From Metasolibacillus sp. (GTDB taxonomy: Bacteria; Bacillota; Bacilli; Bacillales_A; Planococcaceae): DNA of 64,000 nucleotides. The notes below the pieces were generated by a model that did no database searches, was not told the DNA's origin, and worked only from the letters and a program-made list of their open reading frames with translations. The stretch is from assembly GCF_025291715.1 (NCBI RefSeq), contig NZ_JAMBIZ010000013.1, forward strand, positions 1 through 64,000, in the 5' to 3' direction. The position numbers were made by a program, and so were the translations under genes. Positions 1-64,000 of this stretch are shown here, one piece after another. Within the stretch, counting starts at the first letter, position 1. Every line of letters starts with the position of its first letter.

Positions 1-73
1 CTTGGCTAACCTCTACTTCTGTCTTCGGGGTTCGGGACTTGCACCCTATAGTTCATGCGCATGCTGGGCGCAC
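1..73 (-). mobile_element. 5' end of a group II intron (partial, runs off the left edge)
   Basis: Read on the minus strand, the sequence from position 73 leftwards starts with GTGCGCCCAGCATG, then carries TATAGGGTGCAAGTCCCGAA and GAAGACAGAAGTAG. This is the layout of the 5' end of domain I in bacterial group II introns that begin GUGCGCC. The start lies five bases beyond a perfect-arm hairpin (78-108) behind selO, the kind of site that class C introns use. No intron-encoded reverse transcriptase is visible because the element leaves the window. The match is by recognition of the conserved 5' sequence; the class is inferred. Confidence 0.82.
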
Positions 74-77
74 ATAA

Positions 78-108
78 AATTGTGTGGGTGCCAGGCACTC
101 ACACAATT
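78..108 (-). terminator. Palindromic hairpin behind selO, likely terminator and intron target
   Basis: A near-perfect 31-base palindrome with arms AATTGTGTG and CACACAATT around GTGCC-A-GGCAC. It sits 13 bases after the selO stop codon and is followed on the minus strand by TTTAT and the intron 5' end. Its right half recurs at 60539-60570. Confidence 0.65.
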
Positions 109-121
109 CTCATACAATTTA

Positions 122-1561
122 TTAAGTTCCACAAAACGTTTTGTAAGTACAGCTGGAGGCAGGTGGTAATGTTGCGTACCGCTCTTGCTCATCCGTGTAG
201 GCAAATGGCTGGGTTAATACTTTCAATAGCTGCTGGAAAGGAAGCAAATCGCCTTGCTCTGCTGCACTTAATGCCTCTTCCACTCGATGATTGCGTGCAA
301 TAATTGCTGGGTTATGCTGACGCATCGTTTGCTGGACAAGCTCTAATGGTTGTGCTTGTCTTTGTAATCTTTCTTGCCATCGACTAGACCACTGCTTAAA
401 TGCTTCGTTCTCTTCCACTTGTCCTAATGTCAATGCACGAAACGTATTCGTATAATCCGCTTCATTCGCTTGCATCCATTGCAATAGCTCATCTATTAAC
501 TCTATATCTTGCGGCTCCTCAGTTATAAGTCCAAGCTTTAGACGCATTCCAGCTAGCCAACTCGCTTCATACAATTTTGGAAATTGCTGCAGCGCTCGCT
601 GTGCCATTTCCACTGCTTGCTCCGAATCAGGATGAATTAGCGACAGCAAAGATTCTGCGAAGCGAGCTAAATTCCAAAGTGCCATATTCGGCTGGTTTTG
701 ATAAGCATAACGTCCCTGTGTATCAATAGAGCTAAAAACAGTTTGAGGATCATATTTATCCATAAATGCACATGGTCCATAATCGATTGTTTCACCGCTA
801 ATTGTCATATTATCTGTATTCATCACACCATGTATAAAGCCTACTAATTGCCATTTTGCAAGTAACTCAGCCTGTCTTTCAATAACGCCTTCAAGCAGCT
901 TCATATAACATTGCTCTTCATGTTGTAGTGCTGGAAAATGGCGCTCGATAGCATAATCTGCTAAAGCCTTCAGCTCCTCCCCAGTTCCCCATCTTGCGGC
1001 ATATTGAAATGTCCCTACACGCAAATGGCTCTTGGCAATGCGGGTTAAGATTGCCCCTTGTAATGCCTGCTCTCGTATAATTTTTTCACCCGTTGTGACA
1101 ACAGCTAGGCTGCGCGTTGTTGGGATGCCAAGCGCATACATTGCCTCGCTAATCATATATTCACGCAACATCGGTCCAAGTGCTGCCCGTCCATCTCCTC
1201 CACGCGAGAAAGGTGTGCGCCCTGCTCCCTTTAGTTGAATATCAACACGTTCATTTTGTGCTGTGATATGCTCACCTAAAAGTATTGCTCGCCCATCTCC
1301 AAGCATATTAAAATGCCCAAACTGATGACCTGCATATGCTTGAGCTAAAGGCGAGCTGCCAATAGGTGACTTGTTGCCAGCAAGCTCTTGCAGTGCCTCT
1401 TCACTGTGTAGCGCTGTTAAATTCAAACCGAGCGTTGAAGCTAGCTGCTCATTCACAATAACAAGCTTCGGCTCTTGTACAGGATTCAACGCCATTGCTG
1501 CAAAAAAAGTATGTGGTAGCCGTGCATAGCTATTATCAAAATGCCAGCCAATATTTATCAT
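122..1561 (-). CDS. selO: Protein adenylyltransferase SelO (YdiU family)
   Basis: A 479-residue protein of the SelO/YdiU pseudokinase family, which transfers AMP from ATP onto protein hydroxyl groups and is linked to redox stress in other organisms. The nucleotide-binding segment [16 protein letters not shown] is at residues 111-126 and the metal-binding stretch HGVMNTDNM followed by [10 protein letters not shown] lies near residue 245. Length is typical for the family. The ATG at 1561 has GGAGG seven bases upstream. It lies 16 bases after the lipoprotein gene, so the two are probably cotranscribed. The substrate in this organism cannot be told from sequence. Confidence 0.93.
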
Positions 1562-1577
1562 GTGGCTCCTCCTATCT

Positions 1578-2183
1578 TTATTGAAGTAATGCTAAATCGT
1601 AAATTGTATAATCACAACGATAAATGAATAAATAGCGATCATCAATTAATAAGCCTGTCGCTTTATCAATTTCTGTTGCAAAGTAACTGACATCCTCACC
1701 GACAAATGTAGCTAATGGCTCGCCTGCCTGTGAGCGAATTAATACAACTTTATCTTTGCCTACTGTTAAGTTTTTCATGTCATTGACCATGCGATTAATA
1801 AATGGGATAGAACGATCAAAATGTTCAATATCTACAGTTTGTGCATATTCCTCAAAAATATTTGTTAAACCATCCTCATAAGCTATTAAACTACTGCCTA
1901 CATGCAGCATTTGCTTACCGCCAACCGTAATATCCAGCACGGATGATTTTTCCACCGTATTCCCTTCAGTATCCTTCATCGCAAACTTATCATCTGCCTT
2001 AATACTAACACTCTTCCCTTTAATTTGGTCAATAATTTGACTGCTTTCATCATATGTTTGAATCGTAATTTCACGTCCAATAAATTGCTCCTTTATATTA
2101 CCAAATCCCCACTTCAAAAAATTACAGCCTGCTAATGTTAGTACCGAAACACCTAATACTAACGCTAAAATAAGTTTTTTCAT
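1578..2183 (-). CDS. Secreted lipoprotein of the DUF5052 type
   Basis: A 201-residue protein beginning [20 protein letters not shown]; the LAGC lipobox puts the lipidated cysteine at residue 20, so it should be anchored on the outer face of the membrane. The following [18 protein letters not shown] and the YDLALL end resemble proteins annotated as DUF5052 (recognised from memory). The start at 2183 is preferred over an upstream ATG at 2192 because the AAAGGAG is only one base from the latter but ten from the former. It precedes selO in the same direction. Function is unknown. Confidence 0.8.
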
Positions 2184-2252
2184 ATGTATCATTCTCCTTT
2201 AAGTTCTATACTATTTTTACGAAGCAGGCGCGAATTAGTTTCATAAAAATAG

Positions 2253-2295
2253 GGCTGCCTAGAAAGCAGGCTAACACGCCTCTTTCCAGACAGCC
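2253..2295 (-). terminator. Intrinsic terminator after the AraC-type regulator
   Basis: Arms GGCTGCCTAGAAAG and CTTTCCAGACAGCC form a long stem; on the minus strand it is followed by CCCTATTTTTATG. Confidence 0.75.
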
Positions 2296-2327
2296 AATTG
2301 ATTTTAAAAATACATAAGAAACAAAAA

Positions 2328-3185
2328 TTATTGAACTGGAATCCAAATTTCAGAAACTAAATCTTCTTTAAATGGATTCTCATCAGAATATACTTCTAGC
2401 TCTGCTGTTCCTACAGGCTCATACGGATTGGATGGGAACCATTCTGAATAAATTTTCTTCCAAGCATTTTGCATAGCATCAGGCATTGGACCAACTACTT
2501 CAAAAACAACCCATTTTGACGCTGGAATTTCCAATGTTTCAAAATGGCTAGGTGCCCCAGCATTCGTAGCAGCAGCAATCCAGTAATCAATCATATTGCT
2601 TGCATCCTTTTGTGGCAGACAAACACCTAACACACCTTTTATGTCTCCATTGTTTAGCTGGAATAGCTCTTGGTCTGTGCCATTGGCATTGACTTCATCC
2701 CAAAATACAGGAATCCCTTGTAAATTCTCACCATTTGAACAGTTATATGTTCTTTTCACACCTACTACTTGAAACGCTTCTTTTTCAACAATTTTGTACT
2801 TCATCGGTTCTGCTCCTTTCAAACTCACCTGTATAACGAGGCGGTTATATGCTTGAATCGCATATGATTTTTTACGTGCATCACTCGGCGTCACGCCATG
2901 CTGCTTGCGGAATGCCTTCGTGAATGCTTCAGGAGAATCGTAGCCATATTTGTAGGCAAGGTCGATAATTTTATGCTCTGTCATCAATATTTCTTGTGCT
3001 GCCAACGTTAAGCGACGTTTTCTTATATAGTCAGCAATTGTCATATCTGTTAATAACGAAAATGTTCGTTGAAAGTGATACACTGAACTATTAGCCTCAT
3101 GTGCGATTTGCTCTATCGTTATATTTTCTAACAAATGCTCCTCCATATAATGAATTGCCCTTTGAATCGACTCTATCCAACTCAT
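2328..3185 (-). CDS. AraC-family regulator with GyrI-like effector domain
   Basis: A 285-residue transcription regulator. Residues about 5-105 are the double helix-turn-helix of the AraC family (ITIEQIAHEANSSVYHFQRTF, then IIDLAYKYGYDSPEAFTKAFRKQHG). From about residue 125 on it matches the GyrI-like small-molecule binding fold (MKYKIVEKEAFQVVGVKRTY, ending EVYSDENPF ... SEIWIPV). Such proteins sense drugs or metabolites. I place the start at the ATG at 3185; the GTG at 3197 overlaps the AAGGAG. No partner gene is obvious next to it, so the regulon is unknown. Confidence 0.85.
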   Translation of the reverse strand: MSWIESIQRAIHYMEEHLLENITIEQIAHEANSSVYHFQRTFSLLTDMTIADYIRKRRLTLAAQEILMTEHKIIDLAYKYGYDSPEAFTKAFRKQHGVTPSDARKKSYAIQAYNRLVIQVSLKGAEPMKYKIVEKEAFQVVGVKRTYNCSNGENLQGIPVFWDEVNANGTDQELFQLNNGDIKGVLGVCLPQKDASNMIDYWIAAATNAGAPSHFETLEIPASKWVVFEVVGPMPDAMQNAWKKIYSEWFPSNPYEPVGTAELEVYSDENPFKEDLVSEIWIPVQ

Positions 3186-3238
3186 AATGTCTCTCACTCC
3201 TTGCTTCTAGCATACAGCCAGCTAACCGCCTCGTCCTG

Positions 3239-4276
3239 TCATTTTGTGCTGACATTGGACTGGTTTGAAAGTTTTTCGATTAAATACGCTTCAACTCCAC
3301 GCATCATATCAAATGCACCATCTGATTTATTTGAACAAACAACTACTTTGCTAGCTAAGCTTGGATAGTAAGCTGAATGAAAGCTAACACCTGGATCATA
3401 GCCCATTATATGATATTTAAAAATGGCGTTATTTGCTTTTTTAATCCATACACCGTAGCCATAATAGCTATCTTCATTCACTTGTACGTGTGGAGATAGT
3501 AATAGATTAGTTGAATTTTCAGTCAAAAGCTGATAATTGATAAGTGCATCCCACAGCTTTGCCATATCGCCAACTGTGACAAATGCACCTCCATCCGAGC
3601 CACCTTTCACCGGAACAGAATAAATATTTGTTTTCCAAGTGCCATCTAGTTGCTCTATATAGCCTAGCGCTGTATTAGCTGGAAGGCAATCTAACGAAAA
3701 ATAACCAGATGCATGCATACCTGCTTTATCAAAAATAGCTGTTTGCACATAATCACTAAAATTCATTCCCGTTGATTTTTCCACGATTAACCCTAATAAA
3801 ATATATCCAGCATTATTATAATGAAACCTCTCCCCTACTGGATATTTCATTGGCTGATGTTGAAATAACGGTAAAAAATCGCACAAATTCCTCATATGGT
3901 ACATCGGATTTGTCACCCATAACTCTTCAAAATCCTCCATCACTTCCTCATCAAAATAATCAGGTATACCTGAAGTATGTGTTAATAAGTGATGAATTGT
4001 AATCTCTTGGTCGAAGGCTGAAAAATCATAGTGTAGACAGTCATTAAGCTTTGTATGAAAATGTAGCTGCCCTTTTTCAACAAGCTGGCAAATAGCGATT
4101 GCTGTAAATAGTTTACAGCCTGATGCAATGCCAAAACGGGTTGAAGTATTATTGGCAATCTGCTCTGAGCGATTGGCATAGCCATAGCTTTCATTTAGTT
4201 TATTGTCACCTTCTGCTATGAATACTGTACCCGAAAAATCAATATTCTTTATTATTTGCTGTAGCTGTGTCTGCAT
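3239..4276 (-). CDS. Serine hydrolase of the class C beta-lactamase / penicillin-binding fold
   Basis: A 345-residue protein with the SxxK motif SGCK (Ser52, Lys55) and the YxN motif Tyr153-Asn-Asn155; the HLLTHTSGIPDYF segment is typical of the family. No signal peptide is visible, so it is probably cytosolic and more like an esterase or D-aminopeptidase than a resistance enzyme. ATG at 4276 with AGGAGG upstream. It follows the VOC gene by 18 bases, suggesting an operon. Substrate unknown. Confidence 0.85.
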   Translation of the reverse strand: MQTQLQQIIKNIDFSGTVFIAEGDNKLNESYGYANRSEQIANNTSTRFGIASGCKLFTAIAICQLVEKGQLHFHTKLNDCLHYDFSAFDQEITIHHLLTHTSGIPDYFDEEVMEDFEELWVTNPMYHMRNLCDFLPLFQHQPMKYPVGERFHYNNAGYILLGLIVEKSTGMNFSDYVQTAIFDKAGMHASGYFSLDCLPANTALGYIEQLDGTWKTNIYSVPVKGGSDGGAFVTVGDMAKLWDALINYQLLTENSTNLLLSPHVQVNEDSYYGYGVWIKKANNAIFKYHIMGYDPGVSFHSAYYPSLASKVVVCSNKSDGAFDMMRGVEAYLIEKLSNQSNVSTK

Positions 4277-4294
4277 AATTTCCTCCTAGATGCT

Positions 4295-4678
4295 TCAGTC
4301 AACAGAAGTACAAATTTCAATATAATGCCCGTCTGGATCTGCTACATATGCAACGGTTTGTCCCCATGGCTTCACGACAGGCTCCTTTACTACGGTTACT
4401 CCTTGTGTGCGCAGCGCCTCAATTGTTGCTTGTACATCGTCTACAACAAAGCCAATTTCAAATGTTTGTGTGTCTGATAAGACGTTTGGTACATCTAGCC
4501 CAATTTCCTCTCGAACAGAGTCACGCGTATTAATGGATAATATCGTTGCCCCTGTATCAAACTCCACATATGTTCCTTGCTGCATTTTAACAGGCAACCC
4601 TAAAATATTTTGATAAAAATACATCGTTTTTTCCAAATCATTTACATACAAAATGACATATTTCATTGTTAATTTCAT
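4295..4678 (-). CDS. VOC (glyoxalase/bleomycin-resistance fold) protein
   Basis: About 127 residues. The beta-alpha pattern begins MKYVILYVNDLEKTMYFYQN and ends VAYVADPDGHYIEICT, the standard vicinal-oxygen-chelate layout; the terminal Glu of YIEIC is a likely metal ligand. I moved the start to the ATG at 4678, which has AAAGGGG eight bases upstream; the ATG at 4696 would overlap it. First gene of a probable operon with the serine hydrolase. The reaction cannot be inferred. Confidence 0.85.
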   Translation of the reverse strand: MKLTMKYVILYVNDLEKTMYFYQNILGLPVKMQQGTYVEFDTGATILSINTRDSVREEIGLDVPNVLSDTQTFEIGFVVDDVQATIEALRTQGVTVVKEPVVKPWGQTVAYVADPDGHYIEICTSVD

Positions 4679-4752
4679 TTTCTTTTCCCCTTTCATGTAA
4701 CAGCACCATTATAGCATTAATTATAAAATGGTATGTGTTGTTAATTTTGGTA

Positions 4753-4781
4753 TTGACTAAAAATTTTTTAATACTAATAAT
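4753..4781 (+). promoter_or_regulatory. Sigma-A type promoter for the deacetylase gene
   Basis: TTGACT, 17-base spacer, AATAAT (five of six bases to the -10 consensus), followed by AAGGAG and the ATG at 4808. Confidence 0.6.
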
Positions 4782-4807
4782 TAGATAGAGAAGGAGCTAG
4801 ACAATTT

Positions 4808-5992
4808 ATGTACAAAAAATTTAGCTATTTTATATTATTTTTTATTAGTATATTTGCAATTAATTTAAGTATAGGCGAAAGGAGCGAGGTCAACTATATT
4901 ACAACACAGAAAGATGACATCCCTATTTTAGATTCTCACAACGCAACAGTCGGTTTTCTAAAAATCAACCAAACATATAAGGTCAATAGTGAGGAGCAAA
5001 ATTATTGGAAAATCAACTTTGGCAACGGTACTGGCTACATTGAAAAAAACCAAACAGTTTTGACATCACAAAGGCAAAAAACACCGAAGGACTATAAATC
5101 AAAAAAGACCATTATTTTAAACGATAATGTCATTGTTTATGAAAAGGCATCGTCAAATGCCAAACAGCTAGCGGTTATCAACAAAAACCAACGCTATCCG
5201 ATTGTCGCTAATCATTTTTTTAACTGGTATAAGGTGCGTGTCGGTGACAAGGTAGGCTATATTCGCAAAGAGCATACAGAAAAGGATAACGGCATTCCCG
5301 TTTTAATGTACCATCATTTATTACCGGATGGCGAAAACAAAAAGTTCCGTGATGTATCGGCTGTGACATCTGTTGAGAATTTCGAGGAGCAAATGAAATG
5401 GCTCTATGACAGTGGCTATCAAAGTATTTCTCTACAAGAGCTAGAGCAATTTTTAAATAAGGAAATTAATTTGCCAGGCAAAGCTGTTGTCATCACCTTT
5501 GATGATGGGCTCAAGTCCAATTACTTATTTGGCTACCCTATTTTAAAAAAGTACAACTTCACAGCAACCGAATTTTTAATTACGAGTAGAATTCATCTTG
5601 ATACAACACCTGAATTCAAACCAAATGCCATTCAAACATTGAGCATGGAGGAAGTAGAGGCGATGAAGGATGTATTCGACCTTCAAAGTCATACACATGA
5701 CCTACATACAACGAGCGAAACTGGCAGAAGCGATGTCGTTCTGAAAGATGCTGAGGAAGTGAAGCAGGATTTCCTCGCAAATCAGTACATCACGAACGCC
5801 CGATACATGGCCTACCCTTTCGGTCAATATAGCAGAGAAACGATTGACATTTTAAAAGAGCTAAATATGACAATGGCATTTACTATTAAGCATGGCAAGG
5901 TGAAAATCGGTGATCATCCATATAAGCTAAAACGCTTAGCGATTAATTGTGATCATACATTGGAGGAGTTTATTGGGATGGTGGAGAACTAG
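4808..5992 (+). CDS. Secreted polysaccharide deacetylase with two SH3-like domains
   Basis: A 394-residue protein with an uncleaved or cleaved N-terminal hydrophobic signal (residues 4-22), two bacterial SH3-like segments (about 30-82 and 100-153) and a NodB-type deacetylase domain from about 163. Seen motifs: PVLMYHHLL, TFDDG (Asp232 and Asp233), HTHDLH (295-300), YPFGQYS. Such enzymes remove N-acetyl groups from peptidoglycan or surface glycans; the SH3 parts would hold it on the wall. Directly followed by a small unknown gene 11 bases downstream. Confidence 0.87.
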   Translation: MYKKFSYFILFFISIFAINLSIGERSEVNYITTQKDDIPILDSHNATVGFLKINQTYKVNSEEQNYWKINFGNGTGYIEKNQTVLTSQRQKTPKDYKSKKTIILNDNVIVYEKASSNAKQLAVINKNQRYPIVANHFFNWYKVRVGDKVGYIRKEHTEKDNGIPVLMYHHLLPDGENKKFRDVSAVTSVENFEEQMKWLYDSGYQSISLQELEQFLNKEINLPGKAVVITFDDGLKSNYLFGYPILKKYNFTATEFLITSRIHLDTTPEFKPNAIQTLSMEEVEAMKDVFDLQSHTHDLHTTSETGRSDVVLKDAEEVKQDFLANQYITNARYMAYPFGQYSRETIDILKELNMTMAFTIKHGKVKIGDHPYKLKRLAINCDHTLEEFIGMVEN

Positions 5993-6003
5993 GAGGGAAA
6001 TAA

Positions 6004-6363
6004 ATGAATATACGACTTGGAAGTAGCTATTCCGCTTATACAGCGAAATCTGAAAATACAAATCACTTAACCGAAAATTTATTGCTAGAAAACCACAAAG
6101 AATCAAAAGCCAAATACGAAATCAAAAAAGAAAATGGCTACATCCGCCATTATGTCACAAAGGCAAATGGTGAGGTCATCATGATTAAAGAAACAAAGCT
6201 GCCTAAATCCGAGGAAGATGAGCATAGCACTGGCGAAATAAGAGATATGCTGATGCAGCAGCTCACGAAAATGTTGGATAAAGAGCAGTTTTCCACATTG
6301 ACTAAAACAGGGTTGGCTGGACAGAAGGAGAAGCAGCTTCAGAAATATGTGACAGGTATTTAA
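6004..6363 (+). CDS. Small hypothetical cytosolic protein
   Basis: A 119-residue charged protein with no membrane segment. It starts MNIRLGSSYSAY, has a middle part (about 38-70) with the pattern KYEIKKENGYIRHYVTKANG that looks like a short beta hairpin, and a helical, acidic to basic C-terminus. A good GGAGGG precedes the ATG. Placed in one transcript with the deacetylase and ended by the shared terminator. I do not recognise a family; a role with flagella or the cell surface would be guesswork. Confidence 0.65.
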   Translation: MNIRLGSSYSAYTAKSENTNHLTENLLLENHKESKAKYEIKKENGYIRHYVTKANGEVIMIKETKLPKSEEDEHSTGEIRDMLMQQLTKMLDKEQFSTLTKTGLAGQKEKQLQKYVTGI

Positions 6364-6365
6364 TA

Positions 6366-6404
6366 GTAACCCCCTTCCTTGTGTGACTTAGGAAGGGGGG
6401 TTAC
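6366..6404. terminator. Bidirectional terminator between convergent genes
   Basis: GTAACCCCCTTCCT and AGGAAGGGGGGTTAC pair almost perfectly around a ten-base loop between the 119-residue gene and the phosphotransferase gene. Confidence 0.8.
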
Positions 6405-7384
6405 TACGATATTTTGACTGCAAGACCCTTAGAAAATAAATACTGTTCCGCTTTTTCAATTCTTTCTCCCGTATGTTTTACAAATAACTCATAACGCCTC
6501 TTTAACCATTCAAACGTTCTATCTCGGATATGTACGTCGTCTGCTCCATATAGTAATGGAACTGCCTTAGTAAAGGAGTCAAAGCATAATAAGGCCTCAA
6601 AGCATTCTAAGTATTCAATTTCCTGATGATTGTTATTTTGATAAGCAGCTAATAAAGGTTCTTTAAAATCCATTCCAAACCAAGAGTATCCTAATACAAG
6701 CGTATTAGCTATATCAAAACGATGGTCTCCTAGAAAGGCTTTTTCCCAATCTAAAATATACAATTTGTTATCATTCGTCATTATCGTGTTCCAAAAATGA
6801 TAATCCCCATGATTTAGCACCTCGCTAAATTTTACACCTTTGAACGATTGCTCAATATTTTTCAGTATCTTTCTATAAATTGGGTCTTCAAATCCCTTAA
6901 CTCTATTTCTTAAGCTCCCTATGTAACCGTTTGACTGACTATTTTTAAAGTATCCATTATTTAGCTTATAAACATCAATGGAATGAATATGAGCTAATGT
7001 AGAACCAAAGCTTTCAAACGCCATCCTCGCATCGCTGGCACTAGCAGTAAAATATTTATCCAAGGTGAATCCCTCTATCTGTTCCATTAGCAAAACCCTA
7101 TTTTCTTTATCCTCAAAATAAATATTTGGGGTATTTATATAGTTCATAGATTGACTCTTTAAAATATGCAATTCTTTATTAAACTGCACATAATGACTAA
7201 ATTTTTTCAGCACAACTGGCCTAGAAAATTTCTCTGCTTTATGAAAGAAGCTAAGATGAAACATCGTTATCTCATTATTAAAGCCATCTTTATTTGTTTC
7301 TACATTATTGATCTCAACTACAGTCTCTAGCCCTGTATTTTTAATAATTAATTGTTCTACAGCTTGAATAATCGCTTCATTCAA
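6404..7384 (-). CDS. Aminoglycoside phosphotransferase (APH)-fold kinase
   Basis: A 326-residue protein of the APH/choline kinase family. The catalytic loop HGDYHFWN and the metal-binding ILDWE are both present, with RVLLMEQIEGFTLD as the hinge region before them. Such enzymes phosphorylate small hydroxyl compounds or antibiotics; which one applies here is not visible. The start at 7384 has GGAGG 12 bases upstream, a little far. The gene stands alone between convergent and co-directional neighbours. Confidence 0.85.
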   Translation of the reverse strand: MNEAIIQAVEQLIIKNTGLETVVEINNVETNKDGFNNEITMFHLSFFHKAEKFSRPVVLKKFSHYVQFNKELHILKSQSMNYINTPNIYFEDKENRVLLMEQIEGFTLDKYFTASASDARMAFESFGSTLAHIHSIDVYKLNNGYFKNSQSNGYIGSLRNRVKGFEDPIYRKILKNIEQSFKGVKFSEVLNHGDYHFWNTIMTNDNKLYILDWEKAFLGDHRFDIANTLVLGYSWFGMDFKEPLLAAYQNNNHQEIEYLECFEALLCFDSFTKAVPLLYGADDVHIRDRTFEWLKRRYELFVKHTGERIEKAEQYLFSKGLAVKIS

Positions 7385-7476
7385 ATTTTCTACCTCCAGT
7401 GTGGTGTTATGATATTATTTCAATAGGCTATGTGAATAGTTAGCATGTTCACTATTGATGAAAAGAACCAAAATAC

Positions 7477-7806
7477 TTAATTAAACGGCTCATAGTTTTT
7501 TAATTCATCAGCTGTCACTGGTGTACCATCGATTGTTCTAAACTCAACTTGACGTACATTGCCATGAGCAAAATAAGTATATTCTATATTCTCTTCATCC
7601 TTAAAAATAACTACTACATAAAAGGCTGGTAGCTTTTTCCCCCATACTCCCTCAATTGACTTAATTTCTTCTTTTTGATAGCCCTTCTCTTCAATAAGGT
7701 ATTCTGTTACTCTGTTGGCAAACATAACTTTATTACTTTGTACATAAAGAACGGGTAAAATTATAATTGCAATAATAAAAACTATCAAATACTTTTTCTT
7801 CGTCAT
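7477..7806 (-). CDS. Small membrane-anchored protein of the DUF3139 type
   Basis: About 109 residues: one N-terminal transmembrane helix (YLIVFIIAIIILPVLYV) then a soluble domain with EYLIEEKGYQKEEIKSIEGVWG and a conserved-looking YTYFAHGN stretch, the pattern of DUF3139 proteins of Bacillus (recognised from memory). Probably membrane-tethered with the domain outside. ATG at 7806 is preferred to the GTG at 7815 because the AAGGGAAG sits nine bases upstream of it. Function unknown. Confidence 0.72.
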   Translation of the reverse strand: MTKKKYLIVFIIAIIILPVLYVQSNKVMFANRVTEYLIEEKGYQKEEIKSIEGVWGKKLPAFYVVVIFKDEENIEYTYFAHGNVRQVEFRTIDGTPVTADELKNYEPFN

Positions 7807-7884
7807 TTTCACCACTTCCCTTCAGTTAAATGGCCTCTAAGTAAAAAGAAGGACTTATTAATCAATCCCCATGAATGAAGTAAC

Positions 7885-8115
7885 TTAATAAACATTATTT
7901 GAATTTTTCACATGGCTTGGGGTTATTAGTAGAGAGCTATTTCCATCTAAAATTAAATTAGTTAAATTTATTCCAGAGCCATAATAAAATGCTTGCCATA
8001 AAAACTTTGAACAGTAATTTGAATCAAGGCTACTTAATTTACCTCTCTCTATAAATATTGGTATATCAACGGTTTGACCCGATTTGATTACTGAAAAAAA
8101 TATTTTTTCTCGCAC
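7885..8115 (-). CDS. Doubtful small ORF, possibly a gene fragment
   Basis: A 76-codon frame starting with GTG. The encoded residues show no recognisable domain or membrane segment. The only Shine-Dalgarno-like sequence is a weak GAAAGAA very near the start. It may be the remains of a larger gene in the decaying island at 7.9-11.6 kb. Kept only because no other gene occupies the stretch. Confidence 0.25.
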   Translation of the reverse strand: MREKIFFSVIKSGQTVDIPIFIERGKLSSLDSNYCSKFLWQAFYYGSGINLTNLILDGNSSLLITPSHVKNSNNVY

Positions 8116-8182
8116 TTCTTTCTAGCTATTTTCTCCTTATTAAAATTACAATAAATTAAAAGGAAGTATTTATCACATGGAA

Positions 8183-8210
8183 AAAGCCACACCTGGTTAG
8201 ATGTGACTTT
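8183..8210 (-). terminator. Terminator of the two-gene unit 8228-9935
   Basis: Imperfect stem from AAAGCCACACC and GATGTGACTTT; on the minus strand it is followed by a run of T in GGCTTTTTCC. Confidence 0.6.
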
Positions 8211-8227
8211 TTTGAAGAAAGTTAAAA

Positions 8228-8914
8228 TTAGCTTTTTTTATTATTTTTTCTTTCTTGTAACATTGCGCTCATTTTTTCCGCCTGTTCAACCTTTTCCTTT
8301 TGTTTCTCCCTATCCAAAAACATCTTTAATTCTTTATAAATATTATCTTGTTCCACTTTCATGACTTTTTCAGATTCAAGATCTTGAAGATATCGATTAA
8401 CATCTTTTTCCAATATCATATAGATCAATGCCCCGAAACGAAATGCACTTAATAACATGTATACTAACAATAAAAGAGACACCACTGAAAAAAACCATTC
8501 TGTTTTACTGAAAACTGGTAGTACAAGTGATACCACTAGATAAAGAAACGATGCACCAAAAGCGTTTCGGATATAAATTATCAAATCTTTAAATTGCTGA
8601 GTTTTTAGAAGACTAAAAGAAGATTTGGATGATATAGTGGCCATCAATGTAAATGTAGTAAAATATATACCTATAAAAATAGCTGACAAAGTAATTAACG
8701 TGCTATCTCTATTTATAAACCATTCAGGTAATTTACTACTTATGATTATATCTATAGCGTCTGTGTAATTATCAAGTTTGCCTAAAGAAAATAATGTTAA
8801 AGTTTTCAATACAATGACTACTATGCAAAGGACAGTGATGACCCAACAAATAAACTTCTTTTCAAAAAACAAAAAAATCGAATCAAACTTTTTGTTTTCT
8901 AGAAATCTTTTCAT
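8228..8914 (-). CDS. Four-helix membrane protein of an unrecognised two-gene unit
   Basis: A 228-residue protein with predicted membrane helices near residues 22-45, 70-95, 105-130 and 138-170, then a highly charged, coiled-coil-like cytosolic tail rich in Glu and Lys (about 175-228). ATG at 8914 follows AAGGGA by ten bases. It starts 31 bases after the 329-residue gene and ends before a terminator, so the two form a closed two-gene operon. No family recognised. A membrane protein plus a cytosolic partner is a common plan in phage-defence modules (for example KwaA/KwaB), but nothing here proves that. Confidence 0.75.
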   Translation of the reverse strand: MKRFLENKKFDSIFLFFEKKFICWVITVLCIVVIVLKTLTLFSLGKLDNYTDAIDIIISSKLPEWFINRDSTLITLSAIFIGIYFTTFTLMATISSKSSFSLLKTQQFKDLIIYIRNAFGASFLYLVVSLVLPVFSKTEWFFSVVSLLLLVYMLLSAFRFGALIYMILEKDVNRYLQDLESEKVMKVEQDNIYKELKMFLDREKQKEKVEQAEKMSAMLQERKNNKKS

Positions 8915-8945
8915 ATTGTTCTCATCCCTTCGCTAAACTGTAAAT

Positions 8946-9935
8946 CTATTCGATTCGACTTGATTCTTCTCCATTACTGTATCGGTCTATTAATGGCAAT
9001 TCTTCACTTTGCAATGATGTTGTGACATGTCTCCACTCTTGATTAGCAAGTCTGTTAGATTGTTCATAATAGTAATTTGAAATTCCTATTGCTATAGACT
9101 CAAATGCAGTCGAATTACTATCTTCCATGATTACTCTCTTCAATTGCCCCTCGTTTTTTAAATCTGCTGTTTCTAATTTTCCTGAAGTCGGGTTTCTATA
9201 TTTTACTTTTACAGATGCAATATTATCATTCTCCATGTCTATAGCTTGTAAAAAGTTGATAAGTTCATCGAATTCCATAGGGCTATTTCTATATCTTCCT
9301 TGCCCTAAATTTATAGTAGCAATATTTGCACCTATTTCTCTAAATGATTCCGCAGTGGAATTTATTGCTGAGGTGATAGATTGAATTTTATTCCCCTCTG
9401 AGTTAAATAAATTAGATAGACCTGTCATTAAATCTAATTTTATTTCAATGCCACGTATATCATTAGAACTTCTTATTTTTTGGAAAGACCCCTCAGTTTC
9501 TATAGGAATCATTTCAAAATACCATCCTCCGCTTGTAGGGAGAAATGCATTTAAATATCTTTCAATATGTTTTGGTCGTGCACCAAAATGATTATATTCA
9601 ATAACAGCTAGATGGTAATCTGGAATAAACAAGCACGTTGTTAATTCCAATACATCTCCTGCAATCTCCTTTTTTTCATCAGTTCCTCTTCTTCCAGTAA
9701 AAGGCTTTTTATCTCGATAATTAGCAAAACCAACCAATCTGTCCATACTGTTATTATTAGGATTCATATTAGGTAAGAGCATTTCAATTAAAGAATATTC
9801 ACCATGCGAATTATGGACATACCTTTTTCCTTCATCCAAAGAAATAATACCATCGAGAAAATCAGATACTGATATACTTGTATACCCTCTATTATTTTTA
9901 AGAAACACGTTGAAAAATTGAATAGTAGTTGCCAT
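8946..9935 (-). CDS. Cytosolic protein, first gene of the unrecognised two-gene unit
   Basis: A 329-residue soluble protein with no signal or membrane segment. It opens with a beta strand (TTIQFFNVFLKNN), then a DVLELTTCLFIPDYHLAVIEYNHFGARPKHIERYLNAFL core, and a C-terminal half with alternating helices and strands (VKVKYRNPTSGKLETADLKN). The core vaguely recalls uncharacterised DUF6731-like proteins, which I cannot verify. AGGGGG precedes the ATG at 9935. It has its own promoter (9974-10001) and lies in an island with an integrase remnant and tRNA-Arg. A nuclease or sensor role would be speculation. Confidence 0.75.
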   Translation of the reverse strand: MATTIQFFNVFLKNNRGYTSISVSDFLDGIISLDEGKRYVHNSHGEYSLIEMLLPNMNPNNNSMDRLVGFANYRDKKPFTGRRGTDEKKEIAGDVLELTTCLFIPDYHLAVIEYNHFGARPKHIERYLNAFLPTSGGWYFEMIPIETEGSFQKIRSSNDIRGIEIKLDLMTGLSNLFNSEGNKIQSITSAINSTAESFREIGANIATINLGQGRYRNSPMEFDELINFLQAIDMENDNIASVKVKYRNPTSGKLETADLKNEGQLKRVIMEDSNSTAFESIAIGISNYYYEQSNRLANQEWRHVTTSLQSEELPLIDRYSNGEESSRIE

Positions 9936-9973
9936 TTTTTCATCCCCCTAAATCATCGACAATTTTATACAAA

Positions 9974-10001
9974 ATTATACTAGATAATCCAAGGGAATCA
10001 A
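9974..10001 (-). promoter_or_regulatory. Promoter of the two-gene unit
   Basis: On the minus strand TTGATT, a 16-base spacer, TATAAT, about 40 bases before the ATG at 9935. Confidence 0.55.
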
Positions 10002-10016
10002 AGAAAATATAAATAA

Positions 10017-10028
10017 GAACTTGTGTTC
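10017..10028. promoter_or_regulatory. SOS-box-like palindrome (GAAC-N4-GTTC)
   Basis: GAACTTGTGTTC fits the LexA/DinR core GAAC-N4-GTTC of Bacillus; the outermost C and G of the full box are A and T here. It lies 16 bases upstream of the -35 of the two-gene unit. Regulation by LexA is inference. Confidence 0.35.
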
Positions 10029-10070
10029 TCATTTTATCATACATCGAATTACATGTAAATAGTTATCATG

Positions 10071-10104
10071 AAAAAACATCGACCAAGGGGTTAGTCGATG
10101 TTTT
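10071..10104 (-). terminator. Terminator after the phage-regulator fragment
   Basis: ACATCGAC and GTCGATGT pair perfectly, flanked by A and T runs; on the minus strand six T follow. Confidence 0.75.
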
Positions 10105-10170
10105 CATAATTTGTCGATACTAGCATATTATCACGGTCACATTGCCCCTGTGAATGTCCTCGAATTGCTC

Positions 10171-10398
10171 TTATCCAAGCTTTAGACCATACACACCGAA
10201 CAAAAGTGTGGAAAGGTGCTCTGCTGCTGTATCTATCAATTTGTACACTGTACGATTATTTATTTCATAATGGTCTGCAATGGTTGAAATTTGCATGCAT
10301 TTTACATATCGTTTGTGTAAAATTTCGTAATTTTTACTTTCTTCGCGCTCACAAATATAAGCTAAGGCCTCTAAAGCCCTATCAAGATGTTTCACCAT
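10171..10398 (-). CDS. Phage late-regulator-like fragment (ArpU/RinA style)
   Basis: A 75-residue frame whose C-terminal half (YVKCMQISTIADHYEINNRTVYKLIDTAAEHL) is a sigma-like helix-turn-helix as in ArpU-type phage transcription regulators, normally about 130-150 residues. The N-terminal half of such a protein is missing and no convincing ribosome site precedes the ATG, so it is probably a truncated remnant. Family recognition is by pattern only. Confidence 0.5.
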   Translation of the reverse strand: MVKHLDRALEALAYICEREESKNYEILHKRYVKCMQISTIADHYEINNRTVYKLIDTAAEHLSTLLFGVYGLKLG

Positions 10399-10426
10399 CT
10401 CTATTGTACTAGCAGCTTTATGTAAT

Positions 10427-10450
10427 AAAAAAACACCCCGGAGGATGTTT
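10427..10450 (-). terminator. Terminator overlapping the end of the 63-residue ORF
   Basis: AAACACCC and GGATGTTT form a short stem; the minus strand continues with seven T. Confidence 0.6.
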
Positions 10451-10640
10451 AGTCTTTGTACTTATCCAAATAATCTGCTTCATTTACTAAATAAATATCT
10501 GGCATTGACTTATTTTCTGAATCTACGAAATGAAGAATTGAAGCTACCCTCGACGATTGTGTATATTTGAGATTAGCTTTTTTTGTTGTAGATATTGCAG
10601 ACTCCAATTTTTTAAATAAATCACCGCTTAGAATAACCAC
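10449..10640 (-). CDS. Small hypothetical protein in the decayed island
   Basis: A 63-residue frame beginning with GTG. A very strong GAGGAGG lies directly before it, though only one base separates it from the GTG, so the true start may be a few codons inside. It ends in its own terminator. The product is a soluble, charged protein of unknown function, perhaps a phage or island gene by context. Confidence 0.45.
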   Translation of the reverse strand: MVILSGDLFKKLESAISTTKKANLKYTQSSRVASILHFVDSENKSMPDIYLVNEADYLDKYKD

Positions 10641-10701
10641 ACCTCCTCTGCTGAGAGGGTATGAGTACTCTATTTCTCCTAACGGTGGATACCCACCTTG
10701 A

Positions 10702-11445
10702 TATGATCAAAGTAAAACAAAAGCAACTGTCCAAAAATTAAACACTCGCATCAGGGCTTGTGTAAAAGATGCTATAGATGACGGTTATATCCCTGTAGAC
10801 TTTACACGTAAGGTTGAAATTACAGCAACTAAAGCAGCGAAAAAAGATAGTGAAAAACATTTAGACTATCAAGAAAGCCTACAGGCGTATAACGAACTTT
10901 TCAATCGGCTCAACCGCAGCACTGACACGTATCATTTATTAATGGGACTCGTAGGAGGTCTACGATATGGTGAGTTGGTTGGCTTAACGCCTGATTGCTT
11001 CAACTTTAAAAAAATCAAATTTATATTCATCGAGCGTGGACTATAAAGAAGGATCTGGCTTCGTTGATTTAAAAAATACAAGTTCAGAACGTACAATTTC
11101 AATCGATAAGAAAGTAATGAATTTAAAAAAATTATTTTAGCTATGCCTGAAAATCCATTTAATCTAATTTTTTATCGCCCTACATCGGTTAAGGTAATTA
11201 CAAACGAAGGAGCTAACAAAGTACTTAAAGGGATGTTATCCGATTTAGACATTGATTCAATCACAGCTCATGGATTACGTCATACTCATGCAAGTGTATT
11301 ACTTTATAAAGGGGCAAATATTCACTCAGCTTCAAAACGACTAGGACATGCAACTATTCAAACAACATTGGATCATTACTCGCATGTTCTGAAAAAGATG
11401 GAAGAGCGTGATGAATTAATTGCGGTGAATGTCTATGTACAATAA
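10702..11445 (+). pseudogene. Frameshifted tyrosine integrase (phage/island type)
   Basis: Three frames joined give one integrase catalytic domain. Frame one reads from 10702 (YDQSKTKATVQKLNTRIRA) through VGGLRYGELVGLTPD, which carries the first catalytic Arg, and stops at the TAA at 11044. A second frame continues KEGSGFVDLKNTSSERTI to a TAG at about 11140. A third, 11143-11445, holds HGLRHTHASVLLYKG (His, Arg, His) and the LDHYSHV Tyr nucleophile. The N-terminal part is missing behind an in-frame TGA. At least two frameshifts make it inactive. Its end lies about 140 bases from tRNA-Arg, the usual attachment position. Confidence 0.88.
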
Positions 11446-11507
11446 GCTATTTAGCGTGCTCACCTTGTATACCTAAATTCAAAAACCTATCGTATTCCAA
11501 GAAAAGC

Positions 11508-11551
11508 AAAAGACGTTGAAACATTGATATATCAACATTTCTAACGTCTTT
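11508..11551 (-). terminator. Long hairpin, probable terminator of tRNA-Arg
   Basis: AAAGACGTT and AACGTCTTT arms plus inner pairs around TTGATATATCAA form a 44-base hairpin. The minus strand continues with a T-rich stretch, fitting the end of the tRNA transcript. Confidence 0.55.
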
Positions 11552-11587
11552 AAAATCACTCTCTGACCTGTGATTTTTGATTAAAAA

Positions 11588-11661
11588 CGTCCCCAGTAGG
11601 ATTCGAACCTACGACCGCGAGCTTAGAAGGCCCGTGCTCTATCCAGCTGAGCTATGGAGAC
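11588..11661 (-). tRNA. tRNA-Arg (anticodon TCT)
   Basis: On the minus strand the seven-base acceptor arms GTCTCCA and TGGGGAC pair; D-arm AGCTCAGCTGGATAGAGC, anticodon stem CGGGC/GCTCG with loop CTTCTAA giving anticodon TCT (reads AGA), and T-arm GTTCGAATC are all present. The CCA end is not encoded. The frameshifted integrase lies on its 3' side, so this gene is the likely integration site of the island. Confidence 0.96.
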
Positions 11662-11744
11662 AGTTGCTTTAATAACGCAATTGGTATTAAAGACAATATT
11701 TATTATATGAATAAAGCGTTATAAAGTCAACACAATTTTAAAAA

Positions 11745-12251
11745 TTAGTGGCGATTAAAATGCAGTGTTTCAAATAGCTCACCTTGGCGTGTAAAGCATT
11801 CGACTTTATATGCCTCTGGTTGAACGTTTAGGACGACATAGCTTTGCTCACGGCGTCCTCTTGGCATTAATAGGCTGCCCGGGTTGATGAATAGGATGTC
11901 ATCAATCATTTCAGCACCAAGTACATGTGAATGACCGAAGCAGCAAATATTCGCACCTAGCTCTTTAGCGCGATACGATAAGGCTAGTAAGGATGACTTC
12001 ACTTGAAATAAGTGCCCATGTGTGACATATATTTTTACATGACCATGAATGATGACATCTTCATCGGGAAAGCAATTGTCTGTATAATCGCAATTGCCGC
12101 GCACACGGACGACATCTGCTAAATTTGGATGGTCATATGATAACTCACTGTCACCACAATGAATAACAATATCGCTATCTTCCTGCTGGTTGCGCACGAG
12201 GCGAATCACTTCCGCATCGCCATGCGTGTCGCTCATTACTAGTATTTTCAT
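11745..12251 (-). CDS. ysnB: YfcE/MJ0936-type metallophosphoesterase (YsnB)
   Basis: A 168-residue calcineurin-like phosphoesterase: MSDTHGD at the N-terminus, HCGDSE, VRGNCDY, THGH and GHSHV metal ligands are all seen. Family members hydrolyse phosphodiesters in vitro; the natural substrate is unknown. GGGGG precedes the ATG. It is the last gene of rph-rdgB-ysnB, the same order as in B. subtilis. Confidence 0.93.
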   Translation of the reverse strand: MKILVMSDTHGDAEVIRLVRNQQEDSDIVIHCGDSELSYDHPNLADVVRVRGNCDYTDNCFPDEDVIIHGHVKIYVTHGHLFQVKSSLLALSYRAKELGANICCFGHSHVLGAEMIDDILFINPGSLLMPRGRREQSYVVLNVQPEAYKVECFTRQGELFETLHFNRH

Positions 12252-12276
12252 ATTTGCTGCCCCCTTGTCATGTCAA

Positions 12277-12870
12277 TTAAATTAACGTTGGAAGTACATC
12301 CGCTAATTTGCGAATGGCGTTACCACGGTGCGAAATGGCACCTTTTTCTTCTGGAGAAAGCTCAGCCATTGCACGCTGTAATTGTGGTACGTAAAAGATT
12401 GGATCATAGCCGAAGCCATTTGTACCGCGCTTGTCCTCCAAAATAACCCCTTCACAAGTGCCAAACACTGTATATGTTTCTAATTGTGGACCTGCTACTG
12501 CTAACGCACAACAGAAGCGTGCTGTACGCTGTTCTTCTGGTACACCTTGAAGCTTTTCTAATACTTTGATGATATTTGCCTCGTCATCATGATCGCCTGC
12601 ATAGCGTGCTGAATAAACGCCTGGCTCGCCGTTCAATGCGTCAATCGCTAAGCCGCTATCATCTGCAATAACAAGCATTTGTAAGGCTTCTGCTAATGCC
12701 TCTGCCTTTAAAATTGCATTTTCCTCAAATGTTGTACCAGTTTCCTCAATTTCCATATCAGGTGCTACATCAAACATTGTGACAACTTCATAGCCAAGCG
12801 GTGTGAATAGCGCTTCAAAATCCTTCGCCTTGCCTTTATTTTTTGTTGCAATTACTACTTGTTTCGTCAT
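12277..12870 (-). CDS. rdgB: XTP/dITP pyrophosphatase (RdgB/Ham1)
   Basis: A 197-residue enzyme that cleaves non-canonical purine nucleotides (XTP, dITP) to monophosphates and keeps them out of DNA. Seen: the substrate loop ATKNKGK near residue 8, the metal site ADDSGL with the following [10 protein letters not shown], and the C-terminal SHRGNA. Cytosolic. It starts six bases after the rph stop, so translation is probably coupled. Confidence 0.96.
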
Positions 12871-12876
12871 ATGTGC

Positions 12877-13632
12877 TTACGCTTCCTTTCTCGCATCAAT
12901 CATTGCAGCTACAGCGCCTAATGCTTGTTTTTGGTGCACGATTAATTGTTGAATCCCCGCTTCACCTAACGCTAATAGCTCATTTAATTCTTGACGAGAA
13001 AATGTTGCCTCTTCACCAGTGCCTTGTACTTCAACAAAGCGACCTGCACCTGTCATGACAATATTCATGTCTACGAGTGCTGCCACATCTTCTACATAGT
13101 TTAAGTCTACTACAGCGCCAATCTCTTCGACAATTCCGACGCTCGTTGCAGCTAAATAGTCGATGATGGGAAACGTGTCAAATGGCTTGTCTTCACCTAG
13201 CTTAGCAATCGCTTGTGCCATTGCGACAAAAGCACCTGTAATGGATGCTGTACGTGTACCACCATCCGCCTGAATGACATCACAGTCAATCCATACTGTT
13301 TTCTCGCCTAGTGCTTCTAAATCGACAACAGCACGCAATGCACGCCCGATTAGGCGCTGTATTTCCATCGTCCGACCATTTATCTTACCGCGCGCTGATT
13401 CGCGCTGTGTACGCTGTGCTGTGGCTCTAGGAAGCATCGAATATTCAGCCGTAATCCAGCCTTTGCCTTGCCCTCTTAAAAAGCCTGGAACCTTCTCCTC
13501 TATTGTCGCTGTACAAATGACCTTTGTATTGCCTACTGTAATAAGGACAGAGCCTTCTGGATGTAGTAAATAATTTGTATCGATATGAATTGGGCGCAGC
13601 TCATGTACTGCCCTTTCGTCATGTCTAATCAT
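12877..13632 (-). CDS. rph: Ribonuclease PH
   Basis: A 251-residue phosphate-dependent 3'-5' exoribonuclease that trims tRNA 3' ends. The family signature [20 protein letters not shown] lies near residue 115 and SMLPRAT and RIGRALR-type segments precede it. Full family length with a strong AAGGAGG before the ATG. In B. subtilis gerM sits between racE and rph; here the two are separated only by a terminator. Confidence 0.97.
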
Positions 13633-13691
13633 GAAAATCCTCCTTTTTATTCGCGCACTAATCTTATCATATATTATGTACGCAAAAAAGG

Positions 13692-13726
13692 GGCAGCCCG
13701 AAAAGATACTACCTTTTCAGACTGCC
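13692..13726 (-). terminator. Terminator after glutamate racemase
   Basis: GGCAGCCCGAAAAG and CTTTTCAGACTGCC pair; on the minus strand CCCCTTTTTTG follows. Confidence 0.8.
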
Positions 13727-13738
13727 TTAGCTTTTGTA

Positions 13739-14533
13739 TTAAAACGCAATGCGTTGAATATTTAAATTTGGCTGCTCTAGCCATCTTTCAGCAATGGAAC
13801 GAAAAATAGGTACAGAGCCTGACGCAAAAAAAACATGCTGTGGCGCCAGTTTATTTGTACGCAATTGATTCGTATAAGTTAAAGTTTCCAGCACATGATA
13901 TGCGGTTTCTTCTGCTGATGATACAACATGTATACCTGCCCCTACTGCCGCCTCTATTTGCTTTTGGATAATTGGGTAATGTGTACAGCCTAAAATCACT
14001 GTATCGAAGCTTACATCCTTCAGCGGCTTTAAACCGTCCGCTACTAAATCATAAGAAAATTGACCCTCATACTCACCACTTTCCACAAGCGGTACAAATG
14101 TCGGGCAAGCGAGTGGCATAACTTTCACTTTTGTTGACAATGAGTGCAATGCTTTTTCGTAGGCAGCACTTTTTATGGTGCCTGCAGTAGCGAGGACAGC
14201 CACCTCATTGCGCTTCGTTCGTTTAATGGCAGCACGTGCACCAGCATTGATAACACCAATAACAGGTATTGATAGTTTTCTTTGCAGGCTTTCTAAAGCA
14301 ACCGCTGTTGCTGTGTTACAAGCAACGACTAGCATTTTAATATTCATTTTTTCTAAAGCTTTTGCCATTTGCCACGTAAATTGACGTACCTCTTGTTCTG
14401 TCCTTGGCCCATATGGACATCTAGCCGTATCGCCAATATAGTATATGCTTTCATTTGGGAGAAGCTTCATCATCGCCTTTGCAACTGTCAGCCCACCAAC
14501 GCCTGAATCAATGACACCGATAGGGGCATCCAT
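13739..14533 (-). CDS. racE: Glutamate racemase
   Basis: A 264-residue cofactor-free enzyme making D-glutamate for peptidoglycan. The first catalytic cysteine lies in VVACNTATA (near residue 73) and the second in ILGCTHYP (near 184); the N-terminal IGVIDSGVGGLTV and GDTARCPYG are standard. It follows the MarR gene by 16 bases, as racE follows ysmB in B. subtilis. Confidence 0.97.
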   Translation of the reverse strand: MDAPIGVIDSGVGGLTVAKAMMKLLPNESIYYIGDTARCPYGPRTEQEVRQFTWQMAKALEKMNIKMLVVACNTATAVALESLQRKLSIPVIGVINAGARAAIKRTKRNEVAVLATAGTIKSAAYEKALHSLSTKVKVMPLACPTFVPLVESGEYEGQFSYDLVADGLKPLKDVSFDTVILGCTHYPIIQKQIEAAVGAGIHVVSSAEETAYHVLETLTYTNQLRTNKLAPQHVFFASGSVPIFRSIAERWLEQPNLNIQRIAF

Positions 14534-14549
14534 ATAAACCGCCTCAATC

Positions 14550-14993
14550 CTATTTCATTTGTACATGTAGTTTTCTTAAAAGTCGCACTAAATCTGTCGC
14601 TTCTTCTACATCAAAATCTTCCATGATATTGCGCAAATAATGGCGACGTTGCTCAATTACTTCTTGAATAATTCGCTCTCCCTCAGGCAGTAAATGAATG
14701 CGCACAACACGTCGGTCTTGTTCATCGCGAACACGTTGTACAAGCTGGGCTTTCTCCATACGATCAACTAAATCTGTTGTCGTGCTAAAAGCTAAATACA
14801 TTTTAGTGGATAAATCACCAATCGTCATATCGCCTGCTTCTCCCAACCATTGTAGTGCTACAAACTGCGGAGGTGTTATTGTATAGTTACTTAAAATTTC
14901 GCGACCTTTTTGCTTCACCAAGTGTGAAATAAAGCGTAGTTCTTTTTCTATAGTCGCTATAGAGTCAGCACTGTGTTTTTCATTATTATGCAT
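14550..14993 (-). CDS. ysmB: MarR-family regulator (YsmB)
   Basis: A 147-residue winged-helix protein: the recognition region is MTIGDLSTKMYLAFSTTTDLVDRMEKAQLV followed by the wing VQRVRDEQDRRVVRIHL. It has the position of ysmB between gerE and racE in B. subtilis. Ligand and targets are not known. AGGAG precedes the ATG at suitable distance. Confidence 0.9.
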   Translation of the reverse strand: MHNNEKHSADSIATIEKELRFISHLVKQKGREILSNYTITPPQFVALQWLGEAGDMTIGDLSTKMYLAFSTTTDLVDRMEKAQLVQRVRDEQDRRVVRIHLLPEGERIIQEVIEQRRHYLRNIMEDFDVEEATDLVRLLRKLHVQMK

Positions 14994-15060
14994 ATTACAA
15001 GATCACTCCTAACAACAATTCATAGCTCTATTTTGAGGTTTTTTGAGGAAAATAGCAAGC

Positions 15061-15288
15061 TTACGTTCCGTTTAACTTCAATTCTTGTAAGCGTAACAGC
15101 TCGATTAATGCTTGTGTTCTACTTGAAACACCCAATTTTTGTATCGTATTGGAAATATGATTGCGAACTGTTTTTTCGCTAATAGCAAGCTTCTCTGAAA
15201 TTTCCTTTGTCGAATAATCTTCAATTAATAGTTGAAATATTTCACGCTCTCGTTTCGTTAATAATAAGCGTGATTGTGAGTTCCCCAT
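15061..15288 (-). CDS. gerE: Spore regulator GerE (LuxR-type HTH)
   Basis: A 75-residue protein that is almost only a LuxR-type helix-turn-helix (LLTKREREIFQLLIEDYST, then KEISEKLAISEKTVRNHISN). In B. subtilis GerE is the last mother-cell regulator, acting with sigma-K on coat genes. I start at the ATG at 15288, which has AGGAGGG upstream and gives the family length; the longer frame to 15339 adds 17 residues without a ribosome site. Placement between ysmA and ysmB supports the name. Confidence 0.95.
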   Translation of the reverse strand: MGNSQSRLLLTKREREIFQLLIEDYSTKEISEKLAISEKTVRNHISNTIQKLGVSSRTQALIELLRLQELKLNGT

Positions 15289-15358
15289 GTTATAACACCC
15301 TCCTATCCTGTTCTTTGTAAAATATGTGAACAGGAGCATTACGGTGAGGGCGATTTCA

Positions 15359-15805
15359 CTACTTTGTCAGCATTAGTTTTTTGGTATGGTCTGTCCATGC
15401 TTGTGCTCTGCCAGTTTGACGGTTTATTTGTACAATAGTACCTCGTCCTGTAAACACTGGCACACCTTTTTCATTTTTGGCTAAATAGTGAACATCCACA
15501 GAGCTGGAGCCTACTTTTGCAGCCTTCACAAAAATTCGCAAGCGCTCATCGAAAAATACTTGCTGTAAAAAATCACATTGCAAATCAGCAACGACAGGAA
15601 TTGTTTCACTATTTGGTGAAACCCAATCAGCCATTAAGCCAAGCGATTGTAAATATTCGATACGTGCCATTTCAAAATAAGTAAATGGCACCGTATTATT
15701 TAAATGTCCATACATATCCGTCTCACTAAAACGTACCTTTACTTCTACCGAAAATCGGAATTCCTCCATCCACTGCTCTGCGTTATCAATATATACTGCT
15801 CGCAT
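15359..15805 (-). CDS. ysmA: Hotdog-fold acyl-CoA thioesterase (YsmA)
   Basis: A 148-residue protein of the 4-hydroxybenzoyl-CoA thioesterase-like hotdog family: VRFSETDMYGHLNNTVPFTYFEMARIEYL carries the Asp and His-Leu-Asn active-site pattern. Likely hydrolyses an acyl-CoA; the substrate is open. GGGGGAG precedes the ATG. Same neighbour as in B. subtilis. Confidence 0.88.
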   Translation of the reverse strand: MRAVYIDNAEQWMEEFRFSVEVKVRFSETDMYGHLNNTVPFTYFEMARIEYLQSLGLMADWVSPNSETIPVVADLQCDFLQQVFFDERLRIFVKAAKVGSSSVDVHYLAKNEKGVPVFTGRGTIVQINRQTGRAQAWTDHTKKLMLTK

Positions 15806-16002
15806 AAAAACTCCCCCTTGTATAATGAATACCTATTCATTATAGCATAAAAAATTGAAGAATATAGTAATCACTATAAGTTGAAACTGACATGCAAAAT
15901 GGCACATGGTATTGCTGTTTTCCTTTGCCCTAGCTAAGCACTGTGATTTTTTTAAAGAATTGATTTTTATTTTGTCGACTGTAGCTTTCTACACATTAAA
16001 AA

Positions 16003-16035
16003 ACCATCCAAAAGCACTTATGCTTTCGGATGGCT
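16003..16035 (-). terminator. Terminator of the sdhCAB operon
   Basis: AACCATCCAAAAGC and GCTTTCGGATGG form a stem; on the minus strand TTTTTT follows. Confidence 0.8.
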
Positions 16036-16040
16036 CCTTA

Positions 16041-16817
16041 TTAGTCTACCATATGGTCAGAACCGAAGAAGTTCTTGAACATTTGTACAGTCGCAGCACG
16101 GTTAAGTGCAGCGATTGAAGTTGTTAAAGGAATACCTTTTGGACATGCAGCTACACAGTTTTGTGAGTTACCGCAGTTTGCTAAACCGCCATCGCCCATA
16201 ATTGCAGCTAAACGCTCATCTTTATTCATTGCACCTGTTGGGTGTGTGTTGAATAAGCGAACTTGTGATAATGGTGCTGGTCCGATAAACGAAGCTTTTT
16301 CAGATACGTTTGGACATGCTTCCATACATACACCACATGTCATACATTTTGATAATTCGTAAGCCCATTGACGTTTGCGCTCTGGCATACGTGGACCTTC
16401 ACCTAAGTCATACGTACCATCGATTGGCACCCATGCTTTTACCTTTTTCAAGGCGTTGAACATACGGCTACGGTCAACCTGTAAGTCACGAACAACAGGG
16501 AAAGTTTTCATTGGCTCTAAACGAATTGGTTGCGTTAATTTATCAACTAATGCCGAGCAAGATTGCTGTGGACGACCGTTAATAACCATCGAACATGCAC
16601 CACAAACTTCCTCTAAGCAGTTCATATCCCAAGTAACAGGTGTTGTTTCTTTTCCATCAGCTGTTACAGGGTATCTTTGAATATGCATTAATGCCGAAAT
16701 TACGTTCATACCTGGACGGTAAGGTACGCTAAATTTCTCTTCACGTGTTGGACCATTTTCCGTATCTTGACGGACAATAATCAATTCAACTGTTTTGCCA
16801 GTGTTTACTGCTTCCAT
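16041..16817 (-). CDS. sdhB: Succinate dehydrogenase iron-sulfur subunit
   Basis: A 258-residue subunit that passes electrons from FAD to the haem subunit. Cysteine motifs for the three clusters are visible: CLEEVCGACSMVINGRPQQSC (2Fe-2S), CMTCGVCMEACP (4Fe-4S) and CGNSQNCVAACPKG (second cluster group). Cytosolic, bound to the membrane through SdhC. Last gene of the operon, two bases after sdhA. Confidence 0.97.
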   Translation of the reverse strand: MEAVNTGKTVELIIVRQDTENGPTREEKFSVPYRPGMNVISALMHIQRYPVTADGKETTPVTWDMNCLEEVCGACSMVINGRPQQSCSALVDKLTQPIRLEPMKTFPVVRDLQVDRSRMFNALKKVKAWVPIDGTYDLGEGPRMPERKRQWAYELSKCMTCGVCMEACPNVSEKASFIGPAPLSQVRLFNTHPTGAMNKDERLAAIMGDGGLANCGNSQNCVAACPKGIPLTTSIAALNRAATVQMFKNFFGSDHMVD

Positions 16818-16819
16818 TA

Positions 16820-18577
16820 TTAATTATCCCCTTTCGAAGAATAGTCGCGAGTACGTGGCGGAATTAATGAAACGTCAACTTCTCCATACGAAATAATTGG
16901 TTCACCAGTAGCTGGGTCAAATTTCGCCATTGTTGTTTTTAAGAAGTTCTCATCGTCACGGTTCGGGAAATCAGGTTTGTAGTGAGCACCGCGTGATTCA
17001 TTACGCAGTAACGCACCTTTTGTCATTACTTTTGCAAGGTAAAGCATGTTTTTTAACTGACGAGTAAAGTGAGCACCTTGGTTTGACCATTTTTGCGTGT
17101 CATGAATGTTGATTTTTTCCCAACGTTGTTGTAGCTCTGTTAATTTCTCGTAAGTTTTTTCCAAGCGATCGTTATGACGTACAACTGTCATGTTGTCAGT
17201 CATCCACTCACCAAGCTCTTTATGCAATAAGTAGGCATTTTCTGTGCCATCCATTTTCAGGATTGCTTCCCACTTCTCTGTTTCTTCTTTTACGCGTGCA
17301 TCGTAGATTGTTTCTGGTAAATCTTCCGCATGCTTTTTCAGACCTTTTACATATTCTACAGCGTTTGGTCCTGCAACCATACCACCGTAAATTGCTGATA
17401 ATAATGAGTTCGCACCTAAACGGTTTGCACCATGTTGTGAGAAGTCACATTCACCAGCTGCAAATAAGCCAGGAATTTCTGTCATTTGATCGTAGTCTAC
17501 CCATAAGCCACCCATTGAGTAGTGAACTGCTGGGAAGATTTTCATTGGTAATTTACGTGGGTCATCCCCTACGAATTTCTCATAAATTTCAATGATACCA
17601 CCAAGTTTAATATCTAACTCATGTGGATCTTTATGAGAAAGATCTAAATACACCATGTTTTCGCCGTTAATACCAAGCTTTTGGTTAACGCACACATCAA
17701 AAATTTCACGTGTTGCGATATCACGTGGTACTAGGTTACCGTATGCTGGATATTTTTCTTCTAGGAAGTACCAAGGCTTACCATCTTTATAAGTCCAAAC
17801 ACGTCCACCTTCACCACGAGCAGATTCAGACATTAAGCGGTTTTTATCATCGCCAGGAATCGCTGTTGGGTGGATTTGAATAAATTCACCGTTTGCATAT
17901 GATGCACCTTGTTGGTAAACGATTGAAGCCGCAGAACCTGTGTTAATAACAGAGTTTGTTGTTTTACCGAAGATAATACCAGGACCACCAGTTGCCATAA
18001 TAACAGCATCACCGCGGAACGCGCGGATTTCTTCTTTTACTAAGTCTTGCGCTACGATACCGCGACATACGCCGTCGTCATCAAGCACCGCACCAAGGAA
18101 TTCCCAGTGCTCATATTTTGTTACTAAACCAGCTACTTCGTGTGCACGAACTTGCTCGTCTAATGCGTAAAGTAATTGTTGACCAGTCGTTGCACCAGCA
18201 AACGCTGTACGGTGCATTAATGTACCACCGAAACGACGGAAGTCAAGTAAGCCTTCTGGTGTACGGTTGAACATTACACCCATACGGTCCATTAAGTGGA
18301 TAATACCAGGTGCCGCATCACACATCGCTTTTACTGGTGGTTGGTTTGCTAAGAAGTCCCCACCATATACTGTATCATCAAAGTGAATCCACGGAGAATC
18401 TCCTTCACCTTTTGTATTTACTGCACCATTAATTCCGCCCTGCGCACAAACAGAGTGTGAGCGTTTAACTGGAACTAATGAGAATAATTCAACTTGAGTG
18501 CCTGCCTCGGCTGCTTTAATCGTTGCCATTAAACCGGCTAACCCGCCACCAACAACGATGATTTTGCTTTTTGCCAT
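16820..18577 (-). CDS. sdhA: Succinate dehydrogenase flavoprotein subunit
   Basis: A 585-residue subunit oxidising succinate to fumarate. Seen: the FAD Rossmann start IIVVGGGLAGLMATIKAAEAG, the SVCAQGGINGAVNTKGEGDS segment with the family's flavin histidine position nearby (KRSHSVCAQGG), and HYSMGGLWVDYD. Length is normal for the Bacillus type. AGAGGAG precedes the ATG. Confidence 0.98.
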   Translation of the reverse strand: MAKSKIIVVGGGLAGLMATIKAAEAGTQVELFSLVPVKRSHSVCAQGGINGAVNTKGEGDSPWIHFDDTVYGGDFLANQPPVKAMCDAAPGIIHLMDRMGVMFNRTPEGLLDFRRFGGTLMHRTAFAGATTGQQLLYALDEQVRAHEVAGLVTKYEHWEFLGAVLDDDGVCRGIVAQDLVKEEIRAFRGDAVIMATGGPGIIFGKTTNSVINTGSAASIVYQQGASYANGEFIQIHPTAIPGDDKNRLMSESARGEGGRVWTYKDGKPWYFLEEKYPAYGNLVPRDIATREIFDVCVNQKLGINGENMVYLDLSHKDPHELDIKLGGIIEIYEKFVGDDPRKLPMKIFPAVHYSMGGLWVDYDQMTEIPGLFAAGECDFSQHGANRLGANSLLSAIYGGMVAGPNAVEYVKGLKKHAEDLPETIYDARVKEETEKWEAILKMDGTENAYLLHKELGEWMTDNMTVVRHNDRLEKTYEKLTELQQRWEKINIHDTQKWSNQGAHFTRQLKNMLYLAKVMTKGALLRNESRGAHYKPDFPNRDDENFLKTTMAKFDPATGEPIISYGEVDVSLIPPRTRDYSSKGDN

Positions 18578-18618
18578 GATTTCTTCTCACTCCTCTTTCT
18601 TTAACTAAAACTTCTCTC

Positions 18619-19233
18619 TTAAACGAATGATACGATAGCTGCTACGCCCATAATGCTTAGAATAACAAAGATGACCATCGTTACATATGTGGCAATTTGT
18701 TGTGACTTTGGAGATTGCGTAATACCCCAGCTCACTAAAAATGCCCAAATACCGTTTGCTAAGTGGAATGTTGCAGATAAAATACCTACGATATAGAACC
18801 CAAGCATCCACGGTGATGCAACGATTTGCTCCATCATATCGAAGTTGACTTCCGCACCAAGCGCCTTTTGGATACGCGTTTGGAAAATATGCCATGCGAT
18901 GAAGACTACTAGGAAAATCCCTGTCATACGTTGAAGACGGAATGCCCAGTTACGGAAAGTGCTAAAGCGTGAAGTATTATTTGTTGCTGTAAATGCGATA
19001 TACACTCCGTAGAAAGCATGGAACATTAATGGAATATAAATGATTACCCATTCCATTACTAATAATAGTGCATGTGGAACTAACTCCATCATTCCAGTTG
19101 CGCTATTGTAAGCTTCTTCACCACCAACTGCAGTGAAGTTCAAAGATAAGTGGAACACCAAGAACAGACCTACTGGAATAATCCCTAATAGAGAATGTAA
19201 GCGGCGCCATAAAAACTCACGATCTTTTGACAA
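18619..19233 (-). CDS. sdhC: Succinate dehydrogenase cytochrome b-558 subunit
   Basis: A 204-residue haem-binding membrane anchor with five hydrophobic helices (about 13-35, 57-80, 93-115, 133-157, 176-200). Histidines in VFHLSLNF, MFHAFYG, AWHIFQT and TFHLANG are the haem-ligand candidates. First gene of the operon. The start codon is TTG at 19233, eight bases after a GGGGGG stretch; no better start exists. Confidence 0.95.
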   Translation of the reverse strand: MSKDREFLWRRLHSLLGIIPVGLFLVFHLSLNFTAVGGEEAYNSATGMMELVPHALLLVMEWVIIYIPLMFHAFYGVYIAFTATNNTSRFSTFRNWAFRLQRMTGIFLVVFIAWHIFQTRIQKALGAEVNFDMMEQIVASPWMLGFYIVGILSATFHLANGIWAFLVSWGITQSPKSQQIATYVTMVIFVILSIMGVAAIVSFV

Positions 19234-19326
19234 GACTGTTACCCCCCTTAGTACTTAAAATACGCTAGTCAAGCCGTCACGAAATTGTAAACGTTGTCCG
19301 TTGACTGCGAATTTCATCATGGTACA

Positions 19327-19355
19327 ATATTATGACATGTCCATTGTACTCTCAA
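19327..19355 (-). promoter_or_regulatory. Promoter of sdhCAB with overlapping inverted repeat
   Basis: On the minus strand TTGAGA, 17 bases, TAATAT. GTACAAT (19322-19328) and ATTGTAC (19343-19349) are perfect inverted arms whose centres are 21 bases apart, covering the -10 and spacer. An operator is inferred. Confidence 0.5.
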
Positions 19356-19502
19356 CCTACTAGAGCGTCAAGGTAGCTTACGATAATTCATGTCGCTCTT
19401 TAAGCGTTTTTTTCGCTACTTCATGCGCATTTTTCTTGCGTAATATCTATTTTTTGCAAATTTAAACAATATAGAAGAAATTTTAGAAAGAGGTTTTTAC
19501 CT

Positions 19503-19916
19503 ATGGAAAGCGGTAATACAAAGACGATTCCAACGTTTGGCTATGAAATACTACGCGATTATGTACTGTCCTCAATTTTAGGAAAACACGAAGGAGATGT
19601 GCTCTATTGGGCAGGCAAAGACATCGCAAGAAAATTCCCCCTGTTTTCAATGGAAGAAGCAGCTACATTTTTCAAAGAGGCTGGCTGGGGTGCATTAACA
19701 TTAGAAAAAGAAACAAAAGATAGCCGTACATATTTATTGACTGGTGATTCAGACATTTTAAAATTTGATAGCCGCTGCTTCCGCCTTGAAGCAGGCTTTT
19801 TAGCACAGCAAATGCAGCATCAGCTAGGTTATTTAACAGAATGCTATGACGAAAAAAATAGCAAAAAGCAATATGTTGAGTTTCATTTAAAAACAGATTT
19901 GAAGGAAAAGATATAA
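19503..19916 (+). CDS. yslB: YslB family protein (DUF2507)
   Basis: A 137-residue soluble protein matching the YslB/DUF2507 family of Bacillales: YEILRDYVLSSILGKHEGDVLYWAGKDIARKFPL and CFRLEAGFLAQQMQH are the recognisable parts. The fold belongs to the V4R-like ligand-binding group by general pattern. It lies between uvrC and sdhC as in B. subtilis. Function unknown. Confidence 0.88.
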   Translation: MESGNTKTIPTFGYEILRDYVLSSILGKHEGDVLYWAGKDIARKFPLFSMEEAATFFKEAGWGALTLEKETKDSRTYLLTGDSDILKFDSRCFRLEAGFLAQQMQHQLGYLTECYDEKNSKKQYVEFHLKTDLKEKI

Positions 19917-19927
19917 ATAAAGAAGGG

Positions 19928-19970
19928 GCCGTCCAGAAAGTGAACTTTCTGGACGGCTCCGCTTTTTTAT
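19928..19970 (+). terminator. Terminator of yslB
   Basis: GCCGTCCAGAAAGT and ACTTTCTGGACGGC pair perfectly around two bases; TCCGCTTTTTTAT follows. Confidence 0.88.
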
Positions 19971-19984
19971 ATAGTAAAAAAATT

Positions 19985-20030
19985 GTGCTCCTGCGGTGGT
20001 CACAATCAATTGTCACCATCCTCGTCGCAA
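19985..20030. repeat. Dispersed structured repeat, short copy
   Basis: On the minus strand TTGCGACGAG, then an inner palindrome built from GGTGACAATTGATTGTGACC, then CCGCAGGAGCA. The flanking pieces TTGCGACGAG and CCGCAGGAGCA recur at 24619-24641, where only TAA separates them. Confidence 0.6.
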
Positions 20031-20068
20031 AGGGTGCGTCCCAAAATGACTTTTCGGACGCACCCTTT
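20029..20068 (-). terminator. Terminator downstream of uvrC
   Basis: AAAGGGTGCGTCC and GGACGCACCCTTT pair perfectly around 14 bases, beyond the 21-bp array on the uvrC side. Confidence 0.7.
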
Positions 20069-20075
20069 TATGTTG

Positions 20076-20150
20076 GTTGAGCGAATTTTCACATTGGATG
20101 GGCGAATTTCGTCATCCGTTGAGCGATTTTCACCTTTCGTTGAGCGAATC
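20076..20150. repeat. Array of abutting 21-bp repeats behind uvrC
   Basis: Units start at 20076, 20097, 20118 and 20139. Each opens with a version of GWTGRGCGAATTT and has a more variable second half. The array ends two bases from the uvrC stop codon. A related array is at 55191-55287. Confidence 0.85.
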
Positions 20151-20151
20151 G

Positions 20152-21939
20152 CTATTTTTGCTCTTTTTGTTCCTGAAAATATCCGTAAATCTTTTCAGCT
20201 AAAGCTTGCGGAATGCGCTGTGCTGTTAACTCCTCCACCGTTGCTTCACGGATTTTTTTTACCGAGCCGAAAGCCTTTAATAGCTGTTGCTTACGCTTCG
20301 GCCCTACGCCTTCAATATGATCAAGCGCAGATTTAATCGCATTCGTGCCATGCTGCTGACGTAAGAAGGTAATGGCAAAGCGATGCACCTCATCTTGAAT
20401 ACGTTGCAATAAATAAAAGCTATCGCTTGTGCGCTTTAGCTCAATCGGTATAGGTGGCTCGCCAAATAACAACTGTGATGTATTGTGCTTATCATCCTTC
20501 GCTAAGCCTGCAATCGGAATATACAAGCCTAGCTCATCCTCAATAACTTCACGTGCCACCTCCATTTGCCCTTTCCCACCATCGATCACTATTAAATCAG
20601 GCAGCGGCAAATTTTCCTTTAACACGCGGCTATAGCGGCGGCGAATTACTTCCTGCATGGCACCATAATCATCATGGCTCGCTGCTTCACGCAATTTATA
20701 TTTACGATATTCCTTCTTCGCAGGCTTGCCATCAATAAAGACAACCATCGCTGAAACCGCATCTGCACCGTGCATATGGCTATTATCGAACGCCTCGATA
20801 CGAAGAGGTGCTGCGATGCCCATCGCCTCCCCAAGCGCCTCACAAGCGCCTACAGTGCGTACCTCTTGCCTTTCAATCAACTGGAATTTTTCATGAATAC
20901 CTATTTGGGCATTTTTCATCGCCATATCCACGAGCTCTTTTTTTGCACCACGCTTTGGAATAACAACGCGTACATCTAGCAGTTGCTCAAGTAATGCTTC
21001 CTCAATTGATGAAGGAATCAATATTTCCTTTGGCTTCAAATGCTTCGTTTCCTCATAAAAGCGCCCAACGAATGTTAAAAATTCCTCCTCTGGGTCACGG
21101 TAAATCGGGAAAATGGAAACGTCACGCTCGATTAATTTCCCTTGTCGCACAAATAATACTTGGACACACATCCAGCCCTTTTCTACCGCATAGCCAAATA
21201 CATCGCGATTGGATAAATCCTTCGTGATAATTTTTTGCTTTTGCATAATCGCCTCAATATGGGCAATTTGATCGCGAAATTCCTTTGCTCGTTCAAATTG
21301 TAATGCTTCTGCTGCTTCTAGCATTTGACGCTCTAAATTTTGCTTGACCTCGATATAATCACCATTTAAAAATTTCGCAATTTCCTCTGTCATATCACGA
21401 TAAATGTGTGACTCAATTTCTTTCACACAAGGTGCTAAACATTGCCCTAAGTGATAATATAAGCATACTTGTGCTGGCAACTGTGCACATTTGCGAAGCG
21501 GATAAATACGATCTAACAGCTTGCGCGTTTCATTGGCCGCATAGGCATTTGGATATGGACCGAAATATTTCGCTTTATCCTTTTGAATTTTACGCGTCGT
21601 TAAAATACGTGGATATTTTTCATTCGTTATTTTAATATACGGATACGTTTTATCATCTGTTAGCATCACATTATACTTTGGGTCGTATTGCTTGATTAAA
21701 TTTAACTCAAGCATTAATGCCTCTAGGTTAGATGCTGTCACGATATATTCAAAGTCTTCGATTTCGCTAACTAAACGCTGTGTTTTACCGTCATGCGTTC
21801 CCGAAAAATAAGAGCGCACACGGTTTTTCAGTATTTTTGCCTTACCAACATAAATCACTGTCCCTTGGCGGTCTTTCATTAAATAACAGCCTGGTTCATC
21901 TGGTAGAATAGCTAGTTTATTGTGAATGATTTCATTCAT
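20152..21939 (-). CDS. uvrC: UvrABC excinuclease subunit C
   Basis: A 595-residue repair nuclease that cuts on both sides of DNA lesions marked by UvrA/UvrB. Domains in order: GIY-YIG nuclease (residues 14-90, [18 protein letters not shown]), cysteine-containing segment, UVR helix (about 200-235, [27 protein letters not shown]), the RNase H-like second nuclease domain ([19 protein letters not shown]), and C-terminal helix-hairpin-helix motifs ([18 protein letters not shown]). Full length. No SOS box was noticed upstream. Confidence 0.98.
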
Positions 21940-21984
21940 TTAGAATCACCTATACTTTTAACATAATGATAGCGAAAAATGAAA

Positions 21985-22015
21985 AGCCGCGCTACTGATT
22001 TCACAGTGCGCGGCT
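21985..22015 (-). terminator. Terminator of trxA
   Basis: AGCCGCGC and GCGCGGCT arms, then TTTTCATTTTT on the minus strand. Confidence 0.82.
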
Positions 22016-22020
22016 CCATC

Positions 22021-22335
22021 TTATTTGTTCGAGTCGATAAAGTCGATTAATGCTTCTTTCGGTTGGAAACCAGCCGTTTTCGCCTTTAATTCGCCATCTA
22101 CGAATAATAATAATGATGGGATTGACATGATTTGGTATTCTGCTGCTGTCGCTTGGTTGTTATCAACATCCACTTTTACGATTTTCACATTATTACCGAT
22201 CTCTGCATCTAATTCCTCAAGAACTGGTGCAATCATTTTACATGGTCCGCACCATGTTGCCCAAAAGTCTACAAGAACTACGCCGTTTGCGATTTCTTGT
22301 GAAAAGTTTTGATCTGTCGCTTGTATAATTGCCAT
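22021..22335 (-). CDS. trxA: Thioredoxin
   Basis: A 104-residue disulfide reductase with the active site WCGPC (Cys29, Cys32) and the cis-proline in MSIPSLLLF. It keeps cytosolic protein thiols reduced and feeds ribonucleotide reductase. GGAGG lies ten bases before the ATG. Next to uvrC as in B. subtilis. Confidence 0.98.
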   Translation of the reverse strand: MAIIQATDQNFSQEIANGVVLVDFWATWCGPCKMIAPVLEELDAEIGNNVKIVKVDVDNNQATAAEYQIMSIPSLLLFVDGELKAKTAGFQPKEALIDFIDSNK

Positions 22336-22407
22336 TTTAAATAGCCTCCTTCAACTAACATCTGCCTGTAGTATAGCATGTTTAAAATACTGAGGATAGC
22401 ATATTGC

Positions 22408-22899
22408 TCAGAGGTTATATTGATATTGAATAAGTGCGGTTTCCTCGCCACAATACAGCTCGCTACCAACGCGGCTAATTTCCTTAAAGTCAAGCTTTTC
22501 TAGCATTTTTTGTGCACGTCTATTCGTCGCATGTGTTTCACCTAAAAATGTAGTGATATGTAATTGCTCCATACCGTATTGAATTAGTTGCTGCACCACT
22601 GCTACGCCTAGACCTCTACCCCACAAACTACGATCACCAATCGTTATGCCGATTTCTGCTTGCCTGTTATGTATTTCTGCTAAATCAGTGTAACCAATTA
22701 GCTTGTTTTGATATTCAATACCCACCCTTATGAAAGTAGCATTGTTTATATGTATACAACGTTCCCACCATGCAGCTAATTCCTCTTCTTCTCTCTCGAT
22801 TTCCCAGCCGCTTGCTGCACAAAAATCTGGGTCTTTGCTCCACGCTAGGACATAGGCGAAATCTTCTGATTTTAAAGGTCTAAGCATTATATTGTTCAT
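22408..22899 (-). CDS. GNAT N-acetyltransferase, RimJ/RimL type
   Basis: A 163-residue acetyltransferase: MLRPLKSEDFAYVLAW start, EIGITIGDRSLWGRGLGVAVVQQLIQYG is the acetyl-CoA binding motif (R/Q-x-x-G-x-G/A), and TFLGETHATNRRAQKMLEKLDF is the following helix typical of RimL-like enzymes. The acceptor (a protein amino end, antibiotic or other amine) is not visible. AGGTGA precedes the ATG. Confidence 0.88.
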   Translation of the reverse strand: MNNIMLRPLKSEDFAYVLAWSKDPDFCAASGWEIEREEEELAAWWERCIHINNATFIRVGIEYQNKLIGYTDLAEIHNRQAEIGITIGDRSLWGRGLGVAVVQQLIQYGMEQLHITTFLGETHATNRRAQKMLEKLDFKEISRVGSELYCGEETALIQYQYNL

Positions 22900-22990
22900 T
22901 CAAAATCACCTCAAATTCATAATCCTCTTGCTGTTAAAATTAGCTTATCATACAACATTCAATTTCTTTACTTCTTGCTGAATATATGAA

Positions 22991-23035
22991 AAATCACATG
23001 AAATCAAATTAGTAAATTTTGATTTCATGTGATTT
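22991..23035. repeat. Perfect long palindrome
   Basis: AAATCACATGAAATCAAA and TTTGATTTCATGTGATTT pair over 18 bases around a nine-base loop. It stands between the GNAT gene's promoter side and a gene remnant; terminator function for the remnant on the minus strand is possible but T-runs are short. Confidence 0.6.
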
Positions 23036-23057
23036 ATGTATAAGGTTTGTTTAAATA

Positions 23058-23254
23058 TTATTTATACAGTACTCCACGCCCCTTATAATCATCTGGTGTC
23101 TTATGATAATCTATTGTAAACTTTATTTAAGCATCTGCAATTTTTTTCCATCAACTGAAATAATTATTGTAGTCAAGTTAGTATATGTTCCATTAAGATA
23201 TCTATTTCCCCAAGATGTCTCCCCGAGCCATTTCTGTACTAAAATTTCATATTT
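23058..23254 (-). pseudogene. Remnant of an unrecognised gene (two frames)
   Basis: On the minus strand one frame gives KYEILVQKWLGETSWG ... NGTYTNLTTIIISVDGKK and stops; the next frame continues FTIDYHKTPDDYKGRGVLYK and stops at 23058. Both look like real protein sequence and join across a single frameshift. There is no start codon. I do not recognise the family. Confidence 0.45.
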
Positions 23255-23296
23255 TTAGTAAATACCTAAATTTTTACAGCACGAAATAAAAAAATC

Positions 23297-23322
23297 CAAA
23301 CTTTACTGCATTGAGAATCGTT
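23297..23322 (+). promoter_or_regulatory. Candidate ECF-type promoter before the sigma gene
   Basis: CAAACTTT at -35 and CGTT at -10 with 17 bases between AAAC and CGT, close to the AAC/CGT pattern of sigma-W and sigma-X promoters. This would allow autoregulation. Confidence 0.45.
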
Positions 23323-23354
23323 TTATAAGTGAAGAAAGGAAAGGAGTGGTATTT

Positions 23355-23873
23355 TTGTTAACTATTCATGACTTAAAAGAAATAATGAATCTATATACAG
23401 AATCCTTAATACGATTAGCTTATTATTATGTAAAGGATTGCCAAGCAGCTGAGGATATTGTTCAAGAAGTATTTATAAAGATGTATCACCATCAAGATAA
23501 ATATGAAGAACGGGGAGAGCTAAAAGCTTTTTTATATAAAATGACAGCTAATAAAAGTAAAGATTATTTAAAGAGCTGGTCTTATCGCAAAGTACAACTA
23601 CAAAATAAAATTTTCCCTTTCGATAGTAAAATAGATTTAGATGAACTGGTAAGAAAAGAGGAAGAAACCATAGTAGGAGAGGCAATTCTTGAATTACCAT
23701 TAAAACAAAGAGAGGTACTCATTTATTTTTATTTTAATGAAATGAATATTAAAGATATAGCCAGTATTTTGACTATTCCAGAAAGTACGGTAAAAACGCG
23801 ATTAAGAAGAGGCAAAGAACTATTGAAAAATAAATTGAAAGATATTCAATGGGAGGTGCTTTTAAATGAATAA
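23355..23873 (+). CDS. ECF RNA polymerase sigma factor
   Basis: A 172-residue sigma-70 family protein with region 2 (LIRLAYYYVKDCQAAEDIVQEVFIKMY) and region 4 (LPLKQREVLIYFYFNEMNIKDIASILTIPESTVKTRLRRGKELL). I prefer the TTG at 23355, eight bases after AAGGAG; the GTG at 23346 lies inside the ribosome site. It overlaps the next gene by eight bases, the usual sign of a sigma/anti-sigma pair. Which stress it answers is not visible. Confidence 0.9.
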   Translation: MLTIHDLKEIMNLYTESLIRLAYYYVKDCQAAEDIVQEVFIKMYHHQDKYEERGELKAFLYKMTANKSKDYLKSWSYRKVQLQNKIFPFDSKIDLDELVRKEEETIVGEAILELPLKQREVLIYFYFNEMNIKDIASILTIPESTVKTRLRRGKELLKNKLKDIQWEVLLNE

Positions 23874-24501
23874 CTATACACCTACTGAAATAAAAGACTT
23901 ACAAGCCATTAAACAACGTGTGATATTTAATGTATTGCAGGAAATAGAAAATGGCCCCCGCAAGCCTGCATTTAGATGGCGATTTGTTATACTAAGTGCT
24001 GTTTTAACAATCAGCTCTATTCTTTTTATTGTCAATCAGATGTTTATGGGGGATAAACATGCCACAACGATTGACTTCACCGAACCCGCATTTTATGAAG
24101 AACAAGGTTTATTTTATTTACATGGTGTTACCTTGGGTGATCCAAAAGCCAAAGTAACAAAACTCTTAGGAGAGAATTACACAACAGAATTTCAAGAGGA
24201 TGGTAGTAACGCGGATCTCATATTAGATTATGGGGGCAATGCAAGATTTTATTTTATACAAGAGAAATTAGTGTCTATCATACTTATTGGAACAAATGAG
24301 CAGCGTTTTGATGAGGTATTTACTCATTACAAAGGAACAAAATTTACTGTTGAGGAAACTCAGTTTCTTTATTCAAGTGAAACGTCCCATGTAATAAAAG
24401 CCGAGTTTACACCTAATGGGTTATACGTATTTCTAATGTATGCAGGCCCAGACTTTGCAGAAACACAAAAGTTTTTAGAACAACAAGACAATGCAGACTA
24501 G
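23866..24501 (+). CDS. Probable membrane-bound anti-sigma factor
   Basis: A 211-residue protein with a short cytosolic N-terminus, one membrane helix (about residues 44-62, FVILSAVLTISSILFIVNQMF) and an external domain with LHGVTLGDPKAKVTKLLGENY, a pattern seen in YjgB/anti-sigma sensor domains. There is no His-Cys zinc motif, so it is not a ZAS-type factor. Its role is inferred from its overlap with the sigma gene. Confidence 0.72.
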   Translation: MNNYTPTEIKDLQAIKQRVIFNVLQEIENGPRKPAFRWRFVILSAVLTISSILFIVNQMFMGDKHATTIDFTEPAFYEEQGLFYLHGVTLGDPKAKVTKLLGENYTTEFQEDGSNADLILDYGGNARFYFIQEKLVSIILIGTNEQRFDEVFTHYKGTKFTVEETQFLYSSETSHVIKAEFTPNGLYVFLMYAGPDFAETQKFLEQQDNAD

Positions 24502-24510
24502 TCTATAATC

Positions 24511-24769
24511 AATTACGCCTCGGCTAACTCTTGTCCAGATTTTTTCGAGCTCGTTCGAAAACTCCCCTTCAAAATCTGTGACATCCGCCGAAGGCTTAAC
24601 TTGAATCAGCAATATTTTTTGCGACGAGTAACCGCAGGAGCAAATCTTTTTTGTATCGAAAGCGTAACGTTAGATACAGGTAGTTTGGCAATCCTTCTGA
24701 TTTCGTTACTTTTCCTGCATTCATCCCACACTTATAGAAGTGGCGGACTTTTGCTGAATCAAGTTAAAA
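24511..24769. repeat. Composite structured repeat element
   Basis: Fills most of the gene-free stretch after the anti-sigma gene. It begins CAATTACGCC, then TTTTCGA/TCGAAAA hairpin, ACATCCGCCGAAGG, TTGCGACGAGTAACCGCAGG, a TGTATC/GATACA hairpin (24652-24678) and an ACTT/AAGT hairpin near the end. Near-perfect terminal arms TTAACTTGAATCAGCAA (24597) and TTGCTGAATCAAGTTAA (24753) enclose 140 bases. Pieces recur at 19985, 27371 and 56620-56664. No protein is encoded. A MITE-like or RNA element is inferred. Confidence 0.6.
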
Positions 24770-24924
24770 TAACCTTTATTGATTTATACTCTCATTTCTA
24801 AAAATACAATAAATAAAAACACCTTACATTGAAAATTGGTATCAAAATACCTAATAATTCAAGTAGAGGTGTTTTTCTATAAAATCCAGAGTGAGTTTCT
24901 TCAATATTATTATGTAACCATTAG

Positions 24925-25336
24925 CTATTGAAAGTCAAAAGGATTAGGGTAACCAATTTCCTCTAATTCTTCTGGAGACATCTTAACTAATTCTTCATGA
25001 GAATAATAATTTGGACTATCTGGTGACAAATCGCTACCCTCTTCTAATAATTGACCCATATCTTCGTCTAATAAATTAATTGAAGCAGGTATAAAGTTAC
25101 TAAGCCAAGTTTTAGGATTAGTAGCATTTGATTGAGTGACATTAGTACATGTGGAAGTTGGGCAATTTCTAGTTTCTAATTGTTCGTGATTTCCCTATTT
25201 TTATTATCTTTTTGATAATAATCGATTTTTTCAGTAATCTTTGACAGATTTCTTGTAATATATCATTCAAAGTCAATTTCTAAATCTACACTAAGCTTTG
25301 ATAGTTAAATTTATTATCGATGTAGTTATCTGACAT
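24925..25336 (-). pseudogene. Frameshifted gene remnant without known family
   Basis: Minus-strand reading starts at an ATG (25336) as MSDNYIDNKFNYQSL, shifts frame to DLEIDFE, a stop, YITRNLSKITEKIDYYQKD, then shifts again to QLETRNCPTSTCTNVTQ ... NPKTWLSNFIPASINLLDEDMG and ends EEIGYPNPFDFQ at 24925. Together this is about 135 residues of plausible, acidic protein broken by two frameshifts and one stop. No ribosome site is seen. Family not recognised. Confidence 0.6.
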
Positions 25337-25490
25337 GGAACTTGCTTGTAAAGAAAATAAAAACAACCTCATATACAATAACAAAAGAGATTGTTTTATC
25401 GGGCTTTTTAATTAATCAATTCTTTACATAAATCTACACTAACTTTAAATGGAAATGGCCTTTTCTCCATTTCAATAAAAATACAAAAAT

Positions 25491-25515
25491 CTGTAGGGGA
25501 AGTGTTCCCCTACAG
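25491..25515 (-). terminator. Terminator of the fatty-acid degradation operon
   Basis: CTGTAGGGGAA and TTCCCCTACAG pair perfectly around three bases; ATTTTTGTATTTT follows on the minus strand. Confidence 0.9.
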
Positions 25516-25522
25516 CCTTTTA

Positions 25523-26500
25523 TTAAGCGTTTGCCTTCAACGCTTTAAATTCCTCAATTAACATTGGGACAACTTCGAATAGGTCGCCAACGATACCGTA
25601 GTCTGCTACTTTGAAAATGTTAGCTTCTGGGTCTTTGTTGATCGCTACGATTACTTTTGAGTTTGACATACCCGCTAAATGCTGGATTGCGCCTGAAATA
25701 CCTGCTGCGATATAAAGATCAGGTGTTACAACTTTACCCGTTTGACCGATTTGTAAAGAGTAGTCACAGTATTCTGCGTCACATGCACCACGAGAAGCAC
25801 CAACTGCACCGCCTAATACGTTCGCAAGCTCTTTTAATGGCTCAAAGCCTTCTTCTGATTTCACGCCACGTCCGCCAGCAACAACCACTTTTGCCTCTGA
25901 TAAATCAACACCCTCTGCTGATTTGCGAACAACTTCTTTAATAATTGTACGCAAGTTTGTAATATCAACAGCTAATGACGATACATCGCCTGAGCGACCT
26001 GCATCTTTTGCAAGTGGTGCGATATTGTTTGGACGAATCGTTACAAATACGATGCCATCCTTCACCTTTACTTTTTCGAATGCTTTACCAGAATAAATTG
26101 GGCGGATAAATACTGCACCGTCACCAGCGCCTTCGATTTCTGTTACGTCAGATACAAGACCTGCTTGTAATTTTGATGCGATTTTTGGTGATAAGTCTTT
26201 CCCAAGAGCTGTGTGACCAAATACGATTGCTTCTGGGCTTTCTTCACCAACAACTGCCATAAATGCTTGGCTAAAGCCATCAGATGTATATGATTTTAAG
26301 TGTGGGTGTTCCACTGTGACAACGCGGTCTGCACCGTATGCAACTAATTCATTTGCGACACCCGCAACGCTATCTCCGATTAATACCCCAACAATTTCGC
26401 CACCATCAGCGATTTGTTTTGCTGCTGCAATTGCCTCGAACGATACGTTACGTAGGCTTCCTTCACGAACTTCCCCTAAAACTAACACTTTTTTTGACAT
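25523..26500 (-). CDS. etfA: Electron transfer flavoprotein, alpha subunit
   Basis: A 325-residue FAD-binding subunit that takes electrons from acyl-CoA dehydrogenase. The C-terminal FAD domain is recognised by GGRGVKSEEGFEPL, GASRGACDAEYCDYSLQIGQTGK and YIAAGISGAIQHLAGM. GGAGG precedes the ATG. Last gene of the operon, 37 bases after etfB. Confidence 0.97.
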   Translation of the reverse strand: MSKKVLVLGEVREGSLRNVSFEAIAAAKQIADGGEIVGVLIGDSVAGVANELVAYGADRVVTVEHPHLKSYTSDGFSQAFMAVVGEESPEAIVFGHTALGKDLSPKIASKLQAGLVSDVTEIEGAGDGAVFIRPIYSGKAFEKVKVKDGIVFVTIRPNNIAPLAKDAGRSGDVSSLAVDITNLRTIIKEVVRKSAEGVDLSEAKVVVAGGRGVKSEEGFEPLKELANVLGGAVGASRGACDAEYCDYSLQIGQTGKVVTPDLYIAAGISGAIQHLAGMSNSKVIVAINKDPEANIFKVADYGIVGDLFEVVPMLIEEFKALKANA

Positions 26501-26537
26501 GCTATTTCCCTCCGTTACCTTTGTTATGAATATGCAA

Positions 26538-27311
26538 TTAGACTACTTTTGCTTCTGTGTGTAGTAAGTTAACAAGCTCTTTTACTTGTGCCTGTAATTC
26601 GCCTTCTAACACGCGACCTGCTGCTTTTTGTGGTGGTAAGTAGATTTCTACTGTTTCCACTTTTACTTCTACATCATCTTCATCGATGTCTAAATCATCA
26701 AGCTCAAGCTCTTCTAATGGTTTTTTCTTCGCCTTCATAATCCCTGGTAAAGATGGGTAGCGTGGCTCGTTTAAGCCTTGTTGCGCTGTTACTAATAAAG
26801 GTAATGAAGTTTCTAACACTTCTGAGTCCCCTTCGATATCACGCACGATTTTCACGTTTGTGCCATCGATTTCTAGGCTTGTAATTGTTGTGACATAATT
26901 GATACCTAAAAGGTCAGCTAGACGAGGGCCTACTTGACCAGAGCCACCATCAATTGCAACATTACCTGCTAAAATTAAATCTACCTCTTTATCTTTTAAA
27001 TATTCTGCTAGAATATAAGCTGATGAATATTGATCTAATTCGTCTAAATCGTCTTCTGTATTAATTAGGACCGCTTCGTCGGCACCCATTGCCAATGCTG
27101 TACGCAATTGCTTTTCAGCATCTTCGCCACCGATTGTGATAACCGTTACTTTGCCACCTAGTGCATCACGCTTTTGAATCGCTTCTTCAATCGCATACTC
27201 ATCGTATGGGTTAATGATGAACTCTGCGCCATCCTCTTGAATTTTGCCACCTGCTACAACGATTTTTTCCTCTGTGTCAAACGTGCGTTTTACTAATACA
27301 TAAATGTTCAT
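26538..27311 (-). CDS. etfB: Electron transfer flavoprotein, beta subunit
   Basis: A 257-residue subunit with the signature segment VKIVRDIEGDSEVLETSLPLLVTAQQGLNEPRYPSLPGIMKAKKK; it binds AMP and completes the EtfAB dimer. GGGGG precedes the ATG. It is separated from fadB by 127 bases containing a hairpin followed by seven T, unlike the compact B. subtilis operon. Confidence 0.97.
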   Translation of the reverse strand: MNIYVLVKRTFDTEEKIVVAGGKIQEDGAEFIINPYDEYAIEEAIQKRDALGGKVTVITIGGEDAEKQLRTALAMGADEAVLINTEDDLDELDQYSSAYILAEYLKDKEVDLILAGNVAIDGGSGQVGPRLADLLGINYVTTITSLEIDGTNVKIVRDIEGDSEVLETSLPLLVTAQQGLNEPRYPSLPGIMKAKKKPLEELELDDLDIDEDDVEVKVETVEIYLPPQKAAGRVLEGELQAQVKELVNLLHTEAKVV

Positions 27312-27370
27312 TTTCCAGACCCCCGAAAGCTAATTTATTTTGATTCAGTAGTAAATTTCCTTCTTTAATA

Positions 27371-27437
27371 GGAATGTGACGAGGTTTTCCTCGCATACTC
27401 AAAAAAATCCGGACGCAATTACGCTGGGGCGTAATTG
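27371..27437 (-). repeat. Structured repeat between fadB and etfB, attenuator-like
   Basis: On the minus strand CAATTACGC-loop-GCGTAATTG (27437-27416) is followed by CGTCCGGATTTTTTTGAG and a small CGAGG/CCTCG hairpin. The first part matches the start of the element at 24511. It starts one base after the fadB stop codon and looks like an intrinsic terminator inside the operon. Confidence 0.6.
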
Positions 27438-27438
27438 A

Positions 27439-28212
27439 TTATTTACCTTTAAAAACTGGTTGACGTTTTTCAATAAATGCTTGTATTCCCTCTTTTGCGT
27501 CCTCTGATACGAAAACTGTCCCAAAGCTTTCCGCCTCGGCTGCTACCCCTTCATGGAAGGATGCAGGCTTTGCATATTGTAGCATCGCAATAGCCGCCTT
27601 TAGTGCAACTGGACTTTTCTTCGCAATTTTTTTCGCAATTTCAAGCGTTTTTGGCAATAATTCCTCATCCGTAAATGCTTGGTTTGCTAATCCCCATTGG
27701 ACAGCCTCTGCCCCTGTAATTGGCTCTGATGTAAACAGCATTTCAGCCGCTTTTGCAAAGCCTACATAACGCGGTAAGCGCTGTGTACCTGCAAAACCAG
27801 GAATTAAGCCTAGCTGTAGCTCTGGCAAGCCTAGCTTCGCACCTTCAGTTACATAGCGTAAGTGACAGCCCATTGCTAGCTCTAGCCCCCCGCCTAATGC
27901 TGCACCGTGAATCGCTGCAATAATAGGTTTCGAGAATGTTTCTAATCTCTCAAAAACATTTTGTCCATGCTGAGATAATTTTGCGAATTCTGCGCCTGAT
28001 GATACTTCTGTAAATTCTTTAATATCTGCACCGGCAGAGAAAAAGCGCCCTTCACCATGTAATACGATGACACGAACTTCCTCATTATGCTCCACTATAT
28101 CGAGTAATTCATTAACTTCTGCAATCATTCCTCGTGATAAAGCGTTGGCTGGTGGTCGCTGTATTGTTACAACAGCTACGCCTTCGTCTATTGCCCAACT
28201 GAGAAATTCCAT
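27439..28212 (-). CDS. fadB: Enoyl-CoA hydratase (FadB type)
   Basis: A 257-residue crotonase-fold enzyme hydrating enoyl-CoA in beta-oxidation. The oxyanion hole segments [13 protein letters not shown] and [17 protein letters not shown] and the catalytic Glu in [25 protein letters not shown] are seen. I start at the ATG at 28212; the GTG at 28224 overlaps the AAAGGGG. Order lcfA-fadR-fadB-etfB-etfA equals that of B. subtilis. Confidence 0.93.
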
Positions 28213-28228
28213 TCTTCCATACACCCCT

Positions 28229-28810
28229 TTAAGCTTTTAAGCCATTCAGTAGTAATTGCTGCACTTTTGGTGCTTGTTCAAGTAAATTATAACGATAGTC
28301 ATTCATTACCCAAGTTGTCGTAATTTCATCGATTGTGCCAAATACCATTTGACGCGCTACTCGCACATCCATTGCAGAATTAAATTCACCAGACACCATG
28401 CCTTCAATTAAAATTTCATCAAGCAATTTTAAATATTCCTTTAAAATCGCATTGATTTTTAAGCGAATTTCCTTATTGGACTGACGTAATTCTAATTGTG
28501 TCACCGTTGCAAGATGATGATCATCCGCTAATACTGAAAAGTGACCTTCAATCATTCGGCATAGTTTTTCTGAAGAGGTTTCACCACTTTTTAAAATTTC
28601 CTGTAAGTTTTCAACGAACACGACCATCTTTTCTTGAAAAACAGAAATTAAAATATCCTCTTTGTTTTTGAAATAAAGATAAATTGTGCCGTCAGCAACG
28701 CCAGCCTGTTTGGCAATTTTCGAAACTTGAGCCTGATGGTAGCCATTTTCAGCAATTGCAATAACAGCAGCATCAATAATTTGTTTATATTTTGGTTTAT
28801 TGCGCTTCAT
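28229..28810 (-). CDS. fadR: TetR-family fatty-acid degradation repressor FadR
   Basis: A 193-residue repressor close to B. subtilis FadR (YsiA): [49 protein letters not shown] is the DNA-binding part. It is released by long-chain acyl-CoA. The start at 28810 has GGTGGTG upstream; a GTG at 28822 is an alternative. A matching operator is at 28861-28884, so autoregulation is likely. Confidence 0.94.
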
Positions 28811-28860
28811 GTTTATCACCACCAGTAAAAAATCAATTACATTTTCTTTTCATAAGAAAA

Positions 28861-28884
28861 ACATGAATGACCATTCATTCATGT
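28861..28884. promoter_or_regulatory. FadR operator
   Basis: ACATGAATGA-CCAT-TCATTCATGT is a perfect ten-base inverted repeat that fits the Bacillus FadR box (TGAATGA-N4-TCATTCA). It lies between lcfA and fadR, 50 bases before the fadR start. Confidence 0.85.
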
Positions 28885-28937
28885 TTTTATATTATTATTT
28901 GTTCTACTAGATGTCAAGTAGTTCACCAAATATTTTC

Positions 28938-30626
28938 TTATGCTTCTTTCGCTGCAAGCTTTTGCTTTTCTTCATCAATTAATGAGCGACGTAAAATTTT
29001 CCCTACCGCTGTTTTTGGTAGCTCTGTACGGAACTCATAGTGACGTGGCACTTTGAATGAAGCTAAGTTTTTACGACAAAATTCATTTAGCTGCTCTTCT
29101 GTTACTGAATAGCCTTCTTTTAATACAATATACGCCTTCACTGTTTCACCACGATATGGGTCAGGAATCCCTGCAACAACACATTCCTGTATTGCTTCAT
29201 GCTCATACAATACTTCCTCTACTTCACGTGGATAAATATTGAAGCCCCCTGCGATAATCATATCTTTTTTTCGGTCTACTACATAAAAATAACCGTTTTC
29301 ATCCATATAGCCTAAATCTCCAGTTAAAAACCAACCATCATAAAATGACATTGCCGTTTCTTCTGGTCGATTCCAATAGCCTTTCATGACTTGTGGACCT
29401 TTTACAGCAATTTCACCAATTTCCCCTGATGGTAAAGGCTCATAGTCACCACTTCGTAAAATGATAGCATCTGTATTTGGCCAAGGTACACCAATCGAAC
29501 CGACTATGCGATCATGCCAGATAAAGTTAGCATGTGTTACAGGTGATGTTTCTGTTAGCCCGTAGCCTTCGACAAGCTTCCCACCAGTAATCTTTTCAAA
29601 CTTCTCTTGCACATCGACTGGCAATGGAGCTGAACCACTTAAACATGCCTTAATTGAGGAAAGGTCATAGTTGCCGATACCTGGATGATTTAATAAACCG
29701 ATATACATCGTTGGTGCGCCAGGGAATAATGTTGGCTTCTGCTTATCAATCGTTTTTAATGCTTGCTCTGCATCAAACTTCGGCAGTAACACCATTTTGC
29801 CTTTTAGCATAACTGCTAAAATTAAAACGGTTGTCATACCATACACATGGAAGAACGGCAGTATGCCTAAAACTGTTTCATTGCCTTCCTCGCTTTTATA
29901 CATCCATGCATCGCACATTTTCGTATTTGCAACTAAATTTTTATGCGTTAGCATAACCCCTTTTGGTGATCCTGTTGTCCCACCAGTGTATTGCAATAAT
30001 GCTAAATCTTGCTCAAAATCAAAGTCGAGAGGTATTGGATTTGGCGAGCTTGATTGCATAATATGCGTAAATAAATGATTTGTCCCACTATGCTCAACCT
30101 TAACGCTAAAGCCATATTGCTTCTTTTGAATGAATGGGTACACTAAATTTTTCGGGAATGGTAAATAATCTTTGATCCCTGTGACAATGACATTCTCCAA
30201 AGCGGTTTCCTTTATAATCTTCATCGCTCTTGGATATAAAATATCCATTACTAATAGCACTTTTGCGCCTGAGTCAGCCATTTGATATTGCAGCTCCCGC
30301 TCTGTATAAAGCGGATTTGTTTGGACAACAATGCCCCCTGCATACATCGTACCATAGTAAGCGATAACAGCTTGTGGACAGTTCGGTAGCATAACCGCCA
30401 CACGGTCACCCTTCTCTATCCCTAAGGAACGCAAATAGTTTGCAAACTTTAAAGAGGATTCGTACAGCTCTTTATACGTTAGCTCCTTCCCCATAAAATG
30501 CACGGCAACTTTATCGGGATATACATTGTAAGCCTCCGTTAAAAATTGCTGTACAGGCATTGCAGGTAAGTCGATTTCATGCGGAATCTCCTCGGGATAC
30601 TTCTTTAACCACACCTTCTCTGTCAT
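28938..30626 (-). CDS. lcfA: Long-chain fatty-acid-CoA ligase
   Basis: A 562-residue AMP-forming ligase that activates long-chain fatty acids for beta-oxidation. The P-loop-like YTGGTTGSPKGVMLTH, the GYGLTETSP motif and the C-terminal YFYVVDRKKDMIIAGGFNIYPREVE are present. I start at the ATG at 30626, preceded by GGGGAG; the longer frame to 30659 adds 11 residues without a ribosome site. First gene of the fad/etf operon. Confidence 0.96.
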   Translation of the reverse strand: MTEKVWLKKYPEEIPHEIDLPAMPVQQFLTEAYNVYPDKVAVHFMGKELTYKELYESSLKFANYLRSLGIEKGDRVAVMLPNCPQAVIAYYGTMYAGGIVVQTNPLYTERELQYQMADSGAKVLLVMDILYPRAMKIIKETALENVIVTGIKDYLPFPKNLVYPFIQKKQYGFSVKVEHSGTNHLFTHIMQSSSPNPIPLDFDFEQDLALLQYTGGTTGSPKGVMLTHKNLVANTKMCDAWMYKSEEGNETVLGILPFFHVYGMTTVLILAVMLKGKMVLLPKFDAEQALKTIDKQKPTLFPGAPTMYIGLLNHPGIGNYDLSSIKACLSGSAPLPVDVQEKFEKITGGKLVEGYGLTETSPVTHANFIWHDRIVGSIGVPWPNTDAIILRSGDYEPLPSGEIGEIAVKGPQVMKGYWNRPEETAMSFYDGWFLTGDLGYMDENGYFYVVDRKKDMIIAGGFNIYPREVEEVLYEHEAIQECVVAGIPDPYRGETVKAYIVLKEGYSVTEEQLNEFCRKNLASFKVPRHYEFRTELPKTAVGKILRRSLIDEEKQKLAAKEA

Positions 30627-30674
30627 AACATTCTCCCCTTCACCTAGTATATTTTTCATATGCTATTATTAATT

Positions 30675-30703
30675 ATTATAGTGAAAAATGAATGCGTTTA
30701 CAA
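30675..30703 (-). promoter_or_regulatory. Promoter of the lcfA operon
   Basis: Minus strand TTGTAA, 17 bases, TATAAT. The spacer holds GCATTCATTTTTCAC, which contains one FadR half-site (ATTCAT); a full palindrome is not present. Confidence 0.65.
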
Positions 30704-30839
30704 ATGATTTTTTGCTATTAATTAGAAAATTCGCTCGATTATGCAATTTATTACTTGTCACAGTTTATGGAGAACGTAGCTAGTTTTATTACTTAAAAAG
30801 GGAATTTATTTTTCATATTTACACCTATTACAGAAAATA

Positions 30840-31700
30840 TTATTGCTTATCAATACGGGATAAAAATGCCTTTATATGCTTTCCTAAAATAGTTGCGTTA
30901 TCAAGCCAAGGGTAATGTCCTGCATTGGGAATTAATGCAAATTCACCCTTTTGAAAGTTGGCGGCAAGCTCTTCCACATAACGATACGGGCGAGGATCTG
31001 CTGCTCCGTGAATAAAGAGGGCAGGAAAGCTGTTAAACGGGATTGCTTGCTTAAATTGCTCGCTACTAAAATACGTCTCACATTGTGCCCCCACCTTTTG
31101 ATTTACTTCGCTGTTGACAAACGGCTCATCCATACGTGGAAGCTTGCTAAAGTTATTGTGATTAAACAAATCTGCTTTTAAACTGAGTGCTCGTAGTCGA
31201 TTTTTTGTATGCTCCCGTTCCTCATCCTGCATTTTTTCAATAGCTGAACGTAAATGAAGATACTCTGCTCTGTCAGTTGAAGTCATTCTATTTAATCTAT
31301 TTTTACGATAATCAATATGCCATGCAGGGTCGATACCTGTTCCCGCTATATAAAGTAACGCTTTCAGCTTTGTCGGATATTTTGTCGCGTAGGCTAATGC
31401 TAAGGACGCCCCCCAAGAATGACCGCATACAATCCAATTTTGTCTATTCAAGTGCATTCGTAGCTGCTCTAAATCTTCTATGAATGTTTCAATCGTATAG
31501 GGTCCTGTTTTCTCTGAACGCCAGCTTCCTCGCTGCTCGTATCGAATCATTTGAAAGCAATTTTCATCCAACAGCGCTGTTACAGGCTCTAAATAATCAT
31601 ATGCACCTGGTCCTCCATGTAAAAATACAATGGGTATTCCTTGCCCTTGTACGTGATGCCATAGCGACACACCGTTGATTTTTGCTGTCGTTCCTTTCAT
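30840..31700 (-). CDS. Alpha/beta hydrolase, proline-iminopeptidase-like (S33)
   Basis: A 286-residue hydrolase: HGGPGAYDYLEP oxyanion region, RYEQRGSW, the nucleophile elbow GHSWGASL (catalytic Ser) and the C-terminal NAGHYPWLDN (catalytic His). The HGGPG plus QRG pattern is that of prolyl aminopeptidases and related tricorn-interacting factors. No signal peptide. AGGAGGAG precedes the ATG. Substrate not determinable. Confidence 0.87.
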   Translation of the reverse strand: MKGTTAKINGVSLWHHVQGQGIPIVFLHGGPGAYDYLEPVTALLDENCFQMIRYEQRGSWRSEKTGPYTIETFIEDLEQLRMHLNRQNWIVCGHSWGASLALAYATKYPTKLKALLYIAGTGIDPAWHIDYRKNRLNRMTSTDRAEYLHLRSAIEKMQDEEREHTKNRLRALSLKADLFNHNNFSKLPRMDEPFVNSEVNQKVGAQCETYFSSEQFKQAIPFNSFPALFIHGAADPRPYRYVEELAANFQKGEFALIPNAGHYPWLDNATILGKHIKAFLSRIDKQ

Positions 31701-31728
31701 TTGCTCCTCCTCATTTCACAAATAGATA

Positions 31729-31772
31729 AAGCTTTTAGGAATACAGCTAAATAACCATATTCCTAAAAGCTT
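31729..31772 (-). terminator. Hairpin ending the zapA-mutS2 operon
   Basis: AAGCTTTTAGGAATA and TATTCCTAAAAGCTT pair perfectly over 15 bases, immediately after the stop codon of the 26-residue gene. The T-run after it is weak. Confidence 0.65.
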
Positions 31773-31853
31773 CTATCTCGTCAACATATAATAAATGCCT
31801 ACTGCAATAAATGCAACACACACAATCAATAGCACTTTCGCTAGCTTTTCCAT
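31773..31853 (-). CDS. 26-residue single-helix membrane microprotein
   Basis: Minus-strand ATG at 31853 encodes MEKLAKVLLIVCVAFIAVG then IYYMLTR and stop: a positively charged start, one hydrophobic helix and a charged end. AGGAG lies 11 bases upstream. It sits between the DUF350 gene (13 bases away) and the operon-ending hairpin, so it is likely the last gene of the mutS2 operon. Function unknown. Confidence 0.65.
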   Translation of the reverse strand: MEKLAKVLLIVCVAFIAVGIYYMLTR

Positions 31854-31866
31854 CTATCTAACACTC

Positions 31867-32280
31867 CTACGAAATACTTGCGCCGATAACAAATGATAAA
31901 CCGACCGAAATAGTACAAGAAATGAAGCCTACTGACCGGTTATCCTTGGCGATTTCTTCATCCACTTTAATAAGCGGTGTTAAAAATTCAAATAAGAAAT
32001 AGGCAAAAATAAGCAATGAAAAACCATATAGTCCCCAGCCTAACATTTCAATTAATGATGTATGACGCTCAATCGAATAGCGGAAAACATTACAAACACC
32101 TAAAATTTTCCCACCTGTCGCTAATGCTACCGCTACATTGCCTTTTCTAATCTCTTCCCAGTTTTTATACTTCGTTACGACTTCAAATAATACCATCGAC
32201 ACTACTAAACAAAGGACAACAACGCTAAAATAACCTGCTGTCTCTACTAAAGGATGTTGCCAAAATGCAGATGCTAACAT
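31867..32280 (-). CDS. yshE: DUF350 membrane protein (YshE)
   Basis: A 137-residue protein with four membrane helices (about 15-35, 52-72, 85-108, 115-135), including VAVALATGGKILGVCNVFR, of the DUF350 family. It follows mutS2 directly, as yshE follows mutSB in B. subtilis. Function unknown. Confidence 0.87.
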   Translation of the reverse strand: MLASAFWQHPLVETAGYFSVVVLCLVVSMVLFEVVTKYKNWEEIRKGNVAVALATGGKILGVCNVFRYSIERHTSLIEMLGWGLYGFSLLIFAYFLFEFLTPLIKVDEEIAKDNRSVGFISCTISVGLSFVIGASIS

Positions 32281-32293
32281 AAGCTATCCCCCT

Positions 32294-34660
32294 CTATTTC
32301 AATTCTACAACCGTTACACCGAAGCCGCCCTCTCCAGCCTCGCCATAGCGGAATGATTTCACACGCTTATGCCCTTTTAAATAGCTTTGAATCCCTTGAC
32401 GCAATGCGCCTGTCCCTTTCCCGTGAATGATGGAAACACGTGGATAATTAGCAAGTAATGCATCATCTAAATATTTCTCTGTACGAAGAAGTGCATCCTC
32501 ATAACGCTCGCCACGCAAATCTAATTCAAGCTTTACAGCACCGCCTCGATTTTTGACATTGGCCATTGTACGCGTTTGCTGCTCTTTTTCAGGCTTTACG
32601 TACTCTAAATCAGATTCTGGTAGCTTCATTTTTAAAATGCCAATTTGAACAACCCACTCATTGTTCGATGCTTTTTCTAGTATTACACCTTTTTGACCGT
32701 AGCTAATGACTTTTACTTCATCGCCCACCGCTAAGTTTTGGGCTCGAGTGCGCTCGGCTGCCACTTTTTGCAATACTTTATTATCTTGTGGCGCTGTCTC
32801 TTCCAAGCGTTTTTTCGCATCGATTAATTCATGCTCTTTGACTGCGCTTGCTGCATTTTTTTTCATGGCACGTAGCTCTTCAATAATCGCTTCTGCCTCA
32901 CGCTTGGCCTCATCAACAATTTTACGTGCCTTGTCTTTCGCCTTTTTCTCTAAGCTTTCTTTTTTCTCATCATATGTGCGAATGCGCTCTGTTAGCTGCT
33001 CATGTAAATATGTTGCTTCCTCTAACAAGCCATGTGCTTCCTCTGCCTCTCGCTCTGAGCGAACGCGACTTTCCTCTAAAGAAGCAATCATTGATTCGAC
33101 TTCATGACGGTCTGTTCCTGTAAATGATTTTGCACGGTCAATAATGTTTGCTTTTAAGCCAAGTCTTGTTGAAATTTCAAAGGCATTTGAGCGTCCTGGT
33201 ACACCAATTAATAGGCGATATGTTGGACTCAATGTTTCTACATCAAATTCCACGCTTGCATTGACTACGCTTGGACGATTGTAGCCATATGCCTTTAATT
33301 CAGGGTAATGCGTTGTTGCCATCACACGTGCACCATAGTCAACAACTTCATCTAAAATGGCAATCGCAAGTGCTGCCCCTTCCTGCGGGTCTGTCCCTGC
33401 ACCAAGCTCATCGAATAGCACAAGCGATTTATCATCAAACTTGCTTAAAATATCGACAATATTGACCATATGAGAAGAGAATGTTGATAGCGATTGCTCA
33501 ATTGACTGCTCATCCCCAATATCAGCGAAAATTTGCTCAAAAACAGCTATCTCTGAGCCATCAAGTGCTGGCACAGGTAAACCAGATTGTGCCATTAATG
33601 TACACAGCCCAACCGTTTTCAACGTCACCGTTTTACCGCCTGTATTTGGTCCTGTAATCACGATCGCTGTTACATCGCGACCAAATTCAATCGTGTTCGC
33701 CACAGCCTCTTCAATTGGCAATAACGGATGTCTTGCACGCACTAAGCGAATATAACCATCTGCATTGATTTTTGGCATCGTGCATTTATTTGCTTGCCCA
33801 TATTTCCCTTTTGCTAAAATGACATCAATTTCACCGAGTAGCTGGACAAGGACGAATAAATCATGTCCCACTTCCTCTACTTTGGCAGATAGTGTAAGTA
33901 AAATGCGCTCGATTTCCGCTTGCTCTTTCACTTTTAGACGCTGCACTTCATTGTTTGCCTGTACAACCGCATCTGGCTCAATAAATAATGTTTGTCCAGA
34001 TGATGATTGGTCATGCACAATCCCGCCATAATGCCCACGGTATTCCTGCTTTACTGGAATAACGAAGCGGTCGTTACGAATTGTAATAATCGAATCGGAT
34101 AGCATTTTTGCTGCATTTGCGCCGCGCGTTAAGCTTTCTAGCTTTTGACGAACCTTTGCTTCCTCTGCACGCAATGATTGACGAATCGTACGCAATGTTG
34201 TACTTGCGGAATCTAAGACGCCTCCGTTTTCATCAATGCAATCATTAATTTCATGCTGTAAGGCAGTTAAAATCGGCATTTGCTCCTTGCGTTCTACGAA
34301 ATGCGGAATCTCGATTGTCTCATCTGCCTGTAAATCCTCTATAAAATTGCGCAAAATACGGCTTGCGCGAATCGTGCTGGCAATTTCCATTAGCTCCATC
34401 GGCGAAAGCATACCGCCGATTTGAGCGCGCTTTGCATGTGGACGTATATCGAAAATGCCCCCCATTGGTACATTGCCTTTGACACGTAAAATAGATAACC
34501 CCTCATCCATTTCCTCTAACAATGCTACAACTGTTTCATAATCGGTTTCAGGTACCAGCTCTTCAATCGCAGACTTCCCAATGGAAGACGTACAAAACTG
34601 GGCAACCTGCTGTCGTATTTTATCAAACTCTAGTGTTTTCAATGCTCGTTGTTCGATCAT
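32294..34660 (-). CDS. mutS2: MutS2 protein
   Basis: A 788-residue MutS-like ATPase without the mismatch-recognition domains; members suppress recombination and in Bacillus act on collided ribosomes. Walker A GPNTGGKT, Walker B LVLFDELGAGTDPQEG, a long charged coiled coil (about 520-620), and a C-terminal Smr nuclease domain with LDLRGERYEDAL and HGKGTGALR. The ATG at 34660 follows GGGGG by eight bases; the GTG at 34669 is less likely. Confidence 0.96.
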   Translation of the reverse strand: MIEQRALKTLEFDKIRQQVAQFCTSSIGKSAIEELVPETDYETVVALLEEMDEGLSILRVKGNVPMGGIFDIRPHAKRAQIGGMLSPMELMEIASTIRASRILRNFIEDLQADETIEIPHFVERKEQMPILTALQHEINDCIDENGGVLDSASTTLRTIRQSLRAEEAKVRQKLESLTRGANAAKMLSDSIITIRNDRFVIPVKQEYRGHYGGIVHDQSSSGQTLFIEPDAVVQANNEVQRLKVKEQAEIERILLTLSAKVEEVGHDLFVLVQLLGEIDVILAKGKYGQANKCTMPKINADGYIRLVRARHPLLPIEEAVANTIEFGRDVTAIVITGPNTGGKTVTLKTVGLCTLMAQSGLPVPALDGSEIAVFEQIFADIGDEQSIEQSLSTFSSHMVNIVDILSKFDDKSLVLFDELGAGTDPQEGAALAIAILDEVVDYGARVMATTHYPELKAYGYNRPSVVNASVEFDVETLSPTYRLLIGVPGRSNAFEISTRLGLKANIIDRAKSFTGTDRHEVESMIASLEESRVRSEREAEEAHGLLEEATYLHEQLTERIRTYDEKKESLEKKAKDKARKIVDEAKREAEAIIEELRAMKKNAASAVKEHELIDAKKRLEETAPQDNKVLQKVAAERTRAQNLAVGDEVKVISYGQKGVILEKASNNEWVVQIGILKMKLPESDLEYVKPEKEQQTRTMANVKNRGGAVKLELDLRGERYEDALLRTEKYLDDALLANYPRVSIIHGKGTGALRQGIQSYLKGHKRVKSFRYGEAGEGGFGVTVVELK

Positions 34661-34678
34661 GAAAAACACCCCCTATTT

Positions 34679-36388
34679 TTATTTATTTCGGCGAATCCAT
34701 GCCTCAAATTGGGCAAGCGTCCATGTGTTGACAATCAATTCCTTTTTCAGCCATGCCTTTTGCGCATAATGAACTCCAATTTCCATAAAGCGCAAATGTT
34801 CAATTGCATGTGCATCTGTATTAATAGCGATTGGCACATTTTTCTCCATCGCAAGCTGTAAATGCTCTGTACATAAATCGAGGCGATATGGATTCGCATT
34901 TAATTCAAGTATTTTCCCATGCTCCGCCGCCCACTCTATGAGCTGCGGAATATTTGGATTATAGCCACCGCGCTGTCCGACAATGCGTCCTGTTGGATGT
35001 GCAATCATATGCACATATGGATTTGTAATGGCTGTATAAAGTCGTGCCATAATTTTCTCCTGTGACTGTGTGAAGCTGGAATGAATCGAGGCGATAACGA
35101 AATCCAACTCATGCAACACCTCATCAGCAAAGTCCAAGGTTGCATCTGGCAATATATCCATTTCCGTCCCTCTAAATAAGCGGATGTCGGACTGCTCAGC
35201 ATTAAATTGTTCAATTTCTACCTTTTGCTTTGCTAATCGTTCTGGCGTTAAGCCATTCGCTACCTTCAAATATTGTGAATGGTCGGTAATGACCGCATAT
35301 TGGTAGCCCTTTTCGATTAAAGCGTATCCCATTTCTGCAACGGAATGCGCACCATCAGACCATGTTGTATGCATATGCAAGTCCGATACAATATCAGATA
35401 ACTGCACAAGTTGTGCTAGTTCATCTAGACGCTCCAATTCCTTGCCGCTTTCCCTTACAGCAGGTGGGATAAATGGCAAATCAAAGTGCGCGAAAAATTC
35501 CTGCTCTGAGGCAAATGTTGCTACCGAACCATCGGGCTGCTCTACCCCATATTCGCTAATTTTTTTCCCCTGTGCCTTTGCGAGCTGTCGCATGCGCACA
35601 TTATGGTCCTTTGAGCCTGTAAAATGATGCAAGGCTGTCGCATACTCACTTGGTGCAACAAGTCGGAAATCAACGCTTACAGGCTCATCTCGATCTAAAA
35701 TAACAGACACTTTCGTATCTCCTGCTGCGACGATTTCCAAAATCACAAGCTGTGCTAAAATTGCCTCTCTCACCGCCTCTGGTGCAGTTGTTGCCACGAT
35801 AAAATCGACATCCTTGCTCGTTTCATTTACACGACGAAAGCTACCCGCAACAGAAAAGCGTTCTACTTCCGCAATTTCCGCAAGCACCTCATTGATTTCT
35901 AGCACGACAGGCTCCAGCTGCCAAATTGGTAATCTTTCTGCACGTGAGCCTAAATTCGCTAACTCTTTTTTGATTTTTTCCTCCGTTTTAGCACCAAAGC
36001 CAGCAAGTGCCTGTACTTGCCCTGCTTCACATGCTTGCATTAACGAAGTGGCATCTGTTACACCTAGCTCCTGATACAATTTTGCTAGCTTTTTGCCTCC
36101 TAGCCCTGGCACCTTCATTAAAGGAATCAAGCCTTTTGGCACAGTTTGCTCCAGCTCCTGCAACACTGCCGATTGTCCGTTTTCTAGCAAATCGACAATT
36201 ACTGCGGCTGTGCCCTTACCGATGCCTTTAATAGCTGTAATATCCTCTATTTCGCTCAAGCTGCGTTCATCTGTTTCAAGAGCAGCAGCTGCTTTGCGAA
36301 ATGCGGACACTTTAAATGGGTTCTCACCTTGTAACTCTAAATATAAAGCTATTTTTTCAAGTGTACGGATAATCACTTTTTTATTCAT
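34679..36388 (-). CDS. polX: DNA polymerase/3'-5' exonuclease PolX
   Basis: A 569-residue repair enzyme. In order: N-terminal helix-hairpin-helix (ITAIKGIGKGTA), pol beta-like nucleotidyltransferase with GSFRRVNETSKDVDFIV (GS and DxD), and a PHP nuclease domain from about residue 335 (DLHMHTTWSDG, TDHSQYLK, IASIHSS, IAHPTG, NTDAHA). It fills short gaps in base excision repair. AAGGAG precedes the ATG. Confidence 0.96.
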   Translation of the reverse strand: MNKKVIIRTLEKIALYLELQGENPFKVSAFRKAAAALETDERSLSEIEDITAIKGIGKGTAAVIVDLLENGQSAVLQELEQTVPKGLIPLMKVPGLGGKKLAKLYQELGVTDATSLMQACEAGQVQALAGFGAKTEEKIKKELANLGSRAERLPIWQLEPVVLEINEVLAEIAEVERFSVAGSFRRVNETSKDVDFIVATTAPEAVREAILAQLVILEIVAAGDTKVSVILDRDEPVSVDFRLVAPSEYATALHHFTGSKDHNVRMRQLAKAQGKKISEYGVEQPDGSVATFASEQEFFAHFDLPFIPPAVRESGKELERLDELAQLVQLSDIVSDLHMHTTWSDGAHSVAEMGYALIEKGYQYAVITDHSQYLKVANGLTPERLAKQKVEIEQFNAEQSDIRLFRGTEMDILPDATLDFADEVLHELDFVIASIHSSFTQSQEKIMARLYTAITNPYVHMIAHPTGRIVGQRGGYNPNIPQLIEWAAEHGKILELNANPYRLDLCTEHLQLAMEKNVPIAINTDAHAIEHLRFMEIGVHYAQKAWLKKELIVNTWTLAQFEAWIRRNK

Positions 36389-36409
36389 GTTGCCCTCTCC
36401 TTAAGAAAA

Positions 36410-36434
36410 GCCTCCCTCATTTGTCGAGAGAGGC
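36410..36434 (-). terminator. Weak terminator between cvpA and polX
   Basis: GCCTCCCTC and GAGAGAGGC arms with TTTTCTT after them on the minus strand. It lies inside the operon and may only lower expression of polX and mutS2. Confidence 0.5.
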
Positions 36435-36440
36435 CATGTG

Positions 36441-36980
36441 CTATTTGATATAGATATACCACCAGTCCTGAAACATTTTCGTAATGACAGGTGTATGCTC
36501 AAGCATTAAGCTCGTTAAAATTGATTTGTTTAACACCGTTTGAATAACTTCCAATGGGAGTAATGCCAAAACATATAGTGCAATAAAAATAATGAAATAA
36601 AATTCGATAAAACCTAATACTGCCCCTAATAGGCGATTGATTGAACCGAGTACTGGCAAATATGTTAAAAAATCAAACATAGAGCCGATAATTTGTAAAA
36701 CTAACTTCGTTACAAAGAAAATAAGTGCGAAAGCGATGACGCGATAAAATGTGCGATCGACATCTAAAGAATCCAATACTAATGTCATTGTCGCATTTTC
36801 AGTAAAGCCTGGATACGGAATCCATAGCACAAATTTTTGTGCTAATGGCTTATAATAAATATAGGCAACAATTAATGCAATTAAAAAACTACCTAAATGA
36901 ATCAATTGGACGATAAAGCCACGCTTTGCTCCAATTATACAGCTTATGAATAAGACCACTAATAAAATAATATCTAGCAT
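36441..36980 (-). CDS. cvpA: CvpA family membrane protein
   Basis: A 179-residue protein with four hydrophobic helices (2-20, 27-46, 76-100, 118-142), the Colicin V production family. The N-terminal LDIILLVVLFISCIIGAKRGF with Gly-Ala-Lys-Arg-Gly is typical. It overlaps in order with yshB of B. subtilis. Role in envelope integrity is inferred from the family. Confidence 0.9.
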   Translation of the reverse strand: MLDIILLVVLFISCIIGAKRGFIVQLIHLGSFLIALIVAYIYYKPLAQKFVLWIPYPGFTENATMTLVLDSLDVDRTFYRVIAFALIFFVTKLVLQIIGSMFDFLTYLPVLGSINRLLGAVLGFIEFYFIIFIALYVLALLPLEVIQTVLNKSILTSLMLEHTPVITKMFQDWWYIYIK

Positions 36981-36984
36981 TTAC

Positions 36985-37245
36985 TCAACCCTTTAACCTT
37001 TTCACTTCTTCTTCAAGCGCTTCAACTTGCGCCTTCAGTTGTAATAATTCATGTACAGAATTGACTGCTGTAAGCACTGCTAGTCTTGAGCTATCTAATG
37101 TTGGATTATGTGCACTGATTTGACGCATTTTATCATCTACGAGGGAAGCAACTAATCGCATATGCCCTGTCGATTCTGTACCAACCATTTTATATGTACG
37201 TCCATAAATTTCAACTGAAATTCGATTTTTTTCTTGTTCAGCCAA
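36985..37245 (-). CDS. zapA: Cell division protein ZapA
   Basis: An 86-residue FtsZ-ring stabiliser: [20 protein letters not shown] at the start and a C-terminal coiled coil [19 protein letters not shown]. The start is the TTG at 37245, seven bases after GGGAGG; the longer frame to 37365 has no ribosome site and does not fit the family. First gene of zapA-cvpA-polX-mutS2. Confidence 0.93.
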
Positions 37246-37493
37246 AGTAATTCCTCCCAAAAGCATAGGCAACGCCAGCAACTCAAGCAGGAAGCTGCTC
37301 GCTTCACTTATCATGTTGAAGTAGCAAAATGCAGCTTTATGCAATTCCTGTTCGATTTTCTGCAATTTTCATACTAACTATCATACCATTTTTGTTATAT
37401 ATAATACAATATTAGACTCATTGTCATGCAGTGGTGTAGGGAGTTTATCTATAATGATGAGGAATTATTATATTTCATCTCCCGTAAAACACT

Positions 37494-37529
37494 AAAAAGC
37501 AGAAGCCACCTATAGGACTTCTGCTTTTT
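37494..37529 (-). terminator. Terminator of the two small genes 37550-38353
   Basis: AAAAAGCAGAAG and CTTCTGCTTTTT form a perfect 12-base stem around 12 bases. Confidence 0.85.
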
Positions 37530-37549
37530 CTAAATAAGTGAAGGATTCT

Positions 37550-37702
37550 TTAATATGCACTTCGTTTAATTTCAGATAACTTCCTTTGTAACATTGCGTT
37601 CTCTTTTTTCATTTGGGACAATTGACGCTCCACTATTTTTTCCCCGTAACCTTTAGGTGCTGAGGCAATTAAAACAACTTTTTCTGTAGGCTCTTTTTTC
37701 AT
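37550..37702 (-). CDS. 50-residue hypothetical protein with C-terminal coiled coil
   Basis: Minus-strand ATG at 37702 encodes MKKEPTEKVVLIASAPKG, then a heptad-like helix LSQMKKENAMLQRKLSEIK and stop. GGGAGG of the preceding gene's last codons lies six bases upstream, so translation is coupled. It ends before a strong terminator. Family not recognised; it may bind its larger neighbour. Confidence 0.7.
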   Translation of the reverse strand: MKKEPTEKVVLIASAPKGYGEKIVERQLSQMKKENAMLQRKLSEIKRSAY

Positions 37703-37705
37703 TGT

Positions 37706-38353
37706 TTATCCTCCCAACAGTTTTTTTAGGAAATAACAGTATTGATATCCCTTCGATTTTATTATAGCATCCAACACATGATTTTGATACTTCAATGCAT
37801 AATCGCTTGTCATCTCCCCATTTGCAGGGAAATGAATACAAAAGATATAAGGACTAGCTTTGAATAAGAAATAAAATAAATGTTTTTCTTCATTGTAATA
37901 TAATGTTTCCTCTACATCCATATCTTCAGCAGTTTGTACAACATAAGAGTCTTTATTATCTCGTTCTATGCTTTCTGCTGTAACATCTCCATCGTACTCA
38001 ACTAATTTCATTTCATCAATATCTGATTCATACAATGTAATAGCAGTTGCTGGCTTAATTGTTGTTAGATATTTTGTTTGATATAGAGTATCTATCTCAA
38101 ATACTTCAATTTCTTTTACAATTAAATTCCTTAATTTCGAAAGTAGCCGCCTTGTATCTATAATTTCACCTTTTTGAATAACCTCTAAAAATTTCAGAGA
38201 ATTTTCATAAAAATCTCCATACATTTGAAAATGATCAAGGGCTTGGTCAATCGCTGATTTTAAACTTAAATATTGAAGCCCCTCTTTTGTCATTATAGAT
38301 AATTGCGTTTTCACTTGTGTAACCATTTCTGTGCCTAAATTCAAATTTTGCAA
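37706..38353 (-). CDS. Hypothetical 215-residue protein
   Basis: A soluble, acidic protein starting MQNLNLGTEMVTQVKTQLSIM, with a helical first half (to about residue 110) and a beta-rich second half containing VEETLYYNEEKHLFYFLFKASPYIFCIHFPANG. The start is TTG at 38353 with AAAGGA six bases upstream; an ATG at 38326 is possible. TATAAT precedes it. It is inserted with its 50-residue partner between zapA and rnhC, which are neighbours in B. subtilis. No family recognised. Confidence 0.7.
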   Translation of the reverse strand: MQNLNLGTEMVTQVKTQLSIMTKEGLQYLSLKSAIDQALDHFQMYGDFYENSLKFLEVIQKGEIIDTRRLLSKLRNLIVKEIEVFEIDTLYQTKYLTTIKPATAITLYESDIDEMKLVEYDGDVTAESIERDNKDSYVVQTAEDMDVEETLYYNEEKHLFYFLFKASPYIFCIHFPANGEMTSDYALKYQNHVLDAIIKSKGYQYCYFLKKLLGG

Positions 38354-38524
38354 ATAGTATCCTTTAATCCTATATACATATAATTATACCATAAATTAAC
38401 CAATTATACCTCAATAATATTTAATCCTGTTTTATAACTTCACTTTTAGCATATAAATCCAAGTATTTGACTTCTCTCTAAATCCCTCGCACAATAAAGG
38501 AAGTTCATAGAAAGGACGGAACCA

Positions 38525-39442
38525 ATGACCAATATCGTTTTACTCTTAACAAATGAACAAGTGCAAGAAGTGAAAAATGCTTATGTAAAAAATCAAGTGA
38601 GCCGTAATGCTCCAGGCGTTGTCTTTGCAGCAAAATTAGCAGATACATCGATTACTGCATATAAGTCAGGCAAAGTGATGTTTCAAGGGGGCGGCGCTGA
38701 GCGTGAGGCTGCACGATGGGGCATAGCGACTACAACAGCTAAAACAAGTGCAGCAAAAGGCGACAAATTACCTGAAAGCTTTGCCACAATGTCGGTTATT
38801 GGCTCTGACGAAACAGGCACAGGCGATTATTTCGGCCCAATTACTGTTGCGGCTGTTTATGTACCTGCCGACAAAATTCCACTGGTACAGGAGCTTGGTG
38901 TCAAAGACTCGAAAATGTTGACGGATGATTATATGCGAAAAATCGCTCCTGATTTAATGAAGGTTTGCACTTACAGCATTTTGACATTGCGCAATGACAA
39001 GTATAATGCCCTGCAAGCAAAGGGTTATTCGCAAGGGAAGATGAAAGCATTACTGCACAACCAAGCACTACAGCATGTATTAAACAAAATTGCACCCGAA
39101 CAGCCACAATATATTTTAATCGACCAATTTGCCGAGCGCGATACGTACTATCGCCATATACAAAAGGAAAAAGAAATCGTACGTGACAATGTACTGTTTT
39201 CAACAAAGGCGGAAAATTTGCATGTTGCGGTAGCAACAGCCTCTATTTTAGCTCGCTATGCCTTTTTAAAGGAAATGGATCGATTGAGTGAACTCGTCGG
39301 CTTTACTTTGCAAAAAGGTGCGAGCAGTAAAGTCGATGTGATGGCAGCGAAAATTTGGAAGGTAAAGGGCGAGGATGTGTTGCGCTCCATTTCTAAATGG
39401 CATTTTGCCAATACGGAGAAGGCGCGCAAGATGATGAAGTAA
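38525..39442 (+). CDS. rnhC: Ribonuclease HIII
   Basis: A 305-residue enzyme removing RNA from RNA-DNA hybrids. N-terminal TBP-like substrate domain (1-85) and RNase HII-like catalytic domain: GSDETGTGDYFGP holds the D-E pair, KDSKMLTD and LIDQF the next acidic residues. Diverges from the zapA operon, as in B. subtilis. Confidence 0.96.
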   Translation: MTNIVLLLTNEQVQEVKNAYVKNQVSRNAPGVVFAAKLADTSITAYKSGKVMFQGGGAEREAARWGIATTTAKTSAAKGDKLPESFATMSVIGSDETGTGDYFGPITVAAVYVPADKIPLVQELGVKDSKMLTDDYMRKIAPDLMKVCTYSILTLRNDKYNALQAKGYSQGKMKALLHNQALQHVLNKIAPEQPQYILIDQFAERDTYYRHIQKEKEIVRDNVLFSTKAENLHVAVATASILARYAFLKEMDRLSELVGFTLQKGASSKVDVMAAKIWKVKGEDVLRSISKWHFANTEKARKMMK

Positions 39443-39451
39443 TTCAACCAT

Positions 39452-39496
39452 AAAAAATCGATTAACCCTAAGTTTCTTAGGGTTAATCGATTTTTT
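39452..39496 (+). terminator. Terminator of rnhC
   Basis: AAAAAATCGATTAACCCTAAG is mirrored by CTTAGGGTTAATCGATTTTTT around three bases; almost perfect 21-base arms. Confidence 0.92.
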
Positions 39497-39600
39497 ATGA
39501 TCTTGAATAGGAGAAATATTTCGAAAATCGAAAAAAATACGTGAAATATGTTCGGAATTTTTGTAAAATAGAAAAGAATTTGTTTATAGGGGGAATTTTC

Positions 39601-41394
39601 ATGACAACGAATTATCCAGAAGTATGGGATTTAGATGTATTTTTCGAAGGTGGTAGCAGCTCGCCTCAATTTGCTGCACATTTAGAAAAAACAGCAGCTT
39701 TAGTGCAAGATTTACAACAATTCGTTAGTGAACTTGCTGTACCACAATCTGCTACAGAAACAGCAGGATTATTACAAGTAATTGATAAAGTGAAAGACGT
39801 GCGCCAGCATATGGCGCAGGCAGGTGCCTTTTTATCTTGTTTAAACGCACAAAACATTAAAGACCGTGAAGCAATGCTATTACTAGGCAAAGTTTCTTCG
39901 CTTTATGCCGAAGTGGCACCATCATATGAAAAACTGCGTCAAATAGTTGGTGAAATTGAAGAAACAACGTTCCAGCAATTAATTACAGCGGATGAACTTG
40001 CGCCATTTGCCTTCATTTTAACAGAGTGGCGTGATGCCTCGAAGGAATCGTTATCTGAAGAGGAAGAAGCTTTAATTTCTTCTTTAACAGTAGATGGCTA
40101 TCGTTCTTGGGGCGAAATGTATGATCTATTAATTAGCGATATTCGTGTAGAGGTTGAAGTCGATGGCGAAATGAAGTCGCTTTCTGTTGGTCAAGCGAAT
40201 AACTTAAGCTCACATAAGGATCCAAAAGTGCGCAAAGCTGCTTTCGAGGCAATTGAAAAAGTGTTTACAGAGCGCGAGGAATTTTTCGCAAAAACATTAA
40301 ACCATTTAGCAGGCTTCCGCTTAAATGTTTATAAAAAACGCGGCTGGGACAATGTATTAAAAGAGCCTTTAACAATTAACCGCATGAAGGAAGAAACACT
40401 TGATGCCATGTGGGGTGCTATTACAGAGCGCAAAGCTACATTTGCAAACTATTTAACACATAAAGCACAAATGCTTGGCGATGAAAAGTTAAATTGGCAT
40501 GACTTTGATGCACCAGTTACAGAGGCAACAGCAAAAATGGATTATCAAGAAGGGGCTGCCTTTATTTTAAAGCATTTCGGCCGTTTTGGCGCAGAGCTAG
40601 AAGCCTTTTCACGTAAAGCATTTGAGGATGGGTGGATTGAAGCAGAGGACCGCGACAATAAAAAACCAGGTGGCTTCTGCACAGGCTTCCCATTAGCACA
40701 GCAATCGCGTATTTTTATGACGTATTCAGGCTCAATGTCCAATGTAGCGACATTAGCGCATGAACTTGGTCATGCATTCCATAGCTATGCGTTACGCCCT
40801 GTTCACCCATTAAATACAGGCTATGCGATGAACGTAGCGGAAACTGCTTCGACATTTGCAGAGATGATTGTGGCAGATGCAGCGGTGGAAGAAGCCAGCA
40901 CAAAAGAAGAGAAAATTGCGTTACTTGAAGATAAAGTACAACGCTCTGTTGCCTTCTTTATGAATATCCATGCACGCTTCCTATTTGAAACACGCTTCTA
41001 CGAGGAGCGTAAAAACGGTGTTGTGTCATCAAAACGCTTAAACGAATTAATGGAACAAGCACAGCGTGAGGCATATGTAGATGCTCTTGGTGAAACACAC
41101 CCACACTTCTGGGCAACGAAGCTACACTTCTTTATTACAGGTGTACCGTTCTACAACTTCCCATACACGTTTGGCTACCTATTCTCGCTAAGCATTTATG
41201 CGAAGGCAAAAGAGGAAGGCACAGGCTTTGAGGAGAAATATATCGCCTTACTACGTGATACAGCGGTAATGACTGTGGAAGATTTAGCGATGAAGCATTT
41301 AGGCGAAGATATTACGAAGCGCGATTTCTGGTTAAAGGGCATTGCACTTTGTGAAAAAGATGTTGAGGAATTTATTGCGTTAACATCAAATTAA
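39601..41394 (+). CDS. M3 family oligoendopeptidase (PepF type)
   Basis: A 597-residue zinc peptidase cleaving short peptides in the cytosol. The zinc site HELGHAFHSYAL lies near residue 385 and the third ligand Glu in NVAETASTFAEM about 25 residues later. I start at the ATG at 39601 with GGGGG seven bases upstream; the frame to 39541 adds 20 residues without support. Ends at a terminator shared with the MFS gene. Confidence 0.94.
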   Translation: MTTNYPEVWDLDVFFEGGSSSPQFAAHLEKTAALVQDLQQFVSELAVPQSATETAGLLQVIDKVKDVRQHMAQAGAFLSCLNAQNIKDREAMLLLGKVSSLYAEVAPSYEKLRQIVGEIEETTFQQLITADELAPFAFILTEWRDASKESLSEEEEALISSLTVDGYRSWGEMYDLLISDIRVEVEVDGEMKSLSVGQANNLSSHKDPKVRKAAFEAIEKVFTEREEFFAKTLNHLAGFRLNVYKKRGWDNVLKEPLTINRMKEETLDAMWGAITERKATFANYLTHKAQMLGDEKLNWHDFDAPVTEATAKMDYQEGAAFILKHFGRFGAELEAFSRKAFEDGWIEAEDRDNKKPGGFCTGFPLAQQSRIFMTYSGSMSNVATLAHELGHAFHSYALRPVHPLNTGYAMNVAETASTFAEMIVADAAVEEASTKEEKIALLEDKVQRSVAFFMNIHARFLFETRFYEERKNGVVSSKRLNELMEQAQREAYVDALGETHPHFWATKLHFFITGVPFYNFPYTFGYLFSLSIYAKAKEEGTGFEEKYIALLRDTAVMTVEDLAMKHLGEDITKRDFWLKGIALCEKDVEEFIALTSN

Positions 41395-41396
41395 AC

Positions 41397-41445
41397 AAAA
41401 GGCTATTAGAAATAGCAGGTATCCCCTGCTTTTCTAATAGCCTTT
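41397..41445. terminator. Bidirectional terminator between peptidase and MFS pump
   Basis: AAAGGCTATTAGAAA and TTTCTAATAGCCTTT with an inner AGCAGG/CCTGCT stem. Confidence 0.88.
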
Positions 41446-41451
41446 CTTCAT

Positions 41452-42951
41452 TTATTTCGCTTGATAATCTTCTCGTTTGGTTACATCTACTCGTTTTACA
41501 AAGAATGTTAAAATAAGCGCAATTAACGAAACAGCTGCCGCAACGAAGAAAGTGAAATTAATCCCTTCGAGCATTGCTGTTTGCTGAATTTGTGCTGTCA
41601 TTTCTGCAATTTGTGCCTCTGTTGGCTGAACACCACTAGCTGCTGCTTTTTCTTTCGCTTCTGCTGCAAGCTCTATTGCGCGCGATTTCGTATGCGAGTT
41701 CATAATCGTTACGAAAATCGCCGTACCAATTGCCCCTGTTACTTGCTGTGCCGTATTGTTAATGGCTGTACCATGCGGATTCATCTTCATCGGTATTTGA
41801 TTCAAACCATTTGTCATAATCGGCATCATCACAAGTGCCATACCAAATGAACGCACAGTATAAACTGTAATAATATAAGCATGCGATGAGTCCATTGATA
41901 ATTTCGATAAATAATATGTGGACACTGTCATAATAATTAAACCAATCATGGCAATGATGCGAGGGCCATATTTATCAAAAAGCTTCCCTGTAATAGGTGA
42001 CATGAAGCCCATCACAAGTGCCCCTGGAAGCATCATTAACCCTGCATCAAACGGTGAAATACCGCGCACTGTTTGTACGTAAGCAGGCGTTAAAATCATC
42101 CCTGAGAACATTGCTACAGACATCACCATCGAAATAACAGATGATAGGGCAAACATCGGATATTTATAAATACGTAAATTCAATAATGGTTCGTCTAATT
42201 TTAATTGGCGTACAATAAATGTTAGTAAACCAATTGCCCCTAAAATAATAGTGCCATACACTTCTACTTCGCCCCAGCCTTTTGAGCCAGCCATACTGAA
42301 GCCATATAGCAAGCCACCAAACCCGATGGTCGATAACACTAATGATAGATAATCAATTGTTACTTCACGTGTCGGCATAATATTGCGCAGCTTCCAAATT
42401 CCAAGAAGCAAGCTAATTGCCGCAAATGGAATAATCATTTCAAAAAGCACACGCCAATCGTAATGCTCTACAATCCATCCAGACAATGTTGGTCCGATTG
42501 CTGGAGCTGCGAACATTACAAGTCCAAATAAGCCCATCGCTGTCCCACGTTTTTCAATTGGGAAGCTGATTAACATTATATTCATTAATAATGGTGACAT
42601 CGTAGCAGCACCTGCTGCTTGCACCATACGCCCCGCGATTAAAATACCGAAGTTTGGTGCAAATGCCGCCATCACTGTTCCAAGTAAAAATAATCCCATT
42701 GAGACAGTGAAAATTGTGCGGTTTTTAAATTTTGTAATTAAAAAAGCGGAGGCTGGAACTAAAATCCCACTCACTAACATATAGCCTGTTGATAGCCATT
42801 GAACAGTTGAGTAGTTTTCAATATTTAAGTCCACCATAATAGATGGTAACGCAATATTTAACAATGTGTTATTTAAAAAGGCAACAAATGTGCCAATAAA
42901 TAAAATCGCAATCATTAAATACGGCGGTTTTTTTAATGTTTCTGTTGTCAT
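41452..42951 (-). CDS. DHA2-family (14-helix) MFS drug efflux pump
   Basis: A 499-residue proton-driven exporter of the EmrB/QacA group: about 14 hydrophobic helices, motif A-like FKNRTIFTVSMG, motif C-like FAAPAIGPTLSGWIVEHYDWRVLFEMI. Divergent from a TetR gene 270 bases away, so it is probably repressed by that regulator. Substrates are not predictable. Confidence 0.92.
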   Translation of the reverse strand: MTTETLKKPPYLMIAILFIGTFVAFLNNTLLNIALPSIMVDLNIENYSTVQWLSTGYMLVSGILVPASAFLITKFKNRTIFTVSMGLFLLGTVMAAFAPNFGILIAGRMVQAAGAATMSPLLMNIMLISFPIEKRGTAMGLFGLVMFAAPAIGPTLSGWIVEHYDWRVLFEMIIPFAAISLLLGIWKLRNIMPTREVTIDYLSLVLSTIGFGGLLYGFSMAGSKGWGEVEVYGTIILGAIGLLTFIVRQLKLDEPLLNLRIYKYPMFALSSVISMVMSVAMFSGMILTPAYVQTVRGISPFDAGLMMLPGALVMGFMSPITGKLFDKYGPRIIAMIGLIIMTVSTYYLSKLSMDSSHAYIITVYTVRSFGMALVMMPIMTNGLNQIPMKMNPHGTAINNTAQQVTGAIGTAIFVTIMNSHTKSRAIELAAEAKEKAAASGVQPTEAQIAEMTAQIQQTAMLEGINFTFFVAAAVSLIALILTFFVKRVDVTKREDYQAK

Positions 42952-43054
42952 ACTTAAAAACCCTTTCTCTTTATTATTTCATAGTTCGAAGTTTCACTTG
43001 ACTTATTTTATACTCATAGTCTAAAAATCGCAACTGTTTTTTACTATAAGTTTA

Positions 43055-43078
43055 AAAACCTTGAATTATCAAGGTTTT
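43055..43078. promoter_or_regulatory. Palindrome between MFS pump and TetR genes
   Basis: AAAACCTTGA-ATTA-TCAAGGTTTT is a perfect inverted repeat in the divergent promoter region; a TetR operator is the simplest reading. Confidence 0.45.
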
Positions 43079-43123
43079 ACATATAGAATGATAGTATAAA
43101 GAGCAACTTCAATCAGGCTTTTA

Positions 43124-43176
43124 CGGACAGTTAGCGCCCATTCTCTCAACTCTTGAGGTGGACATCTTACTGTCCG
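43124..43176. repeat. Structured leader-like inverted repeat
   Basis: CGGACAGT (43124) and ACTGTCCG (43169) are perfect arms enclosing a CTCAA/TTGAG small hairpin, just upstream of the TetR gene. Confidence 0.45.
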
Positions 43177-43220
43177 TTAATGCGGGTTAAATAAAAGCAA
43201 ATCCAAGGGACTGAACTATA

Positions 43221-44099
43221 GTGAATACAAGAAAAAGGAAAATCATTGATGTATCCTTACAGCTTTTTACCGAAAAAGGCTTTCATCATACATCCGTACA
43301 AGATATTATCGAGCATGCGAGTATATCGAAAGGCACGTTTTATAATTACTTCTCATCTAAAAACGAATGCTTTTTAGCCATTTTGGAGCAGCTTCGTTAT
43401 ACAACACAGCTTCAACGCTATGAATTGCTGGCCAATCACGATGAACAAGATATTCATATACTAATTAAACAAATTATTGTGCCAATGAAGCTGCGACAAG
43501 AACAAAATTTAATGACATTGTTTGAGGGTATTTTTCAATCGAGTGATTTGGAGCTAAAGAAAGGGCTACGCCAACACCGTTTTCAGGAAATTCAATGGCT
43601 AACAGAACGTTTAATCAATGTGTTCGGTGAAGAAATTAGACCATATGCCTTCGAATGCTCCTTAATTTTTTTCGGCATCACCCATTACTTAGCAATGGCA
43701 TGGCGCAGTGCCTATCACGTACCAGCTGACTTGTATCAGCTAGTACAAAAAGGATTGGAATATGTTCAAGCCTTGCTCCCAACAATGCAACAAACAAATG
43801 CTACATTGCTAGGCGTTGATGCCTTTCAGCGTATACAAAACAAGGCGACACAGCCTGTTACAACAAAGGAAAATGTTATAGAGCAGCTAACGGGCTTTAT
43901 TAAACAGCTAGAAGCGAAAACAAATGCAACAGGTCATGAGCTCGCAGCCTTTCTCATCGAGGAATTATCTAAAGACTCTTGGCGCAAACATGTAATCAAC
44001 GCATCACTACAAAGCTTTCGTACTGCGTTTAAAAGCACAACGCATGAAGCTGAAGCAATCGAATTATCTTATAAAATCACGTTCTTACTAAAAAATTAA
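43221..44099 (+). CDS. TetR/AcrR-family regulator
   Basis: A 292-residue repressor, longer than usual for TetR proteins. The DNA-binding domain is IIDVSLQLFTEKGFHHTSVQDIIEHASISKGTFYNYFSSKNECFLAIL; the long C-terminal part (from about 180) after LLPTMQQTNATLLG may be a second ligand or dimer segment. The start is GTG at 43221 with AAGGGA ten bases upstream. Likely controls the divergent efflux pump. Confidence 0.9.
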   Translation: MNTRKRKIIDVSLQLFTEKGFHHTSVQDIIEHASISKGTFYNYFSSKNECFLAILEQLRYTTQLQRYELLANHDEQDIHILIKQIIVPMKLRQEQNLMTLFEGIFQSSDLELKKGLRQHRFQEIQWLTERLINVFGEEIRPYAFECSLIFFGITHYLAMAWRSAYHVPADLYQLVQKGLEYVQALLPTMQQTNATLLGVDAFQRIQNKATQPVTTKENVIEQLTGFIKQLEAKTNATGHELAAFLIEELSKDSWRKHVINASLQSFRTAFKSTTHEAEAIELSYKITFLLKN

Positions 44100-44144
44100 A
44101 AGATGTAGTGAATAGCGGCAAAACCGTATTCACTCCATCTTTTT
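44098..44144. terminator. Terminator between TetR and DUF2798 genes
   Basis: AAAAGATGTAGTGAATA and TATTCACTCCATCTTTT pair with one mismatch; T-run follows on the plus strand. Confidence 0.85.
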
Positions 44145-44148
44145 TCGC

Positions 44149-44610
44149 CTATTTGATTAACTTCATAAAAAGATATCGCACAAATGGGCCAATAATAAGT
44201 ATTTGCAGTGGCAACGCTATCACAAAGTTTTTCCCGAAAGCAGTTACATATTCCGCTACAAAATAATCAGGCATATGACCTACATGTAGACTCATCGTCA
44301 TGACACCATATAAGGTCATTACAAGTACCATGCCAATTACCATACATATGGAGATGGCTAAAATTTTATATACTTTTTTCGTTGTATGCATCGTTGCTTT
44401 AAAAGCAACTTTTTTCGCAATTGGTCCAACTAAAAACACTTCAAGTATAAAGGCAATCATAAATGTAATAAGAAAATTAATGAGCCCTTCTGTTAATGTA
44501 ATTTCACCTATTAAACCATTTAGATAAAAATTATAGAAGGTCATCACGACGACCATTCCAAAACACATCATTAAACTGAATTGAATACTTTCTTTTCTCG
44601 TTGTTGGCAA
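44149..44610 (-). CDS. DUF2798 membrane protein
   Basis: A 153-residue protein made of two similar halves, each with two helices and a conserved MMCFGMVVVMTFYN / CMVIGMVLVMTLYG stretch, the DUF2798 duplication. The second helix of each ends in P-x-A-K or P-F-V-R. The start is TTG at 44610, with GAGGGG upstream. Function unknown. Confidence 0.83.
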   Translation of the reverse strand: MPTTRKESIQFSLMMCFGMVVVMTFYNFYLNGLIGEITLTEGLINFLITFMIAFILEVFLVGPIAKKVAFKATMHTTKKVYKILAISICMVIGMVLVMTLYGVMTMSLHVGHMPDYFVAEYVTAFGKNFVIALPLQILIIGPFVRYLFMKLIK

Positions 44611-44692
44611 ATAAATTCCCCTCTCTCGTCACTTTACAAATTCTAATTATAGAGAGAGGAAAAATTCTTCATAAGTGAACATTTCGTGAACT

Positions 44693-45481
44693 TTATTGAT
44701 CACTTTCTATTGATTCAAGATAAAATAAACCACCACTTACAGCATCCATTTTAATTTTTGCATTGTAACGCTCTTGCAGTGCCTGCTGTTCAATTTGATA
44801 AACCTCAGGCTTGTCCTCCATATCCCCATAAAAATAATTGAGTACACGTAGCTCACGTTGCCATTTCATTATGGCTTCATCTGCCCATGCATGATTGTCC
44901 TGCAAAATAATTTCTTCCATCGTTCTGTGCAAACGCTGTAATCCTCTAGTTGGTGCAATAATATGCTGCACACAAAAACTATTTTGTGGCTTTGTCATCT
45001 GCAAATTTTTTTGCATAAGTAGCTCATGGAAATTTTGCTTTACGTAGCCTGTCATTAAATTCAAGCCAAATGAATAAAGCATTTCCTTTGTACAATCACA
45101 GCAATAGGACACTTTATAATTCACTGCAAGCCAAGGAGTTAGAAAATTTTGTGCAATGCCCCCTGTCTGCTCATACATTTGGACATATGCCCCTAACTCT
45201 CCTGTCACTTGGCGCAACTGCTGTAACCTTGGTGAACCAAAATGAATAATTTCTCCCTGCCCCTGCATGCTCGTCGTTAAATGTAATCGAGCTGGGTTCG
45301 GCTCACTATTTGTCGCCTCAACATATTGCCAATAAAATGGGCGATTCATTATTTTTTTATCCATCTCGACAGTTAATTGCACTTGCAAGCTATCGTTAAG
45401 CTGTAAAACCTCACAGCCTGTTTCCTGAAAAAAATGCGTTAAAAACTGATTGATTCGCTGCGCATCCATCGTTGGTCTCAT
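44693..45481 (-). CDS. yqhG: YqhG family protein
   Basis: A 262-residue soluble protein of the Bacillales YqhG family, recognised from its partner and from IMNRPFYWQYVEATNSEPNPARLHLTTSM and LHFGSPRLQQ-like segments. Its ATG overlaps the yqhH stop codon by four bases (ATGA), so translation is coupled. In B. subtilis the pair yqhG-yqhH lies beside the gcv operon; here gcvT is absent. Function unknown. Confidence 0.87.
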   Translation of the reverse strand: MRPTMDAQRINQFLTHFFQETGCEVLQLNDSLQVQLTVEMDKKIMNRPFYWQYVEATNSEPNPARLHLTTSMQGQGEIIHFGSPRLQQLRQVTGELGAYVQMYEQTGGIAQNFLTPWLAVNYKVSYCCDCTKEMLYSFGLNLMTGYVKQNFHELLMQKNLQMTKPQNSFCVQHIIAPTRGLQRLHRTMEEIILQDNHAWADEAIMKWQRELRVLNYFYGDMEDKPEVYQIEQQALQERYNAKIKMDAVSGGLFYLESIESDQ

Positions 45482-46962
45482 CCGCTCCTATTCGTTAAAA
45501 TCGCATCCAGCTCCCCGACCACTTGCTCAAATACGTCGATTTTGGCATGAAGCAATGCTAAAATATGCTGCTCAATCGTTTGTTCCACCGCAAAATTATA
45601 AATTTGTACATCCTCCGTCTGCCCTAAGCGGTGCACACGTCCGATGCGCTGCTCAAGCTTCATCGGATTCCATGGTAAATCATAGTTAATGACATGACTA
45701 CAAAACTGTAGGTTAATCCCCTCACCGCCAGCCTCTGTTGCGATTAACACTTGCGCATGCTCCTTAAATAAATGCTTCATATAATCTCGCTTACTTTTTT
45801 TATATTTACCATTAAATAAAACAGAGGTAATACCCATTTCATATAAATAAGCTTGTAAATAGTGCTGTGTCGCACGGTATTCTGTAAAAATGATGACCTT
45901 ATTATTAATTTGTTGAATAAGCTCAGCTGTTTTCTGCGCCTTTGAATTGATTGTTAATTGCTGCAAGCCTTCCATAAGCTCTTCAGGTAGCTGTGGCATT
46001 TTTGACAATGTTTCACAAAGTGCCTCTTTACTGCTGCATAGCTCCTTTTGCAGCGTCAAGCGCGTCATTGGGTTTGGCACGTCTAAGCTGCTTATTTGCT
46101 CATAAATTGCCTGCTCCTCTTGCGAGAAATGAATTGGTACAATTTGCACATGGCGCTTCGTCCATTCAACATTTGTATCCTCTCGGCGATTACGCACCAT
46201 CACTTGATGGACAAGCTCCTGTAAAAATTCTTGATGCTCCAGTGACTGCTTTTTAGCTGAAAAAGCAGCTTGAAAAGCCTCATAGCTCCCTAATTGCCCA
46301 GGCTTTAATAAGGAGATTAAATAAAACAATTCAAAAATATTATTTTGAATCGGTGTTGCTGTTAGCAATAAGCAAAACTTCTTTTTCAAGCTTTGCACAA
46401 ACTCATAAATTTGTGTTTTATGATTTTTTAATTTATGTGCCTCATCAATAATAATCATGTCAAAATTTTGTGCATAAATCCGTTCTTTATGCGGGCTTTT
46501 CTTCGCTGTATCCATGCTCATCACAACAATATTGCACTGCTCAAGCCCATATTTTTTATGATAGGCAACTGCCGGAATATGAAACTTCAATGTCAATTCG
46601 TCAATCCATTGTGTAATGAGTGACGCAGGAGCTAAAATAAGTGCCTTTTGCACAAGACCACGTACCATGTATTCCTTTAAAATTAAGCCTGCTTCAATCG
46701 TTTTCCCTAAGCCTACCTCATCCGCCAAAATTGCCTTACCATGCATTTGCTCAATAACCGTTGTTGCTGCCTCAATTTGATGCTGTAGCGGTGAAAGCAT
46801 CGGCAAATATTTCACACATTGTAAGCCTGAAAAATCAGGTATTAATTGCGCCTTCGTCAGCTCATAATTCATTTGATAAAGCGCCCAGCTTTGCCAAGGC
46901 TGCTCACCATTTAGCCGTTGCATAAAACCTTCCTGCCATTTTGTTGATTGTTCGATTTCCAT
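45478..46962 (-). CDS. yqhH: SNF2-type DEAD/DEAH helicase (YqhH)
   Basis: A 494-residue SNF2/Rad54-like ATPase. Motifs: I (ADEVGLGKTIEAGL), Ia (LAPASLITQW), II (IIDEAHKLKNH), III (LLTATPIQNN), V (TEAGGEGINLQFC) and VI (QRIGRVHRLGQ). It probably moves on double-stranded DNA to displace proteins such as RNA polymerase. No N- or C-terminal extra domain is seen. I start at the ATG at 46962 with GAGGTGG upstream. Confidence 0.92.
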   Translation of the reverse strand: MEIEQSTKWQEGFMQRLNGEQPWQSWALYQMNYELTKAQLIPDFSGLQCVKYLPMLSPLQHQIEAATTVIEQMHGKAILADEVGLGKTIEAGLILKEYMVRGLVQKALILAPASLITQWIDELTLKFHIPAVAYHKKYGLEQCNIVVMSMDTAKKSPHKERIYAQNFDMIIIDEAHKLKNHKTQIYEFVQSLKKKFCLLLTATPIQNNIFELFYLISLLKPGQLGSYEAFQAAFSAKKQSLEHQEFLQELVHQVMVRNRREDTNVEWTKRHVQIVPIHFSQEEQAIYEQISSLDVPNPMTRLTLQKELCSSKEALCETLSKMPQLPEELMEGLQQLTINSKAQKTAELIQQINNKVIIFTEYRATQHYLQAYLYEMGITSVLFNGKYKKSKRDYMKHLFKEHAQVLIATEAGGEGINLQFCSHVINYDLPWNPMKLEQRIGRVHRLGQTEDVQIYNFAVEQTIEQHILALLHAKIDVFEQVVGELDAILTNRSG

Positions 46963-47013
46963 ATGGACCACCTCAGCATTCAATTACTTGTAGGGTGTCC
47001 GAAAAAATAAATT

Positions 47014-47910
47014 TTATCCATGCGTCATCATCGGATTTATAAGCTCGCTAAATTTCCGAGCAGCTCTTGATAAGGGCACTGACTTCAAATGGCAAATACC
47101 AATGCTCCGCTCTGGTAATGGTTGCTGTAATGACAGCTCATATAAAAGCCCTTTTTCTAAATATTCCATCGCAAATTCCTTCGTTACACAGGCAATGCCT
47201 AAATTAATTTGCGCAAATTGCAGCAATAAATCGTGTGAGCCCAGCTCAAATTCAGGTGTTAAATGATAGCCCTGCTCCTTCAAATAGTGCTCCACATAAT
47301 TGCGTGAATTTGCCTTTTTGCCAAGAAAAATTAACGGCATTTTCATTAACAAAGACAATGGAACAGGCTTTTTCGTTAAGTTTTTATATTTTTCTCCACA
47401 AACGAAAATATCATGGATTTTCTTGCATGGCAGCACCTGTAATTGTTCATCTTGAATAGGCAAATTACATACGCCAATATCCGCTTCACCCGTTCTTATG
47501 AAATCTCGAATTTCAGAGGTTGTTCCGTTTAATACCGTAAGACGAACGCCTGGATATTTCAAATGGAACGTTTCTAAATAAGGTAGCAAAAAATAACGCG
47601 AAATTGTATCTCCTACGCCAATACGTAACTGCCCTGTTGTCAAATGCTTAAATTCCATTAGCTTTTCCTCACCCGCATGTAAAATGCCAAGTGCTGATTG
47701 CACATATTCATATAACACTTTCCCCTCATCCGTTAATATCACACCTTTTGGGGTGCGATGAAAAAGGGGTGTTGCAAGCTCTTTTTCTAATTTATGAATT
47801 GCTTGACTTACTGCGGATTGCGTCATGTAGAGCTCTTCTGCCGCTTTAGAAAAACTTTTATTTTGGCTAACAATATTAAAAATACGGTAATAATCTAATT
47901 TTCCAATCAT
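47014..47910 (-). CDS. LysR-family transcription regulator
   Basis: A 298-residue regulator with an N-terminal winged helix (FNIVSQNKSFSKAAEELYMTQSAVSQAIHKLEKELATPLF) and a periplasmic-binding-like effector domain (GQLRIGVGDTISRYFLLPYLETF onwards). It diverges from the F420-ligase-like gene, and the space between has two direct repeats, so it most likely controls that gene. Effector unknown. Confidence 0.92.
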   Translation of the reverse strand: MIGKLDYYRIFNIVSQNKSFSKAAEELYMTQSAVSQAIHKLEKELATPLFHRTPKGVILTDEGKVLYEYVQSALGILHAGEEKLMEFKHLTTGQLRIGVGDTISRYFLLPYLETFHLKYPGVRLTVLNGTTSEIRDFIRTGEADIGVCNLPIQDEQLQVLPCKKIHDIFVCGEKYKNLTKKPVPLSLLMKMPLIFLGKKANSRNYVEHYLKEQGYHLTPEFELGSHDLLLQFAQINLGIACVTKEFAMEYLEKGLLYELSLQQPLPERSIGICHLKSVPLSRAARKFSELINPMMTHG

Positions 47911-47957
47911 ATTAATTCTACTTATACTCCCTATAATTATTATTAATTTTACTTATA
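47911..47957. promoter_or_regulatory. Two 16-base direct repeats, candidate LysR sites
   Basis: ATTAATTCTACTTATA at 47911 and ATTAATTTTACTTATA at 47942 differ by one base and are 31 bases apart (about three helical turns), immediately before the LysR start codon. Confidence 0.5.
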
Positions 47958-48026
47958 ACATATCATTGTTGTATAGTAAACTTTGGATAAAAAAGATAAT
48001 TGGATGAAAACGTTAGGAGAGATACT

Positions 48027-49217
48027 ATGGAACGTGTAGTTGGAACAGTTGTACGAGGACTTCGTGGTCCTATTATTAATGAAGGTGACGATATTGAACA
48101 AATCGTTGTTGATACAGTATTAAATGCAGCAAAAGTAGAAGGCTACTCAATTGAAGATCGTGATATTGTGACAGTAACAGAATCTGTTGTTGCACGTGCA
48201 CAAGGAAATTACGCAGGCGTTGAGCATATCGCGAAGGATGTTGCGGCTAAATTTGGTGATGATACAATCGGTGTTATTTTCCCTATCCTATCTCGTAACC
48301 GCTTTGCCAACTGCTTACGCGGCATTGCAAAAGGTGCGAAAAAAATCGTGCTTATGCTAAGCTATCCATCTGATGAAGTAGGTAACCATTTAGTCGATAT
48401 CGATGAGTTGGATGTGAAAGGTGTCAATCCTTGGACAGATACGTTATCAGAGGCTGAATTCCGTGAGCATTTCGGCTTTAAAAAGCATACGTTTACAGGG
48501 GTAGACTATATCGAGTATTACAAACAATTAATTGAGGCAGAGGGCGCAGCATGTGAAGTCATCTTTTCAAACAATCCAAAAACAATTTTAGATTATACGA
48601 AAAGCGTTTTAGCATGTGATATTCATACACGTTTCCGTACAAAGCGTACATTAGTAAATAACGGTGCTGAAAAGGTCTTTACTTTAGATAATATTTTATC
48701 GGAATCCATTGATGGCTCTGGCTTCAATCCAGAATATGGCTTGCTTGGCTCGAATAAAGCGACAGAAGATACTGTTAAGCTATTCCCACATAATTGCCAG
48801 CCAATCGTTGATGGTATTCAAGCGAAAATTAAAGAAGCAACAGGTAAAATAGTTGAAGTGATGGTCTATGGTGATGGCGCATTTAAAGATCCTGTAGGGA
48901 AGATTTGGGAGCTTGCTGACCCAGTTGTATCACCTGCATATACAAAAGGTCTTGAAGGCACGCCAAATGAAGTGAAATTAAAATATTTAGCTGACAATGA
49001 CTTTGCTGATTTACGAGGCGAGGAATTAAAAGCAGCGATTTCTGAATATATTACAAATAAAGGTGAAGATTTAACAGGTCAAATGGCTGCACAAGGTACA
49101 ACACCACGTAAGCTAACAGACTTAATCGGCTCGCTGTCAGATTTAACCTCTGGCTCTGGCGACAAAGGAACACCACTGATTTATATTCAAGGCTATTTCG
49201 ATAACTATACAAAATAA
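48027..49217 (+). CDS. Coenzyme F420-0:gamma-glutamyl ligase-like protein (orphan)
   Basis: A 396-residue protein of the family annotated as F420-0:L-glutamate ligase (CofE-like): VRGLRGPIINEGDDIEQIVVDTVLNAA, DIVTVTESVVARAQGNY and the VYGDGAFKDPVGKIWELADPVV segment are the recognisable parts. The family joins glutamate to a cofactor using GTP, but Bacillales are not known to make F420 and no other F420 gene is here, so a different amidoligase reaction is likely. The start at 48027 follows TTAGGAGA; the TTG at 48000 is less likely. Confidence 0.85.
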   Translation: MERVVGTVVRGLRGPIINEGDDIEQIVVDTVLNAAKVEGYSIEDRDIVTVTESVVARAQGNYAGVEHIAKDVAAKFGDDTIGVIFPILSRNRFANCLRGIAKGAKKIVLMLSYPSDEVGNHLVDIDELDVKGVNPWTDTLSEAEFREHFGFKKHTFTGVDYIEYYKQLIEAEGAACEVIFSNNPKTILDYTKSVLACDIHTRFRTKRTLVNNGAEKVFTLDNILSESIDGSGFNPEYGLLGSNKATEDTVKLFPHNCQPIVDGIQAKIKEATGKIVEVMVYGDGAFKDPVGKIWELADPVVSPAYTKGLEGTPNEVKLKYLADNDFADLRGEELKAAISEYITNKGEDLTGQMAAQGTTPRKLTDLIGSLSDLTSGSGDKGTPLIYIQGYFDNYTK

Positions 49218-49227
49218 TAAGACTGGG

Positions 49228-49252
49228 CGTCGGGGAAACGATTTCCCCGACG
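49228..49252. terminator. Terminator between convergent genes
   Basis: CGTCGGGGAAA and TTTCCCCGACG pair perfectly around three bases. Confidence 0.78.
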
Positions 49253-49259
49253 TCTGTGT

Positions 49260-49673
49260 TTATGCCTCGTAATTAAACTGCCATTCCACACCAAATTTAT
49301 CTGTTAAGCCACCATAGCATTTGCTCCAAAACGTTTCTTGTAGCTCCATATGCACCTTGCCATCATGCTTTAATACATCAAAGGCATGACGCAGCTTTGC
49401 TTCATCGTTTGTGACAACAGCTAATGTCACATTGTTCCCTACTGTATATGGGTGTCCAGGGAATGTATCAGAAAACATTAAATCTGCCCCCATCGCTGAC
49501 ATACGAGCATGCATAATTAAATCTTTTGCTTCCTCTGGAATTGGGTGCTCATCGTTCGCATGCCCTTCTCCAAATGTCATCATTTGCGTTGTATCAGTTT
49601 GAAATGCTTCCTTATAAAGCTCAATCGCCTCACGTGTTTGTCCATCAAAAATTAAATATACGTTAATTGCCAT
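49260..49673 (-). CDS. PhnB/YjdN-like VOC protein
   Basis: A 137-residue protein of the PhnB subgroup of the VOC fold: INVYLIFDGQTREAIELYKEAF, IMHARMSAMGADLMFSDTFPG and a tail WSKCYGGLTDKFGVEWQFNY. Despite the old name the group is not proven to bind phosphonates. I start at the ATG at 49673 with GGAG ten bases before; the longer frame to 49748 has 25 extra residues without a ribosome site. Confidence 0.88.
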   Translation of the reverse strand: MAINVYLIFDGQTREAIELYKEAFQTDTTQMMTFGEGHANDEHPIPEEAKDLIMHARMSAMGADLMFSDTFPGHPYTVGNNVTLAVVTNDEAKLRHAFDVLKHDGKVHMELQETFWSKCYGGLTDKFGVEWQFNYEA

Positions 49674-49759
49674 CTTATCCACTCTCCATCTCAATTTAGT
49701 AGTAGCTTGTACAATATTACGTTTTTTATTATACACCAAAAAGAACAAATGTTCTACAT

Positions 49760-50296
49760 TTATTTTACGATGGTGCTAATCGCTTTAAAAGCGTCACCTT
49801 TTGCGACTTGCTGCATTTCAAATAAAGCCATTTCTACGCTCGTTTGTTTAGCGCCTAGCTGTAGCATTTTACCAATACCGAGCTGGCGATTTTCTGCCGT
49901 ACGTGAGGATACACAGTCCACTAAAACCTCGACTTCATAGCCGTTTGCAAGTAAATGTGCTGCCGTTTGATAGACACAAATATGCGCTTCAATACCTGCA
50001 AGCAATATTTTTTTGCGACCTGTTGCTTCAAGCTTTACACGAAATTCCTCTGTATCATAGGCGCTAAATGTAATTTTTTCAATTGGCTGTCCGTTAATTT
50101 CAGCAGCAATTTCAGGTGTTGTGGGACCTAAGCCTTTCGGATATTGCTCTAGCCATAAAATTGGCAGCTCCAATACATTTGCACCCTTTACTACTTTTAC
50201 AATATTGTGAATGACATTTTCGCTATTTTCTACGATTTGTGCAAGCTTACCTTGTATATCAATTAAAACAAGTACTGCTTCTTCTTTTTGCAACAT
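49760..50296 (-). CDS. Isochorismatase-like cysteine hydrolase
   Basis: A 178-residue hydrolase: VLVLIDIQGKLA holds the catalytic Asp, the mid part a Lys, and GIEAHICVYQTA the catalytic Cys (near residue 107), with the cis-peptide Ile-Glu before it. Relatives act on nicotinamide, isochorismate or carbamoyl compounds; YcaC-like is the nearest in style. AAGGGG precedes the ATG. Confidence 0.9.
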   Translation of the reverse strand: MLQKEEAVLVLIDIQGKLAQIVENSENVIHNIVKVVKGANVLELPILWLEQYPKGLGPTTPEIAAEINGQPIEKITFSAYDTEEFRVKLEATGRKKILLAGIEAHICVYQTAAHLLANGYEVEVLVDCVSSRTAENRQLGIGKMLQLGAKQTSVEMALFEMQQVAKGDAFKAISTIVK

Positions 50297-50357
50297 GGAT
50301 GATTCCCCCTTTTCTCCTTATTATAAAACCTGCCTATATGTTTTACAATTTACAGCA

Positions 50358-50386
50358 TTGAACAGGCTCTCTATTTTATGTATAGT
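50358..50386 (+). promoter_or_regulatory. Sigma-A promoter of the 50.4 kb membrane protein
   Basis: TTGAAC, 17 bases, TATAGT, about 24 bases before the ATG at 50410. Confidence 0.65.
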
Positions 50387-50409
50387 TGTATGGCGAGGAG
50401 GTTTTTTAA

Positions 50410-50892
50410 ATGTTAAGAAAAAGCTGGCTTATTAGCATCGCCATTTCTTTATTTGGCGTGATGATTATTGAATATTTTTTCACATTTCAACTGGATGATA
50501 CAGTGAAACATGGCAATTTAGGTATTGTAGGGCTTGCACTTATCACCCCTTTTATTTTATTAAGCTTATTTGTGACGTTTCGTTTTTTTATGGAGCTGTC
50601 GCGAGGCTCAAAAGACTCAATATTACGCAATATTTTAGTCATCGCAGGTATTGGATTGATTATTGCTACAGGCTATTATGCAGTACAGTACAAAAATGAT
50701 GTGTATGCCTCACTTGGTGGCACAACATATGACCCACAATCTCAAATCTACGGTCTTCCTGTTTTAAATGAATATACGAATCGAGTGTTTATTAATTACT
50801 ATACATTTTTATTTATCCATACGATCAGTGCAGTGCTTGGAGCTATTTATGGGGTTGTGAAGCCAAAAAAAGCGGATGAGGAGATTGAGTAG
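50410..50892 (+). CDS. Four-helix membrane protein of unknown function
   Basis: A 160-residue protein with hydrophobic helices near 5-25, 38-60, 72-92 and 128-150, and an external loop DVYASLGGTTYDPQSQIYGLPVL between the third and fourth. GAGGAGG lies eight bases before the ATG. It may be cotranscribed with the following VOC gene (31 bases away). I do not assign a family with certainty. Confidence 0.75.
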   Translation: MLRKSWLISIAISLFGVMIIEYFFTFQLDDTVKHGNLGIVGLALITPFILLSLFVTFRFFMELSRGSKDSILRNILVIAGIGLIIATGYYAVQYKNDVYASLGGTTYDPQSQIYGLPVLNEYTNRVFINYYTFLFIHTISAVLGAIYGVVKPKKADEEIE

Positions 50893-50923
50893 TTTTTAAC
50901 TTACAGTAAAGGAGTGTATAACA

Positions 50924-51289
50924 ATGATTCAAAAAGTAGGACAAATTGGGGTAACCGTTAAAGATTTAGGTCGCGCATTGGTTTTTTATAAAGAGCAATT
51001 AGGGCTCACTCTTCTATTTAACACAGATACAATGGCTTTTTTTGAATGTAATGGACTGCGACTTCTGCTATCACTTCCTGAAAAAGAGGAGTTCGCTTCC
51101 TCAAGCTCTGTTATTTATTTTCAAGTAAATGACATTAAAAGCATTTATGAAAACTTAGTAGATAAAGGTGTGATCTTTATAGATGCACCTCATATGGTAG
51201 CGAAAATGGGACAGGTGGAAACATGGATGGTGTTTTTTAAGGATACAGAAGGTAATACCCATGCATTGATGAGTGAAGTGCAAATTTAA
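50924..51289 (+). CDS. VOC/glyoxalase-fold protein
   Basis: A 121-residue protein: KVGQIGVTVKDLGRALVFYKEQLGLTLLF start, FFECNGLRLLLS strand and the C-terminal MVFFKDTEGNTHALMSEV. A His in the first strand is absent (Gly-Val-Thr), so the usual metal site is at least altered. AAAGGAG precedes the ATG. Reaction unknown. Confidence 0.85.
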   Translation: MIQKVGQIGVTVKDLGRALVFYKEQLGLTLLFNTDTMAFFECNGLRLLLSLPEKEEFASSSSVIYFQVNDIKSIYENLVDKGVIFIDAPHMVAKMGQVETWMVFFKDTEGNTHALMSEVQI

Positions 51290-51294
51290 AAATG

Positions 51295-51323
51295 AAAGGA
51301 GACCGCCGCAACGGTCTCCTTTT
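51295..51323. terminator. Terminator between the VOC gene and pheT
   Basis: AAAGGAGACCG and CGGTCTCCTTT pair perfectly around six bases; works for both directions. Confidence 0.85.
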
Positions 51324-51334
51324 GTTATTGGTTA

Positions 51335-53743
51335 TTAACGTACTTCTGCGCCAGCTGCTGCAAGTGCTTTTAATACTTTGTTATGCGCTGCGACAACTTC
51401 TTCGTCTGTTAATGTGCGCTCTGCATCGAAGTATGTTAATGAAAAGGCAACGGATTTTTTATCTGCTGCTACTTTTTCACCTTGGTATACATCAAACACT
51501 TTAACATTTTTCAATAGCTTCGTACCTGCCGCACGAATAATCGCTTCGATTTCGCCTGCCGCTGTTGCGCGGTCTAGCTCTAATGCAATATCACGCGTAA
51601 TGCTTGGGAAGCGTGGAACAGGGCTATAAACAAGTCCTTCTACTTGTGCATTTAAAATAGCGGCTAGCTTCATTTCCACTACATAAGTTTCTTTTAAATC
51701 GCTCTTTTTCTGCTCAGCAGGATGTAATTGACCGATTACCCCAATTACTTCGTCATTTAATAAAATATGTGCTGTACGTCCTGGGTGTAAGCCATCCACT
51801 ACTGCTTTTTCATAGCTGACTGCTGTTGTTAAGCCAAGCTTTGCAAATAATGCTTCCACAATGCCTTTTGCTACAAAGAAATCGACCGTTTTTTTCTCAC
51901 CTTGCCATGTATTATCTGTCCAACGACCTGTTAATGCAACAGCTAGATGCTCTTCTTCATGTGGTAATTCTTCTGCTGTTTTCCCAAGGAAGACAGAGCC
52001 AATTTCATACAATGCTACGTCGTTTACTTGACGTGCCACGTTATGGCTAACCGCCTCGATTAAATGTGGTAGTAAGCTTTGGCGCAGTGTAGAATGCTCT
52101 TCACTCATTGGCATTAATAATTTCGTTGTTTCCTCTTTTTGTAATGCAAATTTTTGTGCATCCTCAGCAGATGTTAATGAGTAAGTCACCGCTTGGTATA
52201 AGCCTGCCCCCTCCATCACATTACGCACAACACGGCGCTTCGCTTGATATGGTGTTAAGCCACCTACTTGCTCACCTGATGCTGGCAATGTCATCGGAAT
52301 TTCATCATAGCCATACAGGCGTGCAATTTCTTCCACGATATCCTCTTCAATTGTAATATCGCCACGGCGTGTTGGTACATCAACAATTAAGACACCGTTC
52401 GCTGCTTCTACACCGAATTGTAGGCGATTTAAAATCGAAATCATGTCCTCTAATGAAATTTTCATACCAAGGCGTGCATTAATGAAATCTGGTGATACGA
52501 TAACTTGCTTTGGTGTTTTATCCAGTTCATCAACTAGCACCGTTCCTTCTAATACCTCGCCGCCTGCCAGTTCAGCTAATAGCTGTGCTGCACGCTCTGC
52601 TGCAAGCAATACGCGATTCGGGTCTACTCCCTTTTCGAAGCGTGCTGAAGAGTCTGAGCGTAAGCCTAAATCCTTCGATGTACGGCGCACAGATGAGCCT
52701 GCGAAATAAGCAGATTCAATGACAACAGTTGTTGTCGCATCAGAAACCTCTGATTTCGCACCACCCATGACACCCGCAACTGCCTCTGCTACTTCACCAT
52801 TTGTAATTAAATAGTTATGCGGCTGTAATGTGCGTTCAATATCATCTAATGTCGTCATTTTTTCGCCTGCCTGCGCTGGGCGTGTGACGATTTTCCCTGT
52901 ACGTAATTGATCGTAGTCGAAGGCATGCAATGGCTGACCGTATTCTAATAAAATATAGTTCGTAATATCAACTACATTGTTATGTGGACGAATGCCACCA
53001 GCCATTAAATAATGCTGTAGCCATAATGGTGATTCAGCCACTTGAATATTTTTAACAACTTTCGCAGCATACAATGGGTTCACTGTCGTATCTTGTACTT
53101 CAAGCTGCAAGACATCTGCTGCTTTTTCATTTGATGTTGCGTATTTGATTTCAGGTAGTTTTACATCCGTGTCTAAAATTGCTGCAACTTCGTAAGCAAC
53201 GCCTAGTATTGACATGGCATCAGAGCGGTTTGCTGTTAAACCTAGCTCTAACACTGTGTCGCGTAAGCCTAATAGCTCAAGTGCATCTGTGCCTGGCACG
53301 CTATCCTCTGGTAGCACATAAATCCCTTCGGCATAGGCTTTTGGTACAAGGCGACCTTCAATGCCTAATTCTTGTAATGAGCAAATCATTCCATTTGACT
53401 CTTGACCACGTAGCTTCGCCTTTTTAATTTTAATGCCGCCTGGTAAATGGGCGCCTGGACGAGCGACAATCACCTTTTGTCCTGCATCAACATTTGGTGC
53501 ACCACAAATAATTTGCTGTAAGCTTTCTTCACCAACATCAACTTGACAAATATTTAATTTATCTGCTTCAGGGTGCTTTTCTTTTGAAACAACATGCCCA
53601 ACAACGACATTTGTCATGCCCTGTGAGCGGTCAATCACAGCGTCCACTTCAATACCTGAACGCGTAATTTTTTCTGCTAATTCAGCTGGTGCTAAGTTTG
53701 AGAAATCAACATATTGGCTAAGCCATTTCAATGATACTAACAT
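51335..53743 (-). CDS. pheT: Phenylalanyl-tRNA synthetase beta subunit
   Basis: An 802-residue subunit. In order: tRNA-binding OB domain (about 40-150), B3/B4 editing domain (GLTANRSDAMSILGVAYEV onward), B5 domain (SPDFINARLGMKIS), a catalytic-like core and the C-terminal anticodon-binding FDX-ACB domain (PRFPSITRDIALELDRATAAGEI). Works only with PheS as an alpha2-beta2 enzyme. Starts 12 bases after pheS. Confidence 0.98.
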   Translation of the reverse strand: MLVSLKWLSQYVDFSNLAPAELAEKITRSGIEVDAVIDRSQGMTNVVVGHVVSKEKHPEADKLNICQVDVGEESLQQIICGAPNVDAGQKVIVARPGAHLPGGIKIKKAKLRGQESNGMICSLQELGIEGRLVPKAYAEGIYVLPEDSVPGTDALELLGLRDTVLELGLTANRSDAMSILGVAYEVAAILDTDVKLPEIKYATSNEKAADVLQLEVQDTTVNPLYAAKVVKNIQVAESPLWLQHYLMAGGIRPHNNVVDITNYILLEYGQPLHAFDYDQLRTGKIVTRPAQAGEKMTTLDDIERTLQPHNYLITNGEVAEAVAGVMGGAKSEVSDATTTVVIESAYFAGSSVRRTSKDLGLRSDSSARFEKGVDPNRVLLAAERAAQLLAELAGGEVLEGTVLVDELDKTPKQVIVSPDFINARLGMKISLEDMISILNRLQFGVEAANGVLIVDVPTRRGDITIEEDIVEEIARLYGYDEIPMTLPASGEQVGGLTPYQAKRRVVRNVMEGAGLYQAVTYSLTSAEDAQKFALQKEETTKLLMPMSEEHSTLRQSLLPHLIEAVSHNVARQVNDVALYEIGSVFLGKTAEELPHEEEHLAVALTGRWTDNTWQGEKKTVDFFVAKGIVEALFAKLGLTTAVSYEKAVVDGLHPGRTAHILLNDEVIGVIGQLHPAEQKKSDLKETYVVEMKLAAILNAQVEGLVYSPVPRFPSITRDIALELDRATAAGEIEAIIRAAGTKLLKNVKVFDVYQGEKVAADKKSVAFSLTYFDAERTLTDEEVVAAHNKVLKALAAAGAEVR

Positions 53744-53755
53744 CGTTCTTCCACC

Positions 53756-54793
53756 TTACCCTTCTGCGCGCTCAAATTGTGATAGGAAGCGCACATCGTT
53801 TGTATAAAAATGACGAATATCGTCTACACCGTATTTCAGCATGGCAATACGCTCTACACCAATACCAAATGCGAAACCAGATACCTTTTTCGGATCATAA
53901 CCAGCCATTTCAAGTACATTTGGATGTACCATGCCTGAGCCTAAGATTTCAATCCATCCAGTTTGCTTACATACGTTACAGCCTGAGCCACCACATTTGA
54001 AGCATGATACGTCAACCTCTACAGAAGGCTCTGTGAACGGGAAGAAGGATGGACGTAAACGAATTTCACGATCAGCACCAAACATTTTTTTCGTTAAGAC
54101 ATCAAGCGTACCCTTTAAATCGCTCATACAAATATTTTCGCCTACAACAAGGCCTTCAATTTGCATGAATTGATGCGAGTGTGTTGCATCGTCTGAATCG
54201 CGACGGAATACTTTCCCTGGACAAATAATGCGCACTGCTGCACCTTGTTTCGCCTCCATTGTACGTGCTTGTACTGGCGATGTTTGTGTACGCAATAAAA
54301 TTTCCTCGGAAATATAAAAAGTATCCTGCATATCACGTGCTGGATGGTCTTTCGGTAAGTTTAATGCCTCGAAATTGTAGTAGTCTTTTTCCACTTCTGG
54401 CCCTTCTGCAATTTCGTAGCCCATTGAAATGAATAAATCTTCAATTTCCTCAATAACGCGTGTTAATGGATGACGGTTTCCTGATTTCACCGCTGCACCT
54501 GGCAATGTCACGTCAATTGATTCTTGCTCTAATTGCGCTTGAATTGCTTGCTCCTCTAAAATCGCTGCCTTTGCCTCTAATTCAGTCGTTACTTGCTCAC
54601 GCACTGTATTGACTAAGGCTCCCATTTTCGGACGCTCTTCAGCAGATAGCTTCCCCATCCCTTTTAGTAAATCTGTAATTGGTCCTTTTTTGCCTAAGTA
54701 CGCAACACGCACTTCGTTTAATGCTTTTAAATTGGCTGCTTCTTCAATTTTTTGTAGCATTTCTGCTTTCAATTGATTCAATTGTTGTTCCAT
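53756..54793 (-). CDS. pheS: Phenylalanyl-tRNA synthetase alpha subunit
   Basis: A 345-residue class II synthetase subunit. N-terminal coiled coil (1-90); motif 2 [20 protein letters not shown]; motif 3 [17 protein letters not shown]; substrate site [10 protein letters not shown]. It has a zinc-like cluster [16 protein letters not shown] (residues about 275-290) common in Gram-positives. Expression is controlled by the T-box leader upstream. Confidence 0.98.
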
Positions 54794-54821
54794 TATTTTT
54801 CCTCCTTCAAATGATGTGCAA

Positions 54822-55092
54822 ACAAAAAACCCCGCCCTAAAAAAGGGACGAGGTTGAATGTTCGCGGTACCACCCTAGTTATTGCTATTGCAATCACTTC
54901 ATTTACATAACGACGCGTTAAACGCCGGCTATTCTTTCTTCGATGCTGATGTGCGAATTCCCGAATAGCTGCTCGCGGGGTGAACTGTAGTGTTCGATTT
55001 CATTATGCAAGCTTTCAGTCGCGGCTTGCACTCCCTTAAATGAATCAATTGAACCTACTCTTCCCGGTCAATGCATTTATTTATACAATATG
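54822..55092 (-). promoter_or_regulatory. T-box leader RNA of pheST (tRNA-Phe sensing)
   Basis: On the minus strand, Stem I contains the AGAGTAG loop E piece and on its other side the specifier TTC (complement of 54982-54984), a Phe codon. The conserved T-box AGGGTGGTACCGCG is at 54863-54876, followed by the terminator CCTCG-CCCT / AGGG-GGGG with six T (54826-54852). Uncharged tRNA-Phe should open transcription into pheST. Confidence 0.94.
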
Positions 55093-55097
55093 TTTTT

Positions 55098-55126
55098 ATT
55101 CTACGCTATTTTTGTAGAAGGTTCAA
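55098..55126 (-). promoter_or_regulatory. Promoter of the pheST T-box leader
   Basis: Minus strand TTGAAC, 17 bases, TAGAAT, just before the leader. Confidence 0.75.
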
Positions 55127-55190
55127 GTTGATTACTAAAAATGATAATGAATTTGAAACGAGGATATCGAGATTTTTAGTACTAAAGTAA

Positions 55191-55287
55191 TAATTCGCCC
55201 AATGAACATAGGAAATCGCCCAACGGATGACAAAATTCGCTCATCCAATGTGGAAATTCGCTCATCCAGCAACTAAATTCGCTCAAC
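55191..55287. repeat. Array of abutting 21-bp repeats behind ysgA
   Basis: On the minus strand four full units start at 55287, 55266, 55245 and 55224, plus a partial one to 55191. Each opens with a version of GWTGRGCGAATTT. A 44-base inner part matches the array at 20076-20150 including the variable halves. Confidence 0.85.
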
Positions 55288-55297
55288 GAAACTAACA

Positions 55298-55323
55298 AGG
55301 GCTGTTCAAAAATGAACAGCCCT
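55298..55323 (-). terminator. Terminator of the rRNA methylase gene
   Basis: AGGGCTGTTC and GAACAGCCCT pair perfectly around six bases, five bases after the stop codon. Confidence 0.82.
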
Positions 55324-55328
55324 CCTTT

Positions 55329-56087
55329 CTATTTCACAAACGCATACAATAAAATCCCTGTCGCGACAGCTACATTCAATGATTCAGCCTGCCCTAAAAT
55401 CGGGATGATAATGTTTTGATCTGTCTTCGCTAAAAGCTGTGGGCTAATACCACTGCCTTCATTGCCAACGATTAATGCAAAGGCATCTGTGGCTTGGATA
55501 TCCTTGTACGATACCGCATTTTCAAGCGCTGTGCCGTAGACAGCAACGCCTTCGTCTTGCAGATTTTCTACCCATTCAGCTAAATCGCCACGTACTACAG
55601 GAATATGGAAATGTGAGCCTTGTGCCGAGCGCAATGTTTTCGGGTTGAAGGCGTCTGCACTGCCTTTCCCTAATATAACCGCATCTAAGCCAGCTGCATC
55701 TGCCGTGCGAATCATTGTACCAATATTGCCTGGGTCCTGTACCGCATCGACAAGTAATACTTTGCGCCATGCATTCATACCCTCTATTTTTGGCTGCTTG
55801 CAATGTGCAAAGACGCCTTGTGATTGTTCGGTTTCAGCTAACTCTTTAGCGACTGCCTCATTTACTTGCACAATCTCCACATCATCAATTGGCCAAAGCA
55901 GTGGTAAATCTACATTGTCCTTGACGATAATTTGTACAATTTTCTCTTTATTCTTTAATGCTTCCTCAACAAGATGAAAGCCTTCCACGATAAACTCACT
56001 TGATTTTTCGCGTTCCTTGCGTGTTGTCACAAGCTTTTTCCAATGCTTCACCAATGCATTTTGTGTTGATTCAATTCGTTTCATCAT
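55329..56087 (-). CDS. ysgA: TrmH/SpoU-family RNA 2'-O-methyltransferase (YsgA)
   Basis: A 252-residue SPOUT-fold methylase: N-terminal L30e-like substrate domain (1-95) and the knot domain with DAVQDPGNIGTMIRTADAAG, LRSAQGSHFHIPV, IVGNEGSGIS and PILGQAESLNVAVATGI. It methylates a ribose in rRNA or tRNA; the position is not predictable. Two adjacent ATG codons may start it. Next to pheS and sspI as in B. subtilis. Confidence 0.93.
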   Translation of the reverse strand: MMKRIESTQNALVKHWKKLVTTRKEREKSSEFIVEGFHLVEEALKNKEKIVQIIVKDNVDLPLLWPIDDVEIVQVNEAVAKELAETEQSQGVFAHCKQPKIEGMNAWRKVLLVDAVQDPGNIGTMIRTADAAGLDAVILGKGSADAFNPKTLRSAQGSHFHIPVVRGDLAEWVENLQDEGVAVYGTALENAVSYKDIQATDAFALIVGNEGSGISPQLLAKTDQNIIIPILGQAESLNVAVATGILLYAFVK

Positions 56088-56143
56088 TCAATACCGCCCT
56101 TTTTTTCTCAATGCCTCATTTTATCATAAAATTATTTTGAAAA

Positions 56144-56172
56144 GTATAATTCCACTGATTTTGTCCATAGTA
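56144..56172 (+). promoter_or_regulatory. Sigma-G type promoter of sspI
   Basis: GTATA at -35, 17 bases, CATAGTA at -10, fitting GNATR-N17/18-CATNNTA of forespore sigma-G genes; the ATG of sspI is 36 bases on. Confidence 0.65.
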
Positions 56173-56207
56173 ACAATATACTGATATTTTTTAAAGGAGA
56201 TTGAACG

Positions 56208-56414
56208 ATGAACTTTCAAATACGACAAGCAATTACTGCTAATGTGACAGGACAAAATGCACAGGAATTAACTGATATTGTAGAGGATGCAATTGAGCGT
56301 GGCGAGGAGCACTTATTACCAGGGCTCGGCGTGTTTTTAGAAAAATGGTGGAATGTAGCGGATGAACAAGAACGCCAACACTTTACAGAAAAGCTAGCGA
56401 CACAATTTAATTAG
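56208..56414 (+). CDS. sspI: Small acid-soluble spore protein SspI
   Basis: A 68-residue minor spore protein: NFQIRQAITANVTGQNAQEL, DAIERGEEHLLPGLGVFLEKWW. The LPGLGV core and length match B. subtilis SspI (71 residues). Made in the forespore from a sigma-G promoter. AAGGAG precedes the ATG. Its presence shows the organism forms spores. Confidence 0.94.
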   Translation: MNFQIRQAITANVTGQNAQELTDIVEDAIERGEEHLLPGLGVFLEKWWNVADEQERQHFTEKLATQFN

Positions 56415-56422
56415 CAGAAAAA

Positions 56423-56450
56423 AAGCAATCCAGCGTCTCCCGGATTGCTT
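56423..56450 (+). terminator. Terminator of sspI
   Basis: AAGCAATCC and GGATTGCTT pair around ten bases that include CAGCGTCTCCCG. Confidence 0.72.
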
Positions 56451-56460
56451 TCGCTATGTA

Positions 56461-56664
56461 GCGATGGTGTAGTCCATCTTGATTACATTCATCGCAATGT
56501 AGTTATTTAATCGTGGACAGCGTCTCCCGTACAGCGATTAAAGGGAACTACGACAGCATTTGGTTGCGCTACCTGCTTGCAAATGCCCGATTTTGATTCA
56601 GCTAAACGCTGAATCAAAATCAAACCTCCGGTGGATGTATTAGATACAGTTGCGACCCGCAACT
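56461..56664. other. Run of five further hairpins between sspI and argF
   Basis: After the sspI terminator the space is filled by hairpins: 56461-56495 (GCGATG/CATCGC), 56499-56551 (GTAGTT..TTTAATCG / CGATTAAA..AACTAC), 56556-56586 (GCATTTG/CAAATGC), 56589-56621 (14-base perfect arms GATTTTGATTCAGC) and 56648-56664 (AGTTGCG/CGCAACT). The 12-mer CAGCGTCTCCCG occurs at 56431 and again at 56518. The right part shares CCTCCGGTGGATGT and TTAGATACAG with the element at 24511-24769. No reading frame is supported. A structured RNA or a compound repeat is inferred. Confidence 0.65.
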
Positions 56665-56670
56665 TGTTAT

Positions 56671-57636
56671 CTACGCTAATAAAGAAATTAATACTGCCTT
56701 TTGTGCATGCAAACGATTTTCTGCTTGCTCGAAAATATAAGAGTTTGGTCCATCAATAACAGATGTTGCTACTTCTTCTTCACGATGTGCTGGTAAGCAA
56801 TGTAAAAACATATAATCAGGCTTCGCATGTGCGACCAGCTCATCGTTAATTTGATAGCCTTGGAAATCCTTTAAGCGTTGCTCTGTTTCCTCTTCCTGCC
56901 CCATCGATGTCCATACATCTGCATAAATAGCATCTGCATTTTTCACTGCCTCAACTGGGTCATGTGTTGCAAGTACAGAGCCACCATTTGCTAGTGCAAT
57001 TTGTTGTGCCTGCTCCATAATTGTTGCATCACATTCATAGCCAGCAGGTGTTGCTACCGCTACATGCATTCCTACATGTGCCGCTGCAATGACAAGTGCA
57101 TGTGCCACATTATTGCCATCACCTACATATGCCACCTTCAAGCCTTTTAGCTCGCCTTTATGCTCAGCGATTGTTTCTAAGTCAGCTAATGCTTGGCAAG
57201 GATGATCTAAATCTGTTAAACCGTTAATCACGGGGATTGTTGCAGATTGTGCAAGCTCCTCGACCATCGTGTGAGAATTGGCACGAATCATAATTCCATC
57301 TAAATAGCCTGATAATACACGACCTGTATCTGCAACAGGCTCTCCACGACCAATTTGCATATCGCGTGCATTCATATACATGCCATAGCCACCTAACTGC
57401 TGCATGCCTACTTCAAATGAGACGCGTGTACGAGTAGAGCTTTTTTCAAAAATCATGCCAAGCGTCTTACCTTCTAGTAAACGTGGGCATTTGCCTTGCT
57501 TTGTCACGATTTTCATCTGTGTTGCAAGCTTGATTAATGCCTGCACTTCCTCGCTTGTGTAATCAAGCAATGTTAATAAATCTTTTCCCTTTAAACTGTC
57601 AACAGGCTTTAACTGTACCTCTTCTAATAATTTCAT
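56671..57636 (-). CDS. argF: Ornithine carbamoyltransferase
   Basis: A 321-residue enzyme making citrulline from ornithine and carbamoyl phosphate. Seen: the carbamoyl phosphate site STRTR near residue 55, HPCQALAD near 130, [11 protein letters not shown] near 230 and [11 protein letters not shown] near 265. It stands alone, not in an arg operon. ATG at 57636 with AGAGGT upstream; the GTG at 57648 is less likely. Confidence 0.96.
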
Positions 57637-57671
57637 ATTTATACGCACCTCTGTAACTTTATGTTGTTTTC

Positions 57672-57700
57672 ATTATACGTATGAATAAATATAAAATCAA
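57672..57700 (-). promoter_or_regulatory. Promoter of argF with ArgR-like box
   Basis: Minus strand TTGATT, 17 bases, TATAAT. The spacer and -35 overlap ATGAATAAATATAAAATCA (plus-strand reading), which resembles an ARG box with one degenerate half. Arginine repression is inferred. Confidence 0.6.
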
Positions 57701-57763
57701 GTGTATTTTTATGTTTTTTAATATTTATTTAAAACTTTCGATAAATATACATTGTTTTTCAAA

Positions 57764-57794
57764 AAATAAACGTGTCTATTCAACACGTTTATTT
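57764..57794 (-). terminator. Terminator overlapping the DUF3784 stop codon
   Basis: AAATAAACGTGT and ACACGTTTATTT pair perfectly around seven bases; TTTTTTG follows on the minus strand. Confidence 0.85.
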
Positions 57795-58523
57795 CACATA
57801 GCGCTGCATCGTTTCATACATTGCCCTTGTTTCCTCGCTTGAAGCTAAATTAAAAATAACAATTTGATCATCTGCAACAAAACGAATAAATGGCGGCTTA
57901 CTTTTATCAACAAACAATTTTACTTTCTCGCCATTTTCCAGCTTAAAGTGTCCTTTGAGCTTTGTACCAACTGCCGAGCCGTTTGTGCGCACCGCAATTT
58001 CTGGTAACGTTTCGATTAATTCTAACTGCTGTATATTTTTCCACCCATATTCATTGCCATACACTCCTTTCACTTCAAGCTGCTGCTCTGTTGCGATGAT
58101 AGATGTTTGCTGTAATGAAAAATAGATTAAAATTGCAACACCGACGAATGTAACAGCTAAAATAATAGCAGGTCTTTTTAGTTGTTTGCCTGCACCTTTT
58201 TTCAATTTACCATGCTCATCCATGATATTATGATTGAATTTTTGAGATTTAATTACAATCACAATCGCTGAAATAATTAAAACAATAATAAGCGGCGTCA
58301 TCAAGCGATGATAGCCGAACCTATCAGCAGCTCCTAACGCTAAAAACAATAATGCGATTCCATACATATAGCGACCAATAAAGCGGCTGAGCCCCTCTAT
58401 ATCCACATGCTCCTTCTGTTCCTTCGACATCGTATTATAGCCTGAGATAAGAAAATACCATTTAAATTTATGCACTGCAAATCCTAAAAATACCAAAACT
58501 GCGGCAATAATTATCCAAACCAT
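57789..58523 (-). CDS. DUF3784 membrane protein with extra C-terminal domain
   Basis: A 244-residue protein. N-terminal part (1-95) shows three helices with HKFKWYFLISGYNTMSKEQKEHVDIEGLSRFIG, the DUF3784 pattern; a fourth helix lies near 118-138; the rest (145-244) is a soluble beta-rich domain (EQQLEVKGVYGNEYGWKNIQQLELI) like a bacterial PH fold. Function unknown. AAAGGAG precedes the ATG. Confidence 0.8.
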   Translation of the reverse strand: MVWIIIAAVLVFLGFAVHKFKWYFLISGYNTMSKEQKEHVDIEGLSRFIGRYMYGIALLFLALGAADRFGYHRLMTPLIIVLIISAIVIVIKSQKFNHNIMDEHGKLKKGAGKQLKRPAIILAVTFVGVAILIYFSLQQTSIIATEQQLEVKGVYGNEYGWKNIQQLELIETLPEIAVRTNGSAVGTKLKGHFKLENGEKVKLFVDKSKPPFIRFVADDQIVIFNLASSEETRAMYETMQRYVK

Positions 58524-58547
58524 TGTGCTCTCCTTTCTTTTGAAAAA

Positions 58548-58581
58548 AGGTAGAAATATTCACTCTCGAATATTTCTACCT
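58548..58581 (-). terminator. Terminator of the M42 peptidase gene
   Basis: AGGTAGAAATATTC and GAATATTTCTACCT pair perfectly around six bases; TTTTTTC follows on the minus strand. Confidence 0.9.
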
Positions 58582-58588
58582 GACAATT

Positions 58589-59677
58589 TTATTCAAAAAT
58601 AATTTGATTCACTGTATCACGATCTAATTTTTTAATCACTTCAACGATTAATTTCACCGCATTTTCATAGTCATCACGGTGTAAAATGCCAGCATGTGAA
58701 TGAATATAGCGCGTTGCAACACCGATTGCAAGCGATGGTACACCGTTCGCTGTAATATGAATTGCCCCAGCATCTGTACCGCCACCTGCGATTGTTTCAA
58801 ATTGGTAAGGAATGTTATTTTCTTCTGCTACATCTAGTACAAAGTCACGTAAACCGCTATGTGCAACCATTGATGCATCATAGATGACGATTTGTGGACC
58901 TGCGCCCATTTTCGATGTCGATTCCTTTGGTGTCACCCCTGGTGTATCCCCTGCGATACCTACATCTACCGCAAAGCCGATATCTGGTTGAATTTTATGT
59001 GTCGCTGTTTTTGCACCACGTAAACCGATTTCCTCTTGTACGCTACCTACACCATATACGATATTGGGATGCTTTTCATCCTTTAATGCACGCAATACAT
59101 CAATGGCAATTGCACAGCCGATACGGTTATCCCATGCTTTCGCTAATAGATGCTTGTCATTTTTCATCACGTGGAATTCGAAATATGGTGTAATCATATC
59201 ACCTGGACGAATGCCCCATTCCATCGCCTCTTCTTTTGAAGTAGCGCCAACATCGATAAACATATCTTTAATATCCACTGGCTTTTTGCGTACTTCCGCA
59301 GGCAAAATATGTGGTGGCTTTGAACCGATAACACCGATAATTTCTTCACCGCTGCGTGTTGTAATCGTCATGCGCTGTGCAAGCATCACTTGCCCCCACC
59401 AGCCGCCAACTGTTTGGAAGCTAATAAAGCCTTTATCATCAATTTTTGTTACCATTAAGCCGATTTCGTCTAAGTGTCCTGAAACCATAATTTTTGGTCC
59501 GTTCGTATCGCCTACTTTTTTGGCGATTAAGCTGCCTAAATTGTCTGTTTCCATTTCATCAGCAAAAGGTGCTATGTATTTTTTCATCACTTCACGTGGT
59601 GCACGCTCATTTCCTGGGATACCATTTGCATCCGTTAAATCCTTCAACATTTGTAATGTTGCATCTAATTGTGTCAT
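58589..59677 (-). CDS. ysdC: M42-family glutamyl aminopeptidase/cellulase-like (YsdC)
   Basis: A 362-residue dinuclear metallo-aminopeptidase forming tetrahedral dodecamers in relatives. Metal ligands and motifs: [29 protein letters not shown] (catalytic Glu-Glu), [10 protein letters not shown] and [12 protein letters not shown]. It digests peptides in the cytosol. AGGAGG precedes the ATG. Near ysdAB as in B. subtilis. Confidence 0.95.
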
Positions 59678-59747
59678 TATTTCGACCTCCTAAATATATT
59701 ACCCTTCCATTATACCGTGAAAACGCTTGCGTTGAAAAGAAAACATT

Positions 59748-60506
59748 TCATTGAAATGCTTTTACGACAATTTGCTCAGCCAACAATTTCTGTTGTACTA
59801 ATTGTGCAAATTGCACTGCATGCTCACCATCCCCATGCAAACAAATCGTATCTGCACGCAGCACAACATCTATTCCTTGCTGTGATGTCACCTTGCCATG
59901 CTTCACCATTTGCACAATTTGCTGCACCGCCTGCTCCCCACTTGTAATGAGCGCGTTTGGCTCATTGCGTGACGTCAGCGTGCCATCTGACTGATACGTA
60001 CGATCCGCAAACACCTCGTGTGCTGTTTGTAAACCGATTTTTTCTCCCGCTTCTGTTAAAGCACTTGAAGCTAAGCCAAATAAAATTAACTTTGGTGAAA
60101 CATCGTAAACAGCTTGGGCAATCGCCTCTGCTAACGCTTGATTTTTCGCTGCCATATTATATAAAGCACCATGTGGCTTTACATGCTGCATTTGTGCATG
60201 CATTGTTGTTAAAAATGCTTGCAATGCACCGATTTGATAGACAACCATATCGTATGCTTCCTGCGGTGAAATCGCCATTTCACGCCGACCAAAGCCAACT
60301 AAATCAGGCAGACCAGGATGTGCGCCGATTTTCACATCATATTGTAACGCTAATTGAATTGTTTCGCGCATCACTGTCGGATCCCCTGCATGAAAACCAC
60401 AGGCAATATTGACTGAAGTGATATATTGCAGTATTTCCTCCACTTCACCTAACTGATAGTTGCCAAAGCCTTCTCCTAAATCGCAATTGATATCTACTTT
60501 ATACAT
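59748..60506 (-). CDS. pxpA: 5-oxoprolinase subunit PxpA (LamB/YcsF)
   Basis: A 252-residue subunit of the ATP-dependent 5-oxoprolinase that recycles pyroglutamate to glutamate. Seen: [51 protein letters not shown] and LHGDGEHA. It is divergent from pxpB and pxpC with a 90-base gap, instead of being in one operon as often found. AGGAGAGG precedes the ATG. Confidence 0.95.
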
Positions 60507-60538
60507 CTATTATCCTCTCCTTATTTCTATTATAATAA

Positions 60539-60570
60539 GTGCCAGGCACACACACAATTTTCACACAATT
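60539..60570. repeat. Half copy of the selO-side palindrome
   Basis: GTGCCAGGCAC, then CACACAATT twice (60551 and 60562). The same order GTGCCAGGCAC-CACACAATT-TCATACAATT occurs at 88-118. Only the right half of the 78-108 palindrome is present. Confidence 0.65.
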
Positions 60571-60596
60571 CCATGATAATAATGGAGGTTATTATA

Positions 60597-61295
60597 TTGA
60601 AGCATATTACCTTTAAACCTTTAAATGATTGCGCACTGCTCATCGTTTTTGGTGATAGCATTTCCATTACAACACATCAAGAAATCCAGCATTTTCATAA
60701 AACGATTGAAGAGCAGCCATTTCAAGGGATGATTGAAGCGGTCCCAAGTTATACATCGATTTGTATTTATTATGATGTAATGCAAGTCGTGCGCAAGCCT
60801 TCACAAACGATTTATGAAAGCATTGTTACCTATTTGCAAAGCTTGCTGACGAAAAATGAGCAGCATGATTTATCCACGCGTCGCTTAATTGATATTCCTG
60901 TTGTATATGGTGGTGAATACGGACCCGATTTAGCCTTTGTTGCGAGCTATCATGGGTTATCAGAAGAGGAAATTATTGAACGCCATAGCTCACAGCAATA
61001 TATTGTTTATATGCTCGGCTTTGCACCTGGCTTTGCTTTTTTGGGAGGGCTGGACGAGACCATTGCCACACCTCGCAAAGAAGTACCCCGTTTAACAATC
61101 CCAGCAGGCTCTGTCGGGATTGGTGGACAGCAAACAGGGGTCTATCCTTTCGAAACACCCGGCGGCTGGCAAATTATCGGGAGAACACCCCAGCGACTAT
61201 TTTTGCCTGAGCAATACCCACCGACCTATTTACAGGCTGGAGACCGCATCCGTTTCCGAGCAATCTCTGCACAGCAATGGAGGGATTTCATATGA
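60597..61295 (+). CDS. pxpB: 5-oxoprolinase subunit PxpB (KipI)
   Basis: A 232-residue subunit of the 5-oxoprolinase; the B. subtilis relative KipI also inhibits kinase KinA. Seen: IDIPVVYGGEYGPDL, HSSQQYIVYMLGFAPGFAFLGGLDE, PRKEVPRLTIPAGSVGIGGQQTGVYPFETPGGWQIIGRT. The start is TTG at 60597, eight bases after GGAGG; the ATG at 60573 lies before that site. Overlaps pxpC by four bases. Confidence 0.95.
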   Translation: MKHITFKPLNDCALLIVFGDSISITTHQEIQHFHKTIEEQPFQGMIEAVPSYTSICIYYDVMQVVRKPSQTIYESIVTYLQSLLTKNEQHDLSTRRLIDIPVVYGGEYGPDLAFVASYHGLSEEEIIERHSSQQYIVYMLGFAPGFAFLGGLDETIATPRKEVPRLTIPAGSVGIGGQQTGVYPFETPGGWQIIGRTPQRLFLPEQYPPTYLQAGDRIRFRAISAQQWRDFI

Positions 61296-62227
61296 CGATT
61301 ACAGTAATAAAACCCGGACTTTTTTCAACCTTGCAAGATGGCGGGCGCTATGCTAGCCAGCAATACGGGGTTATCGTGAGCGGTGCAATGGATAGGTTAT
61401 CTTATCACATCGGGCAATTATTACTACAACAAGAAAATAAAGCAGCCATCGAAATAACGATGATTGGCCCTACTTTACGCTTTGATGTAGATACGGTCAT
61501 CGCAATTACTGGTGCCAATTTCCTGCCGCGGTTAAACGATAAGCCTTGCCCTATGTGGCGCCCTGTTAACGTGAAAGCAGGAAGTGTTTTGCAATGTGCA
61601 ACCGCTACAATTGGTGCTAGAGGCTATATTGCCGTCAAGCATGGCTTACAAGTACCTGTTATTTTAGGTAGCCGCAGTACGTATTTGCGCGCAAAAATAG
61701 GCGGCTTTCATGGTCGTGCTTTGCAAAAAGGTGATGTGCTGCCCATCAAAGCAAGCGATACTAGACGTACAAATTATTTTGTGAAGCCAGAGCATTTTAT
61801 TGAGTTTTCTAATGATGTAACGATTCGTGTAACAGAGGGCACAGAGTGGCAAGCCTTTACAAAGGAAAGCCAAGAGTTCTTTTTATCGACAGCTTTTCAA
61901 TTGTCAACAGATGCTGATCGCATGGGTTATCGGCTACAAAGCGATATGTGCTTAACACGCTCGCTGCAAAAGGATTTAATTTCCGAGGCGGTTACATTCG
62001 GTACTATTCAAGTACCACCTAGCGGGCAGCCGATTGTGTTAATGGCAGATTGCCAAACGACAGGTGGGTATCCAAAAATTGCACAAGTGATTCAAGCGGA
62101 TTTACCAAAGCTTGCACAGCTTCAACCATTAGCGAAAATTCGCTTTACCACTGTTTCAATAGAAGAAGCACAGGATATTTATATGAGGCAGCAACAACAA
62201 TTAGCATTATTAAAAAATTTTTTATAA
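61292..62227 (+). CDS. pxpC: 5-oxoprolinase subunit PxpC (KipA)
   Basis: A 311-residue subunit with the paired domain to PxpB: PGLFSTLQDGGRYASQQYGVIVSGAMD, AITGANF, GARGYIAVKHGLQVPVILGSRSTY, MADCQTTGGYPKIAQVIQADLPKLAQ. The ATG at 61292 overlaps the pxpB stop (ATGA) and has GGAGG upstream, so translation is coupled. Confidence 0.95.
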   Translation: MTITVIKPGLFSTLQDGGRYASQQYGVIVSGAMDRLSYHIGQLLLQQENKAAIEITMIGPTLRFDVDTVIAITGANFLPRLNDKPCPMWRPVNVKAGSVLQCATATIGARGYIAVKHGLQVPVILGSRSTYLRAKIGGFHGRALQKGDVLPIKASDTRRTNYFVKPEHFIEFSNDVTIRVTEGTEWQAFTKESQEFFLSTAFQLSTDADRMGYRLQSDMCLTRSLQKDLISEAVTFGTIQVPPSGQPIVLMADCQTTGGYPKIAQVIQADLPKLAQLQPLAKIRFTTVSIEEAQDIYMRQQQQLALLKNFL

Positions 62228-62232
62228 AAAAA

Positions 62233-62259
62233 TGAAACCTTTTACGTAACTCATTCGTA
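62233..62259 (+). promoter_or_regulatory. Sigma-W promoter of ysdB
   Basis: TGAAAC-CTTT at -35 and CGTA at -10 with 17 bases between, a full match to the sigma-W pattern, 37 bases before the ysdB ATG. In B. subtilis ysdB is a sigma-W gene. Confidence 0.85.
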
Positions 62260-62295
62260 TAGGAGGGACTATGGACTAACAAGGGGGAACTTTTC

Positions 62296-62694
62296 ATGGC
62301 TCTTCTACTTCGAGTGCTAATTTTAGTTGTGGTTATTTACATATTTTATAAAGGAGTTCGCTATCTTATCGATCCGAAGCGCAAGCTAGATGAAGCTTAT
62401 GAAAACGGGCAATATTATTTTTATGATGATGTAAAAAACGTGCGCAAAAATTTCTTTATTTCTTATAAAGGAGCACTTTTTGAAGGTGAAAAATATTTAG
62501 GAGCAACAGAGGATGCATTTGAAGTTATTTCGATTTTTGTCTTTGTCCATGATACGATGAAGCTACAAGGATTGACGAAAAGCGATTTTTTATATTTAGA
62601 AAAAGAAATTAAAATGAGCTATCCAAATGCAAAAATTAGCTGGAAAAATCCAATTGAACAGTTAATGAAAGAAGAAAGTAGCGAGCATCTATAA
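62296..62694 (+). CDS. ysdB: Sigma-W pathway protein YsdB
   Basis: A 132-residue membrane-anchored protein: one N-terminal helix (LLRVLILVVVIYIFYKGVRYLI) and a soluble domain with LDEAYENGQYYFYDDVKNVRKNFFISYKGALFEGEKYLG. It matches YsdB of Bacillus in order and style and has a sigma-W promoter, so it belongs to the envelope-stress response. GGGGGAA precedes the ATG. Confidence 0.92.
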   Translation: MALLLRVLILVVVIYIFYKGVRYLIDPKRKLDEAYENGQYYFYDDVKNVRKNFFISYKGALFEGEKYLGATEDAFEVISIFVFVHDTMKLQGLTKSDFLYLEKEIKMSYPNAKISWKNPIEQLMKEESSEHL

Positions 62695-62713
62695 GCTTGA
62701 CTACTTTCTTTTT
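62672..62713 (+). terminator. Terminator of ysdB
   Basis: AAGAAAGTAG and CTACTTTCTT pair and TTTTAT follows; the first arm lies in the end of the gene. Confidence 0.65.
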
Positions 62714-62716
62714 ATA

Positions 62717-62986
62717 TTACTTCAATAATGTAACAAGCACGTAAATTTGTAAGGCTGCAAGCAATGGAAAACCAAATGCAAAGGAATTGTGGCGCGTTTT
62801 ATGACGGAATAAATACATGCCAAGCACACCACCAATTGCCCCACCTAAAATGGCTACACTAAATAATGTTTTTTCTGCAATACGCCACTCTTTTTTCATT
62901 GCTTTTGCCTTATCTCGATACATCAGTATGCAAAGGATAAGCGACATGACCGCTACATATGCAAGTGCAGCAAATTCTATTTTCAT
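62717..62986 (-). CDS. ysdA: DUF1294 membrane protein (YsdA)
   Basis: An 89-residue protein with three membrane helices (4-22, 40-60, 70-88) and the family segment WRIAEKTLFSVAILGGAIGGVLGMYLFRHKTRHNSFAFGFPLL. Convergent with ysdB and downstream of rplT as in B. subtilis. Function unknown. Confidence 0.9.
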   Translation of the reverse strand: MKIEFAALAYVAVMSLILCILMYRDKAKAMKKEWRIAEKTLFSVAILGGAIGGVLGMYLFRHKTRHNSFAFGFPLLAALQIYVLVTLLK

Positions 62987-63009
62987 TTTTTCACCCCATA
63001 CAAGAAAAA

Positions 63010-63033
63010 AGACTGATGGATACCCACCAGTCT
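63010..63033 (-). terminator. Terminator of the infC-rpmI-rplT operon
   Basis: AGACTGATGG and CCACCAGTCT pair around four bases with one wobble; TTTTTTC follows on the minus strand. Confidence 0.85.
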
Positions 63034-63040
63034 GTATTCA

Positions 63041-63415
<375 letters not shown>

Positions 63416-63468
63416 CTAATTCTTTCGAATAGATTATTTTAGATTTGAACCTGACTGTTCAATTGTGA

Positions 63469-63669
63469 TTATTTCATGTAAGTTAATAATGAACGGATAC
63501 GTTTGAAATCGCCTGAAGTAGCGACTTTCGCTTTACGTAGGTGACGCTTTTGCTTAGTTGATTTGTTAGCAAATAAGTGGCTACCATAAGCACGGTCAAA
63601 TTTTAATTTTCCAGTACCCGTTTTTTTGAAACGCTTAGCAGCGCCACGGTGAGTTTTCATTTTTGGCAT
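63469..63669 (-). CDS. rpmI: 50S ribosomal protein L35
   Basis: A 66-residue basic ribosomal protein: [22 protein letters not shown] start and [26 protein letters not shown] precedes the ATG. Middle gene of infC-rpmI-rplT. Confidence 0.98.
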
Positions 63670-63701
63670 GTCGAATTTCCTCCTAAACTAAATACTAAAT
63701 A

Positions 63702-64000
63702 TTATTGTTTTTCGTTCTTTGGTTGAAGAACTAAAAACATGCTGCGGCCATCCATTTTCGGTTTTTGTTCAACCGTTGCAACTTCGGCACAAGCTTCAGC
63801 AAAGCGATCTAACACACGTTGACCAATTTCTTTGTGTGTAATCGCACGACCTTTAAAGCGAATGCTTGCTTTTACTTTGTCTCCTTTTTCAAGGAACTTA
63901 ATTGCTGCACGTAGCTTCGTTTGGTAATCATGCTCATCGATTGTTGGGCTCAAACGAACCTCTTTCATCACGATGACCTTTTGATTTTTACGAATTTCGC
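63702..64000 (-). CDS. infC: Translation initiation factor IF-3 (3' part only)
   Basis: The C-terminal about 99 residues of IF-3, running off the right edge. The frame enters as [25 protein letters not shown] and contains [18 protein letters not shown] and [15 protein letters not shown]. The ATG at 63971 is internal, not the start. IF-3 binds the 30S subunit and proofreads the initiation codon. First gene of the operon. Confidence 0.97.

Follow-up and report, generated by a model that had tools for sequence, protein, structure and literature searches.

Gene pair in a decayed prophage island

The window, a 64 000-nt stretch of the Metasolibacillus sp. genome, carries two neighbouring genes, here referred to as A and B, within the remains of a prophage next to a tRNA-Arg gene. 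The following features were recognized in this region:

7885–8115, minus strand: small ORF on the left border of the island, probably what is left of the end of a phage gene (phrog_29771, positions 211–248 of 255, 8e-4)
8180–8212, minus strand: terminator 3' of B, formed by a hairpin and a T tract (folding energy −16 kcal/mol, z −5.8)
8228–8914, minus strand: gene B, 228 aa, PDC-M67B, with four transmembrane helices and a charged coiled C-terminus (PADLOC, helix prediction and adjacency to A)
8946–9935, minus strand: gene A, 329 aa, soluble, PDC-M67A/DUF6731, with a predicted RexA-like fold (PADLOC, Pfam, Foldseek, hhalign)
9974–10001, minus strand: candidate promoter of the A–B pair, TTGATT-16-TATAAT (10 of 12 consensus positions, not clearly above chance)
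10171–10398, minus strand: C-terminal fragment of a phage transcription-regulator-like gene (phrog_1558, positions 98–176 of 178, 2.6e-17)
11143–11445, plus strand: C-terminal fragment of a tyrosine integrase (Phage_integrase, positions 96–170 of 172, 2.7e-12)
11587–11662, minus strand: tRNA-Arg (TCT), the integration site, whose 3' end (11587–11616) provides the 30-bp direct repeat flanking another element in a genome of the same species

A is followed by B after a gap of 31 nt, both frames are intact and both genes have good ribosome sites (AGGGGGATGAAAAAATG for A and GAAGGGATGAGAACAATATG for B, read on the minus strand), just as an earlier sequence-only reading of this DNA had described. 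That reading also gave the pair its own promoter and its own terminator, and these two claims hold only in part. The promoter at 10001–9974 is plausible from its sequence, but the region contains 18 promoter-like matches against 13.4 ± 2.9 in shuffled sequences. The hairpin is clearly present, but it may be of chromosomal origin and perhaps was borrowed by the pair, since 37 nt that are 86% identical to positions 8173–8209 are also found in a genome of the same species (G529) that lacks the pair.

The island extends from ∼7913 to 11586, with the similarity between the window and G529 ending at ∼7912. As had been claimed, the pair lies intact amid decay: A and B are fully open, whereas the regulator, the integrase and the ORF at 7885–8115 survive only as end fragments, so that every recognizable phage gene in the island is truncated. 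Additional remnant traces, read from the sequence, begin at ∼10700, upstream of the integrase fragment. In G529, a different, ∼20.5-kb element occupies the same tRNA-Arg gene and has an exact 30-bp copy of the 3' end of the tRNA on either side, which makes this site an integration hot spot. This other element (L040/L041) encodes a serine-recombinase-like protein and several unidentified proteins. The outer 30-bp repeat is absent from the window, so the element there can no longer be delimited and constitutes a remnant. Elsewhere in the window, a phosphotransferase-like ORF with a TTG start (6404–7384; HGDYHFWNTI...LDWE) adjoins the island and is conserved in the same-species genome, and a T-box leader (Rfam RF00230, 107 bits) is found on the minus strand at 54841–55080.

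Given that the surrounding phage genes are broken and the strain-level distribution of the pair is patchy, A and B might simply be recently stranded prophage genes without a present role. Both frames are nevertheless fully open where every recognizable phage neighbour is truncated, and substitutions in the two genes are constrained relative to their relatives (dN/dS of ∼0.1 for A and ∼0.3 for B, with dS near saturation), albeit this constraint is not datable to the time after the decay of the prophage. We regard this explanation as the least probable of those considered here.

Family membership and distribution

The A protein matches the PADLOC model PDC-M67A (2.1e-66, residues 1–299) and the Pfam family DUF6731 (6.5e-12; 46 bits at a gathering threshold of 27), and the adjacent B protein matches PDC-M67B full length (1.7e-34), with the gene order the same as in PDC-M67. 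Both PDC-M67 models also match the relatives of the pair. By these model matches, the pair is an intact copy of the catalogued phage-defence candidate PDC-M67, for which no mechanism has been described; the names PDC-M67 and DUF6731 are not mentioned in the literature searched. The sequence-only reading had called the two genes unrecognized and had stated that their sequences identify no known system. The latter statement has to be dropped, as both genes are listed in PADLOC; the former survives to the extent that PDC-M67 is a candidate without a known function.

Analysis of the distribution of the family showed it to be rare: A is present in 4 of the 261 genomes of the order, with B found in exactly the same four, and, in a sample of 399 genomes from the phylum, only in the genome that contains the window. 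A tblastn search of plasmids and named phages with A gave no match, which indicates that the family seldom or never occurs in these replicons.

Gene neighbourhoods of the relatives

In all 12 loci measured, A and B are adjacent and co-directed, with gaps ranging from −10 to 65 nt, and wherever the B side of a locus was readable, B comes after A. This adjacency is kept in relatives down to ∼20–35% identity, which indicates that the pairing is more than chance. More distant DUF6731 genes from other families of Bacillota (L086, L087 and L088) are followed by a gene for a multi-helix protein of 147–198 aa; the DUF6731 gene is broken in L087 and L088. In L088 (5277–7550) it is interrupted by a transposase-like gene, with the membrane partner still open.

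Most of the loci are found in prophages. Four of these settings (L007/L012 from Halobacillus, L011, L016/L019 and L039) share the gene order repressor-type HTH – one or two genes – A – B – M78 (ImmA-type) protease – integrase; in L011 the nearest HTH gene lies 4 kb upstream, and in L016 and L039 the HTH and integrase genes were identified from sequence and position rather than by individual scans. BRCT-domain proteins, one of them with an exonuclease domain, are encoded just upstream of the pair in L011 (6099–7067) and L039 (10912–11862). In other prophages, the pair is located ahead of the packaging genes (L008/L013 and L015), after the small terminase (L022) or near the lysis genes (L018). 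In two genomes of the Psychrobacillus group (L005/L006), a diverged pair sits between genes for an MrcB_N-HTH protein and a Schlafen-type helicase on one side and mcrB, mcrC and hsdM on the other; this neighbourhood is a chromosomal defence island with no phage genes in view. The sequence-only reading had proposed a defence role for a soluble protein joined to a four-helix membrane protein, and the match to PDC-M67A/B, the constant pairing and the locations in prophages and in a defence island all speak for such a role.

The position close to a repressor in L007, L011, L016 and L039 also fits a role in lysogeny control, in which A would bind the control region of its own prophage and bias the choice between lysis and lysogeny, B would modulate this choice and any exclusion would be a by-product. 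Indeed, lambda RexA alone biases the bistable switch (PMC11077077). That explanation sits poorly with the pairs located well away from the repressor (L008, L015, L018 and L022) and with the pair in the chromosomal defence island of L005/L006, and we consider it quite improbable. The copy in the window is in a remnant that has neither the repressor nor the protease, so that placement in a lysogeny module is observed in relatives only.

Predicted fold of A

The AlphaFold model of A, built from eight sequences, is of moderate quality (pLDDT 64, pTM 0.52). In a Foldseek search of 350 542 PDB chains with this model, the top match was lambda RexA (8twq; E = 6.6e-5, probability 1.00), with an alignment of 323 columns over a chain of 275 residues. 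RdgC came second (E = 0.026), and CENP-N appeared twice among the weak matches (ranks 5 and 8). In the publication on the structure of RexA, RdgC and the CENP-L/N counterparts of yeast are given as its structural relatives (PMC11077077), so that the ranking is coherent beyond a single match. A search of BFVD returned five uncharacterized phage proteins (A0A8S5S8L2, A0A8S5QGP5, A0A8S5MSR5, A0A8S5PCY0 and A0A6J5Q1Z2) with the same predicted fold and E-values from 1e-6 to 1e-14.

The predicted order of elements in A, a mainly-beta N-terminal domain up to residue ∼158, a four-stranded domain (model strands 160–168, 205–211, 239–247 and 254–258) and C-terminal helices, corresponds to that in RexA, which has a split globular domain, a four-stranded dimerization domain and a C-terminal helix. 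The TM-scores are low (0.30–0.35), with an rmsd of 15.8 over both domains. Low TM-scores would be expected if the two domains were placed differently, and both an open and a closed form exist for RexA; still, caution is warranted. On balance, structure prediction supports a RexA/RdgC fold for A.

Sequence comparison of A with RexA

The profile of the A family (12 sequences) was aligned by hhalign to that of RexA (9 sequences). The alignment is co-linear and near full length, pairing residues 4–294 of A with residues 2–265 of RexA over 246–270 columns. Its global score of 20.9 exceeds the maximum of 17.8 obtained in 210 column shuffles, whereas the local score of 23.1 is below that of the best shuffle (25.6). 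When 139 targets were ranked against RexA, 138 of them being decoy ORFs from the same loci, the A family came first by both the global (23.4, next 13.4) and the local score (26.5, next 24.0), in a setting that favours it, since no other target was supplied as a profile. The HHalign probability of 2–22% is below the usual threshold, and an earlier alignment of A to only four RexA sequences gave scores within the shuffled range, with separation achieved only with the broader alignments. For calibration, Toast gp42 and Butters gp30, both accepted as homologues of RexA, were compared with lambda RexA in the same way and scored no better (global 0.1, local 24.6). Thus, the sequence comparison suggests, but does not prove, that A is homologous to RexA.

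The RexA and RexB models (PF15969 and PF15968 in Pfam, and RexA and RexB in PADLOC), which do match lambda RexA and RexB, matched neither A nor B, and phmmer and profile searches of the PDB sequences found nothing for either protein. As judged by these models, the pair is not to be filed in the RexA/RexB sequence families.

One segment of the hhalign alignment concerns the DNA contacts:

9188–9210, minus strand: basic strand SVKVKYR in A (residues 241–247), in which K245 and R247 align with R219 and K221 of RexA

R219 and K221 are required for DNA binding by RexA, and their loss abolishes it (PMC11077077). Basic residues at the positions of K245 and R247 are common, albeit not universal, across the A family. 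By alignment, K245 and R247 are putative DNA-contact positions of A.

The membrane partner

The B protein has hydrophobic helices at residues ∼21–39, 73–91, 118–136 and 140–158, followed by a long, charged, helical C-terminus, in full agreement with its earlier description as a four-helix membrane protein with a charged coiled tail. In the hhalign comparison, the score of B against RexB was within the range of the decoys, with an unrelated transporter scoring best, and Foldseek returned nothing for B below an E-value of 0.97. The RexBpp protein of Pseudomonas putida likewise has no detectable homologue (PMC12894663). The likeness of B to RexB is confined to topology and position, and this topology is not specific.

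Comparison with known systems

The A–B pair resembles lambda RexA/RexB in the predicted fold and element order of A and in having the soluble gene first and, after a short gap, a four-helix membrane gene second. Both are prophage-borne, and several PDC-M67 relatives lie downstream of a repressor, an arrangement close to cI-rexA-rexB. The two differ in the size of the membrane protein, with B (228 aa) carrying a charged C-terminal coil and RexB having only 144 aa, in the hosts, which are enterobacteria for lambda and Bacillota here, and in the ImmA-type protease that is often found downstream of PDC-M67.

Rex-like pairs of actinobacteriophages include Toast gp42/gp41, Butters gp30/gp31, CarolAnn gp44/gp43 and Sbash gp30/gp31. 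Neither pairwise comparison nor models detected any similarity between these pairs and A or B, and a BLASTP search of Toast gp42/gp41 with the two proteins gave no match. The proteins of Toast (337 and 200 aa) are similar in size to A and B, and the RexA homologue of this phage is a proven DNA binder. The respective region of this Gordonia phage (L090, 2115–6014) encodes a repressor, the RexA-like gp42, the membrane protein gp41, a metalloprotease, an HTH protein and an integrase. The order gp43-gp42-gp41-gp40-integrase is the same as in the four PDC-M67 loci of the prophage type described above, and the protease possibly belongs to a lysogeny-defence module that recurs. RexABpp of P. putida (PP_5643/PP_5644), which has been tested as a defence system (PMC12894663), is also a pair from a cryptic prophage that combines a soluble RexA-like DNA binder with a four-helix membrane effector; its host belongs to another phylum. 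No RexAB-type pair in Bacillota is described in the literature searched.

The same architecture could work with the opposite polarity, as published for Butters gp30/gp31 (PMC12894663; PMC7542560): the soluble A would act on phage DNA as the antiviral effector, and B would restrain it until infection, with the long charged C-terminal helix of B possibly serving as a docking arm for A. No feature in the sequence distinguishes this polarity from that of lambda. Among the five Rex-like pairs described, a single one works in this way (PMC12894663), and we consider it unlikely for A and B.

The sequence-only reading had likened the pair to Kiwa, whose plan is indeed a soluble DNA-binding protein together with a four-helix membrane protein (PMC12904381). 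In a Kiwa-like membrane complex, B would sense phage attachment and A would bind the incoming DNA. This general plan is where the likeness ends: the gene order of KwaA/KwaB is reversed relative to A–B, where the soluble gene comes first; A has no match to KwaB (PF16162) in Pfam, PADLOC or NCBIfam; its profile scores only 0.6 against KwaB over three columns (global; 17.0 local); KwaB is not among the best 50 PDB fold matches of A; and B has no match to KwaA in NCBIfam or PADLOC. A very low probability remains for such a complex, and lambda RexAB is the better analogue. The neighbouring ORF at 7477–7815 (DUF3139) has a weak NCBIfam match to KwaA (E = 0.014 over 29 residues), which was rejected as a chance similarity between membrane helices. 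This ORF is outside the A–B unit, as it is also found in G529.

Proposed mechanism

We propose that A and B probably form a RexAB-type two-gene phage-exclusion (abortive-infection) module that was brought by a prophage since decayed. The intact pair, its family, the constant pairing, the prophage and defence-island contexts and the topology of B were computed directly, and the fold of A is a prediction. In the proposed scheme, A would be a dimeric DNA-binding sensor with the RexA/RdgC fold, and the trigger would be particular DNA or protein-DNA intermediates of the replication or recombination of a superinfecting phage. Having sensed these, A would act on B, the four-helix protein of the inner membrane, which would then permeabilize or depolarize the membrane, bringing growth and phage production to a stop. 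DNA sensing, signalling from A to B and membrane damage are inferred by analogy with the RexAB systems of lambda, Sbash, CarolAnn and P. putida.

For the family as a whole, the chances appear evenly balanced that DUF6731/PDC-M67 represents a phylum-wide RexAB-type branch in Bacillota whose membrane effector is of a distinct kind and carries a coiled arm in the cytosol. If so, the RexA/RdgC fold would have been put to repeated use with several unrelated membrane effectors, in prophages of Gram-negative bacteria, actinobacteria and Bacillota as well as in defence islands outside prophages.

Implications

RexAB was the first abortive-infection system to be found, and the question of what RexA senses is now 70 years old. 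By January 2026, the number of Rex-like pairs described stood at only five (PMC12894663), and the DefenseFinder models detected RexAB in Proteobacteria only, with a warning from their authors that detection was limited (PMC9090908). Should PDC-M67 prove to be of the RexAB type, a defence candidate that so far lacked an explanation would gain a testable mechanism and the RexAB class would extend to Bacillota. This question could then be addressed with B. subtilis as a laboratory host, using new sequences and new phages.
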